From IMG/VR virus record IMGVR_UViG_3300027714_002764, positions 113,021 to 177,020 of that record: a stretch of DNA of 64,000 nucleotides. The stretch is one strand, 5' to 3'. Below are positions 1-64,000 of the stretch, one piece after another. Position numbers and translations under genes: made by a program. The notes beneath the pieces are model-generated. The model was given only the letters and a program-made list of their open reading frames with translations. It was not told where the DNA came from and did not search any database. Every line of letters begins with the position of its first letter. The first letter of the stretch is position 1. Source of the stretch: a virus.

Positions 1-1
1 T

Positions 2-247
2 ATTGAAGGTGCATTAAACCAGTTAAATGATTTATTGAATCCTAAATCAAAACCAATACCTCGACCTATTACCCCTAAGGTAGAAAAAGAAATAGTAGTT
101 AAGGAGAAAAATATTGAGAGAGTTAAAAAGAAAAAAACACCGAGTCCTCAAAGAAGAAGGGTAAATGATCCAAAAGGAATGATAAGCACTAGAAGATCAG
201 GAGGTAGAAGCGGAGGTTCAAATAGAGATCGAGATCAAATGCTGTAA
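2..247 (+). CDS. C-terminal part of a basic protein (5' end outside window)
   Basis: The frame is open from base 2 with no start needed inside the window, so this is the tail of a gene that begins upstream. A TTG at 35 is possible but unlikely as a start. The visible 81 residues are rich in Lys, Arg, Ser and Gly and end in a low-complexity RRSGGRSGG segment followed by DRDQML. No family is recognised. The basic tail could bind nucleic acid, but this is only inference from composition. Confidence 0.6.
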   Translation: MEGALNQLNDLLNPKSKPIPRPITPKVEKEIVVKEKNIERVKKKKTPSPQRRRVNDPKGMISTRRSGGRSGGSNRDRDQML

Positions 248-269
248 TAGTTTTTTTATAACTTATTTA

Positions 270-279
270 TTCTTATATT
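270..279 (+). promoter_or_regulatory. Class 1 promoter-like element
   Basis: TTCTTATATT is followed by AAATAAAAAGGTTAT and the GTG start at 299. The same element recurs before many genes in the window and before the tRNA, which suggests it is the core of a phage promoter. It partly fits the Bacteroidota -7 box TAnnTTTG. Assignment is by recurrence only. Confidence 0.5.
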
Positions 280-298
280 AAATAAAAAGGTTATACAA

Positions 299-1618
299 GT
301 GTTTTATATAGTTGAAGAAGAGTCTAAACTCGAAAAATTACTGGAATTATCAAAAGATGGGTTATACGTAGATGTTATAACTACTAATAACTACTACCAT
401 CCTAAATTATCTAAAACTGTTGCAGTATATTTACGACCCGTCCATGATACTAAAGGATATATTATCCCTATCGACCATGAAGAAGGAGTTAACCTATCGA
501 AATCTTGTGTCTCTGCAATTCTTTCGAAAATACCACTACTATATACATTAAACAAAAAGGATCTGTTATACCACTTCAATTTACAGGGAGCAATAGATCT
601 ATCACTGTTATATTCAATGACTAAGTACGATAGATTAGAGTATAGTAAGGAAATTAACAATAACCTCTATTCAAGGTACAGAACAATTGATGATATTAAC
701 AGAATCATACCAATTGCTAAATTACACGAATCCTGTGAGGATACATACAATTCAGTTAAACACGTAATAGGGTTTGATATACCAAAAGGGTTTGATTTTT
801 ATAATAAAACCGCTACTAATGTATTTTACTTAATAGAACAACCGGGTATAGGAGTAAATTATGAAGATTACATTAAATTATTTACACCAAGGGACCCTAA
901 ATACAACACACTTAATAAATCAGTACTAACTTCATACAATTTATATAATGCTACATCTAGACCTACTAATGCTTTTAATAGCGTTAATTTCGCTGCAATA
1001 CCAAAATCTGAAGAACACAGGAAATCTTTCAGACCTAAAAATAACCGATTTGTTGAGCTTGATTTTGACGGTTATCACTTGCGTCTACTTTGTAATCAGA
1101 TTAACTACAAGTTAACAGCAGAATCAGCCCACAAACAACTTGCTGAATTTTATTACGGAACTAAAGATATTACTGATGAACAGTATATACAGGCAAAACA
1201 GATTAATTTTCAAGCAATATACGGTAAAATACCAGAAGAGCATAAAAATTTAGAAATATTTATTAAAGTACAAGAGTACATAGATACTCTTTGGGCTACA
1301 TATGAAAAAGATGGAGTTGTATATAATCCTCAATCAGGAAAGCCGTTTACTAAAGCATTAAAAGAGATGCATCCAGCAAAGTTAATGAACTATATGATGC
1401 AATCGTTGGAGACCTCAAATAATATTACTATATTAAAAGAAGTACTTAGGTATTTAGATAATAAGAAAAGTGAACTAGTGTTATATATCTATGACGCTTT
1501 AATTATCGACTTAAGTGATGATGATGGAGAACATATAATAAGTGAATTGCAGTCTATTTTAGAATGCAACTCGTTATACCCCGTTAAATTTAAGTATTCA
1601 AACAGTTTAGTTTTATAA
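299..1618 (+). CDS. Small divergent family A DNA polymerase
   Basis: The C-terminal half carries the three polymerase motifs of DNA polymerase I in order. A TSRPT stretch (residues 219-223) matches the TGR element. Motif A has D255 in the LDFDGYHLRL segment. Motif B has K300, F304 and Y308 with exact O-helix spacing in AKQINFQAIYG. Motif C is YDA with D399. Both catalytic aspartates are therefore kept, but the usual motif A Glu is His260 and the motif C His is Tyr. The first 150 residues show no intact 3'-5' exonuclease motifs. At 439 residues it is much shorter than Pol I. A second, full-length family A polymerase lies at 26939-29341, so this one probably has a special role (gap filling, lesion bypass or priming). 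The start is GTG after a GGTTAT context. Family is fairly sure, role unknown. Confidence 0.75.
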   Translation: MFYIVEEESKLEKLLELSKDGLYVDVITTNNYYHPKLSKTVAVYLRPVHDTKGYIIPIDHEEGVNLSKSCVSAILSKIPLLYTLNKKDLLYHFNLQGAIDLSLLYSMTKYDRLEYSKEINNNLYSRYRTIDDINRIIPIAKLHESCEDTYNSVKHVIGFDIPKGFDFYNKTATNVFYLIEQPGIGVNYEDYIKLFTPRDPKYNTLNKSVLTSYNLYNATSRPTNAFNSVNFAAIPKSEEHRKSFRPKNNRFVELDFDGYHLRLLCNQINYKLTAESAHKQLAEFYYGTKDITDEQYIQAKQINFQAIYGKIPEEHKNLEIFIKVQEYIDTLWATYEKDGVVYNPQSGKPFTKALKEMHPAKLMNYMMQSLETSNNITILKEVLRYLDNKKSELVLYIYDALIIDLSDDDGEHIISELQSILECNSLYPVKFKYSNSLVL

Positions 1619-1640
1619 AGTAACTCATATTTATATTAGA

Positions 1641-2093
1641 ATGATAGACATTCAAGACACGAACACATTTAGCTACGATTTCGAGCCTATTAGGATAAAC
1701 GACGATATGAGTAACAAATTATTTTGCACATTTTCTACAGAGCAAAATCTAGATTCAACTCTCACGCAAATACAGGAAAAATATAAGATCATTTACAACA
1801 AGATCTTTATACTGTATGCAAAGAGTCAAGATGAATACATCTGTACGTATAATGTAGACTTTGGTAATATTTCTAATTTTTTAGAGAATACTATCCTAGT
1901 ACACAGAAAGAAAGAATCTAATACATTATATACAATTAATGCATTGAATACACTAATTAAAGAGTTAAATGGAGGAGTAGCAGACAATACTTTCCGAGTT
2001 AATTGGCCAGACTTCAAAAACTGTATACTTTTAACCAAAGGAGACGAATTAAAAAGGATAAATACTAAACTTTATAAGATATTAGAGTTGTAA
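1641..2093 (+). CDS. Hypothetical protein, 150 aa
   Basis: It lies 22 nt after the small polymerase gene and starts at ATG shortly after an ATATTTATATT box. The product is soluble and acidic to neutral, with no signal peptide, membrane segment or recognisable motif. Position between the polymerase and the SSB gene suggests a replication-linked role, but nothing in the protein itself shows it. Confidence 0.7.
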   Translation: MIDIQDTNTFSYDFEPIRINDDMSNKLFCTFSTEQNLDSTLTQIQEKYKIIYNKIFILYAKSQDEYICTYNVDFGNISNFLENTILVHRKKESNTLYTINALNTLIKELNGGVADNTFRVNWPDFKNCILLTKGDELKRINTKLYKILEL

Positions 2094-2106
2094 GTTCGAA
2101 AAATTA

Positions 2107-2116
2107 TTCTTATATT
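2107..2116 (+). promoter_or_regulatory. Class 1 promoter-like element before the SSB gene
   Basis: TTCTTATATT lies 35 nt before the start codon at 2152. The leader also contains ATG at 2141 opening a six-codon reading frame that overlaps the SSB start. This may be chance, but gp32-type genes are known to be translationally controlled in T4. Confidence 0.5.
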
Positions 2117-2151
2117 ATAGAATAATAGGTTATTAATTAAATGTTATATAT

Positions 2152-2943
2152 ATGGATTTAAATGCAATCAAGGCTAAACTAGATGCCTTAAACTCAAATG
2201 GTCAGGAGAGAGAAAAAACTGACTACACCAAAATCTTTTGGAAACCTGAATTAGGAAAACAGACAGTTCGTCTGCTTCCATCATTTTTTGATCCGGCAAT
2301 GCCATTCAAAGAAATGAAATTTCACTATGGAGTAGGAGAACGACCTATGGTAGCTCTATCTAACTTCGGTAAACAAGACCCTATTGAAGAGTTCGTAAAT
2401 GAATTAAAAAAGACTTCTGATAGAGACAATTGGTCTTTAGCTGGTAAACTTAACCCTAAAACAAGAGTATTTGCTCCTGTTATAGTAAGAGGTCAAGAAG
2501 ACCAAGGAGTAAGACTATGGGGATTCGGAGTTACTATTCAGAAAGCTCTATACTCTCTAATTGCTGATGAAGATATCGGTGATATTACGGACGTGATTAA
2601 CGGATGGGATTTAGTAGTAGAACAAGTACAAGGTAACCCTTACCCACAGACTACTGTTCGTATTAAACCTAAGCAAACTGCTTTATCCGATAATAATACT
2701 TTAGTAGAAGCATGGTTAAAAGAACAACCAGATCCTATGGAGGTTCATAAACCTATGGCATACGACTTTGTAAAGAAGCAATTACAGAAATATCTTGATC
2801 CATCTGCAGAGATAGAATCAGATGCTCCTGCTGCTACTCCTGGAGTTGTACCTGCACCTACTACTACTGATTTTTCTTTAGAGACAGCTCAATCGCAAGG
2901 ATCAACAAAAGCAGAAAAGTTTACAGATTTATTTAACGAGTAA
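2152..2943 (+). CDS. Single-stranded DNA-binding protein, T4 gp32-like
   Basis: The protein resembles gp32 of T4-like phages: a short N-terminal helix rich in Lys and Asn, a central OB-fold region containing TKIFWKPELGKQTVRLLP and aromatic residues, a low-complexity linker of Ala, Pro and Thr (about 220-245), and a short acidic C-terminal tail ending KFTDLFNE. In gp32 such a tail docks replication proteins. It heads a run with UvsX-like, exonuclease and helicase genes, which fits coating of ssDNA at forks and recombination intermediates. Its 263 residues compare with about 300 in T4. The canonical Cys/His zinc finger of T4 gp32 is not evident. Confidence 0.82.
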   Translation: MDLNAIKAKLDALNSNGQEREKTDYTKIFWKPELGKQTVRLLPSFFDPAMPFKEMKFHYGVGERPMVALSNFGKQDPIEEFVNELKKTSDRDNWSLAGKLNPKTRVFAPVIVRGQEDQGVRLWGFGVTIQKALYSLIADEDIGDITDVINGWDLVVEQVQGNPYPQTTVRIKPKQTALSDNNTLVEAWLKEQPDPMEVHKPMAYDFVKKQLQKYLDPSAEIESDAPAATPGVVPAPTTTDFSLETAQSQGSTKAEKFTDLFNE

Positions 2944-2953
2944 AAAACAATAA

Positions 2954-4024
2954 ATGGCAAAGAAAAAGGAAGTCCAAGAAGCCGCGAGTGCGGCTGTCAA
3001 GAAAAATTTTAATCTTGGTAATTTTAAAAAGAAGAAAGGATTCTCAAATGCATCCGTAAAATTTAAGGAGCAAGGTTGGATTCCCTTGTCTAAGGCATTT
3101 CAAGATATTACTTCACTACCTGGTATTCCAACAGGACATATAACTTTATTAAGAGGACATAGTGATACTGGAAAAACTACCGCGTTATTAGAAGCAGCAG
3201 TAAATGCTCAAAAAGCAGGTATTCTACCAGTATTCATTATATCTGAGATGAAATGGTCTTGGGATCATGCTAAAGAGATGGGATTAGAGTTCGATGAGGT
3301 AACCGATAAAAACGGTACCGTAACGGATTACGAAGGTCATTTTTTATATGCAGATAGAGGTTCGTTAAATTCTATTGAAGAAGTAGCGGTATATATGGCT
3401 GACTTAATGGATGAACAAGCAAAAGGTAACTTACCATATGATATGTGCTTCTTCTGGGATTCAATCGGATCTATACCTTGTGATTTATCAATTCGTTCTA
3501 ATAAGAATAATAATGAATGGAATGCAGGAGCAATGTCTACTCAATTCGGTAATAACCTAAATCAAAAGATTCTATTATCTAGAAAAGAAAACTCACCTTA
3601 TACTAATACATTAGTTGCTATCAATAAGGTTTGGACAATGAAACCTGAGCATCCGATGGGACAGCCTAAATTACAGAACAAAGGAGGTATGTCCATGTGG
3701 TATGACGCTACTTTAGTTGTAACGTTTGGAAATATTACTAATCCAGGTACTTCTAAAATTAAAGCTGTAAAGAATGGCTTACAGGTAGAGTTTGCTAAAA
3801 GAACAAACATTCAGATAGAAAAAAACCATATAGGTGGTGTACAATCAAGAGGTAGAGTTGTAATGACTTCACATGGTTTTATCGAAGATGATAAAAAAGC
3901 AATAGATAAATATAGAGATGCACATAAAGATCACTGGCTAAAATTAGTAGGTACTATAGATTTCGACTTAATAGAAGAGGGAGACCTTGAAGAAGAAAGA
4001 ATCACACCTAATATTTTAGATTAA
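2954..4024 (+). CDS. uvsX: UvsX/RecA-like recombinase
   Basis: A Walker A motif GHSDTGKT sits near residue 69, followed by a RecA-type core with the Walker B-like stretch CFFWDSIGSI and a later segment typical of UvsX (NKGGMSMWYDATLVV). The protein would form filaments on ssDNA and drive strand exchange and recombination-dependent replication with the upstream gp32-like SSB. It begins 10 nt after the SSB stop and its own stop overlaps the next ATG by one base, so the genes are probably co-translated. Its 356 residues are near the UvsX size. The first 35 residues are Lys-rich and may be an extra DNA- or SSB-contacting arm. Confidence 0.85.
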   Translation: MAKKKEVQEAASAAVKKNFNLGNFKKKKGFSNASVKFKEQGWIPLSKAFQDITSLPGIPTGHITLLRGHSDTGKTTALLEAAVNAQKAGILPVFIISEMKWSWDHAKEMGLEFDEVTDKNGTVTDYEGHFLYADRGSLNSIEEVAVYMADLMDEQAKGNLPYDMCFFWDSIGSIPCDLSIRSNKNNNEWNAGAMSTQFGNNLNQKILLSRKENSPYTNTLVAINKVWTMKPEHPMGQPKLQNKGGMSMWYDATLVVTFGNITNPGTSKIKAVKNGLQVEFAKRTNIQIEKNHIGGVQSRGRVVMTSHGFIEDDKKAIDKYRDAHKDHWLKLVGTIDFDLIEEGDLEEERITPNILD

Positions 4025-5064
4025 TGGCAAACTATAGTAATATACTTAATAACTTAAAAGAGACCCCGCCCCGAGAAGTGAACGACCACATTTTAGTGAT
4101 CGATGCTATGAATATGTTAATTCGTAGTTTTTCTCTTCTTAAGGCAATGAATCCATCAGGCCACCATATAGGAGGTCTGGTTGGCTTCTTGCGTTCTCTT
4201 GGTTACGTTACACGTACTTTTGATCCTACAAGAGTTGTAATAGTATGGGATGGAAAAGGAGGATCAGGTAATAGGAAAAATATTGATCCTAACTATAAAG
4301 CTAATCGAGCTACTAATAGGATAACACATTGGGGGTTATATGATACTAAAGCTGAAGAAACAGAAGCATTAATAGCACAGCTTTATAGGACTATGGACTA
4401 TATAGAACACCTACCAGTCCAGCAAATTATACTTGACAAACTTGAAGCAGATGATATTATAGCCTATATAGGTAAACAAGCATCATTTTCTAATTCTAAA
4501 AAATTAACAATAGTATCTTCAGATAAAGATTTCCTACAACTTGTAGACGATACAGTAGAAGTATACTCTCCTATTAGAAAAGTACTGTTTACTAAGGATA
4601 ATATAGCTGAAGAATTAAAAGTAGACGTTACCAACTACAACGTTGTAAAAGCTTTATTAGGTGATAATTCTGATAATTTAGCAGGAGTAAAAGGATTAGG
4701 GATAAAAACAATAATTAAAGAGTTCCCTAAATTAGTTACTGAACCTAATACTGGTTTAGAGTATGTTTACGAAGTCTGTGAAGGAAAATTAGACGGTAAA
4801 AAAATATTTCCTAAGATTATCACAGAATGGGATAGAGTTGAAACCAATTTTGAATTAATGGACTTGCATAAAACTGTACTTGACGATAAAGAAAAAGAGC
4901 ATGTTATGGAGGTTATTAAAGCTCCCATTCCTACCCTGCGAGTAGGAGTATTTTTATCTTTACTAGAAATAGATAAGATAGAAGGTATAACTAAGAACAC
5001 AGAAGGTTGGCTAGAAAATTTTAGAAGATTAACAACGGTAAATGAAAAAAGCAACAATAGTTAG
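4024..5064 (+). CDS. 5'-3' exonuclease (FEN/RNase H-like)
   Basis: The protein has the PIN-like 5' nuclease plan found in the N-terminal domain of Pol I and in T4 RNase H: an N-terminal VIDAMNMLIRSF metal site, VVIVWDGKGG, the acidic EADDIIA motif (near residue 140), SSDKDFLQLV, and a helix-hairpin-helix LLGDNSDNLAGVKGLGIKT (near 215-235). The likely job is removal of RNA primers and 5' flaps. Neither family A polymerase in the window carries this domain, so it is supplied as a separate protein. It overlaps the recombinase stop (TAATG) and its own 3' end overlaps the next gene by 23 nt. Confidence 0.85.
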   Translation: MANYSNILNNLKETPPREVNDHILVIDAMNMLIRSFSLLKAMNPSGHHIGGLVGFLRSLGYVTRTFDPTRVVIVWDGKGGSGNRKNIDPNYKANRATNRITHWGLYDTKAEETEALIAQLYRTMDYIEHLPVQQIILDKLEADDIIAYIGKQASFSNSKKLTIVSSDKDFLQLVDDTVEVYSPIRKVLFTKDNIAEELKVDVTNYNVVKALLGDNSDNLAGVKGLGIKTIIKEFPKLVTEPNTGLEYVYEVCEGKLDGKKIFPKIITEWDRVETNFELMDLHKTVLDDKEKEHVMEVIKAPIPTLRVGVFLSLLEIDKIEGITKNTEGWLENFRRLTTVNEKSNNS

Positions 5065-5464
5065 CGGGTATTTTAACCCCATTCATAAAGGTCATTTAGA
5101 ATTATTAGAGATTGCTAAAGGAGTAGGAGATATGCTAATAGTAATAGTTAACTCAGACTTGCAAAGGTATTTAAAAGGTTCTAAAGAATTTCAACTCGAA
5201 GAAGAAAGGTTAACAATTATTAAAGCAATAAAATATGTTGACTGGGCTATGGTATCTGTGGATATTGATAAAACTCAAATTCAAAGTTTAAAAGAAGTAC
5301 ATGCTATATATGGTGAAACTCACGTACTATCTTTTGCTAATGGAGGAGACCAGAATAATGATACTATTCCTGAATCATTAATATGTAAAGAATTAGGGAT
5401 AAAGTTAATTGACGGATTAGGGCAAAAGATACAGTCAAGTAGTTGGCTATTAGACAAAAATTAA
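5042..5464 (+). CDS. Cytidylyltransferase-like nucleotidyltransferase
   Basis: The N-terminus SGYFNPIHKGHLELLEIA contains the HxGH nucleotide-binding motif of the cytidylyltransferase/adenylyltransferase superfamily, and FANGGD with a later IQSSSWLL matches the sugar-phosphate and glycerol-phosphate type members (140 residues, single domain). The substrate cannot be read from sequence. Candidates are a heptose or polyol phosphate for the glycan genes elsewhere in the window, or a cofactor precursor. It overlaps the exonuclease gene by 23 nt in another frame and so is part of the replication operon. Confidence 0.8.
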   Translation: MKKATIVSGYFNPIHKGHLELLEIAKGVGDMLIVIVNSDLQRYLKGSKEFQLEEERLTIIKAIKYVDWAMVSVDIDKTQIQSLKEVHAIYGETHVLSFANGGDQNNDTIPESLICKELGIKLIDGLGQKIQSSSWLLDKN

Positions 5465-5493
5465 TTATATTTATAGAATAATAAAACGGTTAT

Positions 5494-6846
5494 ATGACAT
5501 TAAAAAGACTTCAAGAGTACGGTAAAGGTTTCCAGTTAAAAGTTTTAGGTTCTCTCCTTACGGATAAGACCTTTCTTTTAAATGTTAGAGATACAATTAG
5601 AGAGGAGTATTTTGATGCAGATTCACATAAGTGGATTATTAATAAGATTACAGAATACTTTGATAAGTACCACACCGTTGTAACAATGGATGTACTCAAA
5701 GTAGAGCTACAAAAAGTTGAAAACGAAGTGTTGATAGTTGCATTAAAAGAAGAATTAAGAACTTCTTATGAGGCATCTCAAGATGACTTAGAATATGTAC
5801 AGGAAGAATTTACAACTTTCTGTAAGAATCAAGAAATGAAACACGCTATCCTTAACTCAGCAGACTTATTAAAAGCTGGTGATTTCGACGGTATAAGAAA
5901 TACAATCGAAACTGCAATGAAAGCCGGGATGGATAAAAATATTGGACATGAATATAATAAAGATGTTGAAACGCGGTATAGAACTGACTATCGTCCTACT
6001 GTTGCTACTCCTTGGCCTATCTTTAACGATGCTATTCAAGGAGGGTTCGGACCTGGGGACCTTGGTATTGTATTTGGTAATCCTGGTGGCGGTAAGTCGT
6101 GGACTATGGTTGCTATTGCTGCTCACGCTGTTAGCCTTGGGTACAACGTTAATTATTACACTTTGGAACTCGGAGAAGACTACGTTGGCAAGCGCTTTGA
6201 CTGCTATTTTACAGGATACTCTATCGATGAAGTTAATCAACACCGTGAGGAAGTACAGAAGTACGTAGATAACCTTAAAGGTAAGTTAATAGTTAAGGAG
6301 TACCCTCCAAAAGGAGCTACAGTTAACACTATTAAGTCACACATTCAAAAATGTATGGATATGGAACATAAACCAGACTTAGTTGTTATTGACTATGTAG
6401 ACTACTTACGAGCACCCTCTAAAGGAAATAAGTTTGCAGAACGTAAAGATGAAATTGATGATGTATTTATTGCAACTAAAGGATTAGCTAAGGAATTAAA
6501 AATACCTATTATTACTCCTTCCCAAGTTAATAGAATGGGAGCTAAAGATACAATTATAGAAGGAGATAAAGCAGCAGGATCTTACGATAAGATGATGGTA
6601 GCAGACCTATGTATATCCTTATCACGTCAGAAAGAAGATAAAGTACTTGGAACAGGAAGAATACACGTCATGAAAAATAGATACGGCCAAGACGGTATGA
6701 CTTATAACATAAAAATGGATACTAATAACGGTAGGATAGAATTTTTAGAGAAAATGTCAGCACAAGATTTAATTGCTGATGAAAATACTCCGAAGTATAA
6801 TTTGGATAAAGATGTAATGAATAAAGTATTTGATAAAAAACTATAA
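5494..6846 (+). CDS. Replicative DNA helicase (DnaB/gp41-like)
   Basis: A DnaB-type architecture is visible: an N-terminal helical domain (about 1-150) and a RecA-like motor with Walker A GNPGGGKSW near residue 200, Walker B LVVIDYVDYL near 305, and the PSQVNRMG sensor region near 345 with a following arginine-rich AGSYDKMMVADLCISLSR segment. It would unwind the fork as a hexamer on the lagging strand. At 450 residues it is the normal size for this family. The start is preceded by AAACGGTTAT, a start context shared by many genes here. A separate primase was not found in the window. Confidence 0.88.
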   Translation: MTLKRLQEYGKGFQLKVLGSLLTDKTFLLNVRDTIREEYFDADSHKWIINKITEYFDKYHTVVTMDVLKVELQKVENEVLIVALKEELRTSYEASQDDLEYVQEEFTTFCKNQEMKHAILNSADLLKAGDFDGIRNTIETAMKAGMDKNIGHEYNKDVETRYRTDYRPTVATPWPIFNDAIQGGFGPGDLGIVFGNPGGGKSWTMVAIAAHAVSLGYNVNYYTLELGEDYVGKRFDCYFTGYSIDEVNQHREEVQKYVDNLKGKLIVKEYPPKGATVNTIKSHIQKCMDMEHKPDLVVIDYVDYLRAPSKGNKFAERKDEIDDVFIATKGLAKELKIPIITPSQVNRMGAKDTIIEGDKAAGSYDKMMVADLCISLSRQKEDKVLGTGRIHVMKNRYGQDGMTYNIKMDTNNGRIEFLEKMSAQDLIADENTPKYNLDKDVMNKVFDKKL

Positions 6847-6861
6847 TTTTTAGGGCGAAAG

Positions 6862-6877
6862 TAGAATATATATTCTA
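6862..6877. promoter_or_regulatory. 16-bp perfect palindrome upstream of nrdB
   Basis: TAGAATATATATTCTA reads the same on both strands. It lies between the helicase stop and the ribonucleotide reductase genes, before a hairpin. It could be an operator or the stem of a short RNA hairpin. AT-rich palindromes arise by chance easily, so confidence is low. Confidence 0.3.
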
Positions 6878-6888
6878 TTTATTAAATG

Positions 6889-6920
6889 TCCTCGACAGTC
6901 AAAGATTATCGAGGATTTCT
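6889..6920 (+). terminator. Possible terminator after the helicase gene
   Basis: Inverted arms TCCTCGA (6889-6895) and TCGAGGA (6909-6915) flank a 13-nt loop and are followed by TTTCTTGTC. The stem is short, the loop long and the T-run interrupted, so it may be a weak terminator or a processing hairpin between the replication operon and nrdB. Confidence 0.4.
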
Positions 6921-6952
6921 TGTCTAAATCAATCAATAATATATAAAGATAT

Positions 6953-7930
6953 ATGAGTTTACTTAATGAAAGAATTGTTTATAAACCGTTTGAATACCCA
7001 CAGGCATACGACTACTGGTTAAAACAACAACAAGCACACTGGCTACATACAGAGGTACCAATGGCAAATGATGTAACAGACTGGAAAAGTAATTTAAAAC
7101 CATACGAAAAAAACGTAATAGGTCAAATACTAAAAGGATTTGCACAAACTGAAACTATAGTAAACGACTACTGGTCTACCTTAGTAACTAAATGGTTCAG
7201 AAAACCTGAAATAATTATGATGGGCACAACTTTAGGTTCATCAGAAACTATTCATGCTGAGGCATACTCTTTACTAAATGAGCAATTAGGATTAGATGAC
7301 TTCTCAGAATTCCTACAAGATGAAGCTACTATGGCTAAAATAGAATCTTTAATGAATGTTAGAGATAATCATGATGGTACTGCAAACTGGCATGAAAGAG
7401 CTAAATCACTTGCAATTTTTTCTGCATTTACAGAAGGTGTTAATTTATTTTCTTCCTTTGCTGTTTTACTTTCTTTTAAAATGAGAAATAAGTTAAAAGG
7501 AGTAGGACAAATAGTAGAATGGTCAGTGAGAGATGAATCTTTACACTCTAACGCTGGATGTTGGTTATTTAGAACTTTAATGGAGGAGCATCCTGAATTC
7601 AAAACTAAAAAGTTAATTAAAGAAATAGAAGAAGCAGCACTATTAGCAATAAAATTAGAATTTGACTTTATTGATAAGACATTCGAAATGGGAGATTTAG
7701 AAAATTTAACTAAAGACGAATTAAAAAACTTTATTAGACATAGAGTTAATATCAAAATGAGTGACTTAGGGCTAACACCTATTATTCCATCAGAAGATAT
7801 TGATAAAGGAGCATTAAAAACTATGAAATGGTTTGATGCAGTCATCGCAGGTAAACAACAAACAGATTTCTTTGCAAGTAGAGTAACAAATTATAGTAAA
7901 GGTCATTTAGACTGGTCAACAGCATTTTAA
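6953..7930 (+). CDS. nrdB: Ribonucleotide reductase class I small subunit (R2)
   Basis: The ferritin-like R2 ligands can be placed: D43 in VTDW, E98 and H101 in SETIHAEAY with the radical Tyr at 105, a Glu in FTEGVNLFSS, and Glu/His in RDESLH. The presence of Y105 four residues after the His argues for a normal tyrosyl-radical di-iron (or manganese-iron) enzyme. It works with NrdA, which starts 9 nt downstream, to make deoxynucleotides for phage replication. Its 325 residues match compact R2 proteins. A thioredoxin gene follows at 10394. Confidence 0.93.
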   Translation: MSLLNERIVYKPFEYPQAYDYWLKQQQAHWLHTEVPMANDVTDWKSNLKPYEKNVIGQILKGFAQTETIVNDYWSTLVTKWFRKPEIIMMGTTLGSSETIHAEAYSLLNEQLGLDDFSEFLQDEATMAKIESLMNVRDNHDGTANWHERAKSLAIFSAFTEGVNLFSSFAVLLSFKMRNKLKGVGQIVEWSVRDESLHSNAGCWLFRTLMEEHPEFKTKKLIKEIEEAALLAIKLEFDFIDKTFEMGDLENLTKDELKNFIRHRVNIKMSDLGLTPIIPSEDIDKGALKTMKWFDAVIAGKQQTDFFASRVTNYSKGHLDWSTAF

Positions 7931-7938
7931 AATAAATT

Positions 7939-9654
7939 ATGGGAATAGACGTAGACACTGCAACTTGGGAGGTAGGTAAAGATTATCCTGAGTGGATGAA
8001 TGAAGTTTCATTAGCAACAATATCGAAAGGTTACTTACTACCGGACGAAACTCCAAAAAAGGCATATAAACGTGTTGCAGATACAATTGCCAAAAGATTA
8101 GATCGACCTGATCTAGCGAATAAGTTTTTCCGCTATATGTGGAAAGGTTGGTTGAACTTAGCCTCACCTGTTTTATCTAATACCGGTACAGATAAGGGAC
8201 TCCCAATCTCTTGTTTCGGTATAGATACCCCAGATTCAATAAGAGGAATAGGTCTTACTAATGCTGAACTAATGAGACTTACTTCTTTAGGAGGAGGAGT
8301 TGGAATTGGACTATCTAAAGTAAGAGGTAGAGGAGAACAGATCGGAAGAGAAGGAATAGGACAATCAGAAGGAGTTATTCCTTGGGCAAAGATTTATGAT
8401 TCTACTATTATTGCAACTAATCAAGGTGCAGTAAGAAGAGGAGCCGCTTCTGTAAACCTAGACATTAATCATCCAGATATTAAAGAGTTTCTAGAGATAA
8501 GAAGACCTAAAGGAGACCCTAATAGACAGTGTCTAAACCTACATCAATGTGTTGTAGTGGATGATACATATATGCAAAAATTAGAGCATAGAGACCCTGA
8601 TGCAATGGAATTATGGGTGACTATACTGAAGTCTCGAATGGAAACAGGTGAACCCTATATTATGTTTAAGGATAATGTTAATAATGCAAATCCTGCTGCA
8701 TATAAAAAGAACAACTTGGATGTAAGTATGACTAATATATGCTCAGAGATTACACTCCACACAGACGAAGAGCATTCGTTTATATGCTGTTTATCTTCAG
8801 TTAATCTAACTAAATGGCATGAATGGAAAAATAGCGATTTAATAGAAACTGCTATATACTTTTTAGACGGAGTACTAGAAGAGTTTCTTGATAAAGTATC
8901 AGGAAGAGAATCACTAGTAAGAGCAGCAAGATCAGCTAAAAAAGGAAGAGCTATTGGACTCGGAGTACTGGGATGGCATACATTCTTACAGAACGAAAGA
9001 ATTCCTTTCGCATCTTTAGCTGCTACCTCTTATACTCATCAGATATTTTCACAAATAAAAAACCAATCAGAAGCAGCTTCAAGAAAGTTAGCAGACGAGT
9101 ACGGGGAACCTCTTTGGTGTAGAGGAACTGGAATGAGAAATACCCATACTCTAGCTATAGCACCAACAGTTTCTAATAGTACGATCGTAGGAGGAATATC
9201 TGCAGGAATCGAACCAATACCAGCTAACATATTTACGTTTAATTCAGCTAAAGGAACATTTATAAGAAAAAACTCAGCTTTAGAGTCTTACCTTGAAGGA
9301 AAAGGATCAAACACAGAAGAAGTATGGGATCAAATAATGAAAGATAGAGGGTCTATAGCTAATCTACCTGAAAGTGTTATGCCACATGAAGATAAACCTA
9401 TATTTCTTACTTTTGCAGAAATAAATCAATTGCAGTTAGTAGAACAGGCAGCAGCTAGACAAAAGTATATAGATCAAACACAATCTCTTAATTTAGCTTT
9501 CGATCCTACGGATAGTCCTAAGTTTATTAACGAAGTACATCAAACAGCTTGGAGATTAGGAATAAAAACACTATATTACCTACGTACTGATAGTGTAATC
9601 AACGGAGACATTGGAAGTAGAACGGATGAGAACTGTTTAAGCTGTGATGGTTAA
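7939..9654 (+). CDS. nrdA: Ribonucleotide reductase class I large subunit (R1)
   Basis: The active-site cysteines are present in the expected order: CFGID, NICSEITL (Asn, radical Cys and Glu), CCLSSVNL, then the radical-transfer pair in LYYLRT and a C-terminal redox pair in NCLSCDG. The protein is 571 residues and begins almost directly with the reductase N-terminal region, so the usual ATP-cone domain of about 90-150 residues is missing. That would remove classical dATP feedback inhibition, a trait that suits a phage. The C-terminal cysteines would be re-reduced by a thioredoxin such as the one at 10394. Confidence 0.93.
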   Translation: MGIDVDTATWEVGKDYPEWMNEVSLATISKGYLLPDETPKKAYKRVADTIAKRLDRPDLANKFFRYMWKGWLNLASPVLSNTGTDKGLPISCFGIDTPDSIRGIGLTNAELMRLTSLGGGVGIGLSKVRGRGEQIGREGIGQSEGVIPWAKIYDSTIIATNQGAVRRGAASVNLDINHPDIKEFLEIRRPKGDPNRQCLNLHQCVVVDDTYMQKLEHRDPDAMELWVTILKSRMETGEPYIMFKDNVNNANPAAYKKNNLDVSMTNICSEITLHTDEEHSFICCLSSVNLTKWHEWKNSDLIETAIYFLDGVLEEFLDKVSGRESLVRAARSAKKGRAIGLGVLGWHTFLQNERIPFASLAATSYTHQIFSQIKNQSEAASRKLADEYGEPLWCRGTGMRNTHTLAIAPTVSNSTIVGGISAGIEPIPANIFTFNSAKGTFIRKNSALESYLEGKGSNTEEVWDQIMKDRGSIANLPESVMPHEDKPIFLTFAEINQLQLVEQAAARQKYIDQTQSLNLAFDPTDSPKFINEVHQTAWRLGIKTLYYLRTDSVINGDIGSRTDENCLSCDG

Positions 9655-9663
9655 ATAAATAAG

Positions 9664-9676
9664 CTATTTATATTAT
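9664..9676 (+). promoter_or_regulatory. Class 2 element CTATTTATATTAT
   Basis: The element ends directly before the ATG at 9677. Very similar CTATTTAT boxes precede several virion-like or small unknown genes. If it is a promoter box, the transcript would have an extremely short leader or none. Recurrence is visible; function is inferred. Confidence 0.4.
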
Positions 9677-10210
9677 ATGAGCAAGTCAATTAACATACGA
9701 GAAAGTGGATCATTAGGTTTCGATTTAACAACTATAGAAATATACCATACTGCTATTACTGCTAGTAACCTAATAACGATAGTTTCTGCTTCAGCATTAA
9801 CAGGTTCAGGCGTTACAATAAATGATATACCTGATGCTTATAATGTATTTTGGGGACGATCAAAAGACAATGCATGTATTAATACAACTGGTAGTTTAAA
9901 TGTTATAGGAAATGCTAACCCTGCAACTAGATACTTTGATGTATTTGCTACAGATTCAAGCGGTAGGAACTCTACTGTTGAAGTAACCTATCCCATTGCA
10001 GCCGGACCAGTTACTAGTTCAATTGCTCAAAAAGTTAATTTTAATACATATCCTAACTTTACTATAAAAGCTAACCCAGTATATCCAACAACCTTTGGTG
10101 GATGGTTTCATGCAAGTTCAGGAGGTTCAGCAGTATCTACAGATAACCCACTATCTATCACTTTAACTACATTTACTGGATCAAGTCAATTTTACGGTAG
10201 ATTTAGTTGA
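9677..10210 (+). CDS. Probable virion or surface protein, 177 aa
   Basis: The sequence is rich in Ser, Thr, Ala and Asn, with few charged residues and alternating beta-type segments. Two regions (about 1-100 and 105-177) look like small beta-sandwich units, as seen in phage head decoration or fibre-associated proteins and in bacterial Ig-like domains. There is no signal peptide. It is preceded by a class 2 element like the fibre-like gene at 16099. The family is not recognised, and the structural role is inferred from composition. Confidence 0.5.
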   Translation: MSKSINIRESGSLGFDLTTIEIYHTAITASNLITIVSASALTGSGVTINDIPDAYNVFWGRSKDNACINTTGSLNVIGNANPATRYFDVFATDSSGRNSTVEVTYPIAAGPVTSSIAQKVNFNTYPNFTIKANPVYPTTFGGWFHASSGGSAVSTDNPLSITLTTFTGSSQFYGRFS

Positions 10211-10225
10211 TAGATTAATAATTAT

Positions 10226-10235
10226 TTCGTATATT
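10226..10235 (+). promoter_or_regulatory. Class 1 promoter-like element
   Basis: TTCGTATATT is followed by AATATAAACAAATAAGTTAT and the ATG at 10260. It fits the recurrent class 1 pattern and would drive the small gene at 10260 and the thioredoxin gene. Confidence 0.5.
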
Positions 10236-10259
10236 AATATAAACAAATAAGTTATAAAT

Positions 10260-10388
10260 ATGTCAAGAAACTCCGCAAAACAAAGAATTACTCAACTCAA
10301 AGAATGGTTAGCAGTAAATAGACCAACTGTTAAAACTGAAAGTAGACAAAAACGCTTCTCTAAAGCAGACACTTACAATAAAAAATAA
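10260..10388 (+). CDS. Small basic protein, 42 aa
   Basis: An ATG following the class 1 promoter and AAGTTAT context opens 42 codons encoding a Lys/Arg/Gln-rich peptide beginning MSRNSAKQRI, with predicted helical N-terminal half. It ends 5 nt before the thioredoxin gene. The well-placed promoter and start context are the main evidence that it is expressed. No function can be assigned. Confidence 0.5.
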   Translation: MSRNSAKQRITQLKEWLAVNRPTVKTESRQKRFSKADTYNKK

Positions 10389-10393
10389 TAATT

Positions 10394-10654
10394 ATGGCAA
10401 AGGTAATTAAAGTATACGCCAATTGGTGTGGCCCCTGTAAACTGTATGCGAAGACTTTTAGTATAGTTGCAGAAGAGTTAAAAGATGAACATGAATTTTC
10501 TGAAGTAAATATTGATAAAGATACTACAGGTTTTGCTGCTAAATATAAAGTCTCTAATATTCCTGCTACTTTAATAATTAAAGAGGATAATAGAGTTAAT
10601 TTAGTACAAGGTAGATTAGATAAAAATGCATTAATTAAACTAATAAACACGTAA
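10394..10654 (+). CDS. Thioredoxin-like protein (WCGPC)
   Basis: A compact thioredoxin fold of 86 residues carries the classical WCGPC redox site near residue 11-15 and the cis-proline segment NIPATLII near residue 56. It has no signal peptide, so it acts in the cytoplasm. Its place just downstream of nrdB and nrdA suggests that it is the reductant for the phage ribonucleotide reductase, as in T4, where a phage thioredoxin does this. The shortened length resembles phage and glutaredoxin-like forms. Confidence 0.85.
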   Translation: MAKVIKVYANWCGPCKLYAKTFSIVAEELKDEHEFSEVNIDKDTTGFAAKYKVSNIPATLIIKEDNRVNLVQGRLDKNALIKLINT

Positions 10655-10658
10655 TAAT

Positions 10659-10961
10659 ATGTTAAGAAACCCAAATAGTATTCCTTCTGGGGATACAGTT
10701 ATACAAGATAAAGTAATGGAACCTTTTTTTATTGCTAAATCTCAATCAGGAGGTTATACAGTCTACGAAAGAGTTATTAAGGGAGAGAATAAAACAGAGT
10801 ATATTAAAACTATTAGCTACCCTTCTAACTTCAATGCTGCTTTAAAAACAGTAGTAAAAGAGAGACTTAATAATGGAGAAAGTAAAGTATACGATTTAAA
10901 TCAATATGTTAATAGATATGAAACTATACATAACGAGATAAGTAGTAGATTTAACTTTTAA
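10659..10961 (+). CDS. Hypothetical protein, 100 aa
   Basis: Begins 5 nt after the thioredoxin stop and is probably co-transcribed with it. The central part (PFFIAKSQSGGYTVYERV) looks like a small beta-rich domain followed by two helices. No catalytic motif, membrane segment or family is recognised. Confidence 0.65.
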   Translation: MLRNPNSIPSGDTVIQDKVMEPFFIAKSQSGGYTVYERVIKGENKTEYIKTISYPSNFNAALKTVVKERLNNGESKVYDLNQYVNRYETIHNEISSRFNF

Positions 10962-11016
10962 AAATAGGATTCGCCTATATCCTTATTAATACCTGGCAAA
11001 AATTAAATTTATACAA

Positions 11017-11832
11017 ATGGCAAAAAATGTTGTAATATCCTTATCGGGAGGGATGGATTCCTCTACTTTACTACTCAGATGTTTATCAGAGTATGACAAT
11101 GTAACTGCAATATCTTTCGATTACGGTCAAAAGCATAAAGTAGAGCTTGAAAGAGCACAATCGTTAGTAGATTACCTAAATGAGAAAGATTTTGGTATCA
11201 AGTACCAGGTAATTAAACTAGACGGATTAGTAAACTTACTAAATTCAGCACTTACTGAAGGAGGAGCAGATGTACCTGAAGGTCATTATGAACAGGATAA
11301 CATGAAAGCTACAGTAGTACCTAATAGAAACAAAATATTTGCTTCGTTAGTACAAGCAGTAGCTCTATCAGAAGCAATGGCTAATGGTAATAATACAGAT
11401 ATTGCATTAGGTATACATGCAGGTGATCATGCAGTATATCCAGACTGTAGACAAGAGTTTAGAGATGCAGATGACAATGCCTTTAGATTAGGTAATTGGG
11501 AAGCAGATAAGGTAGGGTATTTTACACCTTATTTAGAAACAGACAAATTTGGAATATTAAAAGATGGACAACAATTGGTTGAAGAGCTCGGAATTGTTTT
11601 TAATGAAGTGTACAAACGTACTAATACTTCTTATAAGCCCTATCCTAGCGGTAATAGCGATTACAAATCAGCATCATCTGTTGAAAGGATTGAAGCTTTT
11701 ATCGCACTCGGTGTGGATGACCCTGTACAGTACGAGAACGAAACTGGACCGGTTGATTATAATGTTGCGAAAGCACATGTAGAAAAAATACTAGTCGACT
11801 ACAGTACTGCTGCAGAATTAGGTTATTCTTAA
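11017..11832 (+). CDS. queC: 7-cyano-7-deazaguanine (preQ0) synthase
   Basis: The N-terminus has the PP-loop ATP pyrophosphatase motif SGGMDS at residues 9-14, and the family context IALGIHAGDHAVYPDCR and a C-terminal region with YPSGNSDYKSA is typical of QueC. The enzyme converts 7-carboxy-7-deazaguanine to preQ0 using ATP and ammonia. In the window it is joined by FolE, QueD and QueE (the earlier steps) and by QueF and DpdA (later steps). The usual four-Cys zinc site near the C-terminus is not obvious here. At 271 residues it is slightly longer than bacterial QueC. Confidence 0.88.
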   Translation: MAKNVVISLSGGMDSSTLLLRCLSEYDNVTAISFDYGQKHKVELERAQSLVDYLNEKDFGIKYQVIKLDGLVNLLNSALTEGGADVPEGHYEQDNMKATVVPNRNKIFASLVQAVALSEAMANGNNTDIALGIHAGDHAVYPDCRQEFRDADDNAFRLGNWEADKVGYFTPYLETDKFGILKDGQQLVEELGIVFNEVYKRTNTSYKPYPSGNSDYKSASSVERIEAFIALGVDDPVQYENETGPVDYNVAKAHVEKILVDYSTAAELGYS

Positions 11833-11860
11833 ATTATTGGGAAATACTTAAATCTATCAT

Positions 11861-12637
11861 ATGAAATTTATTAGAGCCCTATGGGGAGATTTAGAACATC
11901 ATGATAGTAAACCAAGAAAAGAAATTATAAGATGCTCTAAAGAACAAAGATTTGATGAAGTAGTGTTCGTATGGGGCGAAAGCAATTATGATTTTATTAA
12001 ATCTTTTGGGTATGAAGCTATATTAATGTCTAAAGATCCTTATGAGTACGGAACACACTACTTCTATGAATCACATACTTTTTTCCTGCATAAGCTTGTA
12101 GCTATAAAGACTGGAGTAGAGCTATACGAACAAATTATATTTCTTGACTGGGATATTTACCAACAGAAACCACTTGATTTTAATTTTTATAGTAGGTTAG
12201 AAGAGCAAAACAGTAAACTTCAAATACCTCTTTATTGTTTTCCTAATAACTACGAAGAGTATGTTCTTAAAGAATGGAAAGATATAAGCAGGGAAGATAT
12301 AAAATACTTACATAAACACCAATCTGTACTCCAGAAATATAATTGGCAATGGGCAAACAACGTAGTAGTTCCTAACACATCCTTTGTATACTGCTCAGAT
12401 CTAAGCATAGCTGAGGAATTTATTAGAATAAATCAAGAAGAAGATATTGAAATAGTAAGCGATGAAACGCCTGTAATGCATTATTTTTTAAATCAAGGTA
12501 CAACGCTAGAGGCTTATATTAAGAAGTATGAGCCTTTAGTATCTAACGCAAAATTTGAAACTCATTTTAAACAAAAAGATTTAAATGACTATATAAAGTT
12601 ATTTATAAGTAAAGATTTATACTTTATACATGAATAA
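11861..12637 (+). CDS. GT-A type glycosyltransferase-like protein
   Basis: The segment IIFLDWDIYQQKPLDF holds a DxD-like metal and nucleotide-sugar site (D-W-D) typical of GT-A folds, and the N-terminus (KFIRALWGDLEHHD) starts like a Rossmann strand. The protein (258 residues) is soluble. It overlaps the radical SAM gene by 8 nt and is the first of four tightly overlapping genes. The acceptor is unknown: a phage DNA base, a virion protein or a cell-surface glycan are all possible. Confidence 0.6.
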   Translation: MKFIRALWGDLEHHDSKPRKEIIRCSKEQRFDEVVFVWGESNYDFIKSFGYEAILMSKDPYEYGTHYFYESHTFFLHKLVAIKTGVELYEQIIFLDWDIYQQKPLDFNFYSRLEEQNSKLQIPLYCFPNNYEEYVLKEWKDISREDIKYLHKHQSVLQKYNWQWANNVVVPNTSFVYCSDLSIAEEFIRINQEEDIEIVSDETPVMHYFLNQGTTLEAYIKKYEPLVSNAKFETHFKQKDLNDYIKLFISKDLYFIHE

Positions 12638-13673
12638 AAAGGATTATATATGTGCAAATCCTTTCGTAAATTTAGAAGTCCATGATAAAACAAGTTTTTT
12701 ATGTTGCCCTGCTTGGGTTAGCAAAAAATTACCAGAAAACATATCACCATTAGAAGCTTGGAACTCTAAAGAAGCGAATGAAATTCGAGATTCTATTCTC
12801 GATGGTTCTTATAGGTACTGTGATGAAAATCTTTGTTCACTACTTTCCGGCTTAAGAGACAAAACTGCACCTAAAGTGATCCGTCCAATGGTAGACAGAG
12901 GGAAGCTACCTGATACTTTACAAAATACAATTAACGACTATAAACAAGGTAAACCTATATACCCTAATACGGTTCAATATTCCTTTGATTATACCTGCAA
13001 TTTAAAATGCCCTACCTGCAGAGTGGAAATTATTACTGCTAATAAGTCAACTATAACTAAAGTACAAAAGACTATAGAAGAGATAGAAGAGAGTTTAGGA
13101 GAGTACGTACAACTACTGTCTTTAACAGGAACCGGTGATCCTTTCGTATCAGTAGGATTTAGAAACTTCTTAAAGAACTTCGATAAAAGTAAGTATCCAA
13201 ATCTCTACTGGATACACCTTCATACTAACGCTACTAAGTGGAATAAAAAAATGTGGAATAGTATGTCTAACGTACATGAATACGTAAAGAGCACTGAGGT
13301 ATCAATTGATGCAGCTACTCAAAATACTTATGAAAATAAAGTAAGGTTAGGAGGAAAATGGAAAGAACTTATAAGTAATTTAAACTATATATACACCATT
13401 CCTACCTTAAAACATATAAAAACCTCTTTTGTTGTGCAAAATAGTAATTATCATGAAATGGAAGACTTTATTGAGCTAATAGTTGGTATATGTAAAGAAA
13501 AATCGGATATTTACTTTAGTAGACTTATTAATTGGGGTACTTTTAGTGAAGAAGAATTTAAAGAGCATAATATATTTGATACTTCCCATAGAAACCATGA
13601 AGATTTCGTTAATACTATAAAAAGAATTTTACCACAAGATAAAGTTCACAATAATTTCTCAGAACTGTTATGA
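12630..13673 (+). CDS. Radical SAM protein with N-terminal Cys cluster
   Basis: The radical SAM [4Fe-4S] motif CNLKCPTC (CX3CX2C) lies near residue 122, followed by LTGTGDPF, which corresponds to the GGE-type SAM-binding region. An N-terminal cluster with CANPFVNLEV and LCCPAW resembles half of a SPASM-type auxiliary domain placed before the core. The protein would generate a 5'-deoxyadenosyl radical for an unknown substrate. It sits between a glycosyltransferase and a carbamoyltransferase, with 8-nt and 4-nt overlaps, suggesting one pathway. The ferredoxin at 18993 and the SAM genes at 33.7-35.7 kb could support it. Confidence 0.8.
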   Translation: MNKKDYICANPFVNLEVHDKTSFLCCPAWVSKKLPENISPLEAWNSKEANEIRDSILDGSYRYCDENLCSLLSGLRDKTAPKVIRPMVDRGKLPDTLQNTINDYKQGKPIYPNTVQYSFDYTCNLKCPTCRVEIITANKSTITKVQKTIEEIEESLGEYVQLLSLTGTGDPFVSVGFRNFLKNFDKSKYPNLYWIHLHTNATKWNKKMWNSMSNVHEYVKSTEVSIDAATQNTYENKVRLGGKWKELISNLNYIYTIPTLKHIKTSFVVQNSNYHEMEDFIELIVGICKEKSDIYFSRLINWGTFSEEEFKEHNIFDTSHRNHEDFVNTIKRILPQDKVHNNFSELL

Positions 13674-15331
13674 AGCAATTAGGAATATCCGCATTTTATC
13701 ACGACGCTGCAGCTTGTATACTAATTGACGGAAAAGTCAAAGTAGCAGTAGAGGAAGAAAGATTTACTGAAATTAAACATGACTTATCTTTCCCAATTAA
13801 TGCTATAAACTTCTGTTTAGAAGAAGAAGGACTAACCATAAAAGATATAGATCAAGTATGCTGGTATGAAGACCCAATTATTAAAAAAGATAGAGTACTT
13901 ACTACGTTTAATAAGAAATTTTTTAGGACGTATTTTCAAAGACGAAAGTTTCTTAAAGAGCAAAAAATACACGATATTAAGTTGCTTTTACAGAATATGG
14001 GATTCACCGGAGAGATTGTATATACTCCTCACCATGCTTCTCATGCTGCTTATAGTTACTATACCTCTCCTTATATTGATTCAGCAATTTTAACTATTGA
14101 TGGAGTAGGAGAATGGGAAACAGCTACTGTATCATTAGGTATAGGTAATAGAATAGAAAAGAAAGTTTCAATTGATTTCCCTAATTCACTAGGTATGTTT
14201 TACTCAACTATTACTTCGTTTCTAGGCTTTAAACCTAATGAAGGCGAGTATAAAGTTATGGGATTAGCACCTTATGGAGACCCAAGCAGGTATAAAGAGA
14301 AGTTAGCTAGTGTATTTGAAAATACTACTAATAAATTCTATATTAAACAGAAGTACTTTACATGGGAATACTCAGATAAAATTATGTTTAATAAAAAACT
14401 AGCTTCACTTTTAGATCTACCTCCTAGATTACCTGAAGAAAAAGTTACTCAAGAACATAAAGATTTAGCAGCAGCATTACAAAAAATATATGAGATACAG
14501 TTTTTAAAACTTGTAGAAAGAACAAAATACTTAACTAAATCAAATAACTTATGTTTAGGAGGAGGCTGTGCGTATAATGGTGTAGCTAATACACTTGCTT
14601 ATAAGTACTTTAAGTCTATCCATATCCCTAATGCTCCATCAGATGCTGGATCAGCAATTGGAGCTTGCTTTAGTAATATTTCAACGGAGTTAAAAAGGGA
14701 AGAAAATTCAAATCCATTCTTAGGACCAGAATACAGTAATAAAGAAATTTCCAAAGAGATACAGAACTATAAAGAGCATATTCAGGCATTTAAACTATCT
14801 GATTCAAAATTAATTCAAAAAACTGCTGAGTTAATTAATAATCAAAATATAGTAGCATGGTTCCAAGGTAGAATGGAATTTGGAGCTAGAGCTTTAGGTA
14901 ATAGAAGTATCCTAGCCTCTCCATCAGATCCAGAAATGAGACAAAGACTCAACCTTATTATTAAAGAACGAGAAGGATTTAGACCCTTTGCTCCGTCTGT
15001 TATAGAGGAAGAGGCCTCCATGTGGTTCCACGTGAAAGAGAATATTCCCTATATGAATCAAGTAGTACAAGCTAAAACTAAATACCTACCTGCAGCAACA
15101 CATATAGACGGTAGCTGTAGAGTACACACTGTAACACAAGCTCAAAATAAAAGATATTATGACCTTATTAAACAAGTAGGTAGGTTATCAAATAAAGCAG
15201 TAGTACTTAATACATCTTTTAACCTAAAAGACCAAACTATTACGATGACTCCAAAACAGGCAATAGAGAGGTTTATATCTTCTAAAATTAATTTTTTAGT
15301 TATAGGTAACTTTTTAATCAGAAAAACATGA
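13670..15331 (+). CDS. NodU/TobZ-family carbamoyltransferase
   Basis: The N-terminus GISAFYHDAAACILIDG and later HHASHAAYSYYTSP, GEYKVMGLAPYG, LGGGCAYNGVAN and GRMEFGARALGNRSILASP are signatures of O-carbamoyltransferases of the NodU/CmcH/TobZ family, which use carbamoyl phosphate and ATP to carbamoylate a hydroxyl. At 553 residues both the Kae1-like and the YrdC-like C-terminal parts are present. The known substrates are sugars and antibiotics, and a related enzyme carbamoylates 5-hydroxymethylcytosine in phage DNA. No hydroxymethylase was found here, so a sugar hydroxyl made by the neighbouring glycosyltransferases is equally plausible. Overlaps both neighbours by 4 nt. Confidence 0.88.
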   Translation: MKQLGISAFYHDAAACILIDGKVKVAVEEERFTEIKHDLSFPINAINFCLEEEGLTIKDIDQVCWYEDPIIKKDRVLTTFNKKFFRTYFQRRKFLKEQKIHDIKLLLQNMGFTGEIVYTPHHASHAAYSYYTSPYIDSAILTIDGVGEWETATVSLGIGNRIEKKVSIDFPNSLGMFYSTITSFLGFKPNEGEYKVMGLAPYGDPSRYKEKLASVFENTTNKFYIKQKYFTWEYSDKIMFNKKLASLLDLPPRLPEEKVTQEHKDLAAALQKIYEIQFLKLVERTKYLTKSNNLCLGGGCAYNGVANTLAYKYFKSIHIPNAPSDAGSAIGACFSNISTELKREENSNPFLGPEYSNKEISKEIQNYKEHIQAFKLSDSKLIQKTAELINNQNIVAWFQGRMEFGARALGNRSILASPSDPEMRQRLNLIIKEREGFRPFAPSVIEEEASMWFHVKENIPYMNQVVQAKTKYLPAATHIDGSCRVHTVTQAQNKRYYDLIKQVGRLSNKAVVLNTSFNLKDQTITMTPKQAIERFISSKINFLVIGNFLIRKT

Positions 15332-15993
15332 TTTTAGCTACAACTGCAATAAATAAACCGTATACAGAATCAGCTGAAAAACTATTAAAGATATTAGATA
15401 GAAAAATATACGATATTAGAGTGTTAACCGATGATCCCGAACGGTTCAAGGAATACGATACTACAACCTATAATAATATTATATTTTCATACTACGATAA
15501 GTTGATATATGCATTTCAATTAGCGTTAAAAGAAAAACAAGGAGTACTTTTTGTTGATGCTAATAAAATACATGCAATGACACCAGACTTCCACCAGCAT
15601 TTTAAAGGAAGTGACGATTATTGTTTTGTAGGGTACTGGGACTACGGCAATTCTATATGGAAAGATACAGATATAAATGGTTCCTATTGGGACAAATTAA
15701 CAGACTACTTAAAACTTGCAGATTTCCCTATAAATTTATTAAGACCATTACTAGAAACCGTATTTTACATCCCTTACGACAGTAGGTTGAGAAATGTTAC
15801 TAAGTATATAGAGGTACTTAAACCTATAATAGAGTACAATAGTATGTTTGAGAAGTCTATTTATAACCATAGGGGCAATGGTGAAGGTATGGGAATAGCT
15901 TTTTCTTTACTACTAAATAATATAAAACCTAAGTTTTTCACTAAAAAACAAATATATGAACTTGATTCAGAAGATAAAAGCATACTTTGCTAA
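15328..15993 (+). CDS. Glycosyltransferase-like hypothetical protein
   Basis: The 221-residue protein starts like a GT-A nucleotide-sugar domain (MILATTAINKPYTESAEK) and has QGVLFVDANKIHAM, where a D-x-N replaces the usual DxD. A C-terminal NHRGNGEGMGIAFSLLL may form the acceptor side. These similarities are weak. It overlaps the carbamoyltransferase gene by 4 nt (ATGA) and so belongs to the same operon. Confidence 0.5.
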   Translation: MILATTAINKPYTESAEKLLKILDRKIYDIRVLTDDPERFKEYDTTTYNNIIFSYYDKLIYAFQLALKEKQGVLFVDANKIHAMTPDFHQHFKGSDDYCFVGYWDYGNSIWKDTDINGSYWDKLTDYLKLADFPINLLRPLLETVFYIPYDSRLRNVTKYIEVLKPIIEYNSMFEKSIYNHRGNGEGMGIAFSLLLNNIKPKFFTKKQIYELDSEDKSILC

Positions 15994-16072
15994 TAGAAAA
16001 AGAGAAAAGAACTTTGAAAAAAGGATAGCTGAAATGAAAAAGAGAGATCCTTTCACCTATAAGAATTTTTAA
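15956..16072 (+). CDS. Small basic protein, 38 aa, overlapping gene end
   Basis: An ATG inside the end of the preceding gene opens a 38-codon frame (+1 relative to it) rich in Lys, Arg and Phe, ending KKRDPFTYKNF. The 38-nt overlap resembles the other overlaps of this operon, and the frame fills what would otherwise be an untranslated 100-nt gap. Its reality is likely but not proven. Confidence 0.4.
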   Translation: MNLIQKIKAYFANRKREKNFEKRIAEMKKRDPFTYKNF

Positions 16073-16073
16073 C

Positions 16074-16086
16074 CTATTTATTTTTA
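16074..16086 (+). promoter_or_regulatory. Class 2 element CTATTTATTTTTA
   Basis: CTATTTAT followed by TTTTATACAG lies 25 nt before the fibre-like gene at 16099. It matches the element preceding the virion-like gene at 9677, consistent with a late-promoter role. Confidence 0.4.
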
Positions 16087-16098
16087 TACAGTATACTC

Positions 16099-16992
16099 AT
16101 GGCAAATTTAACAGGAAGTAAAATAAAGGATACCTACGGAAAAGTAGTACAGTGGACTAATAATAGATTTGAAGATGGACTTGGAAATGCACTTTCTGCA
16201 TCTTTCAATAACCTTACAGGATCATTCTCAGGATCATTTGTTGGAGACGGATCTGGGCTAACTTCTATTGTTACTGCACTATCATCATCTGTATCTACAA
16301 AAGCAACTACCGCAACTACCGCATCTTATGTTAATAATGCGAAATACGCACTAACTAGTAGTAATACGTTTATAGGTGAGCAGTTAATTAGAGGAAAAAT
16401 AAACCACACAGGTAGTTTATCTATTACAGGATCTGTAGAGATAGGACAACATCACTGGTACCCGGCTAAAATTGGGTTAAAAAATTATAGATCTGAGATT
16501 TGGATTGACCAAGCTTCAACTGACCAGTCAGCAGGAAACTTTGTATTTATAAAATCAAGAGGTGTACCAGGAGCTGAATCACCCGCACTAGTAGGCGATA
16601 ATATATTTAGAATAGCAGGAAGAGTAGTAAACTCAGGTTCTACAAGAACAGGTAACGCTCTAACTTGGACAGATTATTCTGAACCTGTACAAATTACAGG
16701 AACTGTAACAAAATCAGCAGTAAGCTCTTCAGGAGCTAAGATAACATTTGCAACTCAAGAAACAGGAGCATATGGATCAACTGTTAGACTAACTATACAG
16801 GATAATGGTCATATTAATGCTGTATACCCACTATCAGCATCACTTTTCGTAAGTGCATCTAACGTATTAACATTACAGCCACAACATCCTCTTCCATCTG
16901 CAGGATTAGCAGCCGGAGCATTCGCAGTATCATCAAGTAGTCCAATTAAACCGTATTTTTATAACGGTTCAACTTGGAATGCTTTATATTAA
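16099..16992 (+). CDS. Tail fibre-like virion protein
   Basis: The N-terminus MANLTGSKIKDTYGKVVQW followed by a short low-complexity part (SFSGSFVGDGSGLTS) is typical of phage fibre proteins in which short Ser/Gly-rich beta repeats trimerise. The rest is rich in Ser, Thr, Ala and Gly, with beta-type repeats and a small C-terminal domain containing YFYNGSTWNALY, as seen at fibre tips. No protease or chaperone domain is evident. A strong hairpin terminator follows it at 17001, so it ends a transcription unit. Role is inferred from composition and N-terminal style. Confidence 0.6.
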   Translation: MANLTGSKIKDTYGKVVQWTNNRFEDGLGNALSASFNNLTGSFSGSFVGDGSGLTSIVTALSSSVSTKATTATTASYVNNAKYALTSSNTFIGEQLIRGKINHTGSLSITGSVEIGQHHWYPAKIGLKNYRSEIWIDQASTDQSAGNFVFIKSRGVPGAESPALVGDNIFRIAGRVVNSGSTRTGNALTWTDYSEPVQITGTVTKSAVSSSGAKITFATQETGAYGSTVRLTIQDNGHINAVYPLSASLFVSASNVLTLQPQHPLPSAGLAAGAFAVSSSSPIKPYFYNGSTWNALY

Positions 16993-17000
16993 AATAAACT

Positions 17001-17027
17001 AAGGGGTAGTTGTTTACTACCCTTTTT
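17001..17027 (+). terminator. Rho-independent terminator after the fibre-like gene
   Basis: GGGTAGT (17004-17010), a TGTTT loop and ACTACCC (17016-17022) form a 7-bp stem followed directly by TTTTT. A class 1 promoter element begins two bases later, so this separates two transcription units. Confidence 0.75.
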
Positions 17028-17028
17028 C

Positions 17029-17038
17029 TTCTTATATT
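17029..17038 (+). promoter_or_regulatory. Class 1 promoter-like element after terminator
   Basis: TTCTTATATT lies between the terminator at 17001-17027 and the gene at 17091. The leader of about 45 nt is longer than most here. It would drive the run that includes queD and queE. Confidence 0.55.
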
Positions 17039-17090
17039 GTAATATAAATATAAGACATAGTGTCACAGCACCACTTTAAAAACACGAAAT

Positions 17091-17354
17091 ATGAATAGTA
17101 TAATTGAAAAAGAACTCTACGATGTAGAGTCAAGAAGAGTTACAAACGAAGAGTATCTACTCAACAGACAAAACTCAAACCCTTTACCAGACTCCTTTAT
17201 TAACTACCCAGACGCAAAAAAACACCAGATAGTGTCGTTTATTAAGTCAGGAATTCGTATATTTGGTTATATACTTATACCTATTAACTTATTAGCAGCA
17301 GCTAGTGTTTTAATTGTTTCTGAAGTAATTGGTATAATAGAGGAATTAGTATGA
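17091..17354 (+). CDS. Small single-span membrane protein, 87 aa
   Basis: About 50 polar residues are followed by a hydrophobic segment (IFGYILIPINLLAAASVLIV) and a short acidic end. The N-terminus would be cytoplasmic or exposed, with one transmembrane helix near the C-terminus. It is the first gene after a terminator and promoter and overlaps the next gene by 4 nt. Function unknown. Confidence 0.6.
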   Translation: MNSIIEKELYDVESRRVTNEEYLLNRQNSNPLPDSFINYPDAKKHQIVSFIKSGIRIFGYILIPINLLAAASVLIVSEVIGIIEELV

Positions 17355-17515
17355 TAGAAATTTTAAAGCACGCAGTAGGCATTTGCGGGGATCATTGGCA
17401 TCCTAACGCACTTACCTTACTAGCAGGAAGTCCAATGGTATTGGCAGCAGTTACATATATAAAATGTAAATGTGGAGGAATGTTTAATCATAAAAAAAGT
17501 TGTAAGCATGAGTAA
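17351..17515 (+). CDS. Small Cys/His-containing protein, 54 aa
   Basis: The frame starts at an ATGA overlap with the previous gene and ends with an 8-nt overlap into queD. The peptide has a hydrophobic middle (ALTLLAGSPMVLAAVTYI) and a C-terminal Cys/His set (CKCGG, then C and H) that could bind a metal. The two overlaps make translation likely. Function unknown. Confidence 0.55.
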   Translation: MIEILKHAVGICGDHWHPNALTLLAGSPMVLAAVTYIKCKCGGMFNHKKSCKHE

Positions 17516-17975
17516 ATTTAAATCAACAAAAGTATTTGAAGGATTCAGTACAGTCTTTAGACAATGGAAAGCTGAAACTACTCACTGTAGGTTTTTACAC
17601 GGTTACGGTATTTCTTTTAAAATTTGGTTTGAAGGAGATTTAGACGAAAGAAACTGGGTATGGGATTTCGGAGGAATGAAAAGGGCGAAAGGGAAGATTG
17701 ATGGTATGTCTGCTAAAGAGTGGATGGACTATATGTTTGACCATACTTTTATAGTAGCCGAAGATGATCCTTTCTTAGAATCATTTAAAAAAATGGATGA
17801 TGCAGGTGTAGCTCAAATAAGAGTAATACCAGCAACAGGAGGAGAAAGATTTTCACAGTTTATATTTGATAAATTAAATCCTTTTATTGAGGCAGAAACT
17901 GAAGGAAGAGTAAAAATATCAAAAGTAGAATTTAGAGAACACGCTAAAAATACAGCAACATATGAGCCTAGGTAG
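17508..17975 (+). CDS. queD: QueD-like 6-carboxytetrahydropterin synthase
   Basis: This is a T-fold protein of about 155 residues with the QueD/PTPS order of motifs: CRFLHGY, a VWDFGGMK acidic strand, FDHTFIVAEDDP, and a C-terminal VEFREH. The catalytic Cys and the Asp-His pair are kept. Two of the usual three zinc-binding His appear replaced (Phe where the first His is expected, Tyr in HGY instead of HGH). The reaction would be dihydroneopterin triphosphate to 6-carboxytetrahydropterin, between FolE and QueE. I chose ATG 17508 because it overlaps the preceding gene by 8 nt, whereas an upstream GTG at 17472 would add residues unlike the family. Confidence 0.78.
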   Translation: MSKFKSTKVFEGFSTVFRQWKAETTHCRFLHGYGISFKIWFEGDLDERNWVWDFGGMKRAKGKIDGMSAKEWMDYMFDHTFIVAEDDPFLESFKKMDDAGVAQIRVIPATGGERFSQFIFDKLNPFIEAETEGRVKISKVEFREHAKNTATYEPR

Positions 17976-18741
17976 AGTAGTAGATTATGATAAGAATTTA
18001 CCTATTGTAGAGATATATACTGCTGTTCAATCTGAAGGATCAAGAGCAGGGTACCCTACAGTAGTAATTAGAACCACAGGATGTACTCACAGATGTTATT
18101 TTGGAGAAGGTGGCTGGTGTGATAGCTGGTATACATCAATACATCCAGATAAAGGTCAATATAACTTTAATGACATTATTAAAGCATATGAGAAAAATCC
18201 TCATATAAAAGAAATGATGCTTACAGGAGGTTCACCTTCTATGCATGGTAAACTGGTTAATGAACTAACACATTTTGCAAATGAAAAAAATATTTTTATT
18301 ACAATGGAGAATGAAGGTAGTCATTTTGTACCTACGGATTATCCTATCAATCTGCTTTCGATCAGTCCCAAGTTCTCTAATTCGGTACCTGTACTTGGAG
18401 TGGCAACACCACAAGGTAAGATTACTGACGAAAGGATGATTAAACAGCATAATAAGTTTAGACTTAATTATGATGCAATGAAAAAGAGTATAGCATACCA
18501 TGCAGACTACCATATTAAACCTGTATGGGACGGAAAGGATGATTTCGCATTACAGGAGATATTAGAATGCATAGGTATTTTAGAAGTACCTCAGGATAAA
18601 GTCTGGTTTATGCCAAGTGGAGATTCAAGAGAAGCTTTATTTAAATCTTACCCGGTACTATTTGATTGGGTTAGAGATAATGGATATAGGATGACTTGGA
18701 GACCACATATTATAGCATTTGAGGATCAAAGAGAAGTATAA
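17962..18741 (+). CDS. queE: 7-carboxy-7-deazaguanine synthase (radical SAM)
   Basis: The start VEIYTAVQSEGSRAGYPTVV is characteristic of QueE. The cluster motif is CTHRC, then seven residues, then C (CYFGEGGWCDSW), an expanded version of the standard CX3CX2C. Later parts match the family: LTGGSPSMHG and ENEGSHFVPTDYPINLLSISPK. The enzyme rearranges 6-carboxytetrahydropterin to 7-carboxy-7-deazaguanine with SAM, Mg and a [4Fe-4S] cluster. It overlaps queD by 14 nt. A ferredoxin gene 250 nt downstream could be its reductant. Confidence 0.88.
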   Translation: MSLGRVVDYDKNLPIVEIYTAVQSEGSRAGYPTVVIRTTGCTHRCYFGEGGWCDSWYTSIHPDKGQYNFNDIIKAYEKNPHIKEMMLTGGSPSMHGKLVNELTHFANEKNIFITMENEGSHFVPTDYPINLLSISPKFSNSVPVLGVATPQGKITDERMIKQHNKFRLNYDAMKKSIAYHADYHIKPVWDGKDDFALQEILECIGILEVPQDKVWFMPSGDSREALFKSYPVLFDWVRDNGYRMTWRPHIIAFEDQREV

Positions 18742-18759
18742 CCTAATAAATAACTTATA

Positions 18760-18996
18760 ATGAAACTACAAGTAATTAAACAAATCGTAAAAACTTCTAA
18801 CGAAGATGAAATTAATATTACTTTAAAGGTATTAGAAGACATCTCAGAAGCAAGAAAAGTTACTAGTGAAGAACTAGACGTGATTGGGGAGATAATGTCT
18901 AACCTATATGGTGCTCTAATAGTTACAGAGGATATAGCAACCGGAACATCCTCTACAGATGCTGTAAACAAATTTATGAAAAAAGTTACTTTATGA
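18760..18996 (+). CDS. Hypothetical protein, 78 aa
   Basis: An acidic, helical, soluble protein between queE and the ferredoxin gene. Its stop overlaps the ferredoxin start by 4 nt (ATGA), so the two are translationally coupled. The pattern of two helical segments resembles small phage accessory proteins, but no family is recognised. Confidence 0.65.
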   Translation: MKLQVIKQIVKTSNEDEINITLKVLEDISEARKVTSEELDVIGEIMSNLYGALIVTEDIATGTSSTDAVNKFMKKVTL

Positions 18997-19304
18997 GCTA
19001 CATTATAGGAAGTCCCTGTATTAGTACATGTGATACAGCTTGTGTTGCTGTTTGTCCTGTAGATTGTATACATGGTCCTATAGATATTGAAGGTGCAGGA
19101 GCAGAAGTTGCGAATATGACTAAAGAGCAATTGATAGGCAAAAGCCTATATATTAACCCAGACGAATGTATAGATTGCGGAGCCTGTATTCCAGAATGCC
19201 CAGTTGAGGCTATATACGAAACAGAAGAAGATGCAATAGAAGCAGGAGAATTAGAAGCAGTTAAAAACAATTATAAATTTTTTGGATTAAATTATGAACC
19301 TTAA
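18993..19304 (+). CDS. Ferredoxin with two Fe-S cluster motifs
   Basis: Two cysteine clusters are visible: CISTCDTACVAVCP near residue 9-22 and CIDCGACIPECP near 56-67, the classic CX2CX2CX3CP of bacterial ferredoxins, the first one modified by an extra residue as in 7Fe types. The 103-residue protein is soluble and acidic. It would carry low-potential electrons. Lying just after queE, it is a good candidate donor for the radical SAM enzymes (17962 and 12630). It may also serve other host or phage redox enzymes. Confidence 0.88.
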   Translation: MSYIIGSPCISTCDTACVAVCPVDCIHGPIDIEGAGAEVANMTKEQLIGKSLYINPDECIDCGACIPECPVEAIYETEEDAIEAGELEAVKNNYKFFGLNYEP

Positions 19305-19428
19305 TAAATTAGTAGAAGAAAATCCTAACGATCAAGAATTAGGAAGTAAAGTAAGAGAATTATACTGGAAAAGTAAAGATCAGAGTTATATAATCGATAA
19401 CCAGTTTTGGACAACAAATATTGTATGA
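19294..19428 (+). CDS. Small acidic protein, 44 aa
   Basis: The ATG lies inside the last codons of the ferredoxin gene and the stop overlaps the next start by 4 nt (ATGA), so it is tightly embedded in the operon. The product (MNLNKLVEENPNDQELGSKV onward) is polar with an aromatic C-terminal part. No family recognised. Confidence 0.55.
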   Translation: MNLNKLVEENPNDQELGSKVRELYWKSKDQSYIIDNQFWTTNIV

Positions 19429-19829
19429 GCGTAAAGAAAGTTTTTTTAACGTGGGAAGATATAAACTCCCTTCTAGATAATATATACCAACAGACAAAAG
19501 GACAGGTAGGATACGTTACAGGAGTACCAAGAGGAGGTACGATTTTAGCAATACTCTACTCACATAGGTTCGGAATTGAGTATATGGAAAACCCAAGCAA
19601 TCATTATCCAAGCCTATTAGTACTTGATGATATAGCTGATACAGGAGAAACTTTAAAACAGCTTCAGTATAAGTTCCCCCAACCTTTATATGCAACACTT
19701 CATTATAAAAAACAATCTACATTTAAACCAGATTATTTTGCACAGCATATAGGACCTGAATGGATAGTTTACCCTTGGGAAAAAAAAGATTCAAAAACCA
19801 TACAAGGTTATTTGGATACTACAAAATAA
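19425..19829 (+). CDS. Phosphoribosyltransferase-like protein
   Basis: The PRPP-binding loop is clear: LLVLDDIADTGETLKQL near residue 66-82, and an earlier GVPRGGTILAILYS matches the flexible PPi loop of type I phosphoribosyltransferases. Its 134 residues are close to the hypoxanthine/xanthine/guanine group. The base is not predictable. In a pathway that uses GTP-derived deazapurines, salvage of the guanine released by base exchange is an attractive but unproven role. I use ATG 19425 because it gives an ATGA overlap; a TTG at 19407 is less likely. Confidence 0.75.
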   Translation: MSVKKVFLTWEDINSLLDNIYQQTKGQVGYVTGVPRGGTILAILYSHRFGIEYMENPSNHYPSLLVLDDIADTGETLKQLQYKFPQPLYATLHYKKQSTFKPDYFAQHIGPEWIVYPWEKKDSKTIQGYLDTTK

Positions 19830-19830
19830 A

Positions 19831-19840
19831 ATCGTATATT
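19831..19840 (+). promoter_or_regulatory. Class 1 promoter-like element before folE
   Basis: ATCGTATATT is followed by TAAGTATAAATAAGTTATAA and the folE ATG at 19863. This is one of the most complete examples of the recurrent pattern. Confidence 0.55.
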
Positions 19841-19862
19841 TAAGTATAAATAAGTTATAAGA

Positions 19863-20576
19863 ATGGCAAAGAAGTTTATAGAAGGAACAGAATTAGTTCA
19901 AGCTGGATTCGCTAATGGTATATCCAGTCAATTAGCAAAGAAACAACTAACCGAAGGACCTGAAGCAAGGTTATCATCAGAAGAGAAACAAGAGATTATT
20001 ACTAATGCAGCAACAGCATTTGGTGACTTCTTAACCGCTCTTGGAACTGACTGGGAAAACGATCCCAACTCTTCTGATACTCCTATGAGAGTAGCTAAAG
20101 CATACGTTAATGATCTATGGAAAGGTAGATTTGAACCTTTAGACCGAGTTACAGCATTCCCTAGCGACGGCTACGACGGAATCGTACAAGAGTCTAATAT
20201 ACCTGTAACGTCAATGTGTAGTCACCACCACCAAACAATAGGTGGGACTGTTAGCATAGCCTATATTGCTTCAGAGTCTGGGAAGGTTGTTGGATTATCC
20301 AAATTAAATAGAATAGTAGAACAATTTGGAAGAAGAGGAGCCATTCAAGAACAATTAACAGTTGCCATACATAATGCTGTTAATAAAATTTGTGATGGTA
20401 ATTTAGGAGTAGCAGTTCAAATTAATGCTACTCATAACTGTGTAAGCTGTAGAGGAGTAAAGCATCAAGGAGCTTCAATGCAGACAGCTAAGTTAACAGG
20501 AGCATTTTTAGATGAGGATTCTGCAAAAGCAGAGTTTTATAAGAATATAGAATTAGCAAGTATATGCAGACATTAG
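19863..20576 (+). CDS. folE: GTP cyclohydrolase I
   Basis: The C-terminal catalytic half shows the zinc and active-site signatures: MCSHHHQTIGG, VVGLSKLNRIVEQFGRR, QEQLT and HNCVSCRGVKHQGA. The N-terminal half (about 1-80) carries the helical region including DTPMRVAKAYVNDLW. The enzyme opens GTP to dihydroneopterin triphosphate, the first step for preQ0 (and folate). Its own class 1 promoter lies just upstream. At 237 residues it is normal length. Together with queD, queE and queC it completes the route to preQ0. Confidence 0.92.
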   Translation: MAKKFIEGTELVQAGFANGISSQLAKKQLTEGPEARLSSEEKQEIITNAATAFGDFLTALGTDWENDPNSSDTPMRVAKAYVNDLWKGRFEPLDRVTAFPSDGYDGIVQESNIPVTSMCSHHHQTIGGTVSIAYIASESGKVVGLSKLNRIVEQFGRRGAIQEQLTVAIHNAVNKICDGNLGVAVQINATHNCVSCRGVKHQGASMQTAKLTGAFLDEDSAKAEFYKNIELASICRH

Positions 20577-20932
20577 AACATGATATAAGACCTTGGGGGG
20601 AGTATCAAGTTTTACTTGATAGTCCTTTTTGTAAGGTAAAAATGATTACAGTTAAACCTGGCGGACAACTATCCTATCAATCTCATAAACATAGATCAGA
20701 GACTTGGACTATAGTACAGGGAATGGCAGGATATACTTTAGATGGCTCAGATAGTGTTTTGACGGAGAAGAATACTGTTTATATACCAGAAGGAGCTAAA
20801 CATAGAATAAGAAATATTAATAACGTACAGGATAACAAAGATATGATTTTTATTGAAGTGCAGCATAGTAATGCAGGTATATTTGATGAATCAGACATAA
20901 TCAGATATGAAGATGACTATAATAGAGAATAG
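20564..20932 (+). CDS. Type II mannose-6-phosphate isomerase-like cupin
   Basis: The protein is a single cupin with the order RPWGEYQVL, VKPGGQLSYQSHKHRSETW, IPEGAKHRI and IEVQHS...DIIRYEDDY, which is the pattern of the C-terminal isomerase domain of bifunctional ManC enzymes. His residues of the metal site are in place. It would interconvert mannose-6-phosphate and fructose-6-phosphate or act on a related sugar. The guanylyltransferase domain is absent. It overlaps folE by 13 nt and may serve the glycan genes. Confidence 0.8.
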   Translation: MQTLEHDIRPWGEYQVLLDSPFCKVKMITVKPGGQLSYQSHKHRSETWTIVQGMAGYTLDGSDSVLTEKNTVYIPEGAKHRIRNINNVQDNKDMIFIEVQHSNAGIFDESDIIRYEDDYNRE

Positions 20933-20951
20933 TTGTATAGAAGTAAAATTA

Positions 20952-20961
20952 ATCGTATATT
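20952..20961 (+). promoter_or_regulatory. Class 1 promoter-like element
   Basis: ATCGTATATT precedes the gene at 20986 by 25 nt and is followed by AAATTAAATTAAAAAAGC. It would drive the MazG-like, dpdA and formyltransferase genes. Confidence 0.5.
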
Positions 20962-20985
20962 AAATTAAATTAAAAAAGCATTATT

Positions 20986-21186
20986 ATGACATATTGGCAA
21001 GTTACTACCCAGTTTGAAAGAGAAAACGATAGAGGTCGTATTCAAAAAGTAAAAGAAATTTATTTGGTTGACGCTATGGGCGGTACTGAAGCTGAATCTA
21101 AAGTTTATAAGTACTTAGAAAACGAAGGAGAAAGAGATTTCAGAATCATAAGCCTTACAGAATCAAGAATTTTAAAAGTAATCTAA
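20986..21186 (+). CDS. Hypothetical protein, 66 aa
   Basis: A small soluble protein with beta-alpha-beta-beta pattern (MTYWQVTTQFERENDRGR, then an acidic helix and a strand), resembling small phage proteins found before nucleotide-metabolism genes. It ends one base before the MazG-like gene. No function recognised. Confidence 0.65.
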   Translation: MTYWQVTTQFERENDRGRIQKVKEIYLVDAMGGTEAESKVYKYLENEGERDFRIISLTESRILKVI

Positions 21187-21187
21187 T

Positions 21188-21760
21188 ATGGGTGAGCAAC
21201 TATCATTATTTGAAGTAGAAGAAAAAGTATTACCCGTATGGGTTAACGGAGTTCCTTTCGTAGATGAAGTAGAAGAGTTTAACAAAACGTTTAACAAACC
21301 TAATAACTATGAACCAACTATCCCTAGTGAAAAAGAATGGAGATTTGTTTACGACTTTATCCTTGAAGAGCTCCAAGAATATAAAGAAGCTTGCGAAAGA
21401 GGAGACATTGTGGAAATTTTGGATGCTTTGTGCGATATTACTTATGTTTCCCTTGGGAACGGTACTATGCTACATGGCCTTAAGAACAAGATATGGCCAG
21501 CATATCAAGAAGTACAAGCCTCTAATATGTCAAAAGCTTGTGAAACTGAAAAAGAAGCCATACAGACCGTCCGCCAAAGAAGTAAGGAACAAGGTGAGGC
21601 CTGTCATTTTGAAAAGATTGAGGAAGGACGGTATATTGTCTACCGTACTAGAGATAGAAAAGTAATGAAAAGCACTAACTACTTCAGACCGGACCTTAAA
21701 CAATTCTTTACAGATGATGAAATTGTTAAAACTAGACCACAGCAACACTTAGGGATATGA
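21188..21760 (+). CDS. MazG-like nucleotide pyrophosphohydrolase
   Basis: The all-alpha NTP pyrophosphatase signature is present: EELQEYKEACERGD followed by EILDALCDITYVSLGNG and later YQEVQASNMSK (about residues 55-120). These supply the acidic Mg-binding helices of the phosphoribosyl-ATP/MazG superfamily. A basic C-terminal extension of about 70 residues follows. The enzyme would hydrolyse an NTP or dNTP to the monophosphate. Because it lies with the deazaguanine genes, clearing unwanted nucleotides is plausible, but the substrate is unknown. Confidence 0.82.
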   Translation: MGEQLSLFEVEEKVLPVWVNGVPFVDEVEEFNKTFNKPNNYEPTIPSEKEWRFVYDFILEELQEYKEACERGDIVEILDALCDITYVSLGNGTMLHGLKNKIWPAYQEVQASNMSKACETEKEAIQTVRQRSKEQGEACHFEKIEEGRYIVYRTRDRKVMKSTNYFRPDLKQFFTDDEIVKTRPQQHLGI

Positions 21761-21942
21761 ATACATGGAAAGAAAATATCGTAGTAGTAGAAGGAGTAGA
21801 AATGATCCCAGTAGAAATAGCTGAAAAAGCTATTAAAGAAGTAAGCAATTATACTGCTAAGCTTAATAATGCTGCTTTAAAAGTAGATAGCTCAATAGAA
21901 TTATTAAATAACGCTTTAAAGGAAATTAATAAAGATGATTAA
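21757..21942 (+). CDS. Hypothetical protein, 61 aa
   Basis: A small acidic, mostly helical protein joined to both neighbours by overlaps (4 nt with the MazG-like gene, 8 nt with dpdA). The second half looks like a coiled coil. Function unknown; the overlaps suggest co-translation with dpdA. Confidence 0.65.
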   Translation: MNTWKENIVVVEGVEMIPVEIAEKAIKEVSNYTAKLNNAALKVDSSIELLNNALKEINKDD

Positions 21943-22753
21943 GATTGCTCATGAATCTCCGAATAGTATTTTTGATGAAGTTCAAAGACTAACTGATTAT
22001 GACTATGCATTAGTACATTTACTAGAAGAAGATCCAGAATACTTAAGGCAGTTTGAAAAAGCAGTAAGAAAAGGAAGAGAAGTAATATTAGACAACTCTA
22101 TTTTTGAATTAGAAGAAGCCTTTGATGCTGATAAGTTTTCTAACTGGGTACAATTGCTTAAACCTACATGGTATATAGTACCAGATGCTTTAGAAAATGC
22201 TGAAAAAACTATGTCGCAAATGGCTAGCTGGTTTAAAAAGTATAATAATGTACCGGGTAAGAGTATAGGGGTGGTTCAAGGTAAGACTTATCAGGAAATT
22301 AAAGACTGTTATAAAGCTATAGATGAATTATCACCTTGTGATATGATTGCTATATCCTTTGATTATTCGTATTATACTGAGTCTTTTCCTCATCCTAATA
22401 AATACGTTAGTTGGATGCTAGGACGTGTTAAGCTACTTGGAGATTTACTTAGAGACGGTGTTATTAATAAAGATAAACCTCATCACTTATTAGGATGTTC
22501 ACTTCCCCAGGAATTTTCGTACTATAAACATTTAGACTACAGTTGGATATACTCTTTAGATACTTCAAATCCTGTAGTACACGGATTAAAAGACATAACT
22601 TACGGATCTGATGGCTTATGGAGTAAAGAATCGCAGAAGTTATTCGAACTTATTAACACAGATATTGACGATATAGAAATACCCACCGTATTAAATAATA
22701 TACAGAAATTTAGGTGGTTCGTTAATGGATCAACACCTATAGCAGGAATATGA
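21935..22753 (+). CDS. dpdA: DpdA-like DNA guanine transglycosylase
   Basis: The protein (272 residues) matches the phage DpdA branch of the tRNA-guanine transglycosylase family. Recognisable stretches are REVILDNSIFELEEAF, the IVPDALENAEKT active-site strand, KSIGVVQGKTYQEI, MIAISFDYSY, LLGCSLPQEF and IYSLDTSNPVVHG. It would exchange guanine in DNA for a 7-deazaguanine base after replication. The tRNA-type zinc site with three Cys is not evident, as expected for the phage branch. It overlaps the formyltransferase gene by 4 nt. The full supply pathway for its substrate is in the same window. Confidence 0.83.
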   Translation: MIKIAHESPNSIFDEVQRLTDYDYALVHLLEEDPEYLRQFEKAVRKGREVILDNSIFELEEAFDADKFSNWVQLLKPTWYIVPDALENAEKTMSQMASWFKKYNNVPGKSIGVVQGKTYQEIKDCYKAIDELSPCDMIAISFDYSYYTESFPHPNKYVSWMLGRVKLLGDLLRDGVINKDKPHHLLGCSLPQEFSYYKHLDYSWIYSLDTSNPVVHGLKDITYGSDGLWSKESQKLFELINTDIDDIEIPTVLNNIQKFRWFVNGSTPIAGI

Positions 22754-23319
22754 AAGATATAAAAATTAAATCTGGCAAACAAACCTGGATTGCTTTTTTC
22801 TCTCAAACAGGAGCAGAAATAGCTGATCTTGCTGAAAGCACAGGTAAGTGGCCATCCCGTATTATTACTAATGAGAGACCTAATGATGCTAGAACTATAG
22901 ATCCTAGAATAGAAGAAAAAGGATATTTTACCTTTAGTAATAAACCTAAAGTGAATGAATATCTAGACGTACTTCAGTATTTTCCAGATGCGATTATTAC
23001 ATTACACGGTTGGCTGAGAATTCTACCTTCTGAAGTTACTCAAAGCTTCAACATATTTAACGGTCATCCAGGACTAATAACTGTCTACCCAGAATTAAAA
23101 GGAAAGGATCCTCAAATTAGAGCTTTTGAAGCTAAGCATGAAGTTATGGGATGTGTAATACACAAAGTAGTAGAAGGAGTAGATGAAGGAAAAGTTCTAA
23201 AAGAAATTAGGTTTAATGCATTTAGTATAACTGAAGAAGAGATGTGGAAAGTATTTAAAGATAGGTCTCTATATCTTTGGATTGAATTTACTAATGAATT
23301 ATTCGGTAATAAAAAATAA
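22750..23319 (+). CDS. dpdN: Formyltransferase-like protein, candidate preQ1 formyltransferase
   Basis: The 10-formyl-THF transferase (PurN/Fmt) catalytic triad is in place: N104 and H106 in FNGHPGLI, and D145 in VEGVDEGKVL, with ITLHGWLRILP earlier as the folate-binding loop. The protein is 189 residues, normal for a single GART-type domain. It is coupled to dpdA by an ATGA overlap, and QueF (preQ0 to preQ1) lies close downstream. This supports DpdN, the enzyme predicted to formylate preQ1 in phage DNA. A sugar-amine formyltransferase is the alternative. The symbol is assigned by context and triad, not by a search. Confidence 0.72.
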   Translation: MKDIKIKSGKQTWIAFFSQTGAEIADLAESTGKWPSRIITNERPNDARTIDPRIEEKGYFTFSNKPKVNEYLDVLQYFPDAIITLHGWLRILPSEVTQSFNIFNGHPGLITVYPELKGKDPQIRAFEAKHEVMGCVIHKVVEGVDEGKVLKEIRFNAFSITEEEMWKVFKDRSLYLWIEFTNELFGNKK

Positions 23320-23321
23320 AG

Positions 23322-23331
23322 TTCGTATATT
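23322..23331 (+). promoter_or_regulatory. Class 1 promoter-like element
   Basis: TTCGTATATT lies between the formyltransferase stop and the kinase-like gene at 23352, followed by GTATTAAATAAAAAGGTTGT and ATG. Confidence 0.5.
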
Positions 23332-23351
23332 GTATTAAATAAAAAGGTTGT

Positions 23352-23873
23352 ATGACAAAGAGAATTGCGTTAGTAGGAGCTAGTAGTACAGGTAAGACTA
23401 CTGTGTATGAATTACTAAAGAATAAATTACCAAAGTACGACTTTGTTAACGAATCTACTAGAACGGTAGGTTCTTATGGTTTTCCTATCAATGAAAAAGG
23501 AACTGATGCTACTCAATTAGCTATTAGTTGTTTTCATTTAGAAGCTTTATTACAACCTTATAATCAAGTACTCGATAGATGCTTTATGGATGTTGTAGTA
23601 TATACAAGATTTATGGATAACGTATCAGAAGAGACGTGGAAATATATAGATGCTACTTGGAATAGGATTAAAAACGAGTATACTCATTATATTTATTTTC
23701 CTATAGAATTTGATTCTGTAGATGATGGAGTTAGAAGTATAAATGAAAAGTGGAGAGTAGATATTGATGAAGAGTTTAAAGCAGTATTAGAAGACGTACG
23801 TCAACCTTATTTGACGATAACTGGCTCTCCTATGCAAAGAGTAGAGCAAATATTAAATTTTATAAATGTATAA
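23352..23873 (+). CDS. P-loop kinase/AAA domain protein (NadR-like)
   Basis: The Walker A motif GASSTGKTT begins at residue 9, and the following NESTRTVGS, LDRCFMDVVVYTRF and YFPIEFDSVDDGVRS match the AAA-type kinase domain found in NadR-like and related small kinases. The role is phosphorylation of a nucleoside or similar metabolite; the acceptor is unknown. The gene is followed by an overlapping nuclease gene. Its 173 residues are the normal single-domain size. Confidence 0.75.
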   Translation: MTKRIALVGASSTGKTTVYELLKNKLPKYDFVNESTRTVGSYGFPINEKGTDATQLAISCFHLEALLQPYNQVLDRCFMDVVVYTRFMDNVSEETWKYIDATWNRIKNEYTHYIYFPIEFDSVDDGVRSINEKWRVDIDEEFKAVLEDVRQPYLTITGSPMQRVEQILNFINV

Positions 23874-24237
23874 ATACGGAGCAAAATTATTAAGAGTAGT
23901 TGATGGTGATACAGCAGATGTAATGATCGATCTAGGATTTGATACTTGGGTTAGAGCCAGATTAAGATTTAAAGGAGTTGATACTTGGGAAAAGAGAACT
24001 AGAAATTTAGAAGAGAAAGCTAAAGGTATAGAAGCTTCTAAATTTACTGAGAAATATATGGAGATGAATGATGGTAAGTTTGTTATTCAATCTTACGGTA
24101 AAGGGAAGTACGGTCGAATACTTGCTGAGATTTTTATTGATATCGACGGAGAAGAAACCTCATTAAATAAACTACTGGTAGAGAATGGCCACGCTTATCA
24201 ATACGAAGGTGGTAAAAAACAAATATTTAAAGGATAA
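23866..24237 (+). CDS. Staphylococcal nuclease-like (SNase) protein
   Basis: The SNase order is present: VVDGDTADVMIDLG, RARLRFKGVDTWEKRT, YGKGKYGRILAEIFI and LNKLLVENGHAYQYEGG. The Asp, Arg and Glu residues needed for calcium-dependent hydrolysis appear to be kept. There is no signal peptide, so the product is cytoplasmic or delivered otherwise. Possible roles are degradation of host DNA or a nucleic-acid processing step. It overlaps the kinase-like gene by 8 nt and lies just before queF. The 123-residue length is a minimal SNase domain. Confidence 0.83.
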   Translation: MYKYGAKLLRVVDGDTADVMIDLGFDTWVRARLRFKGVDTWEKRTRNLEEKAKGIEASKFTEKYMEMNDGKFVIQSYGKGKYGRILAEIFIDIDGEETSLNKLLVENGHAYQYEGGKKQIFKG

Positions 24238-24239
24238 TT

Positions 24240-25145
24240 ATGTCAGAAGTTAAAAATTACGAACAAGTAAAGGATATTGCATCCAAACATTTAGGAACTG
24301 TAGGCGGAGCAGGTTATAAAGATACTTACTCTCCAGAACTTTTAGTTAAGATACCAAGATATCTTAATCGAGAAGGATATGGATTAACAGGTAAGGAATT
24401 CGTAGGTGTAGATACATGGAATGCTTATGAAGTTTCTGCTATTACTACAAAAGGTCAACCTGTTGCCGGTATGGTTAAAATAGTATGTCCGGCTGATAGT
24501 GAAAACCACGTTGAGTCTAAATCGATTAAACTTTATCTTAATTCATTTAATATGACTAAGATAGGTGACAATGCAGCAGACTGCATCGCAGGAATTGAAG
24601 CAAGAATAAAGAGAGATTTAGATGAACTACTTGATACTATAACTACAGTTAGTTTCTATTCTTCTGATTTTGAAATGGAAACCTTGTCTTTTTCTGAAGA
24701 ATTCGAAGAAATTGGAGAATTAGCTAATTTAGATGCAATCGATTTTACAGCATTTAAATCAGATGCTAATCAGTTAGAAGGTTCTATTGATGCTCGAGAA
24801 CTTAAGGTTCGATCAAATTTATTACGTTCTAATTGTAGAGTAACTGATCAACCAGATTGGGGAGATATATTTATCTTTATCAAAGGAGATGAAGTACCTA
24901 CCGCAGAATCTCTTGCTAAATACATAGTTAGTCATAGAACAGTAAGTCACTTTCATGAAGAGATATGCGAAATGATTTATTCTCACTTAACAGAAAGATT
25001 CAAACCAGAACAATTAATGGTTGCTTGTCTGTATACCCGCAGAGGAGGAATAGATATTAACCCTATTAGAGCAACCCACCAAATGCTAATACCAGAGTTT
25101 TTTACTAACCCAATGTTTTGTATTAGAAAAACTCTACGTCAATAA
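24240..25145 (+). CDS. queF: preQ0 reductase (7-cyano-7-deazaguanine reductase)
   Basis: A two-domain QueF is recognised: the first T-fold domain has the family motif VESKSIKLYLNSFN near residue 92-105, and the second carries SNCRVTDQPDWG, where the Cys forms the thioimide with preQ0 and the Asp protonates it, then FHEEICEMIYSHL and RRGGIDINPIR. NADPH reduces the nitrile to the aminomethyl group, giving preQ1. At 301 residues it matches the long bacterial form. Its presence next to dpdA and the formyltransferase means that the DNA base can be a preQ1-type rather than preQ0. Confidence 0.9.
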   Translation: MSEVKNYEQVKDIASKHLGTVGGAGYKDTYSPELLVKIPRYLNREGYGLTGKEFVGVDTWNAYEVSAITTKGQPVAGMVKIVCPADSENHVESKSIKLYLNSFNMTKIGDNAADCIAGIEARIKRDLDELLDTITTVSFYSSDFEMETLSFSEEFEEIGELANLDAIDFTAFKSDANQLEGSIDARELKVRSNLLRSNCRVTDQPDWGDIFIFIKGDEVPTAESLAKYIVSHRTVSHFHEEICEMIYSHLTERFKPEQLMVACLYTRRGGIDINPIRATHQMLIPEFFTNPMFCIRKTLRQ

Positions 25146-25148
25146 GTT

Positions 25149-25973
25149 ATGAACATAGGAATTGTAGGACAAGGCTTTGTAGGTGATGCAATCTATAAAA
25201 AGTTTAAAAGCTATTATGAAGTATTTACATATGACCTAGATAAGGATAAGTGTAATTCTACTTTAGAAATTATAGTACAAAAATGCGGAATAGTATTTTT
25301 ATGCTTACCTACCCCAATGGAATCTTCAGGAGCTTGTAGTACCGATATACTAAGACAAGCATTAGACGATCTTAATTTCTTGGGGTATAGAGAAACTATA
25401 GTAATTAAGTCTACTGTACCACCGGGTACCACAGATGAATTAAACTCAATTTACTCAGATATGAGTATCGTATTTAATCCTGAATTTTTATCTGAAGTAT
25501 CAGCAGAAGAAGACTTTAAAAATACTACTAGAGTTATTTTAGGAGGTCCTAGACCTTCTACTACTTTACTTAAGCAAGTATATGTTAAAGTATTTCCTAA
25601 TGCTACTATCGTAAAAACAGGTGCAGCACATGCTGAAATGGTTAAGTACTTTACTAATGCTTTTTTAGCAACTAAAGTTACTTTTGCTAATGAAGTATAC
25701 AGGTTATGTGAAGCTATAAATCTAGATTACGATAAAGTTGTTGAATATGCTACTTTAGATCCACGTATTGGAAAAGCACATCTAGCAGTACCAGGCCCTG
25801 ATGGGGAGTTAGGCTTTGGAGGACATTGCTTACCTAAAGATCTTAACGCTTTAGTCTATTTATACAAAAGCAAAGGAATCGACCCTATTTTTTTTGAAAG
25901 CGTATTAGAACTAAATGATACAGTAAGAGAGAATAAGGATTGGTTAGAATTAAAAGGTAGAGCAGTAGTATGA
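25149..25973 (+). CDS. UDP-glucose/GDP-mannose dehydrogenase family protein, short
   Basis: An N-terminal Rossmann site GIVGQGFVGDAI, KSTVPPGTT, VFNPEFLSE and the catalytic Cys motif GFGGHCLPKDLNAL define the NDP-sugar dehydrogenase family. The protein is only 274 residues, so the third, UDP-binding domain is missing. Either it is a truncated but active dehydrogenase, as in some phages, or its substrate differs. Probably supplies a uronic acid-type donor for the phage's glycosyltransferases. It lies 4 nt after queF. Confidence 0.78.
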   Translation: MNIGIVGQGFVGDAIYKKFKSYYEVFTYDLDKDKCNSTLEIIVQKCGIVFLCLPTPMESSGACSTDILRQALDDLNFLGYRETIVIKSTVPPGTTDELNSIYSDMSIVFNPEFLSEVSAEEDFKNTTRVILGGPRPSTTLLKQVYVKVFPNATIVKTGAAHAEMVKYFTNAFLATKVTFANEVYRLCEAINLDYDKVVEYATLDPRIGKAHLAVPGPDGELGFGGHCLPKDLNALVYLYKSKGIDPIFFESVLELNDTVRENKDWLELKGRAVV

Positions 25974-26239
25974 GCAATATAGAAACAGTTATAGAAGAAG
26001 AAAACGTATTAATCGCTAAAAGAAAAGCTCCTGGAGATAATTGGGTTCTGGAAAGAGACCAGTCTACTGTTATTGAAGGATTAGTTCCGGCATTAACGGC
26101 ATATTTGAGAAAAACTAAATTTAAAGGGCACTATAGGTTAGAACCTCTCAACGGTAAACTATATGCTATTATAGAACACGAAAAAATTGTAGAAGAAAAA
26201 GAACCTGAATTATTTGACCTTTATGGGGAAGGAATTTAA
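25970..26239 (+). CDS. Hypothetical protein, 89 aa
   Basis: Joined to the dehydrogenase gene by an ATGA overlap and to the J-domain gene by a TAATG overlap. The protein is polar with a VLIAKRKAPGDNWV start and an acidic C-terminus. No family recognised. Confidence 0.65.
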   Translation: MSNIETVIEEENVLIAKRKAPGDNWVLERDQSTVIEGLVPALTAYLRKTKFKGHYRLEPLNGKLYAIIEHEKIVEEKEPELFDLYGEGI

Positions 26240-26814
26240 TGTCGAAATCTAGATATATAAAGAAGTATTCATTAAAGCACCAGTATTTAAAATTGGAACT
26301 TGAAGATATTAACGATATATGTGAAAGTCATTTAGAAGATTGGAATAAACGTTTTGGAAAGTACTTTGTCAAAGATAAAGAGATGTTAATAAATACTGAA
26401 ACTGGAGAACTGAAAGACCCAGAAGAGATTGAAAATACCCCTAAATCTAAAAAACATAATAAGGTTAAAAAGTTATTCAGAGAACTATCAAAAAGATTAC
26501 ACCCTGACAAAGGAGGTAAAGAGGAAGATTTCTTATCTGCAAAAAAAGCATATGAATCTAACGATATGTTAGAATTATTAGAGTTAGCTGGATTGAATGA
26601 TGTTAAGTTTGATATTGAAGAGGAAGATGAAGAGCTACTAGAGGGAAGTATTAAAAGTCTATCTAAACAAATAGAAGTTCAAAAACTTAGTATGATATAT
26701 ACCTTTTATACTGGAGATATATTAGCTAAGAGACATGTAATATCTCAATTAGAAACTATGTGTGAAACGAAAATTGATAAGAAAGATTTACCTGAAGAAA
26801 TGTTGGAGAATTGA
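26239..26814 (+). CDS. J-domain (DnaJ-like) protein
   Basis: The central region KKLFRELSKRLHPDKGGKEED contains the HPD signature between two helices, and the following helix ends with AKKAYESND. This is a J-domain, the module that stimulates DnaK ATPase. It sits in the middle of the protein (about residues 75-110), with no zinc-finger region, so substrate binding would be by the flanking parts. The N-terminus (MSKSRYIKKYSLKHQ) is basic. It belongs with the Hsp20 and GroES/GroEL genes downstream as a phage chaperone set. Confidence 0.8.
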   Translation: MSKSRYIKKYSLKHQYLKLELEDINDICESHLEDWNKRFGKYFVKDKEMLINTETGELKDPEEIENTPKSKKHNKVKKLFRELSKRLHPDKGGKEEDFLSAKKAYESNDMLELLELAGLNDVKFDIEEEDEELLEGSIKSLSKQIEVQKLSMIYTFYTGDILAKRHVISQLETMCETKIDKKDLPEEMLEN

Positions 26815-26821
26815 AAAATTA

Positions 26822-26831
26822 TTCTTATATT
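26822..26831 (+). promoter_or_regulatory. Class 1 promoter-like element before the tRNA
   Basis: TTCTTATATT lies only 12 nt before the tRNA 5' end at 26844. Since there is no start codon to explain its presence, this is the best evidence that the element is a promoter box and not a translation signal. Confidence 0.6.
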
Positions 26832-26843
26832 TAGATATAATAT

Positions 26844-26916
26844 AGCGCTGTAGAGCAGTGGCCAGCTCGCTAGGCTCATAACCTAGAGGTCGAAGGTTCG
26901 AATCCTTCCAGCGCAA
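26844..26916 (+). tRNA. Initiator-like tRNA-Met (CAT anticodon)
   Basis: A complete 73-nt cloverleaf folds: acceptor AGCGCTG with CAGCGCA, D stem GAGC/GCTC, anticodon stem CTAGG/CCTAG with loop CTCATAA, T stem GAAGG/CCTTC with loop TTCGAAT. Features match initiator tRNA: the 1:72 pair is unpaired (A:A), A11:U24 in the D stem, two G:C pairs at 30:40 and 31:39 (the E. coli third G:C pair is A:U here), and A72-A73 as in E. coli fMet. No CCA is encoded (ACT follows), so the host or phage must add it. Anticodon CAT also allows Ile2 or elongator Met, but the identity elements favour initiator. Confidence 0.82.
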
Positions 26917-26938
26917 CTAAATTAAATAAAGGTTATAT

Positions 26939-29341
26939 ATGAAGTTAGAGAAAAAGTATTACACAGTTCAAGATAGTGAAACGTTAGAATTACTTCACCA
27001 ACATATCCTTGACTCAGATACAATTGCAGTAGATACAGAGACTACTGGTCTTAATCCTCGTAAGGATAAAATTATAGGATGGTCAGTATCAGGAGATGAA
27101 GGAGTAGGTTTTTACCTACCTACTCTAGTATGGGATTACCATAGAGAAGAGCTTATGCTCCAAGAAATTAAAGGTACCTCTACTGAGGTTATTTCTAAAA
27201 ACTTATTAAAGTTACTTAAAGGAAAGAAGTTAGTATTTCATAATGCTTCTTTTGATGTCCAGTTTATCAGTAATTACTACGGTATAGATTTATTACCAGA
27301 CGTATGGGTTGATACAGGATTACTTGTTCATACAGTTTATGAAGAAGGTGCATTTGGTTTTGGTAATCCTTTTGGTCTAAAATCTATTGCTATTATGAAC
27401 CAAGAGGCATTAGGGCTTGATGTTGAAAAAGCTGCTAATGAAGAACAAGTAGAACTAAAAGAAAGCATAAAGAAAAATGGAGGATCCGTTACAAAAGAAA
27501 GCTTTCAAATATATAAAGCTGATTTGGATATACTTTCAAAATATGCTGCTGCTGATACTGACCTTACCCTTCGTATTTGTAATTTATATTTGGATAAGCT
27601 TAGAGATGAGGGCTTGGAAAAGTTCTTCTTCGAAGATGAAGTAATGCCTGTTTATAGGGAAGTAACTGTTCCTATGGAAGCACACGGTGTTGAATTAGAT
27701 ATGGACTTAATTGAAGAAACTCATAAAACTATATCTGAAGATTTAAAAATTAATAAAGAGATAGTAATGAAATCTTTATTAGATACTGACGAAGCTCAAA
27801 CATGGGTGATGGGAACAGCTCTCAATGCATACCCTGTATCCCATAAAGGTAATTGGGCTCAGAGCCTTATTCAAAGATACTCTATACCTTTACCTAAATC
27901 AGATAAAACTGGTAAATACTCTCTGACTCAAAAAAATATAGAAGCTTTTGAACCTTCTACGGATAAAGAAAGAGTAGTAAAAGAGTTTCTATTGACCGGT
28001 AATGAAGAATTAATAGAAGAGGTAGAACGTTACCGTATTTCAATGGCTCTATGGAAAGAATCAAATAATGGAGAGTATATTAATATTCAATCTAAAAAGC
28101 ACTTAGGTGAAATAGTCTTTAAGTACATGGGAGTAAAACCTATTACTGCAGGAGCTAATACTAAATCCGGTAGGGATAAGTTTGATATGAGTATGGTAGA
28201 GACCCTAGCTAAAGACTATACCTGGGCTGAGAACTTACGTATATATAATAAGTTACTTAAGATCAAATCTACTTACGTAGACAGGTTTAGAGACCGTCAG
28301 GAAGACGGTAAATACTATTTCTACTTTAAGCAAAACGGGACTGTATCTGGTCGATACGGATCAGATGCTCAACAGTTACCTAAACCTTTAGAAGAAGGTG
28401 AAGATGCTCCTATTATTATGAAGTATGTAAATATTGTAAGAGCTTTCTTAATAGCTGGAGAAGGTAGGAAGGTTATTGATGCAGATTATGAATCTTTAGA
28501 ACCTCATTGCTTTGCATCAGTTTCAGGAGATGAAAAACTTCAAGAGATATTTGCTAATGGTTGGGATTTCTACTCTTACGTTGCTATTCAAACTGAAAAG
28601 ATGAATGAGCAGACAGATAGATTTCCTAATGGTGTATCTGCTGATAAAAAAGCTGATAACTACTTAAAAAAGTTAGATGTACTAGCTCGTAATAAAGCAA
28701 AAGCTTATTCACTAGGAGTAGCTTACGGTATGGAAGCATATGCATTAAAGATGACTTTAGGAGTTGATCAAAAGACTGCAGAAGGACTAATTAAAGGATA
28801 CTTAGACGGATTTCCAGGATTAGCTAAATGGAGAGAAAACTCTAGAATACAAGTTAAAGAGCACGGTAGTATTCAAAACTTTTTAGGAAGGATACGTCAT
28901 TTACCTAAAGTAAAGAGGCTTCATGAGAAATTAGGTGATAGATTAATGGATTGGAGATTTAGAAAAGATTTAGAGATGCAGATACCTGTTAAAACTGATA
29001 TGAAAACTGGTAAGATTACTTCTCCTAGAGACCAAGTAACTCAAGCTTATAGAGACTACCGTAACGGACTTAATAACTGTTTAAACTTTCAATTACAATC
29101 CCTTGCTGCAGCAGTAGTAAATAGAGCAGCATTAAAAGTTAACTTAAAGGCTAAAGAATTAGGAATAGATGCTAAAGTACAGGCACAAGTTCATGATCAA
29201 CTTATTATTAACTGTGATGCTAAAGATGTAGAGATGTTTGCCCCAGTAGTACAGGAGATTATGGAGAATACTACACATCTACCAGGAGTAACTTTAAAAG
29301 CACCTCCAGAGATTTCTAATAATTGGAGAGATGGACATTAA
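26939..29341 (+). CDS. DNA polymerase family A with 3'-5' exonuclease
   Basis: The 800-residue protein has an exonuclease domain with DTETTG (D32, E34), HNASFDVQF (D106) and AAADTDLT (D206). The polymerase core follows: TVSGRYGS near 468, motif A DYESLEPH with D516 and E521, motif B R584, K588 and Y596, and motif C VHDQ with D753. It is the probable main replicase. Unusual details are Gln instead of Glu in motif C and His where motif A normally has Arg. The 5' nuclease domain of bacterial Pol I is absent; the exonuclease gene at 4024 supplies that. The gene follows the tRNA by 22 nt with an AAAGGTTATAT start context. Confidence 0.92.
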   Translation: MKLEKKYYTVQDSETLELLHQHILDSDTIAVDTETTGLNPRKDKIIGWSVSGDEGVGFYLPTLVWDYHREELMLQEIKGTSTEVISKNLLKLLKGKKLVFHNASFDVQFISNYYGIDLLPDVWVDTGLLVHTVYEEGAFGFGNPFGLKSIAIMNQEALGLDVEKAANEEQVELKESIKKNGGSVTKESFQIYKADLDILSKYAAADTDLTLRICNLYLDKLRDEGLEKFFFEDEVMPVYREVTVPMEAHGVELDMDLIEETHKTISEDLKINKEIVMKSLLDTDEAQTWVMGTALNAYPVSHKGNWAQSLIQRYSIPLPKSDKTGKYSLTQKNIEAFEPSTDKERVVKEFLLTGNEELIEEVERYRISMALWKESNNGEYINIQSKKHLGEIVFKYMGVKPITAGANTKSGRDKFDMSMVETLAKDYTWAENLRIYNKLLKIKSTYVDRFRDRQEDGKYYFYFKQNGTVSGRYGSDAQQLPKPLEEGEDAPIIMKYVNIVRAFLIAGEGRKVIDADYESLEPHCFASVSGDEKLQEIFANGWDFYSYVAIQTEKMNEQTDRFPNGVSADKKADNYLKKLDVLARNKAKAYSLGVAYGMEAYALKMTLGVDQKTAEGLIKGYLDGFPGLAKWRENSRIQVKEHGSIQNFLGRIRHLPKVKRLHEKLGDRLMDWRFRKDLEMQIPVKTDMKTGKITSPRDQVTQAYRDYRNGLNNCLNFQLQSLAAAVVNRAALKVNLKAKELGIDAKVQAQVHDQLIINCDAKDVEMFAPVVQEIMENTTHLPGVTLKAPPEISNNWRDGH

Positions 29342-29546
29342 TAGAATTATGAAAAAACAAAAAAAAGGAGATTGGAGATCAAAGAGAGTAGGGTACGTAG
29401 AAGATTTTTCGGAACGTAGTCTCCAAATTATAGAAAACATTTTAGACAATAAAAGCGATCCTCTTGCATGGAAACCTAAGCTAATGAGCGTTAACGTACA
29501 AAACGTAGATGTTCCTTACTTAGAATTTATTACTAAATGCAAATAA
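29331..29546 (+). CDS. Hypothetical protein, 71 aa
   Basis: Overlaps the polymerase stop by 11 nt. The small, mostly polar product (MDINRIMKKQKKGDWRSKRV) is basic at its start and lacks recognised motifs. It may be a polymerase-associated protein, judged by overlap alone. Confidence 0.6.
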   Translation: MDINRIMKKQKKGDWRSKRVGYVEDFSERSLQIIENILDNKSDPLAWKPKLMSVNVQNVDVPYLEFITKCK

Positions 29547-29550
29547 ACTG

Positions 29551-29560
29551 CTATTTATAT
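29551..29560 (+). promoter_or_regulatory. Class 2 element before the Hsp20 leader
   Basis: CTATTTATAT lies 78 nt before the hsp20 start at 29638, followed by TAAATAAGAATAGACCC. The resulting leader would be much longer than for other genes in the window. Confidence 0.4.
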
Positions 29561-29604
29561 TAAATAAGAATAGACCCTAGAGCAATTTTTATTTTATTTT
29601 AACC

Positions 29605-29621
29605 GGAGATCTTAGGACTCC
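29605..29621 (+). promoter_or_regulatory. Leader hairpin before hsp20 (possible RNA thermosensor)
   Basis: GGAG, a bulged A, TC, a TTAG loop and GACTCC form a short stem, 16 nt before the start codon. Structured leaders in front of hsp20 genes can act as RNA thermometers. The stem is short and this is only inference. Confidence 0.3.
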
Positions 29622-29637
29622 ACAAAACTACATCAAT

Positions 29638-30075
29638 ATGAGTAATATTTTTCAAGAACGTAATCCGTTCGACATTTTAGTCCGCAATTTTTTGCAAAAG
29701 ACTCAAAACTATCAAACGTTAGAAGAGTCAAAATTACCCCACCCAGTAGATATTTACGAAGTAGAAGACGGCCTTGGCTTAGATATAGCCTGTACCGGTA
29801 TTCCAAAAGAAGAAATCGAAATCTTAATTGAGGGTAATATTATTAAAATCAATTATAACAAAACAAAAGACGATTGCCAATGTGAACCAGACTGTGATTG
29901 TTCACAGACGGAATACATTTATAGAGGAATCGCTAAAAGATCTTTTAATTTAGGTTGGAAGATTGATAGCAGATTTGACCTACAAAAAGCAAAAGCTGAG
30001 TTTAAAAACGGCTTATTGCAAGTTTCAATACCTTATGCTAAAGGAAAAGAATCAAAAACTTTAAAAATTAGCTAA
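29638..30075 (+). CDS. Small heat shock protein, Hsp20 family
   Basis: The alpha-crystallin domain is visible from about residue 35 to the end, with VDIYEVEDGLGLDIACTG and the conserved AEFKNGLLQVSIP near the C-terminus. The N-terminal arm is about 35 residues. A Cys-rich insertion (CQCEPDCDC, five Cys, near residue 80-90) in the region before the second half of the domain is unusual and could bind metal or form disulfides. Such proteins bind unfolding substrates without ATP. With GroES/GroEL directly downstream it forms a phage chaperone set. Confidence 0.88.
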   Translation: MSNIFQERNPFDILVRNFLQKTQNYQTLEESKLPHPVDIYEVEDGLGLDIACTGIPKEEIEILIEGNIIKINYNKTKDDCQCEPDCDCSQTEYIYRGIAKRSFNLGWKIDSRFDLQKAKAEFKNGLLQVSIPYAKGKESKTLKIS

Positions 30076-30078
30076 ATT

Positions 30079-30094
30079 AACCCGCTCTAGGGTT
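30079..30094 (+). terminator. Hairpin between hsp20 and groES
   Basis: AACCC (30079-30083), a GCTCTA loop and GGGTT (30090-30094) follow the hsp20 stop. The following T-run is interrupted (TGCTCTTAT), so it may be a weak terminator. The arm GCTCTAGGGT (30084-30093) is also complementary to ACCCTAGAGC at 29574-29583, so a long-range pairing across hsp20 is possible. Confidence 0.4.
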
Positions 30095-30111
30095 TGCTCT
30101 TATATATAATA

Positions 30112-30121
30112 ATCGTATATT
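30112..30121 (+). promoter_or_regulatory. Class 1 promoter-like element before groES
   Basis: ATCGTATATT is followed by AATAATAAATAAAAACGTTA and the groES ATG at 30145. It would drive groES, groEL and the histone-like gene. Confidence 0.55.
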
Positions 30122-30144
30122 AATAATAAATAAAAACGTTACAT

Positions 30145-30462
30145 ATGTCAAAACAGTTACAGCCTACAAATGATCGGATACTAATAAAGCCGATTGATGA
30201 AGGGGAACAGACTTACGGGTCTATAGTTATTCCCGATATGGGAAAAGAAAAACCAGAAATGGGAGAAGTTTTAGCTATCGGTTCAGGCCGACAATCAGAA
30301 TTAGATCCTTCTAAACTTATTTTAGTACGTTCTTGTAAACCAGGAGATATTGTATTAGTCCCAAAACTAGGTACTTTACGAATAGACTTTGAAGGAGAAG
30401 AGTACTACATAGCACAAGATAGAGAGATTTTAGCAGTTATAAAAGAAAGCAAAGATGAGTAA
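30145..30462 (+). CDS. groES: GroES-like co-chaperonin
   Basis: The protein is a complete GroES: QPTNDRILIKPIDEGEQT, YGSIVIPDMGKEKPEMGEV (with the mobile loop region), LAIGSGRQ, KPGDIVLVPK and a final YYIAQDREILAVI. At 105 residues it is close to bacterial size (about 95). It would cap a GroEL ring and allow folding of phage proteins. The stop overlaps the groEL start by 8 nt. The mobile loop is slightly altered compared with host GroES, so it may prefer the phage GroEL. Confidence 0.9.
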   Translation: MSKQLQPTNDRILIKPIDEGEQTYGSIVIPDMGKEKPEMGEVLAIGSGRQSELDPSKLILVRSCKPGDIVLVPKLGTLRIDFEGEEYYIAQDREILAVIKESKDE

Positions 30463-32113
30463 ATCAATTATTTTTTCAAATGATGCAAGACAGAAATTAG
30501 CTCAAGGAGTTGATGCACTTGCAAACGCAGTAACGTCAACATTAGGACCATCTGGCCGTAATGTAATTATCGAACAAGCACAAGGTAACCCAGTATCTAC
30601 TAAAGACGGAGTTACAGTAGCAAAGTCAATTGAATTAACAGATCCACAAGAGAATATTGGAGCACAGATAGTTAAACAAGCTTCCATTAAAACAGCAGAA
30701 CAAGCTGGAGATGGAACTACGACATCTACCTTATTAGCTCAGACAATATTAAATGATGGAATGAGTAGGATGTACGATGGTGCAAATGCTGTAGATATTA
30801 AAAAAGGAATCAGTAAAGCTGTAAATGTAGTTACTGATTACCTAATTGAAAACTCTAAAGATATTACAGATGAAGCTTTAATTAAACAAGTTGCTACAAT
30901 TTCATCTAATAATGATGAAGAAGTAGGTACTTTGATTGCAACCGCAATTGATAAAGTCGGAAGAGATGGAGTAGTTACTATTGAAGAATCAAGAACAGGT
31001 GAAACTTATTTAGAGACTGTTGAAGGAATGCAATTTGATAGAGGTTATAAATCTCCATATTTTGTCACCGACAATAATACTATGACAGCAGTACTAGATG
31101 AACCTTTAATCTTAATTACGGATAAACGTTTAACTAATATTAAAGAGCTTTTACCTATCTTAGAAGGTGTTTCTCAACAGAACAAGTCATTAGTTATAAT
31201 AGCTGACGATATTGACGGAGAGGCATTGTCTACTATGGTAGTAAATAAAATGAGAGGTATCTTACCGGTAGTAGCAGTTAAAGCACCTGACTTTGGTGAT
31301 CGTAAGAAAGCTATTCTACAGGATATCGCTACCTTAACAGGAGGTCAAGTAGTATCATCTGAAAAAGGTCAAAGATTAGATAAATTCGATACTAAATGGT
31401 TAGGTACTGCACATAAAGTGACAGTAGGGAAGGATAATACGACTATTATCGATGCTAAAGGAAACGAAGAAGACATTCAGAAACGAATGGAGGAAATTAA
31501 AAATGCAATCGATAAATCTACTTCCCCTTATGAAAAAGAAAACTTACAAAGTAGGTTAGCTAAATTTATAGGAGGGATAGCTATTGTATACGTTGGAGGG
31601 CATACTGAAGTTGAAATGAAAGAGAAAAAAGATAGAGTGGATGATGCTCTACATGCTACTCAAGCAGCTTTAGAAGAAGGTATACTACCAGGAGGTGGAG
31701 TAGCTTTGCTAAAAGCCTCTAAACAACTTGTGGGTATATTAACAGATGATGATAGTGAATATAACTTACATGAAAAAGCAGGAGTAGAAATAGTAATTGC
31801 TGCATGTGAGTCACCTTTTACTAAGATACTTACTAACGGAGGATTATCGGAAAATAAAATCGGAGATATTGAAGAAGAGTTAATTACTAACGGAGATTTC
31901 TGGTACGGGTATAACTCACGTACTGATACTTTCTACAATATGGATGATATAACAGGAATTATTGATCCAACAAAGGTTACACGTCTTGCCTTGGAAAATG
32001 CTGCATCAGTAGCTAGCACTATGCTAATTACAGAAGCGGTGGTATCAATTAATAAAGAAGACGACAATAAGGGTAATGTAGGAGGAGTAGATCCAAATAT
32101 GTTGCTAGGTTAA
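30455..32113 (+). CDS. groEL: GroEL-like chaperonin
   Basis: Full-length (552 residues) chaperonin with all three domains. Key motifs are TLGPSGRNVIIEQAQGNP, TKDGVTVAKSI, GDGTTTSTLL (the ATP-hydrolysis Asp), DFGDRKKAILQDIA and DDALHATQAALEEGILPGGG. The bacterial GGM tail is replaced by GGVDPNMLLG. Phage GroELs are rare and usually lack a GroES partner, so the intact pair is notable. The ring would fold virion or other large phage proteins when the host system is limiting. It follows groES with an 8-nt overlap. Confidence 0.93.
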   Translation: MSKSIIFSNDARQKLAQGVDALANAVTSTLGPSGRNVIIEQAQGNPVSTKDGVTVAKSIELTDPQENIGAQIVKQASIKTAEQAGDGTTTSTLLAQTILNDGMSRMYDGANAVDIKKGISKAVNVVTDYLIENSKDITDEALIKQVATISSNNDEEVGTLIATAIDKVGRDGVVTIEESRTGETYLETVEGMQFDRGYKSPYFVTDNNTMTAVLDEPLILITDKRLTNIKELLPILEGVSQQNKSLVIIADDIDGEALSTMVVNKMRGILPVVAVKAPDFGDRKKAILQDIATLTGGQVVSSEKGQRLDKFDTKWLGTAHKVTVGKDNTTIIDAKGNEEDIQKRMEEIKNAIDKSTSPYEKENLQSRLAKFIGGIAIVYVGGHTEVEMKEKKDRVDDALHATQAALEEGILPGGGVALLKASKQLVGILTDDDSEYNLHEKAGVEIVIAACESPFTKILTNGGLSENKIGDIEEELITNGDFWYGYNSRTDTFYNMDDITGIIDPTKVTRLALENAASVASTMLITEAVVSINKEDDNKGNVGGVDPNMLLG

Positions 32114-32133
32114 TTAAATTAAATATAATAACT

Positions 32134-32304
32134 ATGGCAAGTAAACAAGAATTATTTGATCAAATCGAAGCTAATTTTAACACTTTAGCTGAGAACAATG
32201 AAGGTTCTACTAAAGCTTCACAACAAAGAGCTAGAAAAGCTGCAGGTGAAATCAAGAAATTGATTACAGACTACAGAAAGGCTTCAGTTGAGGAAAGCAA
32301 GTAA
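32134..32304 (+). CDS. Histone H1-like Hc1-type DNA-binding protein, 56 aa
   Basis: The product has the pattern of Bacteroidota Hc1-like proteins: an acidic-helical N-terminal part (SKQELFDQIEANFNTLAE) followed by basic KASQQRARKAAGEIKKLI and DYRKASVEE. Length agrees with the small bacterial members. It would bind DNA non-specifically and might compact or protect the phage genome or displace host nucleoid proteins. It starts 20 nt after groEL and is followed by a strong terminator, so it is the last gene of the chaperonin unit. It is too short for many gene finders. Confidence 0.72.
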   Translation: MASKQELFDQIEANFNTLAENNEGSTKASQQRARKAAGEIKKLITDYRKASVEESK

Positions 32305-32320
32305 GGTACCATTAAATCAA

Positions 32321-32346
32321 AGCCCGCTTCGGCGGGTTTTATTTTT
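32321..32346 (+). terminator. Strong terminator after the histone-like gene
   Basis: A CCCGC-TTCG-GCGGG stem-loop (32323-32336), extended by a G:T wobble and an A:T pair, is followed by TTTTATTTTTT. This has the classic GC-rich stem with a stable UUCG tetraloop and a U-tract, and it ends the groESL transcription unit. Confidence 0.85.
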
Positions 32347-32351
32347 TAACT

Positions 32352-32720
32352 ATGAAAGACTTAAATTGGTACTATATTATTTTAGGAGCCGCGATTACCG
32401 TAATTGCTCAAGTAGGAGCATGGTTTCAACACAACCTACAGTTTAAATACCCAGAACTTGACGAAAAATGGTGGGGTATGTATGCTCTATCAGTTCCATT
32501 AACTTATGTATTCATATTAGCTACTAAATATAACGTAGAAGGTTATGGATCAATATGGGGAGCTAGGTTTATAGGCTTTGCAATTGGGATGATAGTTTAT
32601 GCTATTATGATTCAATTATTCTTCGAGGAAAAATTTACCTTAAAGATAGCAGTACAGTTGCTTCTTTGCTTTATAGTGCTAGGGGTGCAGTCTTTCTGGA
32701 AAGAATCAGGTGGGAAGTAG
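32352..32720 (+). CDS. Four-helix membrane protein, 122 aa
   Basis: Four hydrophobic segments of about 20 residues are visible: YIILGAAITVIAQVGAWF, MYALSVPLTYVFILAT, GARFIGFAIGMIVYAIMIQL and a final FTLKIAVQLLLCFIVLGV. Similar compact four-span proteins occur in many T4-like phages without known function. It begins six bases after a terminator but has no clear promoter, so transcription may start further upstream or read through. Confidence 0.6.
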   Translation: MKDLNWYYIILGAAITVIAQVGAWFQHNLQFKYPELDEKWWGMYALSVPLTYVFILATKYNVEGYGSIWGARFIGFAIGMIVYAIMIQLFFEEKFTLKIAVQLLLCFIVLGVQSFWKESGGK

Positions 32721-32790
32721 AGAGGGCGTCGTTCCTTCTGCCACGCGCGAATTTAACAAAAGTTAATATTTATATATAACAAAGCAAAGT

Positions 32791-33702
32791 ATGTTAACGA
32801 CGAAAAAAGGAGATAAACACCTTAACTATCGATTCCGAGATAGTACACAATATTGGGAAGGAAGTGATTCAAATAAAAATTTTTTAATTAACTATAAAGA
32901 GGCTAAAGATAATAATTGGCCTAAGTTAAAAGATTACGATTATTATGTTGAGAATCCAATTGAGTATAAGTATAATAAATATGGTTTTAGAGCCGATGAA
33001 TTTTCTACCGAGCATAATGGGAATATTTTTTTAGGTTGCAGTCACACTTTTGGCACCGGACACTACCTTGAAAATACTTGGAGTCATATACTAAACGAGC
33101 AAATAGGCGGACGTTTCTACAATATGGCAGCTCCAGGCTCCGGCATACAGACCGGTTTTAGAATGTTGGAACAATATATCGATAAAGTAAAAGCAGATAA
33201 ATGCTTTATATTCTACCCTCACCACGACAGGTATGATTTTTCTTTAGGGGAAGAAGAAGAAGAGCACAATAAACCTATATATAACCATTGGGAGACGATG
33301 TTCCCTCATCTTGATTACGGTTTTTATGATATTACATGGGATGACAAGTCCGGAAAAGCTTTACGTAGATTATTGCTTGACCAAGACTATAGTTATTATG
33401 TACATCGTTCAAATCTGCTCGCGATCTTATACCTATGTGAAAAAAATAATATTACTCCATACTTTTGGCAAGATTTTCATTTCGGATGTGTAGAGTATAA
33501 TGACATGGCCGAATTCAGTAAAGTATTTAGAGTTAATCCAAATTCGCCTGTAGAGGAATCAAGGGATATACATATGAATGTAGGTTGGCAGTATAGACTT
33601 TATCTGGAAATGAAAAATATGATTGACTCGGGTAAAACTGCTACTTTAGAAGAAGTAGATATTCAATGTGAACGTTATAATAAAACTAATCCGTGGTGGT
33701 AA
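32791..33702 (+). CDS. SGNH-hydrolase-like protein
   Basis: The segment NIFLGCSHTFGTGHYLENTW matches block I of SGNH esterases, with Ser as nucleophile (GCSxT in place of GDSxT), and block V is likely RDIHMN, an Asp/His pair near the C-terminus. The 303-residue protein has an N-terminal 80-residue extension. Such enzymes in phages may remove or add acyl groups on host polysaccharide or virion glycans. A similar but Ser-less protein lies at 62836. The assignment is by motifs only. Its stop overlaps the next start by one base (TAATG). Confidence 0.6.
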   Translation: MLTTKKGDKHLNYRFRDSTQYWEGSDSNKNFLINYKEAKDNNWPKLKDYDYYVENPIEYKYNKYGFRADEFSTEHNGNIFLGCSHTFGTGHYLENTWSHILNEQIGGRFYNMAAPGSGIQTGFRMLEQYIDKVKADKCFIFYPHHDRYDFSLGEEEEEHNKPIYNHWETMFPHLDYGFYDITWDDKSGKALRRLLLDQDYSYYVHRSNLLAILYLCEKNNITPYFWQDFHFGCVEYNDMAEFSKVFRVNPNSPVEESRDIHMNVGWQYRLYLEMKNMIDSGKTATLEEVDIQCERYNKTNPWW

Positions 33703-34187
33703 TGAATTTAAAAGATTATATTAAAGATGTTGAAGACTTTCCTATCAAAGGAATAGTCTATAGAGATATTCAACCTTTATTAGAAAAAGAGTATGTATTT
33801 AACGACTCCGTCAGAAGAATGGCAGGTTTGGTAGAGTATGAAAAAGTAGATTATTGGGTAGGAATTGAATCAAGAGGATTTATATTTGCATCTGCACTAT
33901 CGATATCTCCAGGAAACGGATTAAAACTTATAAGAAAAGAAGGTAAATTACCCCCTATTAACTTAGTCACTCTAAACTATAAATTAGAATACGGAGAAGA
34001 TACTATTCAAATGATGAAAGGAAAAGGGAAGGTAGTGATTGTTGACGATATATACGCAACGGGCGGTACTATGAAAGCAGCAATAGAGTTATGTAAAATG
34101 GCTGGATATGAAGTTCTCGATACTTTATGTTTAGTTGATATCGGTATCGAGAAAAATCACAACACTAAATGTCTAATATCTTATTAG
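33702..34187 (+). CDS. apt: Adenine phosphoribosyltransferase
   Basis: The family pattern is clear: VEDFPIKGIVYRDIQPLL near the start, GIESRGFIFASALS, and the PRPP loop VVIVDDIYATGGTMKAAI. At 161 residues it is close to bacterial Apt (about 170-180). It makes AMP from adenine and PRPP. It is followed by overlapping genes for a nucleosidase that releases adenine and for SAM synthetase, so it probably recycles adenine from SAM by-products. I chose ATG 33702, overlapping the previous stop; upstream GTG codons at 33693 and 33696 are in frame. Confidence 0.88.
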   Translation: MNLKDYIKDVEDFPIKGIVYRDIQPLLEKEYVFNDSVRRMAGLVEYEKVDYWVGIESRGFIFASALSISPGNGLKLIRKEGKLPPINLVTLNYKLEYGEDTIQMMKGKGKVVIVDDIYATGGTMKAAIELCKMAGYEVLDTLCLVDIGIEKNHNTKCLISY

Positions 34188-34732
34188 TATCGGCTACTAA
34201 ATTAGAGCACCATGATACAGAACTTTTTGGTATTCCAATCCATATTATTGGAGTAGGTAAAGTTGAATCTGCTTTAAATATAAAAAAATTAATAGATAAC
34301 TACAAGTTAACTCATGCTGGAGAAATACCGCACCATGTTATAAATTTTGGCTCTTGTGGAAACCTAAAAAACCATAAAGTAGGAGAAGTACTTAAAGTTG
34401 GTGTAATACACGATGACTTCTACGGTTGTGTAGTTCCGGAACATCTGCCAATTAAAGTATCTGATTCCCCTACTAAGTTATTTACTACCGATATCTTTTA
34501 TGATATAGAAGGAGTCTACAGTAATAACTATACGACTAAGATACGAGAATGTGATATAGTAGACATGGAAGGATATTCTATAGCAAAAGTTTGTCAGTCT
34601 GAAAATGTTTCCGTATCTTTGTATAAATGGATAAGCGATGATGGAGAATCCTCTCGTTGGCTGGCTAACGCAGCAGCCGGATATAATAATTTTAAAAACG
34701 TTTTACACAAATGGTTAGAACAGCAGAAATAG
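34169..34732 (+). CDS. MTA/SAH nucleosidase-like protein
   Basis: The protein shows the nucleoside phosphorylase/nucleosidase pattern: an N-terminal NILLVSATKLEHH strand, INFGSCGNLKNHKVGEVL, the purine site DIVDMEGYSIAKVC, and ISDDG near residue 157 which carries the catalytic Asp. At 187 residues it is shorter than bacterial Pfs (about 230). It would split methylthioadenosine, S-adenosylhomocysteine or 5'-deoxyadenosine to adenine and a sugar. It overlaps apt by 19 nt and metK by 22 nt. The exact substrate cannot be read from sequence. Confidence 0.78.
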   Translation: MSNILLVSATKLEHHDTELFGIPIHIIGVGKVESALNIKKLIDNYKLTHAGEIPHHVINFGSCGNLKNHKVGEVLKVGVIHDDFYGCVVPEHLPIKVSDSPTKLFTTDIFYDIEGVYSNNYTTKIRECDIVDMEGYSIAKVCQSENVSVSLYKWISDDGESSRWLANAAAGYNNFKNVLHKWLEQQK

Positions 34733-35661
34733 TAACACCAAATCATCCCGATAAAATATGCGATAGAATCTCAGATGCAATATTTGATGAATGTCTTAAA
34801 CAAGACCCTAATACTAGAGCAGCAATTGAAACTATGGGAGGTCATGGAATTATAACTGTAACTGGAGAATTAACGACATCGGCCTTTGTCGATATACCTT
34901 CAGTTGTAAAAGGAGTCTACGGTAAAGATATTGGTGTGCAAACTAACATTGTTCGTCAATCACCAGAAATATCTCAAGGAGTTGACACAGGAGGAGCAGG
35001 AGATCAGGGTATTATGATAGGTTATGCTTGTGACGACAACGACGAAATGGTTCCACAAGAGTATTACTTAGCTAGAAAATTAGCCAAGAAGATATACAAG
35101 GTTTATCCATTTGATGGAAAAACTCAAGTAACTTTAGACGGCAGTGGGAACGTAAGTGTTGTAGCTTCATTTCAAAATGCACCTAAAGAAGAACTCCTTA
35201 AACTTATTGATGAATTTCTAGTAGAGTTTAACTTAAACTTAAAAACTGCTTTTGCGAATCCTGCAGGGGATTGGTCATTAGGAGGATTTGATGCTGATGC
35301 TGGACTGACTGGAAGAAAATTAGCAGTAGATAATTACGGTCCTAGAGTTCCTCTTGGAGGAGGAGCATTTAGCGGAAAAGACTGTACTAAAGTAGATAGA
35401 TCAGCAGCCTATATGGCTAGAAGAATAGCAGTAGACTACTTAAAAGAGTTTAAAGCTAAAGAAGTAACAGTAAGATTAGCTTATGCCATAGGTCATGATC
35501 AACCATTGGAAGCTACAGCTATAGTAGACGGAAGCTCTTCAGTAATACGTGATTATGATTTAAGTCCTAGAGGTATTATTAAATTCTTAGGGTTAAAAGA
35601 GCCTATATTCAGTAAGACAGCTGAATGGGGACATATGGGGAACAAATTTAATTGGCTATAA
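34711..35661 (+). CDS. metK: S-adenosylmethionine synthetase
   Basis: MetK signatures are present: TPNHPDKICDRISDAIFD near the N-terminus, GGAGDQGIMIGYACDD, GGGAFSGKDCTKVDRSAAY and AIGHDQPLEATA. The protein is 316 residues against about 385 in bacteria, so some internal loops are shortened, but catalytic motifs are present. It would make SAM from ATP and methionine. SAM is used by the phage's radical SAM enzymes (QueE and the one at 12630) and by several methyltransferases. It overlaps the nucleosidase gene by 22 nt. Confidence 0.9.
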   Translation: MVRTAEIVTPNHPDKICDRISDAIFDECLKQDPNTRAAIETMGGHGIITVTGELTTSAFVDIPSVVKGVYGKDIGVQTNIVRQSPEISQGVDTGGAGDQGIMIGYACDDNDEMVPQEYYLARKLAKKIYKVYPFDGKTQVTLDGSGNVSVVASFQNAPKEELLKLIDEFLVEFNLNLKTAFANPAGDWSLGGFDADAGLTGRKLAVDNYGPRVPLGGGAFSGKDCTKVDRSAAYMARRIAVDYLKEFKAKEVTVRLAYAIGHDQPLEATAIVDGSSSVIRDYDLSPRGIIKFLGLKEPIFSKTAEWGHMGNKFNWL

Positions 35662-35662
35662 G

Positions 35663-35908
35663 ATGAGCGACAGTGTAAAAAAATGGCATGAAATGCAAGA
35701 AGATAAAAAACTAAAGATTTATGAATCCCCTGACGGAGGTGATACTATTACTGAACGTCCATTTGGAGGAGATATATCTGAAAGATCAGTAATTCAACAC
35801 CCACAGAAAGTATCATTAGAACTAAAGAAAAAAGCTTATACCCTACTCTGTGAATACGATGAGGAGGTAATTCGAGTTGCAATGAAAATAATTGACATAG
35901 GAGAATAG
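35663..35908 (+). CDS. Hypothetical protein, 81 aa
   Basis: Begins one base after metK and is probably co-expressed. The product is polar and acidic, with no recognised motif; the C-terminal half is helical. No function can be assigned. Confidence 0.65.
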   Translation: MSDSVKKWHEMQEDKKLKIYESPDGGDTITERPFGGDISERSVIQHPQKVSLELKKKAYTLLCEYDEEVIRVAMKIIDIGE

Positions 35909-35927
35909 TTGTATAATTGAATTAAAG

Positions 35928-35937
35928 TTCTTATATT
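35928..35937 (+). promoter_or_regulatory. Class 1 promoter-like element, very close to the start
   Basis: TTCTTATATT ends only six bases before the ATG at 35944. If this is the promoter box, the transcript would start at or near the ATG, that is, be leaderless. Confidence 0.45.
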
Positions 35938-35943
35938 TAATAT

Positions 35944-36450
35944 ATGTTTGAACCTTATAAGCCTATACATTCCGTAAAGTGGTTAGAAAATTATTTATCT
36001 ACTAATTACTATAAAAAAAAGTACGACCGATTTATGTGGTGGAGATCCTATACCCTAAGAAATAAACCTCTTAGTAGTCTACACCCATTGAAAGATAGAA
36101 TTACTAACGGTGATTTTAATTTAGGATCTTATACTTTTGAAATAGAATTAGTTCAGCATAGAATAAATGAAAAGTATATTAAACTAGGTCATGACCAAGT
36201 GCAGTATATAGAAGCTATATCATTAGACAACGCAAGGATTAAACGCTTGCAGGAAGATAGAGATAAGGACGAAAAAAATAAGCTTGAAGAACTTAAAAAA
36301 TGTTTTTTATTTTATTTTAAAATGAGTAAAGAGCAGTACGATAAAGAGGTTATAAAATCTCATAAAGACTTATTAACATTCTTTTTTAAAGTAGATAATA
36401 AGTATAAAAGTAGAACTTTACGGGTTAAGCCGGTCCCTAAAAATTGGTGA
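35944..36450 (+). CDS. Hypothetical protein, 168 aa
   Basis: A soluble protein rich in Lys, Tyr, Trp and Phe. The N-terminal part (VKWLENYLSTNYYKKKYDRF) is aromatic and basic, and a long charged helix follows in the middle. No family recognised. It is preceded by a class 1 element at a distance that implies a leaderless transcript, unless the true start is downstream. Confidence 0.65.
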   Translation: MFEPYKPIHSVKWLENYLSTNYYKKKYDRFMWWRSYTLRNKPLSSLHPLKDRITNGDFNLGSYTFEIELVQHRINEKYIKLGHDQVQYIEAISLDNARIKRLQEDRDKDEKNKLEELKKCFLFYFKMSKEQYDKEVIKSHKDLLTFFFKVDNKYKSRTLRVKPVPKNW

Positions 36451-36487
36451 TATTTATAATAAAGTTAATATTAACAAATTCAATTAA

Positions 36488-36814
36488 ATGAAAACAATTT
36501 TAATTACTATTTTAGTTGTTGCGGTTATAGCCGGAGCAATTTATATTGCCACTAAGTATTTTAACTTATTTAGCGATAGAGATGCAGATGGAATCCCTGA
36601 TGAAGTTGAGGATACTGTAGAAGAAGCAAAAGCAAAAGTTGCTACAGCGAAGAAAGCTGTAAGGAGCCGTGCAAAGCGAGTAAAAGAGGAACTCACCGAT
36701 GTTGCAGAAGCAGCAAAGGATGTAGTGAAACAAGTAAAAGATGTTGCAGATGCAGCAAAAGGAAAACCAAGACGTGGTAGAAAGCCTGCCGCCAAGAAAA
36801 CAACTAAAAAATAA
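36488..36814 (+). CDS. Membrane-anchored basic protein with Ca-site-like motif
   Basis: An N-terminal transmembrane segment (residues 2-24) is followed by DRDADGIPDEVED, which resembles the calcium-binding loop of thrombospondin type 3 or EF-hand repeats. A long Ala/Lys/Val helix then follows, and the C-terminus is a histone-like Lys/Arg/Ala tail (GKPRRGRKPAAKKTTKK). The basic tail could bind DNA or teichoic-like polymers near the membrane. The neighbouring gene at 36818 has the same plan. Function unknown. Confidence 0.6.
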   Translation: MKTILITILVVAVIAGAIYIATKYFNLFSDRDADGIPDEVEDTVEEAKAKVATAKKAVRSRAKRVKEELTDVAEAAKDVVKQVKDVADAAKGKPRRGRKPAAKKTTKK

Positions 36815-36817
36815 ACT

Positions 36818-36982
36818 ATGAGTTGGATTATAATAATAGTAATTGTAGGAGCTGGAGCAGCATACTACTTTACACAGGTAAAAGGTAAAAAAACAGTAAC
36901 AAAGAAAACTACTAAACCAGTAGCGCCGAGAAAACCAAGAGGAGGATCTTCTTCAGGAGGTTACTACGGAGGTAAGAGATAA
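36818..36982 (+). CDS. Small membrane-anchored basic protein, 54 aa
   Basis: Starts 3 nt after the preceding stop. The first 18 residues form a membrane segment (SWIIIIVIVGAGAAYYF), and the rest is Lys/Arg/Pro-rich with a Gly/Ser/Tyr-rich end (PRKPRGGSSSGGYYGG). It mimics the architecture of its upstream neighbour at smaller size. The close spacing makes it a real gene; the role is unknown. Confidence 0.6.
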   Translation: MSWIIIIVIVGAGAAYYFTQVKGKKTVTKKTTKPVAPRKPRGGSSSGGYYGGKR

Positions 36983-36991
36983 GAGAATCTT

Positions 36992-37210
36992 ATGGATCAA
37001 AATTTAAATGTGGACATCAATCAAACTACCCCAGTTCTTTGCGAGGAGTGCAACGAAAACCTCTTCGAACAAGCAGTTATCATCCGAAAAGCCTCAGGTA
37101 TCCTCACAGGTACCGGCAAAACCGGTTACGTACCAATCCCAGTTTTCAGCTGCAAAGGATGCGGACATGTTAATGTCGAGTTCTTACCAAAGGAAGCTCA
37201 AAGCTTCTAA
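36992..37210 (+). CDS. Zinc-ribbon protein, 72 aa
   Basis: Two CxxC pairs (CEEC near residue 17, CKGC near 54) about 35 residues apart define a zinc ribbon. The rest is beta-rich. The codon usage here is more GC-rich than that of neighbours, including many C-ending codons, which is unusual in this window. Small CxxC proteins of this type are common in T4-like phages, and others occur here at 43006, 49059 and 61057. The gene is followed by a strong terminator. Confidence 0.65.
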   Translation: MDQNLNVDINQTTPVLCEECNENLFEQAVIIRKASGILTGTGKTGYVPIPVFSCKGCGHVNVEFLPKEAQSF

Positions 37211-37251
37211 AGGATGGAACTATAGCGGTCTTCATGACTACTACTAAAATT

Positions 37252-37281
37252 AAGGGAACACAAAAGTGTTCCTTTTTTTTT
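37252..37281 (+). terminator. Strong terminator after the zinc-ribbon gene
   Basis: GGAACAC (37255-37261), an AAAA loop and GTGTTCC (37266-37272) are followed by nine T. This closes the unit before the envelope genes. Confidence 0.87.
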
Positions 37282-37312
37282 GTTCTATTTATGATGATAT
37301 ACTAAGAGTTTT

Positions 37313-37372
37313 ATGAAAGTATTTCTTTTCTTATTGAGCTTTTTTATTAGTTTTTCAATTTTAGGACTATAG
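37313..37372 (+). CDS. Possible 19-aa hydrophobic peptide
   Basis: ATG at 37313 opens 19 codons encoding MKVFLFLLSFFISFSILGL, which looks like a bare signal peptide or single membrane helix. It follows a CTATTTATG box. It might be a short membrane-active peptide, a leader peptide, or a chance frame; no supporting evidence beyond composition. Confidence 0.25.
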   Translation: MKVFLFLLSFFISFSILGL

Positions 37373-37481
37373 TATTCCTAAAAACATAAAGTAAAAATTA
37401 GATTAAAACAAGCATTATGTACATTGTCTTAGAACTCCTTTTAAGACGTACACTCTCCCTCCCTCTTCTTGTTAATTAAAG

Positions 37482-37496
37482 CTATTTATTTATAAA
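37482..37496 (+). promoter_or_regulatory. Class 2 element before the barrel/lipoprotein genes
   Basis: CTATTTATTTATAAA lies 17 nt before the ATG at 37514. It fits the recurrent CTATTTAT pattern. Confidence 0.4.
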
Positions 37497-37513
37497 CCAT
37501 ACTATAACATAAT

Positions 37514-38725
37514 ATGAGACATATAATTCTTTTAGTTGCATTTTTCATAACTAGTTCTGTTAATGCACAATTTTTTGAAAATTTCTATAAGGACTTTTTA
37601 AAGTACAGTACATTTTATGTTGCAGGAGACATAACAAATGCATACGAAAATACTAGAAAAGATTACTTCGTAGCTAGACCAGAAGAGGGAGGTCTTTATG
37701 ATATACCAAAAGTAATAGATGTAACTGAATACTATGACTATGACTATAGAATAGGATTCGGTATAAGAAAGCTAGGAAGATACGATTACGAAAATAAACC
37801 TGGAAACTTCTGGACAGGTAATGCAGACATAGAAAAACAAACAGCTTTAATTGGACCAGAGTCGGCAGTAAAAGGATTTGAATACCTTATACATTGGGAA
37901 AAAGAAAGATTAAGAGGAGAAGAATTTACTAACCATAGGTACTTTTTAAGACATACAGGCAAATATCATATTGCTAAAATAGAATCAAGAGAACAAGGTA
38001 ATGTAGGATTTAATTACCAATCAGCTGAATTAAGAGCTAGAATAGGTATTGGAAAGAAATTCTCTTTATCAGCAGGTGTAATCGGAAGAACACATCAAAC
38101 AGTATATGGAGTAAATCCTATTGAAATTTACCTTAACGAAACTGAAATGGTAGAGGCCGATAATGGAGAAATGATAGAAAGACCTGTTAATCAATGGTTT
38201 GAATTAGGATACGAATACGGATATACAGACCACTTTACTACCTATTCTGACTATGAAACACAAGAAGAAACACAAAACTGGATATGGAAGGATGAATTAG
38301 GAGATATAGTAGCTTATTCTGATATAGATTTTAGAAATGGAGTCTTCGGTGAATTAATGAATAGGTATAATAATGAAATATGGGATGACCTAGCAGGATT
38401 CAATTTAATATCACCAATTATAGGGTTTGATTTTTACCATTATAAAAGTAACTTCTGGTTACATGCTTACGGTAACTACCTTCCAGGGTTTCATAAATAT
38501 ATCAGTGGATCTGAAAACTTTAGTTACCTTAATAGAGAAAATTGGGGTAAAGGAGGATTGAGAGAAGATGCTGCACCACTTCAATGGGAAGATTATCAAT
38601 TCGGAGCTAATTTTGGATTCAGAATTACCAAGAACATAGGAATATTTGCAGAAGGTGAATATACTAAGTTTTGGGATACTAAAATATTTAACACTTCCTT
38701 TGGAATTAACTATACATTTAGATAA
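37514..38725 (+). CDS. Exported protein, outer-membrane beta-barrel candidate
   Basis: The N-terminus MRHIILLVAFFITSSVNAQ is a signal peptide with likely cleavage after NA. The mature part has many alternating aromatic strands and ends in an aromatic strand with NTSFGINYTFR, close to the terminal motif recognised by the outer-membrane assembly machinery. At 403 residues it is large enough for a 12- to 16-stranded barrel. An exported barrel in a phage genome is unusual and may alter the host surface, for example to exclude other phages. A secreted non-barrel protein is the alternative. Its stop overlaps the lipoprotein start by one base. Confidence 0.62.
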   Translation: MRHIILLVAFFITSSVNAQFFENFYKDFLKYSTFYVAGDITNAYENTRKDYFVARPEEGGLYDIPKVIDVTEYYDYDYRIGFGIRKLGRYDYENKPGNFWTGNADIEKQTALIGPESAVKGFEYLIHWEKERLRGEEFTNHRYFLRHTGKYHIAKIESREQGNVGFNYQSAELRARIGIGKKFSLSAGVIGRTHQTVYGVNPIEIYLNETEMVEADNGEMIERPVNQWFELGYEYGYTDHFTTYSDYETQEETQNWIWKDELGDIVAYSDIDFRNGVFGELMNRYNNEIWDDLAGFNLISPIIGFDFYHYKSNFWLHAYGNYLPGFHKYISGSENFSYLNRENWGKGGLREDAAPLQWEDYQFGANFGFRITKNIGIFAEGEYTKFWDTKIFNTSFGINYTFR

Positions 38726-39291
38726 TGAAAAATATACTTTTAACAATAAGTTGTATTATTTTAATTTTAAGCTGTAGCAAAGACGATCAAGTAGAAACTT
38801 TAATACCTGTATTCGAAATTGCTCTTGATGGAGAGTCATTTGACCCCTATGAAAAGTATTCTGTAATTAATACATTCGGTGGTGTAAAGGAAGAAAATGG
38901 TATTACTAAAAAAATATTTATTCTTTACTTACAAATTGATGACGGTAATCCAAGATTAGATAGACAGCATTTTGCAATGTACCTATTAGATACAGATGCT
39001 AATGATGACGAATTTTTATTAGATAAAGGAGTTTATACATGGCAAAATATTAACAACAAATATGCCGGAGTAGAAATACCAGGCCCAGATGACTATATAG
39101 TATGGAACGAAGTACAGGTTCAAGATGCTGGTCAATTAGGAGGAGCACATAAAGGACTTATATGTTTAACAGCAGTCGGTGAGTTTTATAATCCTTATAT
39201 TCAAAGGAATATGACTTTAGATTTAAAATTAGAGAATATAGAAATTGGATTAGATATTAATGCTACTCCTTATGGATATTTATTAGATTAA
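38725..39291 (+). CDS. Lipoprotein with flavobacterial surface-export signal
   Basis: The signal MKNILLTISCIILILSC ends with a lipobox (LILSC, lipid on C17), followed immediately by SKDD, which agrees with the charged motif that sends lipoproteins to the cell surface in Bacteroidota. The mature part (about 170 residues) is acidic with several beta-type segments and no catalytic motif. It overlaps the upstream barrel candidate by one base, so the two are likely co-expressed and may form a surface complex. Phage lipoproteins elsewhere block receptors of superinfecting phages. Confidence 0.72.
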   Translation: MKNILLTISCIILILSCSKDDQVETLIPVFEIALDGESFDPYEKYSVINTFGGVKEENGITKKIFILYLQIDDGNPRLDRQHFAMYLLDTDANDDEFLLDKGVYTWQNINNKYAGVEIPGPDDYIVWNEVQVQDAGQLGGAHKGLICLTAVGEFYNPYIQRNMTLDLKLENIEIGLDINATPYGYLLD

Positions 39292-39301
39292 TAATATAAC
39301 A

Positions 39302-39619
39302 ATGGCAAAAAAAGTAGATAACGTATCAGTAGGAGTAGATATAGATGGTGATGGAAAACCAGATTTCGCTTTTGATCTAAAAACTATAGGAGGTATACTT
39401 ATATTAATCTCAACTATTATAGGTATGTGGTTTACTCTTAAAGCTGATATACAAGAAGCTAAAGAGCTTCCAATACCCCCTATTGAACGAATGGAGTTCG
39501 ATATGAAGGATGAACTTATTAGACAAACAATAATGGATACTCAAGAAGATGTAGAAGCTATCTTAAAGGAGTTAGAAAAAATTGACGATAGATTATATGA
39601 GCTTCAAAAGCAGCAATAA
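39302..39619 (+). CDS. Single-span membrane protein with coiled coil
   Basis: An acidic N-terminal part with DIDGDGKPDFAFD, one transmembrane segment (IGGILILISTIIGMWFTL) and a C-terminal coiled coil (about residues 60-105) are seen. The acidic loop DxDGDG resembles a calcium site. It could be a structural or envelope component. It starts 10 nt after the lipoprotein gene and overlaps the next ATG by one base. Confidence 0.6.
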   Translation: MAKKVDNVSVGVDIDGDGKPDFAFDLKTIGGILILISTIIGMWFTLKADIQEAKELPIPPIERMEFDMKDELIRQTIMDTQEDVEAILKELEKIDDRLYELQKQQ

Positions 39620-40023
39620 TGAAAAAAGTCTTAAATATAGTTTTAATAATGTTATCGATGATAAGTTACTCTCAAGATACTCTTGAAGACGGTAATTTTG
39701 AATCAAAGGTAAATGAAAAACATTCATTTGGAGATGATCCTGAATTTAATATAGTAGTAGTTGAATTTTGGGCTAAGTTTAATGAAGCAAATGCATTTTC
39801 AGACTGGGATAAAATCAAAGGTGCTAAATATTTTAGAGTAGATATAGCAGACGCTCCTGCTACAAAAAAGAAATATAGAATTAGAATGGCTCCTACTTTA
39901 ATTATATTTAATAACGGAATTAAGGAAGAAATATTTAAAGCAGGGTTAGATTTAGAATGTCCTGTTAATTTAAGTGAACTACAAGAATCTATAGAAGAAG
40001 TTAAAACCGCAAATAAATATTAA
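39619..40023 (+). CDS. Exported thioredoxin-fold protein lacking active Cys
   Basis: The signal peptide MKKVLNIVLIMLSMISYSQ is followed by VVVEFWAKFNEANAFSDW and RIRMAPTLIIFNNG, which match the beta strands and cis-Pro loop of thioredoxin. The WCxxC active site is absent (AKFNEANAF in its place), so it cannot act as a normal oxidoreductase. It is probably periplasmic. The role may be binding or scaffolding. It overlaps the upstream gene by one base. Confidence 0.65.
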   Translation: MKKVLNIVLIMLSMISYSQDTLEDGNFESKVNEKHSFGDDPEFNIVVVEFWAKFNEANAFSDWDKIKGAKYFRVDIADAPATKKKYRIRMAPTLIIFNNGIKEEIFKAGLDLECPVNLSELQESIEEVKTANKY

Positions 40024-40026
40024 ATT

Positions 40027-40263
40027 ATGGCAGACGCAATACAATGCATTATAGCAATCAACAACGTAAAAACATCAATACAGGGTAATGACCCAAGAGG
40101 GTGGATGAAAGCATGTGCAGAAGAAACTTTACTTAAAGGTAAACAAGCTAAATACTTTAAGAAGTGTTTAATAAAAAAAATAGAATCTACTAAACAACAT
40201 ATTGAAAACCCACAAGGTTATGCAGATGAACTGTATAATGAAATCAAAAGTAAATGTAGTTAA
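40027..40263 (+). CDS. Hypothetical protein, 78 aa
   Basis: A small basic, helical protein with four Cys residues scattered (C7, C31, C47, C77). There is no signal peptide. It lies 3 nt after the exported thioredoxin-like gene and 2 nt before the next. No family recognised. Confidence 0.6.
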   Translation: MADAIQCIIAINNVKTSIQGNDPRGWMKACAEETLLKGKQAKYFKKCLIKKIESTKQHIENPQGYADELYNEIKSKCS

Positions 40264-40265
40264 TT

Positions 40266-40601
40266 ATGGCAGATATAACAGAAAAACAAAAAGGAGTACG
40301 TAGAAACAGGTTCGTTATCACCACCGTTGTTCTAGTCACTTTTCTACTTATTATGGTAGGTATAGGTATAGCTTTATTTTCTGAAGCAGCAATGGGCTCA
40401 GAATGGAAGGAAATACTTTTACTTGTACTGGGTGCATTTATTGCTTCATATGGTAAGATTATAGACTTTTGGTTTAATGCCAGCGACGATGACGGCGTAC
40501 CAGGAGAATCAATAGAAATGACAGATGCAGATCCACATACTATAACTGGTCCTAGTTACTGTGATAACTGTGGAGATTCAATAGATTACGATAAATTTTA
40601 A
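40266..40601 (+). CDS. Two-span membrane protein, possible holin
   Basis: Two hydrophobic segments (about 17-41 and 48-70: FVITTVVLVTFLLIMVGIGI and EILLLVLGAFIASYGKIIDF) are followed by an acidic C-terminal tail with a CDNC pair. The size (111 residues), two helices and position directly upstream of the amidase gene fit a holin. Similar two-helix proteins are frequent in phage lysis regions. The cysteine pair is unusual. Function is inferred from position and topology. Confidence 0.55.
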   Translation: MADITEKQKGVRRNRFVITTVVLVTFLLIMVGIGIALFSEAAMGSEWKEILLLVLGAFIASYGKIIDFWFNASDDDGVPGESIEMTDADPHTITGPSYCDNCGDSIDYDKF

Positions 40602-40612
40602 AATAAGTTATT

Positions 40613-41113
40613 ATGCCAATTGTTCCAAAAGGACTGATACTACACAGTATGTCAGAATATCTAGTATATGAAGGTAAGACACTATATGCTAAAGAATTTA
40701 TAAGAGAAATAGGTTTATCCGTTCATGGTTATATTAAACCTGACGGTACATATGACAAACATATTGTGTCTCCAAGTAAAGCCTTTCATGCAGGTAAATC
40801 AGAATGGAATGGTCTAAAACATCTCAACTCACATTACTTAGGAGTTGAACTATTAGTAGCAGGAGTAAATGACTGGTCATCGTTTAATTCTAAAATTAAG
40901 AAAAAAGGTACATACACAAAGCATCAATTTGATACTGCTGTAAATGTATTTAGTTTCTGGATGAATAAGTATAATATAGATATAGATAACATAGTAAGAC
41001 ACTCAGACTGCTCCGGTGATCACGTAAGAGGTAAAGGGAAAGGTAAACCTGACCCTGGTAACGCTTTTGACTGGGAAGCATTTAAGAGTACATTAGTTGC
41101 TAGATCAAAGTAA
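40613..41113 (+). CDS. N-acetylmuramoyl-L-alanine amidase (endolysin)
   Basis: The amidase_2 (PGRP/T7 lysozyme-like) pattern is visible: zinc His in LILHSMSEYL (near residue 11), AFHAGKSEW, ELLVAG, and the second zinc His in VRHSDCS (near 127) with the catalytic region KPDPGNAFDW near 145. It is 166 residues with no signal peptide, so a holin would have to release it. It would cut the amide bond between muramic acid and the stem peptide at lysis. It lies directly after the holin-like gene. Confidence 0.85.
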   Translation: MPIVPKGLILHSMSEYLVYEGKTLYAKEFIREIGLSVHGYIKPDGTYDKHIVSPSKAFHAGKSEWNGLKHLNSHYLGVELLVAGVNDWSSFNSKIKKKGTYTKHQFDTAVNVFSFWMNKYNIDIDNIVRHSDCSGDHVRGKGKGKPDPGNAFDWEAFKSTLVARSK

Positions 41114-41115
41114 TT

Positions 41116-41125
41116 TTCTTATATT
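41116..41125 (+). promoter_or_regulatory. Class 1 promoter-like element
   Basis: TTCTTATATT ends 8 nt before the ATG at 41134, between the amidase and the spanin-like gene. Such a close position suggests a very short leader. Confidence 0.45.
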
Positions 41126-41133
41126 TATACTAT

Positions 41134-41493
41134 ATGAATAAGACATTAATACAGAACGTTATAATTGCTATTGCTGCTATAGTGTTGTACAGAATGATCT
41201 TTGCTCCTACTGATATAAAAACAGATGTATCTAAGTATGAGTCTCAAATAGTAGCTTTAGAGAGTAAGATAGATTCTCTACAAGTTAAAAACATTACGCT
41301 AGAAGTACAAGCTGATTCACTTGTATTAGAGCTAGCAAACTACGATAGGAAAATTAAAAACTTAAATATTAAGATATATGCTATCAAAAAAGAAACACAG
41401 AAACAGCTTGATGCTGTTAATCTTTACAGTAATGATAAGCTGGAACAGTTTTTCACAGACCGTTACAGATACTACAAGGATAGTATTAACTAA
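41134..41493 (+). CDS. Inner-membrane spanin-like protein
   Basis: An N-terminal membrane segment (about 6-24: IQNVIIAIAAIVLYRMIF) is followed by a long periplasmic coiled coil (about residues 30-95) with heptad-like leucines. This is the topology of the inner-membrane spanin Rz. A second gene begins inside it in another frame (41378), as for Rz and Rz1. Spanins fuse the membranes in the final step of Gram-negative lysis. The amidase and holin-like genes directly upstream support the assignment. Confidence 0.55.
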   Translation: MNKTLIQNVIIAIAAIVLYRMIFAPTDIKTDVSKYESQIVALESKIDSLQVKNITLEVQADSLVLELANYDRKIKNLNIKIYAIKKETQKQLDAVNLYSNDKLEQFFTDRYRYYKDSIN

Positions 41494-41806
41494 ACCTATA
41501 GCTAAGTTAGTCGTAAAAGACTTAATCAGCTTTGATGGATTAGAAAAGACTAATAAAACATTAAATCAATTGATTCAAGAAACCAATAACAGGTTAGATA
41601 AGTCACTTAAATTAAACACTAACTTATCTCAGCAAGTTAAAAACTACCAATTAATTATTAGCGATAAAAACGTACAGTTACAAACTTCAGATGTTCTTTC
41701 TAATCAGTTACAAAAAGAATTAAAGAAAGAGGCTCGTGCTAAGAAACTATACCAGATAGGTTCAGGCATCGGAGTATTTGCAACTTTACTTTTACTAGCT
41801 CAATAA
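41378..41806 (+). CDS. Exported coiled-coil protein, spanin partner candidate
   Basis: The ATG lies inside the preceding gene, overlapping it by 116 nt in another frame. The N-terminus (SLMLLIFTVMISWNSFSQ) is a signal peptide ending before SQ. A coiled coil follows (about 55-115), and the C-terminus has a hydrophobic segment (IGSGIGVFATLLLLAQ). No lipobox is visible, so it is not a classical Rz1 lipoprotein but could anchor by its C-terminal helix. Embedded position and topology suggest a spanin partner. Confidence 0.5.
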   Translation: MLSKKKHRNSLMLLIFTVMISWNSFSQTVTDTTRIVLTKPIAKLVVKDLISFDGLEKTNKTLNQLIQETNNRLDKSLKLNTNLSQQVKNYQLIISDKNVQLQTSDVLSNQLQKELKKEARAKKLYQIGSGIGVFATLLLLAQ

Positions 41807-42954
41807 TGAATAGAATTAAAAGAAACTTTTTCCCTACCATTATAGCATTAACTGCTCTCTCTGTAAGCGGCTCAGCTGCTTTTTACTCCGTAAGTGGGTT
41901 AAGTAAGCTATTTGCAGGAGCTACACTAGAGGTAATTATAATGGCAGGTTCATTGGAGGTAGCTAAACTAGTTATAGCTTCACTCTTATACCAGTATTGG
42001 GACACTATAAATAAGCTTCTTAGAACGTATCTCTCTATTGCTGCTGTAGTTTTAGTACTTATTACTAGTATGGGTATATACGGCTTTTTAAGTGCAGCAT
42101 ATCAAGATACTTATAGACAGCTAACAATTAAAAACAATCAAACAGCTTTCTTAACTCAAAAGAAAGACTTCTACAATAAAGACGTTATACGATATGATCA
42201 GGAACTTGAAAGAATCTCTAATAACATTAGCACTTTATCTAATGCGAAAGTTTCAAACATCCAAGTACGAGACACCACGGTATCTTCAGGCTTTCGATCA
42301 ACAATCTCTACTACAGAGCTTAGGTTATCCCAAAAACGTATCGAAGTGGAAGAAGAAAACCGACAAAAGGTTCAAACTAAACGAGAAGTGGCAGCCGATT
42401 CCTTACAAAAGTATCAAATCGAAATTCTGACTTTAGAGAATAATTCTGAAGTAGCAGGAGAGTTAGGTCCACTTCAATACCTTTCCGGATTAACTGGTAC
42501 TTCTATGGATAAGATTATCAACATATTGTTGTTAGTAATTATATTTGTATTTGATCCTTTAGCTATTTCATTAGTAATTGCAGCAAACTTTGCATTCGAC
42601 AACGCTAATAGGAAGAATCTATACGGTGAGTTAGAAGAGGAAGAACCTCCTACTAAAAAAAAAGATGAGACTGTAAACGTAAACGAAATAGAGGTAGTAG
42701 ACCCTATTACTGTTATAGCACCTAAAGTAAAAGGAACATTACACTCACCTAAAATTATAAAAGAAGAAGATTGGATAATATCAGATGAGAATGATAAACC
42801 AATTCCAGAGAAGAAAATTATAAAAATATTACAAAAATCTCCTTCAAAAATAAGAGTACTCTATTCTGATAATACTGAAGCTTGGCTAGATAAGAAAGAT
42901 ATCGGTGGAGGTATTAAAAACGAAAAGGAAGAAAATATCATTAGATATTTGTAG
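41806..42954 (+). CDS. Multi-span membrane protein with coiled coil
   Basis: Three N-terminal membrane segments are visible (about 8-28, 37-60 and 72-95), then a long coiled-coil region (about 105-215), a further hydrophobic segment (IINILLLVIIFVFDPLAISLVI near 230-255), and an acidic C-terminal tail of about 120 residues. Proteins with this plan occur in many marine myoviruses, with unknown function. The last codons (ENIIRYL) lie in the first copy of a 49-bp direct repeat that is repeated 1.5 kb downstream. Overlaps its upstream neighbour by one base. Confidence 0.7.
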   Translation: MNRIKRNFFPTIIALTALSVSGSAAFYSVSGLSKLFAGATLEVIIMAGSLEVAKLVIASLLYQYWDTINKLLRTYLSIAAVVLVLITSMGIYGFLSAAYQDTYRQLTIKNNQTAFLTQKKDFYNKDVIRYDQELERISNNISTLSNAKVSNIQVRDTTVSSGFRSTISTTELRLSQKRIEVEEENRQKVQTKREVAADSLQKYQIEILTLENNSEVAGELGPLQYLSGLTGTSMDKIINILLLVIIFVFDPLAISLVIAANFAFDNANRKNLYGELEEEEPPTKKKDETVNVNEIEVVDPITVIAPKVKGTLHSPKIIKEEDWIISDENDKPIPEKKIIKILQKSPSKIRVLYSDNTEAWLDKKDIGGGIKNEKEENIIRYL

Positions 42955-42980
42955 ACCCAAATATTTTTTCGTATATTTAA
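42932..42980 (+). repeat. 49-bp direct repeat, copy 1
   Basis: This copy begins in the last codons of the membrane protein gene and ends in the class 1 promoter of the zinc-ribbon gene at 43006. It matches 44444-44492 at 48 of 49 positions, differing only by A versus G after GTAGACCC. It contains the inverted arms AAATATC and GATATTT around ATTA, and TTCGTATATT. Confidence 0.9.
42968..42977 (+). promoter_or_regulatory. Class 1 promoter-like element in repeat copy 1
   Basis: TTCGTATATT is followed by TAAAGAATAAACAGTAAATA and AGTTATATATG. It would drive the zinc-ribbon gene and the DUF2589-like genes. Confidence 0.55.
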
Positions 42981-43005
42981 AGAATAAACAGTAAATAAGT
43001 TATAT

Positions 43006-43209
43006 ATGGCAATGCCCTGTCCTTCGTGTAAGAATCCACTCGATTTAACACTTCAATACATATTAGATAACCCAGTCTCAGTTTGTCCTCATTGTGAGGT
43101 AATAATGAACTTTGAAACAAGTGATATTGCAACTGATACTTTAAGAGAGGGTTTACGAGAGATGGAAAAGATTAAAAATAAATATTCAGATATTGCTAAA
43201 TTCTCTTAA
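43006..43209 (+). CDS. Zinc-ribbon protein, 67 aa
   Basis: Two CPxC pairs (CPSC at residues 5-8 and CPHC near 27-30) about 20 residues apart form a compact zinc ribbon at the N-terminus, followed by a charged helix. It is the first gene in a cassette bounded by direct repeats and could regulate or bind a partner. The start has the AAGTTATAT context. Function unknown. Confidence 0.7.
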   Translation: MAMPCPSCKNPLDLTLQYILDNPVSVCPHCEVIMNFETSDIATDTLREGLREMEKIKNKYSDIAKFS

Positions 43210-43230
43210 TTAATTATATTAAAAGTGAAA

Positions 43231-43250
43231 ATCTTATATATTTATATTAG
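43231..43250 (+). promoter_or_regulatory. Promoter-like AT box before the DUF2589-like gene
   Basis: ATCTTATATATTTATATTAG resembles the class 1 and class 2 elements but matches neither exactly. It lies about 80 nt before the ATG at 43329, so the leader would be unusually long. Confidence 0.3.
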
Positions 43251-43328
43251 TTACAGAAATAAAGGTTTATACTTATCTGCAACATAATAAAGGTTTTCAT
43301 TTTATTAACTAAACAAACAAAATAAATT

Positions 43329-43937
43329 ATGCCAATTGCAGACCAATTCAGAGGACTTCCTATCGAAGACCTAATCGTATCACCTTTAATCGGAATGGCT
43401 AAAGGACAAGCAGCATTAAACGATGTAGCTTGGAATTACATTCAAGAAGTAGCTTTTGAAGCACCAAAAGAAGGTAAAGAAGGAGATGCTCGAGAAGCAA
43501 AACAACTTAAGATTGCACTAAATCGTTTTGTTGCAGACCCAAAAGGTGGAGCACCACAATTACAAATAGTTCATTCTCAAATCCCAATGCTACCATTAGT
43601 ACCAATCCCATCTTTAGCAATAACTAAAGCGGATATCAGTTTTACTATGGAAGTGAAAGAAACAGTAAAAGATCACTCTAAAACGGATATAAAATCAACT
43701 GTTGATGTAAAATCTAAAAGTTGGTTTTCCCCAGTTGAAGTAACAGTACATGGTGAAGTTTCAACTACAAGAGAAAATACAAGAGAGACTGATAATTCAG
43801 CTAAGTACGAAGTAAATGTACATGCAGAACAATTACCTCCAACAGAGGGTATGTTAAAATTATCTGATATGCTGACAACTCTAATGGATCCTATTACTCA
43901 GCCAGCAGCTGGAGGTAAAGGTGGTTCAGGAGAGTAG
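43329..43937 (+). CDS. DUF2589-like protein
   Basis: The N-terminal part (PIEDLIVSPLIGMAKGQAALNDVAWNYI), the central VPIPSLAITKADISFTMEV and the overall plan agree with the DUF2589 family of bacterial proteins of unknown function. There is no signal peptide. A Lys/Ser/Thr-rich beta-type middle section and a Gly-rich end follow. It lies between 49-bp direct repeats together with a related protein encoded next. The two may interact. Family recognised by eye. Confidence 0.65.
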   Translation: MPIADQFRGLPIEDLIVSPLIGMAKGQAALNDVAWNYIQEVAFEAPKEGKEGDAREAKQLKIALNRFVADPKGGAPQLQIVHSQIPMLPLVPIPSLAITKADISFTMEVKETVKDHSKTDIKSTVDVKSKSWFSPVEVTVHGEVSTTRENTRETDNSAKYEVNVHAEQLPPTEGMLKLSDMLTTLMDPITQPAAGGKGGSGE

Positions 43938-43958
43938 TAAACAATTAAAAAATAAGTT

Positions 43959-44438
43959 ATGGCAAAATTAAAGATTGAGGAGTTAGTGAGTGGTCTCTTA
44001 GAGGCCGCTCTCGTAGCTTCTAACTTAAGTGAAAGACAACACATAAATTCATTGAGACATTATTTCGATGATGAAGGTAATCCAGAAACAACTTCGGTGA
44101 AAATACAAGGTAAGGATGTTGTAATACCTCTTTACATATTAGCAGACCACTCTTCAATAGGTCTTGAAAAATTAGAAATAGAATTCGATGCAAGGTTAAA
44201 CTTTGGTGGTACCAATACATCTTCTTTAAAAAAATCATTATTAGGTATCTTTAAGAAAAAAGGACACACCGAACATAATATAAAGGAAATTCTTGTAGAT
44301 TCAGATGGAGGCAAGCGTTCAACTACGGCTAAAATCAAAGTTACATTCAAGAATGATAGGAAACCAGAAATAGTATCACGACTAGTTGATAAGTATATCC
44401 AAACAATTGATTCAACAGTACATACTGAGCTTACATAG
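43959..44438 (+). CDS. Partner protein related to DUF2589 family
   Basis: The protein begins KIEELVSGLLEAALVASNLS and continues with a DVVIPLYILADHSSIGLEKLEIEF segment that corresponds in position to the PIPS-type strand of the preceding protein, so the two look like distant paralogues. The C-terminal half is basic and beta-rich. It starts 21 nt after the previous stop, with an AATAAGTT start context, and stops just before the second repeat. Function unknown. Confidence 0.6.
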   Translation: MAKLKIEELVSGLLEAALVASNLSERQHINSLRHYFDDEGNPETTSVKIQGKDVVIPLYILADHSSIGLEKLEIEFDARLNFGGTNTSSLKKSLLGIFKKKGHTEHNIKEILVDSDGGKRSTTAKIKVTFKNDRKPEIVSRLVDKYIQTIDSTVHTELT

Positions 44439-44443
44439 GGAAA

Positions 44444-44492
44444 AAAATATCATTAGATATTTGTAGACCCGAATATTTTTTCGTATATTTAA
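44444..44492 (+). repeat. 49-bp direct repeat, copy 2
   Basis: This intergenic copy matches 42932-42980 at 48 of 49 bases and ends in the promoter of the gene at 44514. The two copies bracket exactly three genes, suggesting insertion or excision of a cassette by recombination between promoter regions. Confidence 0.9.
44480..44489 (+). promoter_or_regulatory. Class 1 promoter-like element in repeat copy 2
   Basis: TTCGTATATT is followed by TAAGTATTAAACAATATATA and AGTTATG, 25 nt before the ATG at 44514. Confidence 0.55.
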
Positions 44493-44513
44493 GTATTAAA
44501 CAATATATAAGTT

Positions 44514-44732
44514 ATGGCACAGTATAGACTAATAAAGATGCTTAAAAAGTCTTTCGAAACTCAGAAAGAAAAAGCATTACTTACATTTGAACTATTAATG
44601 GAAAATCCTGCTGGTATAGGAGATCATTCTACCGACGATTTTTATAAAAACGCAGAAGATGCTGCAAAAGCATTAGCAGAAGCTGATGATGTATTACAAA
44701 CCCTTAAAAGATATTTTGACAAATATGAGTAG
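44514..44732 (+). CDS. Hypothetical helical protein, 72 aa
   Basis: A small helical protein resembling short accessory proteins of T4-like phages. It has no motif or membrane segment, with a long amphipathic helix (residues 5-35). It is coupled to the next gene by an 8-nt overlap. Confidence 0.65.
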   Translation: MAQYRLIKMLKKSFETQKEKALLTFELLMENPAGIGDHSTDDFYKNAEDAAKALAEADDVLQTLKRYFDKYE

Positions 44733-45102
44733 TAGAGAGATAATGAACGCAATGCACGGAGAGCCTGTAAAAACAGCAAGAGAGATTTTAAAAAGTGAAT
44801 ACCCTACAATACATGATGGTTATCAATCTATCATAGATGAACAGTTTGAATTATTTGCTAAAAAACATTTAGATTATGGAATGCATAATGTTAGTGCTGG
44901 AACTAATTTAGACACAGATGATGAAACAGAGTTCGCTATGACTGGCCTTTGGTACAGACTTTCAGATAAGATTAATAGGTGGAAGAATATGATTATCTCT
45001 GGTAGAAAAGCTCAAAACGAAACTATAATAGATACGTTTCAAGACGTTACTAACTATGGAATAATAGCTCAGCTAGTCCAACGCGGTATGTGGAAAAAGT
45101 AA
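44725..45102 (+). CDS. DUF1599/Nmad1-like protein
   Basis: The pattern FELFAKKHLDYGMHN, GLWYRLSDKINRWKNMI and ETIIDTFQDVTNYGIIAQLV agrees with the DUF1599 family, called nucleotide modification associated domain 1, an all-alpha fold related to MazG-type pyrophosphatases. It may act on a modified nucleotide. I chose the ATG at 44725, which overlaps the previous gene by 8 nt and gives a protein of 125 residues; an upstream start is less likely. The second member of this superfamily in the window is at 21188. Confidence 0.7.
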   Translation: MSSREIMNAMHGEPVKTAREILKSEYPTIHDGYQSIIDEQFELFAKKHLDYGMHNVSAGTNLDTDDETEFAMTGLWYRLSDKINRWKNMIISGRKAQNETIIDTFQDVTNYGIIAQLVQRGMWKK

Positions 45103-45109
45103 AAGGTAT

Positions 45110-46069
45110 ATGAAGAAGATATATCATGATGCAGTTAATACTAAAGCTATACCTGCAGTGAAAGAGGTATGGGAATCTAAGATTAAACAATCTAAGAAGA
45201 ATAAACATATTTCTTATTCTCAACTTTCTACTTACGATAGATGTCCTAAACAGTGGTACTTAACTTACGTTAAGAAACTTATACCCTATGAGGGTTCAAT
45301 ACATGCTTCTTTCGGAACAGCATTTCACGAAACCCTACAAGAATGGTTACAGGTACTTTATCATGGTAAGGTAAAAGATGCTATGGCAATGGATGTAGAT
45401 GCATTGTTATATGAGAATATGATTAAAGCATACAAGTCTACCAAAGCACAGAATGGACATGAGCACTTTGCTACTGCGGAAGACTTAAGAATGTTCTGGT
45501 TAGACGGTAAACATATTTTTGAATTTATCAAGAAAAAAAGACGTGCATACTTTAATACTAAGGGCGTACATTTAGCAGGAGTAGAGACGCTCTTATACCA
45601 AGAGTTACGTCCTGGAGTAATGTTTAAAGGCTTTATTGATTTAGTATTTTACGATGCAAGAGTAGATAGGTGGAAAATTGTAGATATCAAGACCTCAACT
45701 AGAGGATGGAGTGCTTTAGATAAAAAAGACCTTAACAAAACTCAGCAACTTATACTATATAAAAAGTTTTTTGCAAAGCAATTTAATATTGATATTGATA
45801 AAATTGATGTGGAGTACTTTGTTGTTAAAAGAAGAGTACCGGTTGAAGCAGAATTTGCAGCAATGCAAAGAAGAGTTCAAGAGTTTAGCCCTGCTTCCGG
45901 AAAAGGAAATACTAATAAGGTACTTAAGATAATGCAAAACTTTATTACTAAGGCAGTGGATCATCTAGGTAACTATATAGAAGAAGATCATAAAGCTAAT
46001 CCTACTAAGGATAACTGTAAATGGTGCAATGTAAAAAAGATGAGGCTTTGTCCTGAAGCAGTTTTATAA
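45110..46069 (+). CDS. PD-(D/E)XK nuclease, RecB/AddB-like, with Cys cluster
   Basis: The protein starts with ISYSQLSTYDRCPKQWYL and SFGTAFHETLQEWL, the N-terminal signature of RecB-like nucleases, and has the catalytic strands GFIDLVFYD and KIVDIKTS near 190-215. Cys residues at YDRC and at the C-terminal CKWC and LC form the arrangement used for a [4Fe-4S] cluster in AddB and Cas4 (the last spacing here is seven residues). It is 319 residues with no helicase domain. It probably cuts DNA ends for repair, recombination or host DNA degradation. Confidence 0.82.
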   Translation: MKKIYHDAVNTKAIPAVKEVWESKIKQSKKNKHISYSQLSTYDRCPKQWYLTYVKKLIPYEGSIHASFGTAFHETLQEWLQVLYHGKVKDAMAMDVDALLYENMIKAYKSTKAQNGHEHFATAEDLRMFWLDGKHIFEFIKKKRRAYFNTKGVHLAGVETLLYQELRPGVMFKGFIDLVFYDARVDRWKIVDIKTSTRGWSALDKKDLNKTQQLILYKKFFAKQFNIDIDKIDVEYFVVKRRVPVEAEFAAMQRRVQEFSPASGKGNTNKVLKIMQNFITKAVDHLGNYIEEDHKANPTKDNCKWCNVKKMRLCPEAVL

Positions 46070-46118
46070 AAAGGGTATATTTATATAAGTATATATTTAT
46101 ATAATTAAAAACAAAGTT

Positions 46119-46310
46119 ATGATTAAAAAAGAAGAAAAACTAACTTCGGTTAAAATTACACAGCCTTTATTCGATCAATTTAAAATGGCAGCTTTACAAG
46201 AAAACTTTTCTTTTAAAAAGCTTGCAGATCGTTCTATTTTTCTCTATCTTACTGATAAGGAGTTCAAAGAGAAGGTACATAAGACTAACAAATTAAATCT
46301 CAGAAAATAA
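46119..46310 (+). CDS. Small basic protein, possible DNA-binding
   Basis: The 63-residue protein (EKLTSVKITQPLFDQFKMAA) begins with a strand and two helices as in ribbon-helix-helix repressors. It lies directly upstream of the glycan cluster and overlaps no gene. It may regulate the cluster, but no operator is recognised. Confidence 0.5.
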   Translation: MIKKEEKLTSVKITQPLFDQFKMAALQENFSFKKLADRSIFLYLTDKEFKEKVHKTNKLNLRK

Positions 46311-47747
46311 ATGAAAGAGTTAGGTTATATTAAAAAAGAGGAAAGAAAAAATATTCTCTTACTATGCGACGATATTAGAATGCATTCAGGTATTGCAACG
46401 ATGGCAAGAGAGATTGTAGTAAATACAGCACAACATTTTAACTGGTATAACTTAGGAGCAGCTTTAAAGCATCCAGAAGTTGGGAAAGTTTTTGACTTAT
46501 CAGGGGATATTAATAAAGGCAAAGGGCTAGATGATGCTGAAGTAAAAGTCCAACCTCATAATGGATATGGAGATGCTAATCTAGTTAGACAATTAATGTC
46601 AATACATAAATTTGATGCTATATTCATCTTTACTGATCCAAGATACTGGACTTGGTTATTCGAAATTGAAAGAGAAATAAGACAGGAGATACCTATTATG
46701 TGGTTAAACATATGGGATGACTACCCTGCTCCAATGTATAATAAACACTATTATAACTCAGTAGATTTATTAATGGCTATTTCTAAACAAACTAAAAACA
46801 TTAATGAGATTGTCTTAGGTGATGATGCTGATAGTAAGATCATAGAATATGTACCTCACGGTATAGATGAAACAGTGTTTAAACCTATCGATGTAACTAC
46901 ACCTGACTTTGATAAATTTAGAAAAGGATTATTTGGAGATAAAGATATCGAATACGTAGTGTTTTATAACTCTAGAAATATACATAGAAAACACCCTGGT
47001 GATACTATTTTAGCATATAGTGAATTCTGTAATAGAATAGGAAAAGATAAAGCTAAAAAATGTGCGTTAGTAATGCATACAGCTCAAGTAGACGAACACG
47101 GTACCGATTTAAAAGCTATTAAGAAAACCTTAACAGATCCAGAATTTGTTAACATTTATTTCTCTACAGATAGACTTACGCCCGCACAAATGAATCTACT
47201 GTACAACTTAGCCGATATTACATTACTAATGTCTTCTAACGAAGGATGGGGATTAGCATTAACTGAATCTATGATGGCAGGTACTATGATATGTGCTAAC
47301 ACAACAGGAGGAATGCAAGATCAAATGAGATTTACTAATGAAAAAGGAGAATGGATTAACTTTACTCCAGATTTTCCTTCTAACCATAGAGGAACTTATA
47401 AAGATCACGGTGAATGGGCAATTCCTTTATACCCTTCTAATATATCCTTACAAGGCTCACCTGCAACTCCTTACATATGGGACGATAGATGTTCAATAGA
47501 AGATGCTTCATCAGCATTAGAGTTAAATTATAACTTAACTAAAGAAGAAAGGAATAGAAAAGGATTAACTGGACGTAAATTTGCAACTTCGGATGAAGCT
47601 CAAATGTCTGCTTCTACTATGAGTAGTAATGTTGCTAGATGTATGAATAAAACATTTGATTCCTTTAAACCGAGACCTGTTTACGAAGTAATTCAAGCAA
47701 TAGAAAGACCGTCAACTTTAATACAACACAACCTAATTAACTACTAA
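46311..47747 (+). CDS. Glycosyltransferase, GT-B (family 4-like)
   Basis: A GT-B fold is seen: the N-terminal Rossmann region (NILLLCDDIRMHSGIATMAR), the donor-binding C-terminal region with YNSRNIHRKHP and LLMSSNEGWGLALTESMMAGT, which is the EX7E-type site of retaining family 4 enzymes. The 478 residues include no signal or membrane segment. The start follows the previous stop directly. It opens the glycan cluster. Donor and acceptor are unknown. Confidence 0.8.
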   Translation: MKELGYIKKEERKNILLLCDDIRMHSGIATMAREIVVNTAQHFNWYNLGAALKHPEVGKVFDLSGDINKGKGLDDAEVKVQPHNGYGDANLVRQLMSIHKFDAIFIFTDPRYWTWLFEIEREIRQEIPIMWLNIWDDYPAPMYNKHYYNSVDLLMAISKQTKNINEIVLGDDADSKIIEYVPHGIDETVFKPIDVTTPDFDKFRKGLFGDKDIEYVVFYNSRNIHRKHPGDTILAYSEFCNRIGKDKAKKCALVMHTAQVDEHGTDLKAIKKTLTDPEFVNIYFSTDRLTPAQMNLLYNLADITLLMSSNEGWGLALTESMMAGTMICANTTGGMQDQMRFTNEKGEWINFTPDFPSNHRGTYKDHGEWAIPLYPSNISLQGSPATPYIWDDRCSIEDASSALELNYNLTKEERNRKGLTGRKFATSDEAQMSASTMSSNVARCMNKTFDSFKPRPVYEVIQAIERPSTLIQHNLINY

Positions 47748-47748
47748 G

Positions 47749-49053
47749 ATGAATAGACCGTTATTAATTATAAGTGCACCAGTAGATACATATAGTGGAT
47801 ATGGAGCAAGAGCAAGAGATATTGTTTTAGCACTATTGAAATTAGATAAATACGATGTACAGATATTGGCTCAAAGATGGGGCAATACAAGAACCGGTTA
47901 CTTAAAAGATCATAAGCTAGCTGCTATTAAAAGCAGAATAGTTCCTCAAATAGCTTCTAAACCACAAATTTGGATTCAATTAACCGTACCTAATGAATTC
48001 CAAGCAGTAGGAGAGTTTAATATTGGAATGACTGCTGGCATGGAGACTACTTTAGTAGCTCCTCAATGGATAGACGGTATGAATAAGATGGATGTAAACT
48101 TCGTATCTAGTATACACTCTAAAGATGTATTCGAAAGAACATCTTTTGATATGAAAAATAAGAAGACAAACCAATTGGAAAGACAGGTAAAGTTAGAAAA
48201 GCCTATTGAAGTACTATTAGAAGGAGCTGACTTAACTAAGTATTTACCTGCTAAATCATCTATTGATCTATCAGAAGTTAAGGAGTCATTTGCTTACCTA
48301 GTATGTGGACATTGGATGCAAGGTTCAATGGGACATGATAGAAAAAATATAGCCTATACTATTAAATCTTTCTTTGAAACTTTCAAAAACTCATTAGGAA
48401 AGACACCTGCACTCATAGTGAAAACTTCTAGAGTAAGTTCTTCAATAATGGACAGGGAAGCAATATTAGATCAGATAGATTCTATACGTAAATCTGTTAA
48501 CGGTAGTAAATTTCCTAACGTATATTTAGTACATGGAGAGATGTCTGATACTCAGGTAAATGAGTTATACAATCACCCTAAAGTAAAAGCTATGATTAGC
48601 TTAACAAAAGGAGAAGGATTCGGAAGACCTTTATTAGAGTTTAGCTTAACTAAAAAACCAATCATTGCATCAGGGTGGTCAGGACAACTAGATTTTCTTA
48701 AACCGGAATATAGTTACCTACTACCTGGAACTATTCATCCTGTTGATAATTCTGCAGTAGTACCGGATATGATTCTACCTGAAGCTCAATGGTTTCAACC
48801 AGATCCTGGATCAGTTGCTAAGGCGTATAAAGAAGTATTCAAGCAGTATAAGAAGTTTGAAACTAAAGGAAAACAACAAGCACAATTCTCTAGAGCAAAC
48901 TTCTCTTTTGATACTATGGTTACTAAGTTAGATGAGTTACTAGTTAAATACTTACCGGTATTTGCAGAAAAGACTCAATTAGAAATGCCTAAACTTAAGT
49001 TACCTACTTTAAAGAAGAAGACTCAAGAGTTAGTTTTACCAAAATTAAAATAA
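47749..49053 (+). CDS. Glycosyltransferase, GT-B (family 4-like)
   Basis: The N-terminus (IISAPVDTYSGYGARARD) matches the Gly-rich start of family 4 glycosyltransferases and the C-terminal EX7E region is ISLTKGEGFGRPLLEFS. At 434 residues it carries both GT-B domains. A Lys/Leu/Pro-rich tail (LKLPTLKKKTQELVLPKLK) is unusual and could mediate oligomer or membrane contact. It starts one base after the previous stop, so the pair may build the same glycan. Confidence 0.8.
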   Translation: MNRPLLIISAPVDTYSGYGARARDIVLALLKLDKYDVQILAQRWGNTRTGYLKDHKLAAIKSRIVPQIASKPQIWIQLTVPNEFQAVGEFNIGMTAGMETTLVAPQWIDGMNKMDVNFVSSIHSKDVFERTSFDMKNKKTNQLERQVKLEKPIEVLLEGADLTKYLPAKSSIDLSEVKESFAYLVCGHWMQGSMGHDRKNIAYTIKSFFETFKNSLGKTPALIVKTSRVSSSIMDREAILDQIDSIRKSVNGSKFPNVYLVHGEMSDTQVNELYNHPKVKAMISLTKGEGFGRPLLEFSLTKKPIIASGWSGQLDFLKPEYSYLLPGTIHPVDNSAVVPDMILPEAQWFQPDPGSVAKAYKEVFKQYKKFETKGKQQAQFSRANFSFDTMVTKLDELLVKYLPVFAEKTQLEMPKLKLPTLKKKTQELVLPKLK

Positions 49054-49058
49054 AAAAA

Positions 49059-49508
49059 ATGGATAATTTAGTTATATGTAAAAAATGTGGCGGAAATGCC
49101 TGCTACGAACAGCACATTGATGAGAATACTAAAACTTGGCTCTGTATGGGCTGTGGTTTCTCTACAAGTACAGTAATGACAGAAGGATCAGCAGCAGTTA
49201 AGAACACATTAGAGACCTCCCCAGAGCTATACAAAGATTTAATGTATGTTGGCGAAGACAAAAATGTATGGTTTCCTGCTACTATTACCTTACCGGGTAA
49301 AGGAATGGTATTTTTAGATGGTGTAAGCAAAGATAACTGGTTATGGTCAGCAGTACTATCAATCGATTTATCTGAAAAAGAACTAGCATCAGGAAAATAT
49401 CCAGCAGACCAAACTATTAAAATGGATATGACTAATGCTGCTAAGTTTAAACAAGATGATTTTATGACTGCTCTAGAGGCAATCGGATTCTTTCAAGCAA
49501 TTGAATAA
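49059..49508 (+). CDS. Zinc-ribbon protein, 149 aa
   Basis: An N-terminal zinc ribbon has CKKCGG (residues 7-12) and CMGCG (near 29-33). A 110-residue beta-rich domain follows. Such proteins are common and unannotated in T4-like marine phages. It lies within the glycan cluster but has no visible relation to sugar chemistry. Confidence 0.7.
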   Translation: MDNLVICKKCGGNACYEQHIDENTKTWLCMGCGFSTSTVMTEGSAAVKNTLETSPELYKDLMYVGEDKNVWFPATITLPGKGMVFLDGVSKDNWLWSAVLSIDLSEKELASGKYPADQTIKMDMTNAAKFKQDDFMTALEAIGFFQAIE

Positions 49509-49517
49509 GGTTAAAAT

Positions 49518-50381
49518 ATGAAGCATATACTAGTAACAGGAGGAGCAGGGTTTATAGGAAAAGCACTACTTACTATTCTCTCCAAGGACACTAATAATAA
49601 TTTAGTATCGTTAGATAATTATTCTACAGGTACAGAGGAGAACCATGTAAAAGGAGTTCAATACCTCAGAGGATGTATTACTGAGATTGATAAGATTTTA
49701 AAATCTACAAGGTGTGTAGATATAATATACCACCTAGCAGCACAGTCTAGAATACAACCTTCCTTTACTGATCCTGAAAAATGTTTCTTTTATAATGTAA
49801 CAGGAACCTTAAAGGTACTTGAGTTTGCTAAGTTAAATGAAGCTAAAGTTATATATGCAGGATCATCATCTGCTAGCAAATTAGATACACCAGGAGGTAA
49901 ATCACCCTACTCTCTTTTTAAGTATCAAGGAGAAGAAATATGCAACCTCTATAGAGAAGTATTTGGGTTAAATGTCGAAATAGCTAGATTTTATAACGTA
50001 TACGGTCCAGGAGAAATTACAGAAGGACATATGGCTGCTGTCATAGGTAAGTTTAGATATGCTTTAGACAATAAACTTCCTTTGAGTATAGTTGGGGATG
50101 GAGAGCAAAGAAGAGACTTTACTCATGTTGATGATATTGCTGAAGGTTTAATTGCTATAGCTGAATCCAAAGCATCGCAACCTCATTGGCAGCTTGGCAC
50201 AGGTATAAACTATTCTATAAACGAAGTAGTTAAAATGTTTGGAAATAATATAAGTACGGAATACGTTGAAGACCAGCCCGGAAATTATAGAGAGACTTTA
50301 GCTCAATTAACTAAACAAAATAAACAATTACTAAACTGGGTACCAAAAAGATTATTAGAAAACTATATAAAAAACCTATAA
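49518..50381 (+). CDS. NAD-dependent nucleotide-sugar epimerase/dehydratase
   Basis: The short-chain dehydrogenase pattern is present: HILVTGGAGFIGKALL (NAD binding), LAAQSR, and YSLFK (Y-x3-K catalytic pair) near residue 131, followed by RFYNVYGPGE and FTHVDDIAEG. These agree with UDP-glucose 4-epimerase-type enzymes. It would change the stereochemistry of a sugar nucleotide for the surrounding glycosyltransferases. Its 287 residues are slightly shorter than GalE. Confidence 0.83.
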   Translation: MKHILVTGGAGFIGKALLTILSKDTNNNLVSLDNYSTGTEENHVKGVQYLRGCITEIDKILKSTRCVDIIYHLAAQSRIQPSFTDPEKCFFYNVTGTLKVLEFAKLNEAKVIYAGSSSASKLDTPGGKSPYSLFKYQGEEICNLYREVFGLNVEIARFYNVYGPGEITEGHMAAVIGKFRYALDNKLPLSIVGDGEQRRDFTHVDDIAEGLIAIAESKASQPHWQLGTGINYSINEVVKMFGNNISTEYVEDQPGNYRETLAQLTKQNKQLLNWVPKRLLENYIKNL

Positions 50382-50382
50382 A

Positions 50383-51012
50383 GTGAAACATACATTAAGA
50401 TTTAATCCTCCTAAAGAATGGAAAGGACCTGAAAATAGTAATAAGCATTTTCTAGGTTTATGTGAACTGGTTAACACTATACAGATTAAATTAAATATTG
50501 AGGACAAATTAAAAATGGTTGAGATAGGTAGTCATTTAGGTGAATCAACATTTGTATTTGCTGCCTCTCAAATTTTTGAATCTATTAATTGTATAGATCC
50601 TTTTGAAGGAGATGAAGAAGCTTTAAAAATATTAAAGAGAAGTTGGAAACAAGTTAAAGAAGAGTTTAAAATTAATACTAGGTACTTTGATAATATAATT
50701 TTACATGAAGATTATAGTTTTGAGGTAGTCAAACAGTTTAAAGATAAGTCATTGGACTTTGTGTATATTGACGGAGACCATAAATACGATAGTGTAAAAA
50801 GAGATATTAAATTATTCCTACCTAAATTAAAATTAACTGGAATAATTGCAGGTCATGATTATAACCTACCTTGCGTAGATGTTAAAAAAGCAGTAGATGA
50901 AATATTAGGCAAACCGGATTTAGTCACGATAGATGGAAGCTGGGTAAGATACATGAAGAGACCAACTCCGTCTCCATCTGAATCTAATCGTATACTAACA
51001 AACTTCAGATAA
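50383..51012 (+). CDS. Class I SAM-dependent methyltransferase
   Basis: The SAM-binding strand KMVEIGSHLGESTFVFA (motif I) lies near residue 48, followed by an acidic INCIDPFEGDEE, and FVYIDGDHKYDSVKRDIKLF, as in class I methyltransferases of the methyltransferase-24 type found in polysaccharide clusters. The start is GTG at 50383, two bases after the epimerase stop. A sugar or polysaccharide O-methylation is likely but not shown. Confidence 0.72.
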   Translation: MKHTLRFNPPKEWKGPENSNKHFLGLCELVNTIQIKLNIEDKLKMVEIGSHLGESTFVFAASQIFESINCIDPFEGDEEALKILKRSWKQVKEEFKINTRYFDNIILHEDYSFEVVKQFKDKSLDFVYIDGDHKYDSVKRDIKLFLPKLKLTGIIAGHDYNLPCVDVKKAVDEILGKPDLVTIDGSWVRYMKRPTPSPSESNRILTNFR

Positions 51013-51018
51013 GTTAAT

Positions 51019-51648
51019 ATGAAAATAAGTTACGCTATAACAGTCTGTAATGAGTTTACAGAGATACAAAAGCTAGTCAACTTTCTAAGAAAAAATAAAA
51101 GACAACAGGATGATATAGTTGTACTTTACGATCAAAAGAACGGAGAGGAAGAGATAGCTATTTGGCTTACTAAACAGAGTAAATACCCTAATGTACAATT
51201 CTGGAGAGGATTAGACTTCGATGGTCATTTTGCTAACTGGAAAAATCAACTTACTGATTACTGCAATGGAGATTATATATTTCAGATAGATGCTGATGAG
51301 ATGCCCCATAGTGCTTTAATAGAGAATCTACCTGCAATATTAGAAAGTAATCCTGATAATGAAGTATTCCTAGTTCCCAGAGTAAATACTGTTGAAGGGT
51401 TAACTGAACAGCATATTAAACAATGGCAATGGAATGTAAACGACCAAGGCTGGGTTAACTACCCAGATTACCAATGGCGAGTATGGAAGAACAATCCTAA
51501 TATAAGATGGGTTAATAAAGTACATGAACAACTAAAAGGTCATAAATCATATGCACTGTTACCTGCTCAAGAAGAACTTTCTTTATACCATCCTAAAGAT
51601 ATTAAGAGACAGGAAAAACAAAATGCCTACTACGACACTTTAAATTAA
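51019..51648 (+). CDS. Glycosyltransferase family 2
   Basis: Starts with SYAITVCNEFTEIQKL and has YIFQIDADEMPHSAL with a D-x-D metal site and WRVWKNNPNIRWVNKVHEQL in the acceptor region, as in GT2 enzymes of the KdtX/WaaE kind that add a sugar to lipopolysaccharide core. No membrane segment. Six nt after the methyltransferase stop. Confidence 0.78.
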   Translation: MKISYAITVCNEFTEIQKLVNFLRKNKRQQDDIVVLYDQKNGEEEIAIWLTKQSKYPNVQFWRGLDFDGHFANWKNQLTDYCNGDYIFQIDADEMPHSALIENLPAILESNPDNEVFLVPRVNTVEGLTEQHIKQWQWNVNDQGWVNYPDYQWRVWKNNPNIRWVNKVHEQLKGHKSYALLPAQEELSLYHPKDIKRQEKQNAYYDTLN

Positions 51649-51650
51649 CC

Positions 51651-51662
51651 CTATTTATATAT
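51651..51662 (+). promoter_or_regulatory. Class 2 element CTATTTATATAT
   Basis: The element ends directly before the ATG at 51663, as in the copy before 9677. Position suggests a minimal or absent leader. Confidence 0.4.
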
Positions 51663-52283
51663 ATGGACATCGCTAAAATCTTTAATAAAGCTAATAATGT
51701 AGAAGGAGTATTCCTAGATGCTACTTTCTTCGAAGGTGAATTTAGCGATAAAGTATTTACTGCTATAAAACAAAATAATATATTATCCAGAAACTTCACA
51801 CTACTTGGTTCTAAACACTTAAGGTATACAAGTGATTTTAAATCTAAACTCATAAACTATTCTAGTCAACGAGCAACAGTAGTTGAGGGAAAAGCTTCTA
51901 CTAATATAGTAACAGCAATTAAAGCTAATAAAACAGCTATAATTAGAATAGGATTTAATAAATTAGATACACCTGATAGTGCCTCAGCAGTAGATATATT
52001 TAAACAAGCTTATGAAGCAGCCAGAATAAATACCTTACTTCTTATAGATGACATATCGCCAATCGGAATTGAGCTTCTAAAGATTTTCTGTGCTAATAAT
52101 TTACTTAAATATAAAGTTGGTAAAACGAAAGATTATCTTTATATTATTAAAGGTGAAGTGGTTAAATTAAAACCTAAACCAATAGAGGAGAAAGTAAATA
52201 ATCCTTTAACACCCACCCCAGTTAAAAAGGGTAAGACTATACATAGTACTCAAGTTAGGTCAAGAACAAAAGATCTATCTTAA
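51663..52283 (+). CDS. Hypothetical protein, 206 aa
   Basis: A soluble protein with alternating helices and strands (DIAKIFNKANNVEGVFLD) and a low-complexity basic tail (PLTPTPVKKGKTIHSTQVRS). No family recognised. The Lys/Thr/Pro tail could mediate contact with another protein or nucleic acid. It interrupts the glycan genes but is read in the same direction. Confidence 0.65.
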   Translation: MDIAKIFNKANNVEGVFLDATFFEGEFSDKVFTAIKQNNILSRNFTLLGSKHLRYTSDFKSKLINYSSQRATVVEGKASTNIVTAIKANKTAIIRIGFNKLDTPDSASAVDIFKQAYEAARINTLLLIDDISPIGIELLKIFCANNLLKYKVGKTKDYLYIIKGEVVKLKPKPIEEKVNNPLTPTPVKKGKTIHSTQVRSRTKDLS

Positions 52284-52312
52284 TTTATGGGTTGATCACA
52301 AATTTAAGTAAA

Positions 52313-54013
52313 ATGAAGAAAAGGTTATTAGATTGCACACTTAGGGACGGAGGATATTATAATAATTGGGATTTCAAAATAGAAATGGTCCAAGATTTAA
52401 TATCAAGTCTAGATTTAGCAGGAGTAGATATTATAGAGTTAGGTTTTAAATCTCCAATAAAAGGAGGAAAGTTCCGTAAATGTAATGATAGGTTTATTTG
52501 GGAAGTACTAGAACATAAACTTCCAATTAACTCTGAATTAGCATTTATGATTGATGCTAAAGACTTTATAAATGGAGCAGAAGTTGACTTTTCTCTTATT
52601 GATGATGTAATACATGACGCTAAACATTCCCCCTTTAGTATATGTAGATTGGCTATTAAACATAACGAAATAGAGCATGCATTAGACATAGGGAGATACG
52701 TTAAGGACAAGGGCTATACCTTATTTGTTAACCTAATGGGTATAACGCTTCTAAGCGAAGAACAAATAAAAGAGTTTGGAGCATTCACTAAAATAGATCC
52801 CTCAGCATTATACTTTGCAGATACTTACGGTAATTTAGAACCTAAAGACGCTTCTAAAATTATAGAACAATTCTCACAATTTGGCCTTCCTATCGGAGTA
52901 CATACACATGATAACTTAGGATTAGCATTTGCAAATTGTTTAGCATCTATGGAAGCAGGAGCAGAAATTATTGATGGCACTCTATTAGGAATGGGTAGAG
53001 GTGTTGGAAATGTTAAGACTGAACAGTTAGTTACATACATGCAGTTTAAACATAACTTATATAATGGAACTTCTATACAGAAATTTATCTCTAAATGGAT
53101 GAGACCTTTACAAGAGGTCTACAAATGGGGTTTTACACATAACTATATGGTAAGCGGCTTAAAGCATATACACCCTCTATACACTCAAGCACTTCAAGCA
53201 TCATTTTTAAACTCTAATAGAATAGAAGATGTAATACTAGGGATTGAAGATAGTTTAAAATATGACTTTACTAAAATAAAAGATAAATTAGAACCTAAAG
53301 TAGCAATTGTTATACCAGCAAGATATAAATCAACTAGATTTCCTGGGAAACCATTAGCACTTATAGATGGTAAGGAAATGATAATAAGAGTTGCTGATAT
53401 AGCAGCTAGTGCAATAGACAAAGATAGTGTCTATATAGCTACTGAAAATGAAGAGATTGTTAAGGTAGTAAAAAGTTACGGGTACAGAGTTATACTAACC
53501 TCAGATAGTTGCTTAACCGGTACTGATAGGGTAGCAGAAGCAGCATTAGAGATTGATGCTGATATTATAATTAATATTCAAGGAGATGAACCTATGTTAG
53601 ATCCTAATGATATTAAGAGAGTAATACAAGCTAAACTAGATTACCCAGACCATATTATTAACTGTCAAGCTTACTTAAACGCTAATGAAGATGTTACTGA
53701 TAAAAAAATTCCAAAAGTTATTACTAATATTAATGACGAGTTACTATATTCAAGTAGGAATCCTATCCCAGGTACTAAGCTTGGCAATGGATCTAGACCT
53801 AAAAAACAAATATGTATTTATGGTTTCGATAGAGAGCATCTAAAAGCGTTTACTTCGCTTAATAGTAAAACTCCTTTAGAGGCAGAAGAGGATATAGAAA
53901 TATTAAGATTTATAGAGTTAGGGTATAAAGTAAAGATGATAGAAGTAGACGGATCAACACTTGCAGTAGACTACCCAACAGATATTATTGAAGTAGAAAA
54001 ACTTTTAACTTAA
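52313..54013 (+). CDS. DRE-TIM aldolase fused to CMP-Kdo synthetase (KdsB)
   Basis: One continuous 566-residue frame joins two enzymes. The N-terminal part (about 1-310) begins KRLLDCTLRDGGYYNNWDF and contains the metal site HTHDNLGLA (near residue 197), as in HMG-CoA lyase and hydroxy-oxovalerate aldolase type enzymes. The C-terminal part starts with IPARYKSTRFPGKPL (near 334) and has INIQGDEP and PLEAEEDIEILRFIELG, which are KdsB signatures. The product would therefore be a 2-keto sugar acid that is activated as the CMP form. A TTG at 52292 gives 7 more residues; I prefer ATG 52313. This fusion is unusual and its exact substrate is unknown. Confidence 0.83.
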   Translation: MKKRLLDCTLRDGGYYNNWDFKIEMVQDLISSLDLAGVDIIELGFKSPIKGGKFRKCNDRFIWEVLEHKLPINSELAFMIDAKDFINGAEVDFSLIDDVIHDAKHSPFSICRLAIKHNEIEHALDIGRYVKDKGYTLFVNLMGITLLSEEQIKEFGAFTKIDPSALYFADTYGNLEPKDASKIIEQFSQFGLPIGVHTHDNLGLAFANCLASMEAGAEIIDGTLLGMGRGVGNVKTEQLVTYMQFKHNLYNGTSIQKFISKWMRPLQEVYKWGFTHNYMVSGLKHIHPLYTQALQASFLNSNRIEDVILGIEDSLKYDFTKIKDKLEPKVAIVIPARYKSTRFPGKPLALIDGKEMIIRVADIAASAIDKDSVYIATENEEIVKVVKSYGYRVILTSDSCLTGTDRVAEAALEIDADIIINIQGDEPMLDPNDIKRVIQAKLDYPDHIINCQAYLNANEDVTDKKIPKVITNINDELLYSSRNPIPGTKLGNGSRPKKQICIYGFDREHLKAFTSLNSKTPLEAEEDIEILRFIELGYKVKMIEVDGSTLAVDYPTDIIEVEKLLT

Positions 54014-54025
54014 GTATTTATTGAT

Positions 54026-54766
54026 ATGATAGATTTAACAAAAGGAAAAGATTCTATATATCCGTTTTCATTTACTGAAATCGATAAAGTTTTTGATGAT
54101 GAAACCTTTAAGAAGTTAAATGAAGAATGGCCTCAGAAATATAGACAGACGGTAATGGGAGGTAGAAATCAAATGTCTAATTCCAATAAAAACTTTATAC
54201 AAGAGGACTATGAAAAATGGTTAGGGAACTCTCCAACCTGGAAGAAAGTTTATAACTTATTAAATACTGATGAAACTTATAAAGCTCTAATCAAGCACCA
54301 TAAACAAGCAATAGATCAATGGGATACTAGTTTCGATGATTATGATCTAGAACCTGAAAATAAAAAAGGTAAACTATACCTTCATATTGACTGGTCATCT
54401 GCTGGGAATAAATACAAAAGAGAAGTTCACGCTGATGTTCCAAGAAGAATTATAAACTTTCTTATATTTTTTAACAATAAAGATTGGGAAGGCGGAGATT
54501 TTATCGTACATTCTAGTGATAAAATAGATAAGTTTATATGGAATAAAGAAAAAAAAGATCATTACCCGGTACATAAAGTAGTAGAAGCAAAAGCAAACAC
54601 AGCTTTCGTATTTGCATCAACTCCTAACTCCTTTCATGCAGTCTCAGAACAAGCAATAACTAGAACACCGAGACGTTTTATATATGGAGCTTATACATTA
54701 ACAAAAGGATTAGCTTACAAGAGCGATAGACCAAAAAGATATTTAGATGAAACTAGAGGAGTATAA
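54026..54766 (+). CDS. 2-oxoglutarate/Fe(II)-dependent oxygenase
   Basis: The HxD...H...R signature is visible: HADVPRRIINFLIFFN gives His and Asp, FHAVSEQAITRTPRRFIYGAY gives the distal His and the Arg for 2-oxoglutarate. The protein is 246 residues and soluble. It would hydroxylate a sugar, a protein or a base. Next to a KdsB-type enzyme, hydroxylation of a Kdo-like sugar (as by the known KdoO dioxygenase) is an attractive guess. Overlaps the next gene by 20 nt. Confidence 0.75.
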   Translation: MIDLTKGKDSIYPFSFTEIDKVFDDETFKKLNEEWPQKYRQTVMGGRNQMSNSNKNFIQEDYEKWLGNSPTWKKVYNLLNTDETYKALIKHHKQAIDQWDTSFDDYDLEPENKKGKLYLHIDWSSAGNKYKREVHADVPRRIINFLIFFNNKDWEGGDFIVHSSDKIDKFIWNKEKKDHYPVHKVVEAKANTAFVFASTPNSFHAVSEQAITRTPRRFIYGAYTLTKGLAYKSDRPKRYLDETRGV

Positions 54767-55154
54767 TAAGATACAGCACTCAGAAAACAGTAAACAAATT
54801 GCAATCGATTTTGATGGTGTAATTCATGGTAACTCAAAAGGCTTTCACGACGGTACAGTTTACGATGAACCTATAGTAGGAAGTTTAGATGCAGTAAAAC
54901 ATTTTTATAATCAAGGTTACTCTATAATAGTCTTTACTGCCAAAGCTAAACCAGATAGACCCTTAGTTAACGGTAAAACAGGAGCACAATTAGTATGGGA
55001 TTGGTTAGGAAACTATAATTTTTCTTCGTATATTAATAAAGTAACAGCAGAGAAGCCAAGAGCTTTAGTTTATATAGACGATAAAGGTTTAAGATTTAAT
55101 AATTGGGAAGAAACATTAAAACAGGTTGATGAACTCACGAACACAGGAACTTAA
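54747..55154 (+). CDS. HAD-superfamily phosphatase-like protein
   Basis: HAD motifs are in place: IAIDFDGVIHG (motif I, Asp-x-Asp), IIVFTAKAKP (motif II), KVTAEKPRA and VYIDDKGLRF (motifs III and IV). At 135 residues it has no large cap. It may dephosphorylate a sugar phosphate as KdsC does in Kdo synthesis, given the neighbouring aldolase-KdsB fusion. It overlaps both neighbours (20 and 26 nt). Confidence 0.75.
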   Translation: MKLEEYNKIQHSENSKQIAIDFDGVIHGNSKGFHDGTVYDEPIVGSLDAVKHFYNQGYSIIVFTAKAKPDRPLVNGKTGAQLVWDWLGNYNFSSYINKVTAEKPRALVYIDDKGLRFNNWEETLKQVDELTNTGT

Positions 55155-55950
55155 GAATAAAGTACTTAGTTACGACGAACCTGAAAAAAGGTTGAGTGTA
55201 TTAAAAGATGCATACAAAGGAGAAACAGCATACATTATAGCTGGTGGACCTTCGTTAAAAAACTATTCTAACGAATATCTTAAAGAAGCTTTAAAAGATA
55301 AATTAGTATTATCTATCAAACAATCATATGACTTACTAAGAGATGAAACAGATTTTCATATTTTAAATTTTACAAACTTTAGAGAGTATGACTGGACAGG
55401 AAATAAATCTATAGTACTATGGGAAATATTTGAGCAGTTTCATTACGAGATGATAGAGAAAAACAATATGGAATGTGACTTAGTACTTCCAGTTTATAGA
55501 AATAACCAACATACAGGAGGAGGAGTAGGGCCGGATAAAATGATATACTCAGTAGCAGAGAAAGGAGACTTTGAGCATTTAAAATTAGATCACCCTGAAG
55601 TAGGAATGAATCAACCTTGGGGACCTGGTATAATGTATGAAATATGTATTCCTTTAGCTATGCACTTAGGGTGTAGCAAAATTATATCTGTAGGCTGGGA
55701 TATTGGGGACTTAAATTCCTTTAGTAACGGAGTAGAAGATGATACACAGAGAGTATTTCAAGAACACTTTTACGGTGATGAACATAAAAAGATAGTTTAT
55801 GCTAAAACTTCTATGGGTCCCAGAGAGATAACCTCTGTGGCCAAGTCAACTGAAGGAATGTTTAAATGGCTAAAAGAAAATAATATTGATTGGGAGTTGG
55901 CTTCCGATAGAAACCCGGGGTATAATAAAATTCCAAGAATTACTTTATGA
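55129..55950 (+). CDS. GPSL-motif transferase (DUF115/GT42-like)
   Basis: The segment AYIIAGGPSLKNYSNEYL carries the GGPSL motif found in MAF/DUF115 transferases and in CMP-sialic acid transferases of family 42. IISVGWDIGD and a W-rich central region follow. If correct it may transfer a CMP-activated keto sugar, consistent with the KdsB domain upstream. The evidence is the motif and position, not a search. ATG 55129 is preferred over the upstream TTG. Confidence 0.6.
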   Translation: MNSRTQELKNKVLSYDEPEKRLSVLKDAYKGETAYIIAGGPSLKNYSNEYLKEALKDKLVLSIKQSYDLLRDETDFHILNFTNFREYDWTGNKSIVLWEIFEQFHYEMIEKNNMECDLVLPVYRNNQHTGGGVGPDKMIYSVAEKGDFEHLKLDHPEVGMNQPWGPGIMYEICIPLAMHLGCSKIISVGWDIGDLNSFSNGVEDDTQRVFQEHFYGDEHKKIVYAKTSMGPREITSVAKSTEGMFKWLKENNIDWELASDRNPGYNKIPRITL

Positions 55951-56897
55951 TAGCAATAGGTTGTTTAGTTCAATGGTACGAAATAGAAATGGTAAAAGAG
56001 TATATAGATTCTCTTGCCAAATCAGCAAAAGGGTTTGAAGATAAAGTCATAATAGACTTTAAACTTGTAACTAATCAAGATCTGGAAAAGGTTATAGCAG
56101 GAGGAGAAGTGATGTTGGAGATCAAAGCTCGTTTTAATTACCTGATGGGTGAGTTAAGAGAAGCTGGATTCAAAGTAAACTGGGACATAAGTCCTGATCT
56201 ATTTACTATAGCTGATTACAGAAGAACGTTTAATGAGAAATACTGTAATGAGGTAGATGTATTATTTTGGGGGGAATCAGATATGCTCGTACCTTCTCAA
56301 GCTATTCAAACTGTATTACTGTTACAAGACAGTGTAAAAGATACAACTCCTAAATGGGTAGGATTCTTTGCTACCTGTAAAATGTGGGATGATAGTTGGA
56401 AAACTGTTGAACATCCTAAACTTTCTAGCTTAGAAAGAGATCCATATGCCTGGTACGGTACAAGACACTATATGGACTATGATAAAATGGAAGAGATAAA
56501 CTCAGACGTAGTATCACCAGACATTAAACATTTAGAGGATTTCAAATTTAATGGATGTGGACTATTCTTTTCATCTGAAATAGTTAGATCAGGTGTCAAT
56601 ATACCCGAATCAGTCTTCTTTACACATGAAGATACTGCTTTTATGAATAAACTATCTTTGACGTTTAGTAACGGGCAGATACCTTTCTATGTTGCTAAGA
56701 ATATACTACTTGTACATAATAGAGAACATCCTAATAAGAGAAAATATGTTGAAGGAGAATCAGGAGATGATTTAAATGCACAACGTAAATCTAATAAATG
56801 GTATGAACTTGCAAGTGAGTACTCTAAGCATAATGCTTATAGTTTTAATAAACAAGGTAAAACTTACACATGGGAAGACGTATGGAACAACCTATAA
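55947..56897 (+). CDS. GT-A glycosyltransferase-like protein
   Basis: The strand VDVLFWGESDMLVPSQAI holds an acidic pair typical of the nucleotide-sugar site, and the segment FNGCGLFFSSEIVRSGV followed by FFTHEDTAFMNKL resembles the acceptor half of GT2 enzymes (the ED pair). It starts with an ATGA overlap. Substrates unknown. Confidence 0.65.
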   Translation: MIAIGCLVQWYEIEMVKEYIDSLAKSAKGFEDKVIIDFKLVTNQDLEKVIAGGEVMLEIKARFNYLMGELREAGFKVNWDISPDLFTIADYRRTFNEKYCNEVDVLFWGESDMLVPSQAIQTVLLLQDSVKDTTPKWVGFFATCKMWDDSWKTVEHPKLSSLERDPYAWYGTRHYMDYDKMEEINSDVVSPDIKHLEDFKFNGCGLFFSSEIVRSGVNIPESVFFTHEDTAFMNKLSLTFSNGQIPFYVAKNILLVHNREHPNKRKYVEGESGDDLNAQRKSNKWYELASEYSKHNAYSFNKQGKTYTWEDVWNNL

Positions 56898-57775
56898 CAA
56901 CCTGTATTAATACTAATAATAATTTTGCATACTTAAAACTAGCTGTGGAATCTATTAGGAATAATGCGTACTATAAAAATCAACCTATAGTAATATATGC
57001 TGAAAACTGTACTGATGGCACTAATAAATGGCTGAGATCAGTTCAAGAACTTTTAGACCTGACTATTATAATAGAGGAAAACGAAGTACCGAAAGGGATA
57101 GGAGGAGGAATGGACGTATGTGTTAGTAAGGCTAAAACTAAATATGTAAACATAATACATTCTGATATGTGGATAGCTCCTAACCAAGATATTGAACTAT
57201 TAAAGCTTTACGATGGACTAGATAAATCTGAAAGATTGATCGCTTCTTCCTTTAGAATACAACCTAAAATATTCCCTAACGATCCTGACTACAGACCTGG
57301 TACAGTATTTGTACCTATGGATGGTTTTGGATCCTTCCATGATGATTTTGATAAACAAAAATTTGATGAATGGTCAACTGAATTTAGCAGAGATAATGAC
57401 TTGACAGTAAGGAAAGGAGGAGGAGCAGGATTCTTTTGTAGAACTGAAGACTATAAATGGATAGGAGGAAATGATCCACTATTTGCTCCAGCATCTTTTG
57501 ACGATATGGACTTGTTTATCCGTATGCAAAACGAAGGATATACTTTTAAAATGGTATCTAAATCAGTACTTTACCACTTTTCTGCTAGAGGATCACATTT
57601 TAGAGATGAAGCTAAAGATAATTTTAATTCTAAATCTACTAGACAGCAAAAAGCAGAGAGTGATAACAGTAGAAAGTTTTATGATAAATGGGGTCAAATG
57701 CCTGTTAGTGATGAAGCTACTTTTGTTACACCGATTAATAATCCAAAAGTACCTAATAGAATTCCTCTTATATGA
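56882..57775 (+). CDS. Glycosyltransferase family 2
   Basis: The N-terminus ITTCINTNNNFAYLKLAVES and the metal site NIIHSDMWIAPN are GT2 features, with GGGAGFFCRTEDYKW and FDDMDLFIRMQNEG downstream (ED motif region). ATG 56882 overlaps the previous gene by 16 nt; another ATG at 56870 adds four residues. It is one of four consecutive transferases and probably extends the same glycan. Confidence 0.8.
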   Translation: MEQPITTCINTNNNFAYLKLAVESIRNNAYYKNQPIVIYAENCTDGTNKWLRSVQELLDLTIIIEENEVPKGIGGGMDVCVSKAKTKYVNIIHSDMWIAPNQDIELLKLYDGLDKSERLIASSFRIQPKIFPNDPDYRPGTVFVPMDGFGSFHDDFDKQKFDEWSTEFSRDNDLTVRKGGGAGFFCRTEDYKWIGGNDPLFAPASFDDMDLFIRMQNEGYTFKMVSKSVLYHFSARGSHFRDEAKDNFNSKSTRQQKAESDNSRKFYDKWGQMPVSDEATFVTPINNPKVPNRIPLI

Positions 57776-59451
57776 AACCATGGATGTCTAGCAGTGAGAT
57801 AGAGCTAGTAAAACACTTTCTCAAACCTGATATGACTATGTTGGAATGGGGCTCAGGGGGAAGCACAGTAGAGTTTAGCCCACTAGTTAAGAAATACTAT
57901 TCTATAGAACATATAAAAGAATGGTATAATAAGGTGGATATAGAAATTAAAGTTCGTAAATTAAACAATGTAGTTAATATGCTACTCGAACCTGATCTAC
58001 CTAGAACTATTCCTACTAAGTATGAAGAGTTTAAATCTTATATTGAAAAGATAGATGAGCTTGATGAGATGTTCGATGTTATATTAGTAGATGGTAGAGC
58101 AAGAGTACAGTGTGCTGAAAGAGCAATTAAGTATTTAAAAAAAGATGGAGTAATATTAGTACATGACTACTTTAGAAGACCTCAGTATCATAGTTTAGAA
58201 AAACTATTCTATATTAAAGGTATGGTAAAAGAGAATCAGTCTATAGTTGCTCTAAAAAAACAAAAGCCTATGGAAATAAGTATAATACAGCCAGCAAGAA
58301 ATAATCTTAAATACCTTAAATGGTCTTATGATTCTATTAGAAAGAACCAAGATACTCATGAGGTAGAGATATGTGTTGCAGACGACGCATCAACTGATGG
58401 TACTTGGGACTGGTGTCTGGAAATGATGAAAAAAGATCCATTGTTTAAAGCACATCGTAACGAAGGACCAAAGAGATTAGGACATACTATTCTATACGAT
58501 ACTTTAGTAAATGAAGTAGCAACAAAAGATATTTGTATGATCTACCATGCTGATATGTATCTATGCCCAGGAGCTATCTCTGCAATAGAAAGACTTATAA
58601 AACCTAAAACGATTGTATCTTTGACCCGAATCGAACCTCCTTTACATCCGGACGGACCAGAAAAAGTACTATGGGCAGGTGGAGAGGAACCAGAAGAGTT
58701 TTTAGAAGGAGACTTACAAGACCTCCTCAATAGAGTTAAGAACCCTTCTAAAGTTACTGAAGGAATATTTGCTCCATGGGCATTTTATAAAAAGGATTTT
58801 CAATCAATAGGAGGACACGATCCTCTTTATGCTCCTCAATCTAAAGAAGACTCAGACATATTCAACCGTTTTCAATTAAACGGAGTAACGTTTAAACAGA
58901 CATGGGAGGGTTTTGTATATCATATGACATGCAGAGGAAGTAGACGTAATACGAATGATAAAGCAGTTAATATCTATGAAGATAGTCCTGAATGGTTAGC
59001 ACAGAATCAAAGATCTACTAGAAACTTTATTCGCAAATGGGGTCACTTTGTAATGCATGATCAGTTAATGAAGCCAATTGTACCTCCTAAGTACAATATT
59101 GGATTAGTAATAGACAACTGTAATTTAAATTTATTAACTACTTTAGAACCTTGGGCAGATAAGGTAGCAGTAAATAAAGAATCGTCTTTTATAATAGATC
59201 AGTATATAACTAGTGAACAGGTTAATACTATTATAGATTTAAGCAAAAGAGTAGAAATAGGGAACACTATTAATACTGATATTTATATTAACATAGACGG
59301 TAATACTTTTGATAATAGTGACTATGAATTAATAGCTCAAATGTCAAGCATATTAAAGGAAAGCGGTGAAGAAGGAGTATTCGAATTAGGTAACCTGAAA
59401 ATAACCGTTGTTAAATTAAATACCTATACAGACAAATTAATTAAACTATGA
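57772..59451 (+). CDS. Methyltransferase-glycosyltransferase fusion
   Basis: The first 165 residues resemble a class I methyltransferase (MLEWGSGGSTVEFSP as motif I, EMFDVILVDGRARV). The segment from about 168 to 440 is a GT2 domain (SIIQPARNNLKYLKWS, EICVADDASTDGTWDW, MIYHADMYLCP, SKEDSDIFNRF). The last 100 residues are a beta-rich domain with no recognised family. A single protein could therefore add and methylate a sugar. It starts with an ATGA overlap and ends the glycan cluster. Confidence 0.75.
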   Translation: MKPWMSSSEIELVKHFLKPDMTMLEWGSGGSTVEFSPLVKKYYSIEHIKEWYNKVDIEIKVRKLNNVVNMLLEPDLPRTIPTKYEEFKSYIEKIDELDEMFDVILVDGRARVQCAERAIKYLKKDGVILVHDYFRRPQYHSLEKLFYIKGMVKENQSIVALKKQKPMEISIIQPARNNLKYLKWSYDSIRKNQDTHEVEICVADDASTDGTWDWCLEMMKKDPLFKAHRNEGPKRLGHTILYDTLVNEVATKDICMIYHADMYLCPGAISAIERLIKPKTIVSLTRIEPPLHPDGPEKVLWAGGEEPEEFLEGDLQDLLNRVKNPSKVTEGIFAPWAFYKKDFQSIGGHDPLYAPQSKEDSDIFNRFQLNGVTFKQTWEGFVYHMTCRGSRRNTNDKAVNIYEDSPEWLAQNQRSTRNFIRKWGHFVMHDQLMKPIVPPKYNIGLVIDNCNLNLLTTLEPWADKVAVNKESSFIIDQYITSEQVNTIIDLSKRVEIGNTINTDIYINIDGNTFDNSDYELIAQMSSILKESGEEGVFELGNLKITVVKLNTYTDKLIKL

Positions 59452-59621
59452 AAAAATATTTAATAGAATTCACTCATGTAGATGGATCAGTAGAAGAAGT
59501 TACATTAAGAACAGACAGGATAGATTGGTCTATAGAACAGTACAAAAGAAATAGAGCGATAGCTAGTCATCAAATAATCAAAGAAGAAAAATCAAATAAC
59601 AAGCAAATGCTATTTGGATAA
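59448..59621 (+). CDS. Small hypothetical protein, 57 aa
   Basis: Starts inside the stop of the preceding gene with an ATGA overlap. The product (MKKYLIEFTHVDGSVEEVTL onward) has a beta-beta-helix pattern and no recognised motif. The overlap supports its translation. Confidence 0.55.
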   Translation: MKKYLIEFTHVDGSVEEVTLRTDRIDWSIEQYKRNRAIASHQIIKEEKSNNKQMLFG

Positions 59622-59633
59622 CTATTTATTAAT
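59622..59633 (+). promoter_or_regulatory. Class 2 element CTATTTATTAAT
   Basis: It ends directly before the ATG at 59634. Same positional pattern as at 9664 and 51651. Confidence 0.4.
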
Positions 59634-60017
59634 ATGAAAAACATACAAACATTTGTAAAAAAGGTAATAAACGAAGCAGCAAAGATTAATTTTGCAGGAC
59701 ATCAGTTTATGCTTAAAGTAGATACTAACGAAGATCCTCAGAAGAAAGGAGTTAAAGTTCAATTTATTCCTACAGAATTCGGATCAATATCTCCTACAGA
59801 GCAAAATGATATTGCAATAGAACTTGAAGGTAGATTAGAATCTGGACTATCGGAATACGAATTAAGAGTAGAACGTGATAGAAACCTTAAAGATAAGAGC
59901 ATTATAGGGTTCTTTATTTATATAGAGTACTTTGATAAAATTATCCGCAAAGCACTATCAGGTGAAAGCCCTACGGTAGAAAAAGAAGTCGACGATTCAG
60001 ACGTATCGGCTGTTTAG
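59634..60017 (+). CDS. Hypothetical protein, 127 aa
   Basis: A soluble acidic protein with alternating beta strands (VKVQFIPTEFGSISPTEQND) and an acidic C-terminal end. The segment resembles small T4-like virion or accessory proteins, but no family is recognised. Preceded by a class 2 element. Confidence 0.65.
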   Translation: MKNIQTFVKKVINEAAKINFAGHQFMLKVDTNEDPQKKGVKVQFIPTEFGSISPTEQNDIAIELEGRLESGLSEYELRVERDRNLKDKSIIGFFIYIEYFDKIIRKALSGESPTVEKEVDDSDVSAV

Positions 60018-60052
60018 TATTACCTTATTAAGGTTAACGTAATTTACAATAT

Positions 60053-60457
60053 ATGATTGACCCAAAAAAACGAATTAGACAAGTTCTTTTTTCTATACAT
60101 AAGTTATCGTATAGGATTAAAGAAGTGAAAGTAGATAAGAAGCATATGGATAAGAAAGCATTCATAGAAGTTATACAACAGCTCCGTAAAATAGAAGATA
60201 GAAGAGATTTTATTACGACTGAGATTGGCATGGACATGACAGCTTATGAAGATGATTTTTTTGCAGTAATAGAAAATCTATTTAAAATAGTTTTTAATAC
60301 TGAGCAATTAGAATTAATACAAATGTACCTTTACCAATTAGCTCCGGATAAAGAATGGGACGGTAAAATAACAGTAGAGGTTTCTAACGGGACTGAAGAG
60401 ACTTTATCATTTAAAACTCCCACACAGGTCTGGAACGTTATCAATAAATTTAAATAA
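60053..60457 (+). CDS. Hypothetical helical protein, 134 aa
   Basis: A long charged helical N-terminal half (Lys-rich, EVKVDKKHMDKKAFIEVIQQ) followed by a helix and beta region. No motif. It starts 35 nt after the previous gene; the gap contains an interrupted inverted repeat without a T-run. Confidence 0.6.
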   Translation: MIDPKKRIRQVLFSIHKLSYRIKEVKVDKKHMDKKAFIEVIQQLRKIEDRRDFITTEIGMDMTAYEDDFFAVIENLFKIVFNTEQLELIQMYLYQLAPDKEWDGKITVEVSNGTEETLSFKTPTQVWNVINKFK

Positions 60458-60466
60458 ATACCTACT

Positions 60467-60655
60467 ATGGCAAACATTAATATATCAGATTTTAAAGAGA
60501 GTATTAAAGATAGCAGAGTAAGTTTACAAACTAACACAGAGCTTACACAGCTTACTATCATTTTTCTTGGAAATGCTATTAGTATTCCAGTATACAATTT
60601 AGAGTTTATCACAGAAGAAAATGCAAATTCAGTAAAAACCAACTTAGGACTATAG
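60467..60655 (+). CDS. Hypothetical protein, 62 aa
   Basis: A small acidic protein (MANINISDFKESIKDSRVS) beginning 9 nt after the previous stop. The C-terminal half is hydrophobic but too short for a clear membrane helix. It ends 2 nt before the IscA-like gene. Confidence 0.6.
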   Translation: MANINISDFKESIKDSRVSLQTNTELTQLTIIFLGNAISIPVYNLEFITEENANSVKTNLGL

Positions 60656-60657
60656 AT

Positions 60658-60987
60658 ATGGTTAATGTTAGTGATACAGCAGCTAATCAACTTCAAAGTA
60701 TATTCTTAGAAGAGAATAAAGTTCCTAAAGATAATTACGTTAGAGTTGGAGTAAAATCTGGAGGCTGTTCTGGTCTATCTTACATATTAGATTTTGATGA
60801 TAAGTCATCTGAAGGAGATAAAGTAGTTGAATCTAACGGGATTAACCTTCTCATAGATAAAAAGAGTTTACTCTACCTTATAGGAACTACTTTAGAATAC
60901 TCTTCCGGACTTAATGGAAAAGGATTTCATTGGTCAAACCCAAATGCATCTCGATCTTGTGGATGCGGAGAAAGTTTTTCACTTTAA
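60658..60987 (+). CDS. A-type Fe-S cluster carrier (IscA/ErpA-like)
   Basis: The three conserved cysteines are present: GGCSGLSY near residue 37 and CGCG near 103, with the usual FHWSNPNASRSCGCG C-terminus. The 109-residue length is normal for HesB/IscA proteins. The protein would transfer Fe-S clusters to targets. In the window those targets include the radical SAM enzymes, the ferredoxin and the RecB-like nuclease. It is the only Fe-S assembly factor seen here. Confidence 0.88.
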   Translation: MVNVSDTAANQLQSIFLEENKVPKDNYVRVGVKSGGCSGLSYILDFDDKSSEGDKVVESNGINLLIDKKSLLYLIGTTLEYSSGLNGKGFHWSNPNASRSCGCGESFSL

Positions 60988-61018
60988 TTTAAAAATTAGT
61001 TGGTTTTCTGATAAGATC

Positions 61019-61028
61019 TTCTTATCTT
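61019..61028 (+). promoter_or_regulatory. Class 1-like promoter element (variant)
   Basis: TTCTTATCTT is followed by TATATCTAATATAAAAACGG and TTATAACTATG at 61057. It differs from the consensus by one base. Confidence 0.4.
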
Positions 61029-61056
61029 TATATCTAATATAAAAACGGTTATAACT

Positions 61057-61434
61057 ATGCAAGAATTAAAAATGCTTCCCTGTCCTAAATGTGGCAAAGA
61101 TTTCCCGGAAAAGAGAAAAGAATTAGGCTACCACGTATGTGTTAACTGTTCTACTGTTAAAGGTGTAGTAGGTGTAACTACTGTTGAAGGTACAGGAGAT
61201 CATACCTATAACGATATTATCATAATGTCCCAAGATAAGTATAGAGCAATCGCAACAGCAGAAGCTCACCAAACTGGAAATAAAACAGCACAGCTAGAAC
61301 TCCTTAATTTAGATGTAGACGAAAACGAAGTATCACAATCAGTAAAAGAATCTGTCAATAATGTATTTAATGATGAAGTTGTTGATGATGAAGCCGATAA
61401 TGATACCCTTAGAATTAAAGGAATAGATTACTAA
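61057..61434 (+). CDS. Zinc-ribbon protein with acidic tail
   Basis: Two CxxC pairs (CPKC near residue 9, CVNC near 28) form a zinc ribbon. The rest includes a Val/Thr-rich strand region and an acidic C-terminal tail (EVVDDEADND). Co-located and nearly abutting with the HNH-like gene (the next start follows the stop directly). Function unknown. Confidence 0.7.
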   Translation: MQELKMLPCPKCGKDFPEKRKELGYHVCVNCSTVKGVVGVTTVEGTGDHTYNDIIIMSQDKYRAIATAEAHQTGNKTAQLELLNLDVDENEVSQSVKESVNNVFNDEVVDDEADNDTLRIKGIDY

Positions 61435-62064
61435 ATGGCTAGACCTTCTAAAATATTATCCAAAGAATCAATAGTAGCAGCACAATCACAGACTCGTTCT
61501 AATATGTCTGCTGCTAGATATCTTCGTGTATCTTATAACCATTATAAGAAGTATGCTAAGATGTATAAAAATGATGATGGTATAACATTATTAGAAGCTC
61601 ATATGAACCAAGAGGGTAAGGGTATTCCTAAATTCTTATCAAATGGAGGAACTGAACCGCCCCTTATGGACCTTATAGAAGGTAGAATCCCAGTTGAACA
61701 TTTTGACGCTAGTAAAATTAAACAGAGATTAATATTCGAAGGTTTAATAGAAGAGGTCTGTGCTAATTGTGGATTTTCGGAGAGACGTGTTACAGATACA
61801 AAAGTACCTGTAATTTTAAATTTTAAAGATGGAAATAAAAAAAATTACCATTTAAAAAACTTAGAGTTTCTCTGTTACAATTGCTCTTTTCTGTATGCAG
61901 CATCTCCAATAGAGGAGAAACGTGCAGAGGCAATGGAAGACTACGTCAAAACACGTGATGATGAACCTGATTGGGAGATGGATCAAGCACATATTGATCA
62001 CCTTAAGGACTTAGGACTGTACGACGATGAAAAACCAGGGGAAGAATATATCTCTAGAATTTAG
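61435..62064 (+). CDS. HNH-like zinc-binding protein, catalytic His lost
   Basis: The C-terminal half has the HNH zinc frame: CANCGFSE, then KVPVILNFKDGNKKNYHLKN, then LEFLCYNCSF. The catalytic His pair of the motif (HH or LHHIDG) is replaced by Asn-Phe (LNFKDG), so cleavage is unlikely. The N-terminal half contains a helix-turn-helix-like region (SMSAARYLRVSYNHYKKYAK). It may be a DNA-binding protein derived from a homing-type endonuclease or a packaging-related HNH. It abuts the zinc-ribbon gene. Confidence 0.6.
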   Translation: MARPSKILSKESIVAAQSQTRSNMSAARYLRVSYNHYKKYAKMYKNDDGITLLEAHMNQEGKGIPKFLSNGGTEPPLMDLIEGRIPVEHFDASKIKQRLIFEGLIEEVCANCGFSERRVTDTKVPVILNFKDGNKKNYHLKNLEFLCYNCSFLYAASPIEEKRAEAMEDYVKTRDDEPDWEMDQAHIDHLKDLGLYDDEKPGEEYISRI

Positions 62065-62066
62065 AA

Positions 62067-62078
62067 CTATTTATATAC
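62067..62078 (+). promoter_or_regulatory. Class 2 element CTATTTATATAC
   Basis: It ends directly before the ATG at 62079. Same pattern as other class 2 elements. Confidence 0.4.
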
Positions 62079-62231
62079 ATGTCTAAGAAGAAAACTAATA
62101 AGCTTTCAACTTTTAAAAAGCATAAACCCCTCGAAAGAAGAGTAGCCGATGACTTAGTTCGGCTCTCTGAACGTAATGAAAAGTTACGAGACAAGGAGAT
62201 AGGAACAAGCTTCCTCGATCTCTTCAACTAA
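62079..62231 (+). CDS. Small basic protein, 50 aa
   Basis: A 50-codon frame directly after a class 2 element encodes a Lys/Arg-rich helical protein (MSKKKTNKLSTFKKHKPLER onward). The charged segments suggest nucleic-acid contact, but no family is recognised. It ends 10 nt before the lysozyme-like gene. Confidence 0.55.
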   Translation: MSKKKTNKLSTFKKHKPLERRVADDLVRLSERNEKLRDKEIGTSFLDLFN

Positions 62232-62241
62232 AAACTTATAT

Positions 62242-62823
62242 ATGAAAAAATTGACTTTAACTGTTATGGTTTCATTGGCTTCTTCTTTAGTACTAGCATT
62301 TGGTACTTTTGCAGCAATCAAAGAGGCAACACCAATTGATATGGAACCTCCCAGGCCTTTGGCCTTAATCGTTCCCTCAATAGAAAAAGTAGAAGTAAAA
62401 CTAGCTAGTAAAAGCTATAGCTCATTCCTTCATGAAGTAGGAAAGAGAGAATCTTCAAATAGATACGAAATAGTAAACAAATTTGGTTATATGGGGAAGT
62501 ATCAATTTGGTAGAAAGACGTTAGATGGATTAGGATTCGAAGACATTACTAACAAAGAATTTTTAAACAGCCCTAGATTACAAGAACAAGCAATGTCTGC
62601 TTTATTAAGACACAATAAAAGAGTTTTAAAAAGACTGATTAAAAAGTACGAAGGCAAAACAGTACACGGTATATATGTTACTGAATCTGGATTACTAGCA
62701 GCAGCACATTTAGCTGGGCCTGGTAATGTTCGTAAATGGTTACGTTCAGGCAAAGAGTTTAAAGATGGATTAGGTACAAGTATTGTATCTTACATAGTAA
62801 AATTTTCAGGTTACCAAGTATAA
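62242..62823 (+). CDS. Exported lysozyme-like/transglycosylase protein
   Basis: A signal peptide (MKKLTLTVMVSLASSLVLAF) precedes a domain whose start HEVGKRESSNRYEIVNKFGY and GKYQFGRKTLDGLGF matches lysozyme-like/transglycosylase proteins, with E in the GKRES motif as the likely acid. AAAHLAGPGNVRKWL follows. It would act on peptidoglycan in the periplasm, or be a virion-borne hydrolase. It is distinct from the amidase at 40613. Confidence 0.75.
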   Translation: MKKLTLTVMVSLASSLVLAFGTFAAIKEATPIDMEPPRPLALIVPSIEKVEVKLASKSYSSFLHEVGKRESSNRYEIVNKFGYMGKYQFGRKTLDGLGFEDITNKEFLNSPRLQEQAMSALLRHNKRVLKRLIKKYEGKTVHGIYVTESGLLAAAHLAGPGNVRKWLRSGKEFKDGLGTSIVSYIVKFSGYQV

Positions 62824-62835
62824 AATTATTAAGTT

Positions 62836-63615
62836 ATGGATAAGAAAAGAGTAATATTTTTCGGTACAGATACTCTCCAAGGTGTAGGAGCAGAATGGCC
62901 AAGATTAGCAATAGATTGTAAATTTGTTCCAAAAGAACTACTTCCAGCTAATTGGGAGGCATTTATGAAAAAAACAGAGTTTAACTTTGAAGTAATACAG
63001 AAGGAGTATAAAAGAATTTGTGATCTATATGGATTTGCAAAAGACTTACCTGAAGTTGTAGAGTTCAGAGAAGGTAAGAACTGGCCTAAGTTAGTAGAGA
63101 ATAATTATAAAGATACTGTAGAAGTACTAGTACCAAAATTAAACGGCCAGAGTCTCTTTACTCTATCTTTTAATCTCATTTCCGGAATCGTATACGAAGA
63201 TTTTGATTTACATGATCTCGAAGATACTGCAGTTATATTAGCATTGCCTGATGCCAAAAACGATATAATGTATAGAGCAGTACCCGGTCAAGACAATTTA
63301 GAGAATATTACTATTTGGAACTATGCTTTAACTATATCTAGAATTAGGCAATATGTAGAAGATAGAGGAGGAAACTTTTATTATTTTCACTTAGAAGATT
63401 GGCCTAAAGAATTATATGATGATAGACTTAATCCTCTCTTACACCATATAAAAGAAAGCCTTCTATTTGAAAACTCTTTATACTCATACGTTCCAGGTGA
63501 TATACTTAAAAGAAAATACAATGGTTTTCATCTAGATGGTTTAGCTCATAATACTATTAAAGATATATTCATACAAGTTATGAAAAAAAATCAACATTTA
63601 AACTTATTTAAATAG
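62836..63615 (+). CDS. SGNH-like protein without the usual Ser
   Basis: The N-terminus RVIFFGTDTLQGVGAEWPRL resembles the SGNH block I, with GTDT in place of GDS, and the C-terminal HLDGLAH gives the Asp-x2-His pair of block V. The catalytic Ser is therefore replaced by Asp or Thr and activity is uncertain. It may be a degenerate relative of the protein at 32791. The start has an AAGTT context. Confidence 0.5.
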   Translation: MDKKRVIFFGTDTLQGVGAEWPRLAIDCKFVPKELLPANWEAFMKKTEFNFEVIQKEYKRICDLYGFAKDLPEVVEFREGKNWPKLVENNYKDTVEVLVPKLNGQSLFTLSFNLISGIVYEDFDLHDLEDTAVILALPDAKNDIMYRAVPGQDNLENITIWNYALTISRIRQYVEDRGGNFYYFHLEDWPKELYDDRLNPLLHHIKESLLFENSLYSYVPGDILKRKYNGFHLDGLAHNTIKDIFIQVMKKNQHLNLFK

Positions 63616-63634
63616 TTGCGTAACTGAGATATAT

Positions 63635-63644
63635 TTCTTATATT
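63635..63644 (+). promoter_or_regulatory. Class 1 promoter-like element
   Basis: TTCTTATATT is followed by TAAGTATAAATAAAAAAATA and AAGGTTATG, a complete example of the recurrent pattern. Confidence 0.55.
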
Positions 63645-63670
63645 TAAGTATAAATAAAAAAATAAAGGTT

Positions 63671-63991
63671 ATGGCAGAAAAAGGAGGACTAGAAGCGCAG
63701 AATTTAATCAATGAATATAATTATGCAGGAGCATTAGAGATATTTAAAAACGATAGATGGGTTCGAGTTATTTCAAAAGACTTTAGAGCATTTAATGGAC
63801 CACGTAGAATAACTCAACCTCAATATACTGAGTTAGGAAATGTAGATGTACCTATGATGACTTATGAATACTTTGGCCCAGTATATAGTTGGGGGACTAA
63901 TAATGTAGTAGCTTATTCCGATACAGGCTCATTAGAGAAAAACAAACAATGGGAAAGAGCTAGAAATATCTCAGAAAAAAGAGGAGTATAG
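63671..63991 (+). CDS. Hypothetical protein, 106 aa
   Basis: A soluble, aromatic-rich protein with beta strands (ALEIFKNDRWVRVISKDFRA) of a size seen in phage accessory proteins. Preceded by a class 1 promoter and AAAGGTT start context. The next ATG is at 63994, so another gene probably follows beyond the window. No family recognised. Confidence 0.65.
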   Translation: MAEKGGLEAQNLINEYNYAGALEIFKNDRWVRVISKDFRAFNGPRRITQPQYTELGNVDVPMMTYEYFGPVYSWGTNNVVAYSDTGSLEKNKQWERARNISEKRGV

Positions 63992-64000
63992 ATATGGTTA

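Follow-up and report, generated by a model that had tools for sequence, protein, structure and literature searches.

The phage locus analysed here very probably serves to replace guanine in DNA by a 7-deazaguanine base that is formylated on the amine of preQ1 by an enzyme of the DpdN type, the substrate, formyl donor, product, and protective role being predicted from the genes and protein models. The stretch of DNA that was analysed (the window) is 64,000 nucleotides long and corresponds to bases 113021 to 177020 of the 177,020-base virus record of a 177-kb phage. In the proposed pathway, FolE, QueD, QueE, QueC, and QueF would produce preQ1, and DpdA would exchange guanine in the phage DNA for the 7-deazaguanine. 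DpdN would transfer a formyl group from 10-formyl-THF to the aminomethyl nitrogen of preQ1, either before or after insertion, so that the base present in DNA would be 7-(formylamino)methyl-7-deazaguanine. The formylated base would most likely hide the phage DNA from host nucleases; related DNA modifications are known to protect from host restriction (PMC6884629).

Gene content of the locus

The genes folE, queD, queE, queC, and queF were all identified in the window, and the route from GTP to preQ1 is therefore complete (Table 1). The 177-kb record contains a single copy of QueC. The QueF catalytic motif (SNCxxTxQPD) reads SNCRVTDQPD in the window, with the active-site Cys and Asp residues intact. 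A preliminary description of this DNA had placed the start of the formyltransferase gene in the dpdA stop codon and queF about 1 kb downstream, and both observations hold: the ATG overlaps the TGA as ATGA, and queF, whose product contains the QueF_N and QueF domains, starts 921 bp past the formyltransferase ORF. The same description had put the gene forward as a test case; the locus is a full preQ1 operon with an orthologue in a cultured phage and not an isolated test case.

Table 1. Genes of the preQ1 and DNA modification region, with positions in the window
Gene	Predicted product	Position	Strand	Basis
queC	7-Cyano-7-deazaguanine synthase (CDG to preQ0)	11017..11832	+	PF06508, E=6.5e-40
queD	6-Carboxytetrahydropterin synthase	17472..17975	+	PTPS, E=8.9e-15; 72% to immuto QueD
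queE	7-Carboxy-7-deazaguanine synthase	17962..18741	+	phrog_2076 QueE-like, E=7e-48; 80% to immuto QueE
folE	GTP cyclohydrolase I	19863..20576	+	PF01227, E=3.6e-42
	MazG-like nucleotide pyrophosphohydrolase, syntenic operon member	21188..21760	+	PF01503, E=4.6e-11; kept in most relatives
dpdA	DNA-guanine transglycosylase, immuto/Campylobacter CP220 type	21935..22753	+	Homology, predicted fold
dpdN	Candidate preQ1 N-formyltransferase	22750..23319	+	Formyl_trans_N, N-H-D triad, predicted fold
	P-loop kinase-like protein (AAA_28)	23352..23873	+	PF13521, E=2.3e-16; synteny, conserved beside dpdA
queF	preQ0-to-preQ1 nitrile reductase	24240..25145	+	QueF_N, 1.1e-28; QueF, 4.2e-18

The dpdA product (272 amino acids) shares 73.6% identity with the protein annotated as DpdA in Flavobacterium phage immuto and 41% to 42% with its homologues in Campylobacter phages. 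It matched neither the Pfam TGT sequence model nor any other Pfam family, because this DpdA branch is too diverged in sequence for the TGT model, and the gene was consequently called dpdA on the basis of homology and fold. DpdA sequence profiles found no match among solved structures. With the AlphaFold model (pLDDT 94.5), the best Foldseek match was the TGT 2pot (E=2e-8), and the solved DpdA 7ui4 ranked fifth (E=5.9e-7), with TM scores of about 0.57 to 0.61. In the sequence comparison, D53 and D209, candidates for the two catalytic aspartates, are nearly invariant. The branch formed by the DpdA proteins of the window, immuto, and Campylobacter CP220 phages presumably corresponds to DpdA3.

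Several other genes were noted in the region. Upstream of the preQ1 genes, positions 12630 to 15331 encode a twitch-type radical SAM protein followed directly by a NodU/Nol-like carbamoyltransferase, a pair also seen in some relatives (loci L015 to L017). The ORF of unknown function located 3' of the carbamoyltransferase gene (15328 to 15990) is homologous to one at L009:8737-9417, which lies between dpdA and dpdN in L009 and L010. A mannose-6-phosphate-isomerase-like cupin is encoded in the operon region (20564 to 20932), and a UDP-glucose/GDP-mannose dehydrogenase-like (UGDH-like) gene with no match to the C-terminal domain occupies positions 25149 to 25973. A tRNA-Met (CAT) gene (26844 to 26917), located just 5' of the DNA polymerase gene, partly matches the tRNA-Met of Cellulophaga phages phi4:1 and phi17:2.

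The formyltransferase and its predicted substrate

The formyltransferase (189 amino acids) matched Pfam Formyl_trans_N with an E value of 8e-12 (45.7 bits; cut-off, 26.1), and no further formyltransferase was detected across the 177-kb record. The catalytic triad proposed earlier, N104, H106, and D145, is intact at exactly these positions and aligns with the triads of Escherichia coli PurN (N106/H108/D144), Fmt (N109/H111/D147), and ArnA (N102/H104/D140). All 115 diverse copies of the enzyme that were aligned retain the triad, as well as S18, G21, E23, P107, L116, G118, P121-Q122, H138, G147, and W177. In the AlphaFold model (pLDDT 94.3), the best structural matches were GAR transformylases (TM scores of about 0.70 to 0.78), followed closely by Fmt, ArnA, and sugar enzymes. 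The preliminary description had named a close match to sugar-amine formyltransferases as evidence against its reading; none was seen, PurN giving the best match by both profile and fold.

DpdN has the fold and the N-H-D triad in common with PurN (GAR transformylase) and differs from it in the phosphate-binding loop. In PurN, the SGNGSN loop (E. coli) binds the GAR phosphate. The corresponding sequence in DpdN is SQTGxE, with Glu at the position of PurN N13 in 115/115 copies, and the equivalent of PurN E173 is Ser in 106 of these. The score of the window protein against the PurN equivalog model (45.2 bits) does not reach the cut-off of 150.1. On the strength of the changed loop, the low PurN score, and the fold match, the protein is predicted to combine a catalytic domain like that of PurN with a substrate site of another kind.

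An ordinary PurN that boosts purine synthesis during infection would be in keeping with PurN being the closest family by both solved structure and sequence, and the immuto formyltransferase is annotated as PurN in GenBank; however, the equivalog score, the replacement of the phosphate-binding loop, and the tight linkage to dpdA and queF, which is unexpected for a purine gene, make this function very improbable. We give even less credence to an N-formyltransferase acting on sugar amines, in which the enzyme would work together with the nearby UGDH-like and cupin gene products on surface or DNA sugars. The fold is common to sugar formyltransferases, but these match less well than PurN in sequence-profile comparison (2e-8 versus 3e-15, PurN being clearly first), and the UGDH-like gene was not detected among the first 80 relatives checked, in contrast to dpdA, dpdN, and queF. 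Formylation of preQ1 by a DpdN-type enzyme, as originally proposed, is favored: the gene content, linkage, catalytic residues, predicted fold, and altered PurN phosphate site are all consistent with it.

Within the preQ1 formylation model, the order of the last two steps can be drawn in two ways. DpdN may formylate free preQ1, after which DpdA would insert the finished base, and we consider the chances of this order to be evenly balanced. DpdN is a small, single catalytic domain of near-neutral pI (6.45) without an evident nucleic-acid-binding domain, so that the free base is as likely a target as DNA, and the other steps of the preQ1 pathway act on small molecules. On the other hand, this order requires that DpdA proteins, although much alike in other respects, accept bases with a formyl or another acyl group.

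Linkage across relatives and GNAT-type genes in the dpdN position

Scans of IMG/VR yielded 316 loci with a relative of the window DpdA, forming 124 clusters at 95% identity, and DpdN was present in 115 of these clusters. For loci found through DpdA alone, DpdN occurred in 80/84 clusters with QueF. Starting from DpdN, a DpdA gene was located within 1.5 kb in 50 of the 52 testable genes, none being found in the available flank of the other two, and QueF was found in the flank in 52/54. The gene order of the window recurs in more than 100 distinct clusters, far more often than by chance. The same overlapping dpdA-dpdN pair was also identified on a Clostridiales MAG contig (L325:786-2193), with the remaining operon genes, including queF, not nearby; this pair may be supplied with preQ1 by other parts of the genome or by the host. 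Given this contig and the counts obtained in both directions, the dpdA-dpdN linkage is not confined to one phage genus. The AAA_28 P-loop kinase-like gene follows dpdA in most relatives (e.g., L089:8813-9355), even in the DpdN-less Campylobacter phage CP220, and in two relatives (L285:6530-7447 and L291:1164-2090), DpdN and QueF are separated by an ornithine-cyclodeaminase family gene.

Four DpdA clusters have QueF but no DpdN, and each of them has a GNAT-type domain in the DpdN slot. No DpdN was detected on the contigs of these clusters, which are fragments of 18 to 31 kb, and a copy may lie in another part of the genome. In L018 (6123 to 7076) and L020 (8816 to 9769), the AAA_28 kinase is fused to a GNAT domain and starts within the dpdA stop codon; the Pfam GNAT match is above the cut-off in L020 and below it in L018. 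L159 has a small GNAT-like ORF (8557 to 9009) between the kinase and QueF genes, with weak matches to Pfam (E=0.003) and to a PHROG acetyltransferase (8e-4). L164 (6918 to 8809), L163, and L082 encode an FkbH-type protein of 508 amino acids that contains a second GNAT domain, as well as a VOC protein; the FkbH match is above the cut-off in L164, and Acetyltransf_1 was matched at 4e-11 in the near-identical L082 copy. A 348-amino-acid ORF in L159 (7009 to 8052) has motifs that suggested an amidoligase, but it is not assigned as one, since it matched neither the Pfam amidoligase family nor any NCBIfam or PHROG model.

As a control, GNAT domains were sought in the unassigned ORFs of at least 90 amino acids in the DpdA-QueF interval of 109 DpdN-bearing clusters, and none was found; scans for additional GNAT lineages returned only those already seen. 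Counted by lineage, the mutual exclusivity of GNAT and DpdN gave a Fisher p value of about 4e-6, which is a guide only, as the DpdN clusters were treated as independent. In the DpdA tree, L166 (on the same contig as L020) groups with the DpdN-bearing L031 (support, 100/99) and L164 groups with the DpdN-bearing L069 (support, 100/95), whereas L159 lies apart from both types on a weakly resolved branch. Based on these placements, three independent exchanges of DpdN for GNAT would be the simplest reading.

There is about an even chance that the slot 3' of dpdA is a swappable position for acylation of the preQ1 amine, with formyl transfer by DpdN in most phages and a GNAT-type enzyme in three lineages. 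Undescribed bases, for example 7-(acetylamino)methyl-7-deazaguanine and perhaps a glyceryl- or other acyl-preQ1, would then be predicted in the DNA of some phages. A swap between amine-acylating enzyme types at one position would be expected were the aminomethyl group of preQ1 their target, and the GNAT replacement therefore independently supports an amine substrate for DpdN. Acetyl-CoA is the assumed donor for the GNAT enzymes, and a glyceryl-type acyl group for the FkbH variant would be a guess by analogy with FkbH chemistry.

Relation to known phages and modification systems

The nearest named relative of the window phage is Flavobacterium phage immuto (vB_FspM_immuto_2-6A; MW353175). The two have one gene order in common from QueD to GroEL, with the sequence QueD, QueE, PRTase, FolE, MazG, DpdA, formyltransferase, kinase, QueF, and DNA polymerase. 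However, the formyltransferases are only 47% identical, and the window has additional QueC, SNase, cupin, and UGDH-like genes compared to the immuto operon. In Campylobacter phage CP220, a DpdA that is 41% identical to that of the window is followed by a P-loop kinase, but, unlike in the window, there is no DpdN or QueF beside DpdA. A high level of dADG modification is reported for Campylobacter phages (cited in PMC6884629). In a phage QueF system reported previously, QueF leads to dPreQ1 in DNA, as proposed here, with no formyl step reported.

DpdN was reportedly named by Cui et al. in 2023 (NAR) as a predicted dPreQ1 formyltransferase encoded with dpdA in phage, and its predicted product is said to be 7-(formylamino)methyl-7-deazaguanine in DNA. 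We take the window formyltransferase to be of this type, and the immuto formyltransferase presumably belongs to the published set. The window gene would belong to a known, little-tested kind, DpdN being the closest, with the tie made through the immuto orthologue. The likeness consists in a dpdA-linked phage formyltransferase with the same predicted product; the window sequence is new and comes from an uncultured phage. Also new here is the GNAT-type replacement of DpdN in relatives, which at present suggests, as a prediction, further DNA bases.

PreQ1 operons with a formyltransferase gene are common in environmental phages, and comparison of this locus with its relatives strongly supports the assignment of DpdN. 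Because acetyltransferase-type enzymes naturally take the place of DpdN, the question of its substrate becomes directly testable, and new DNA bases are predicted. The replacement also suggests that phages may vary the acyl group that caps preQ1 in their DNA, perhaps as a way to keep ahead of host defences.
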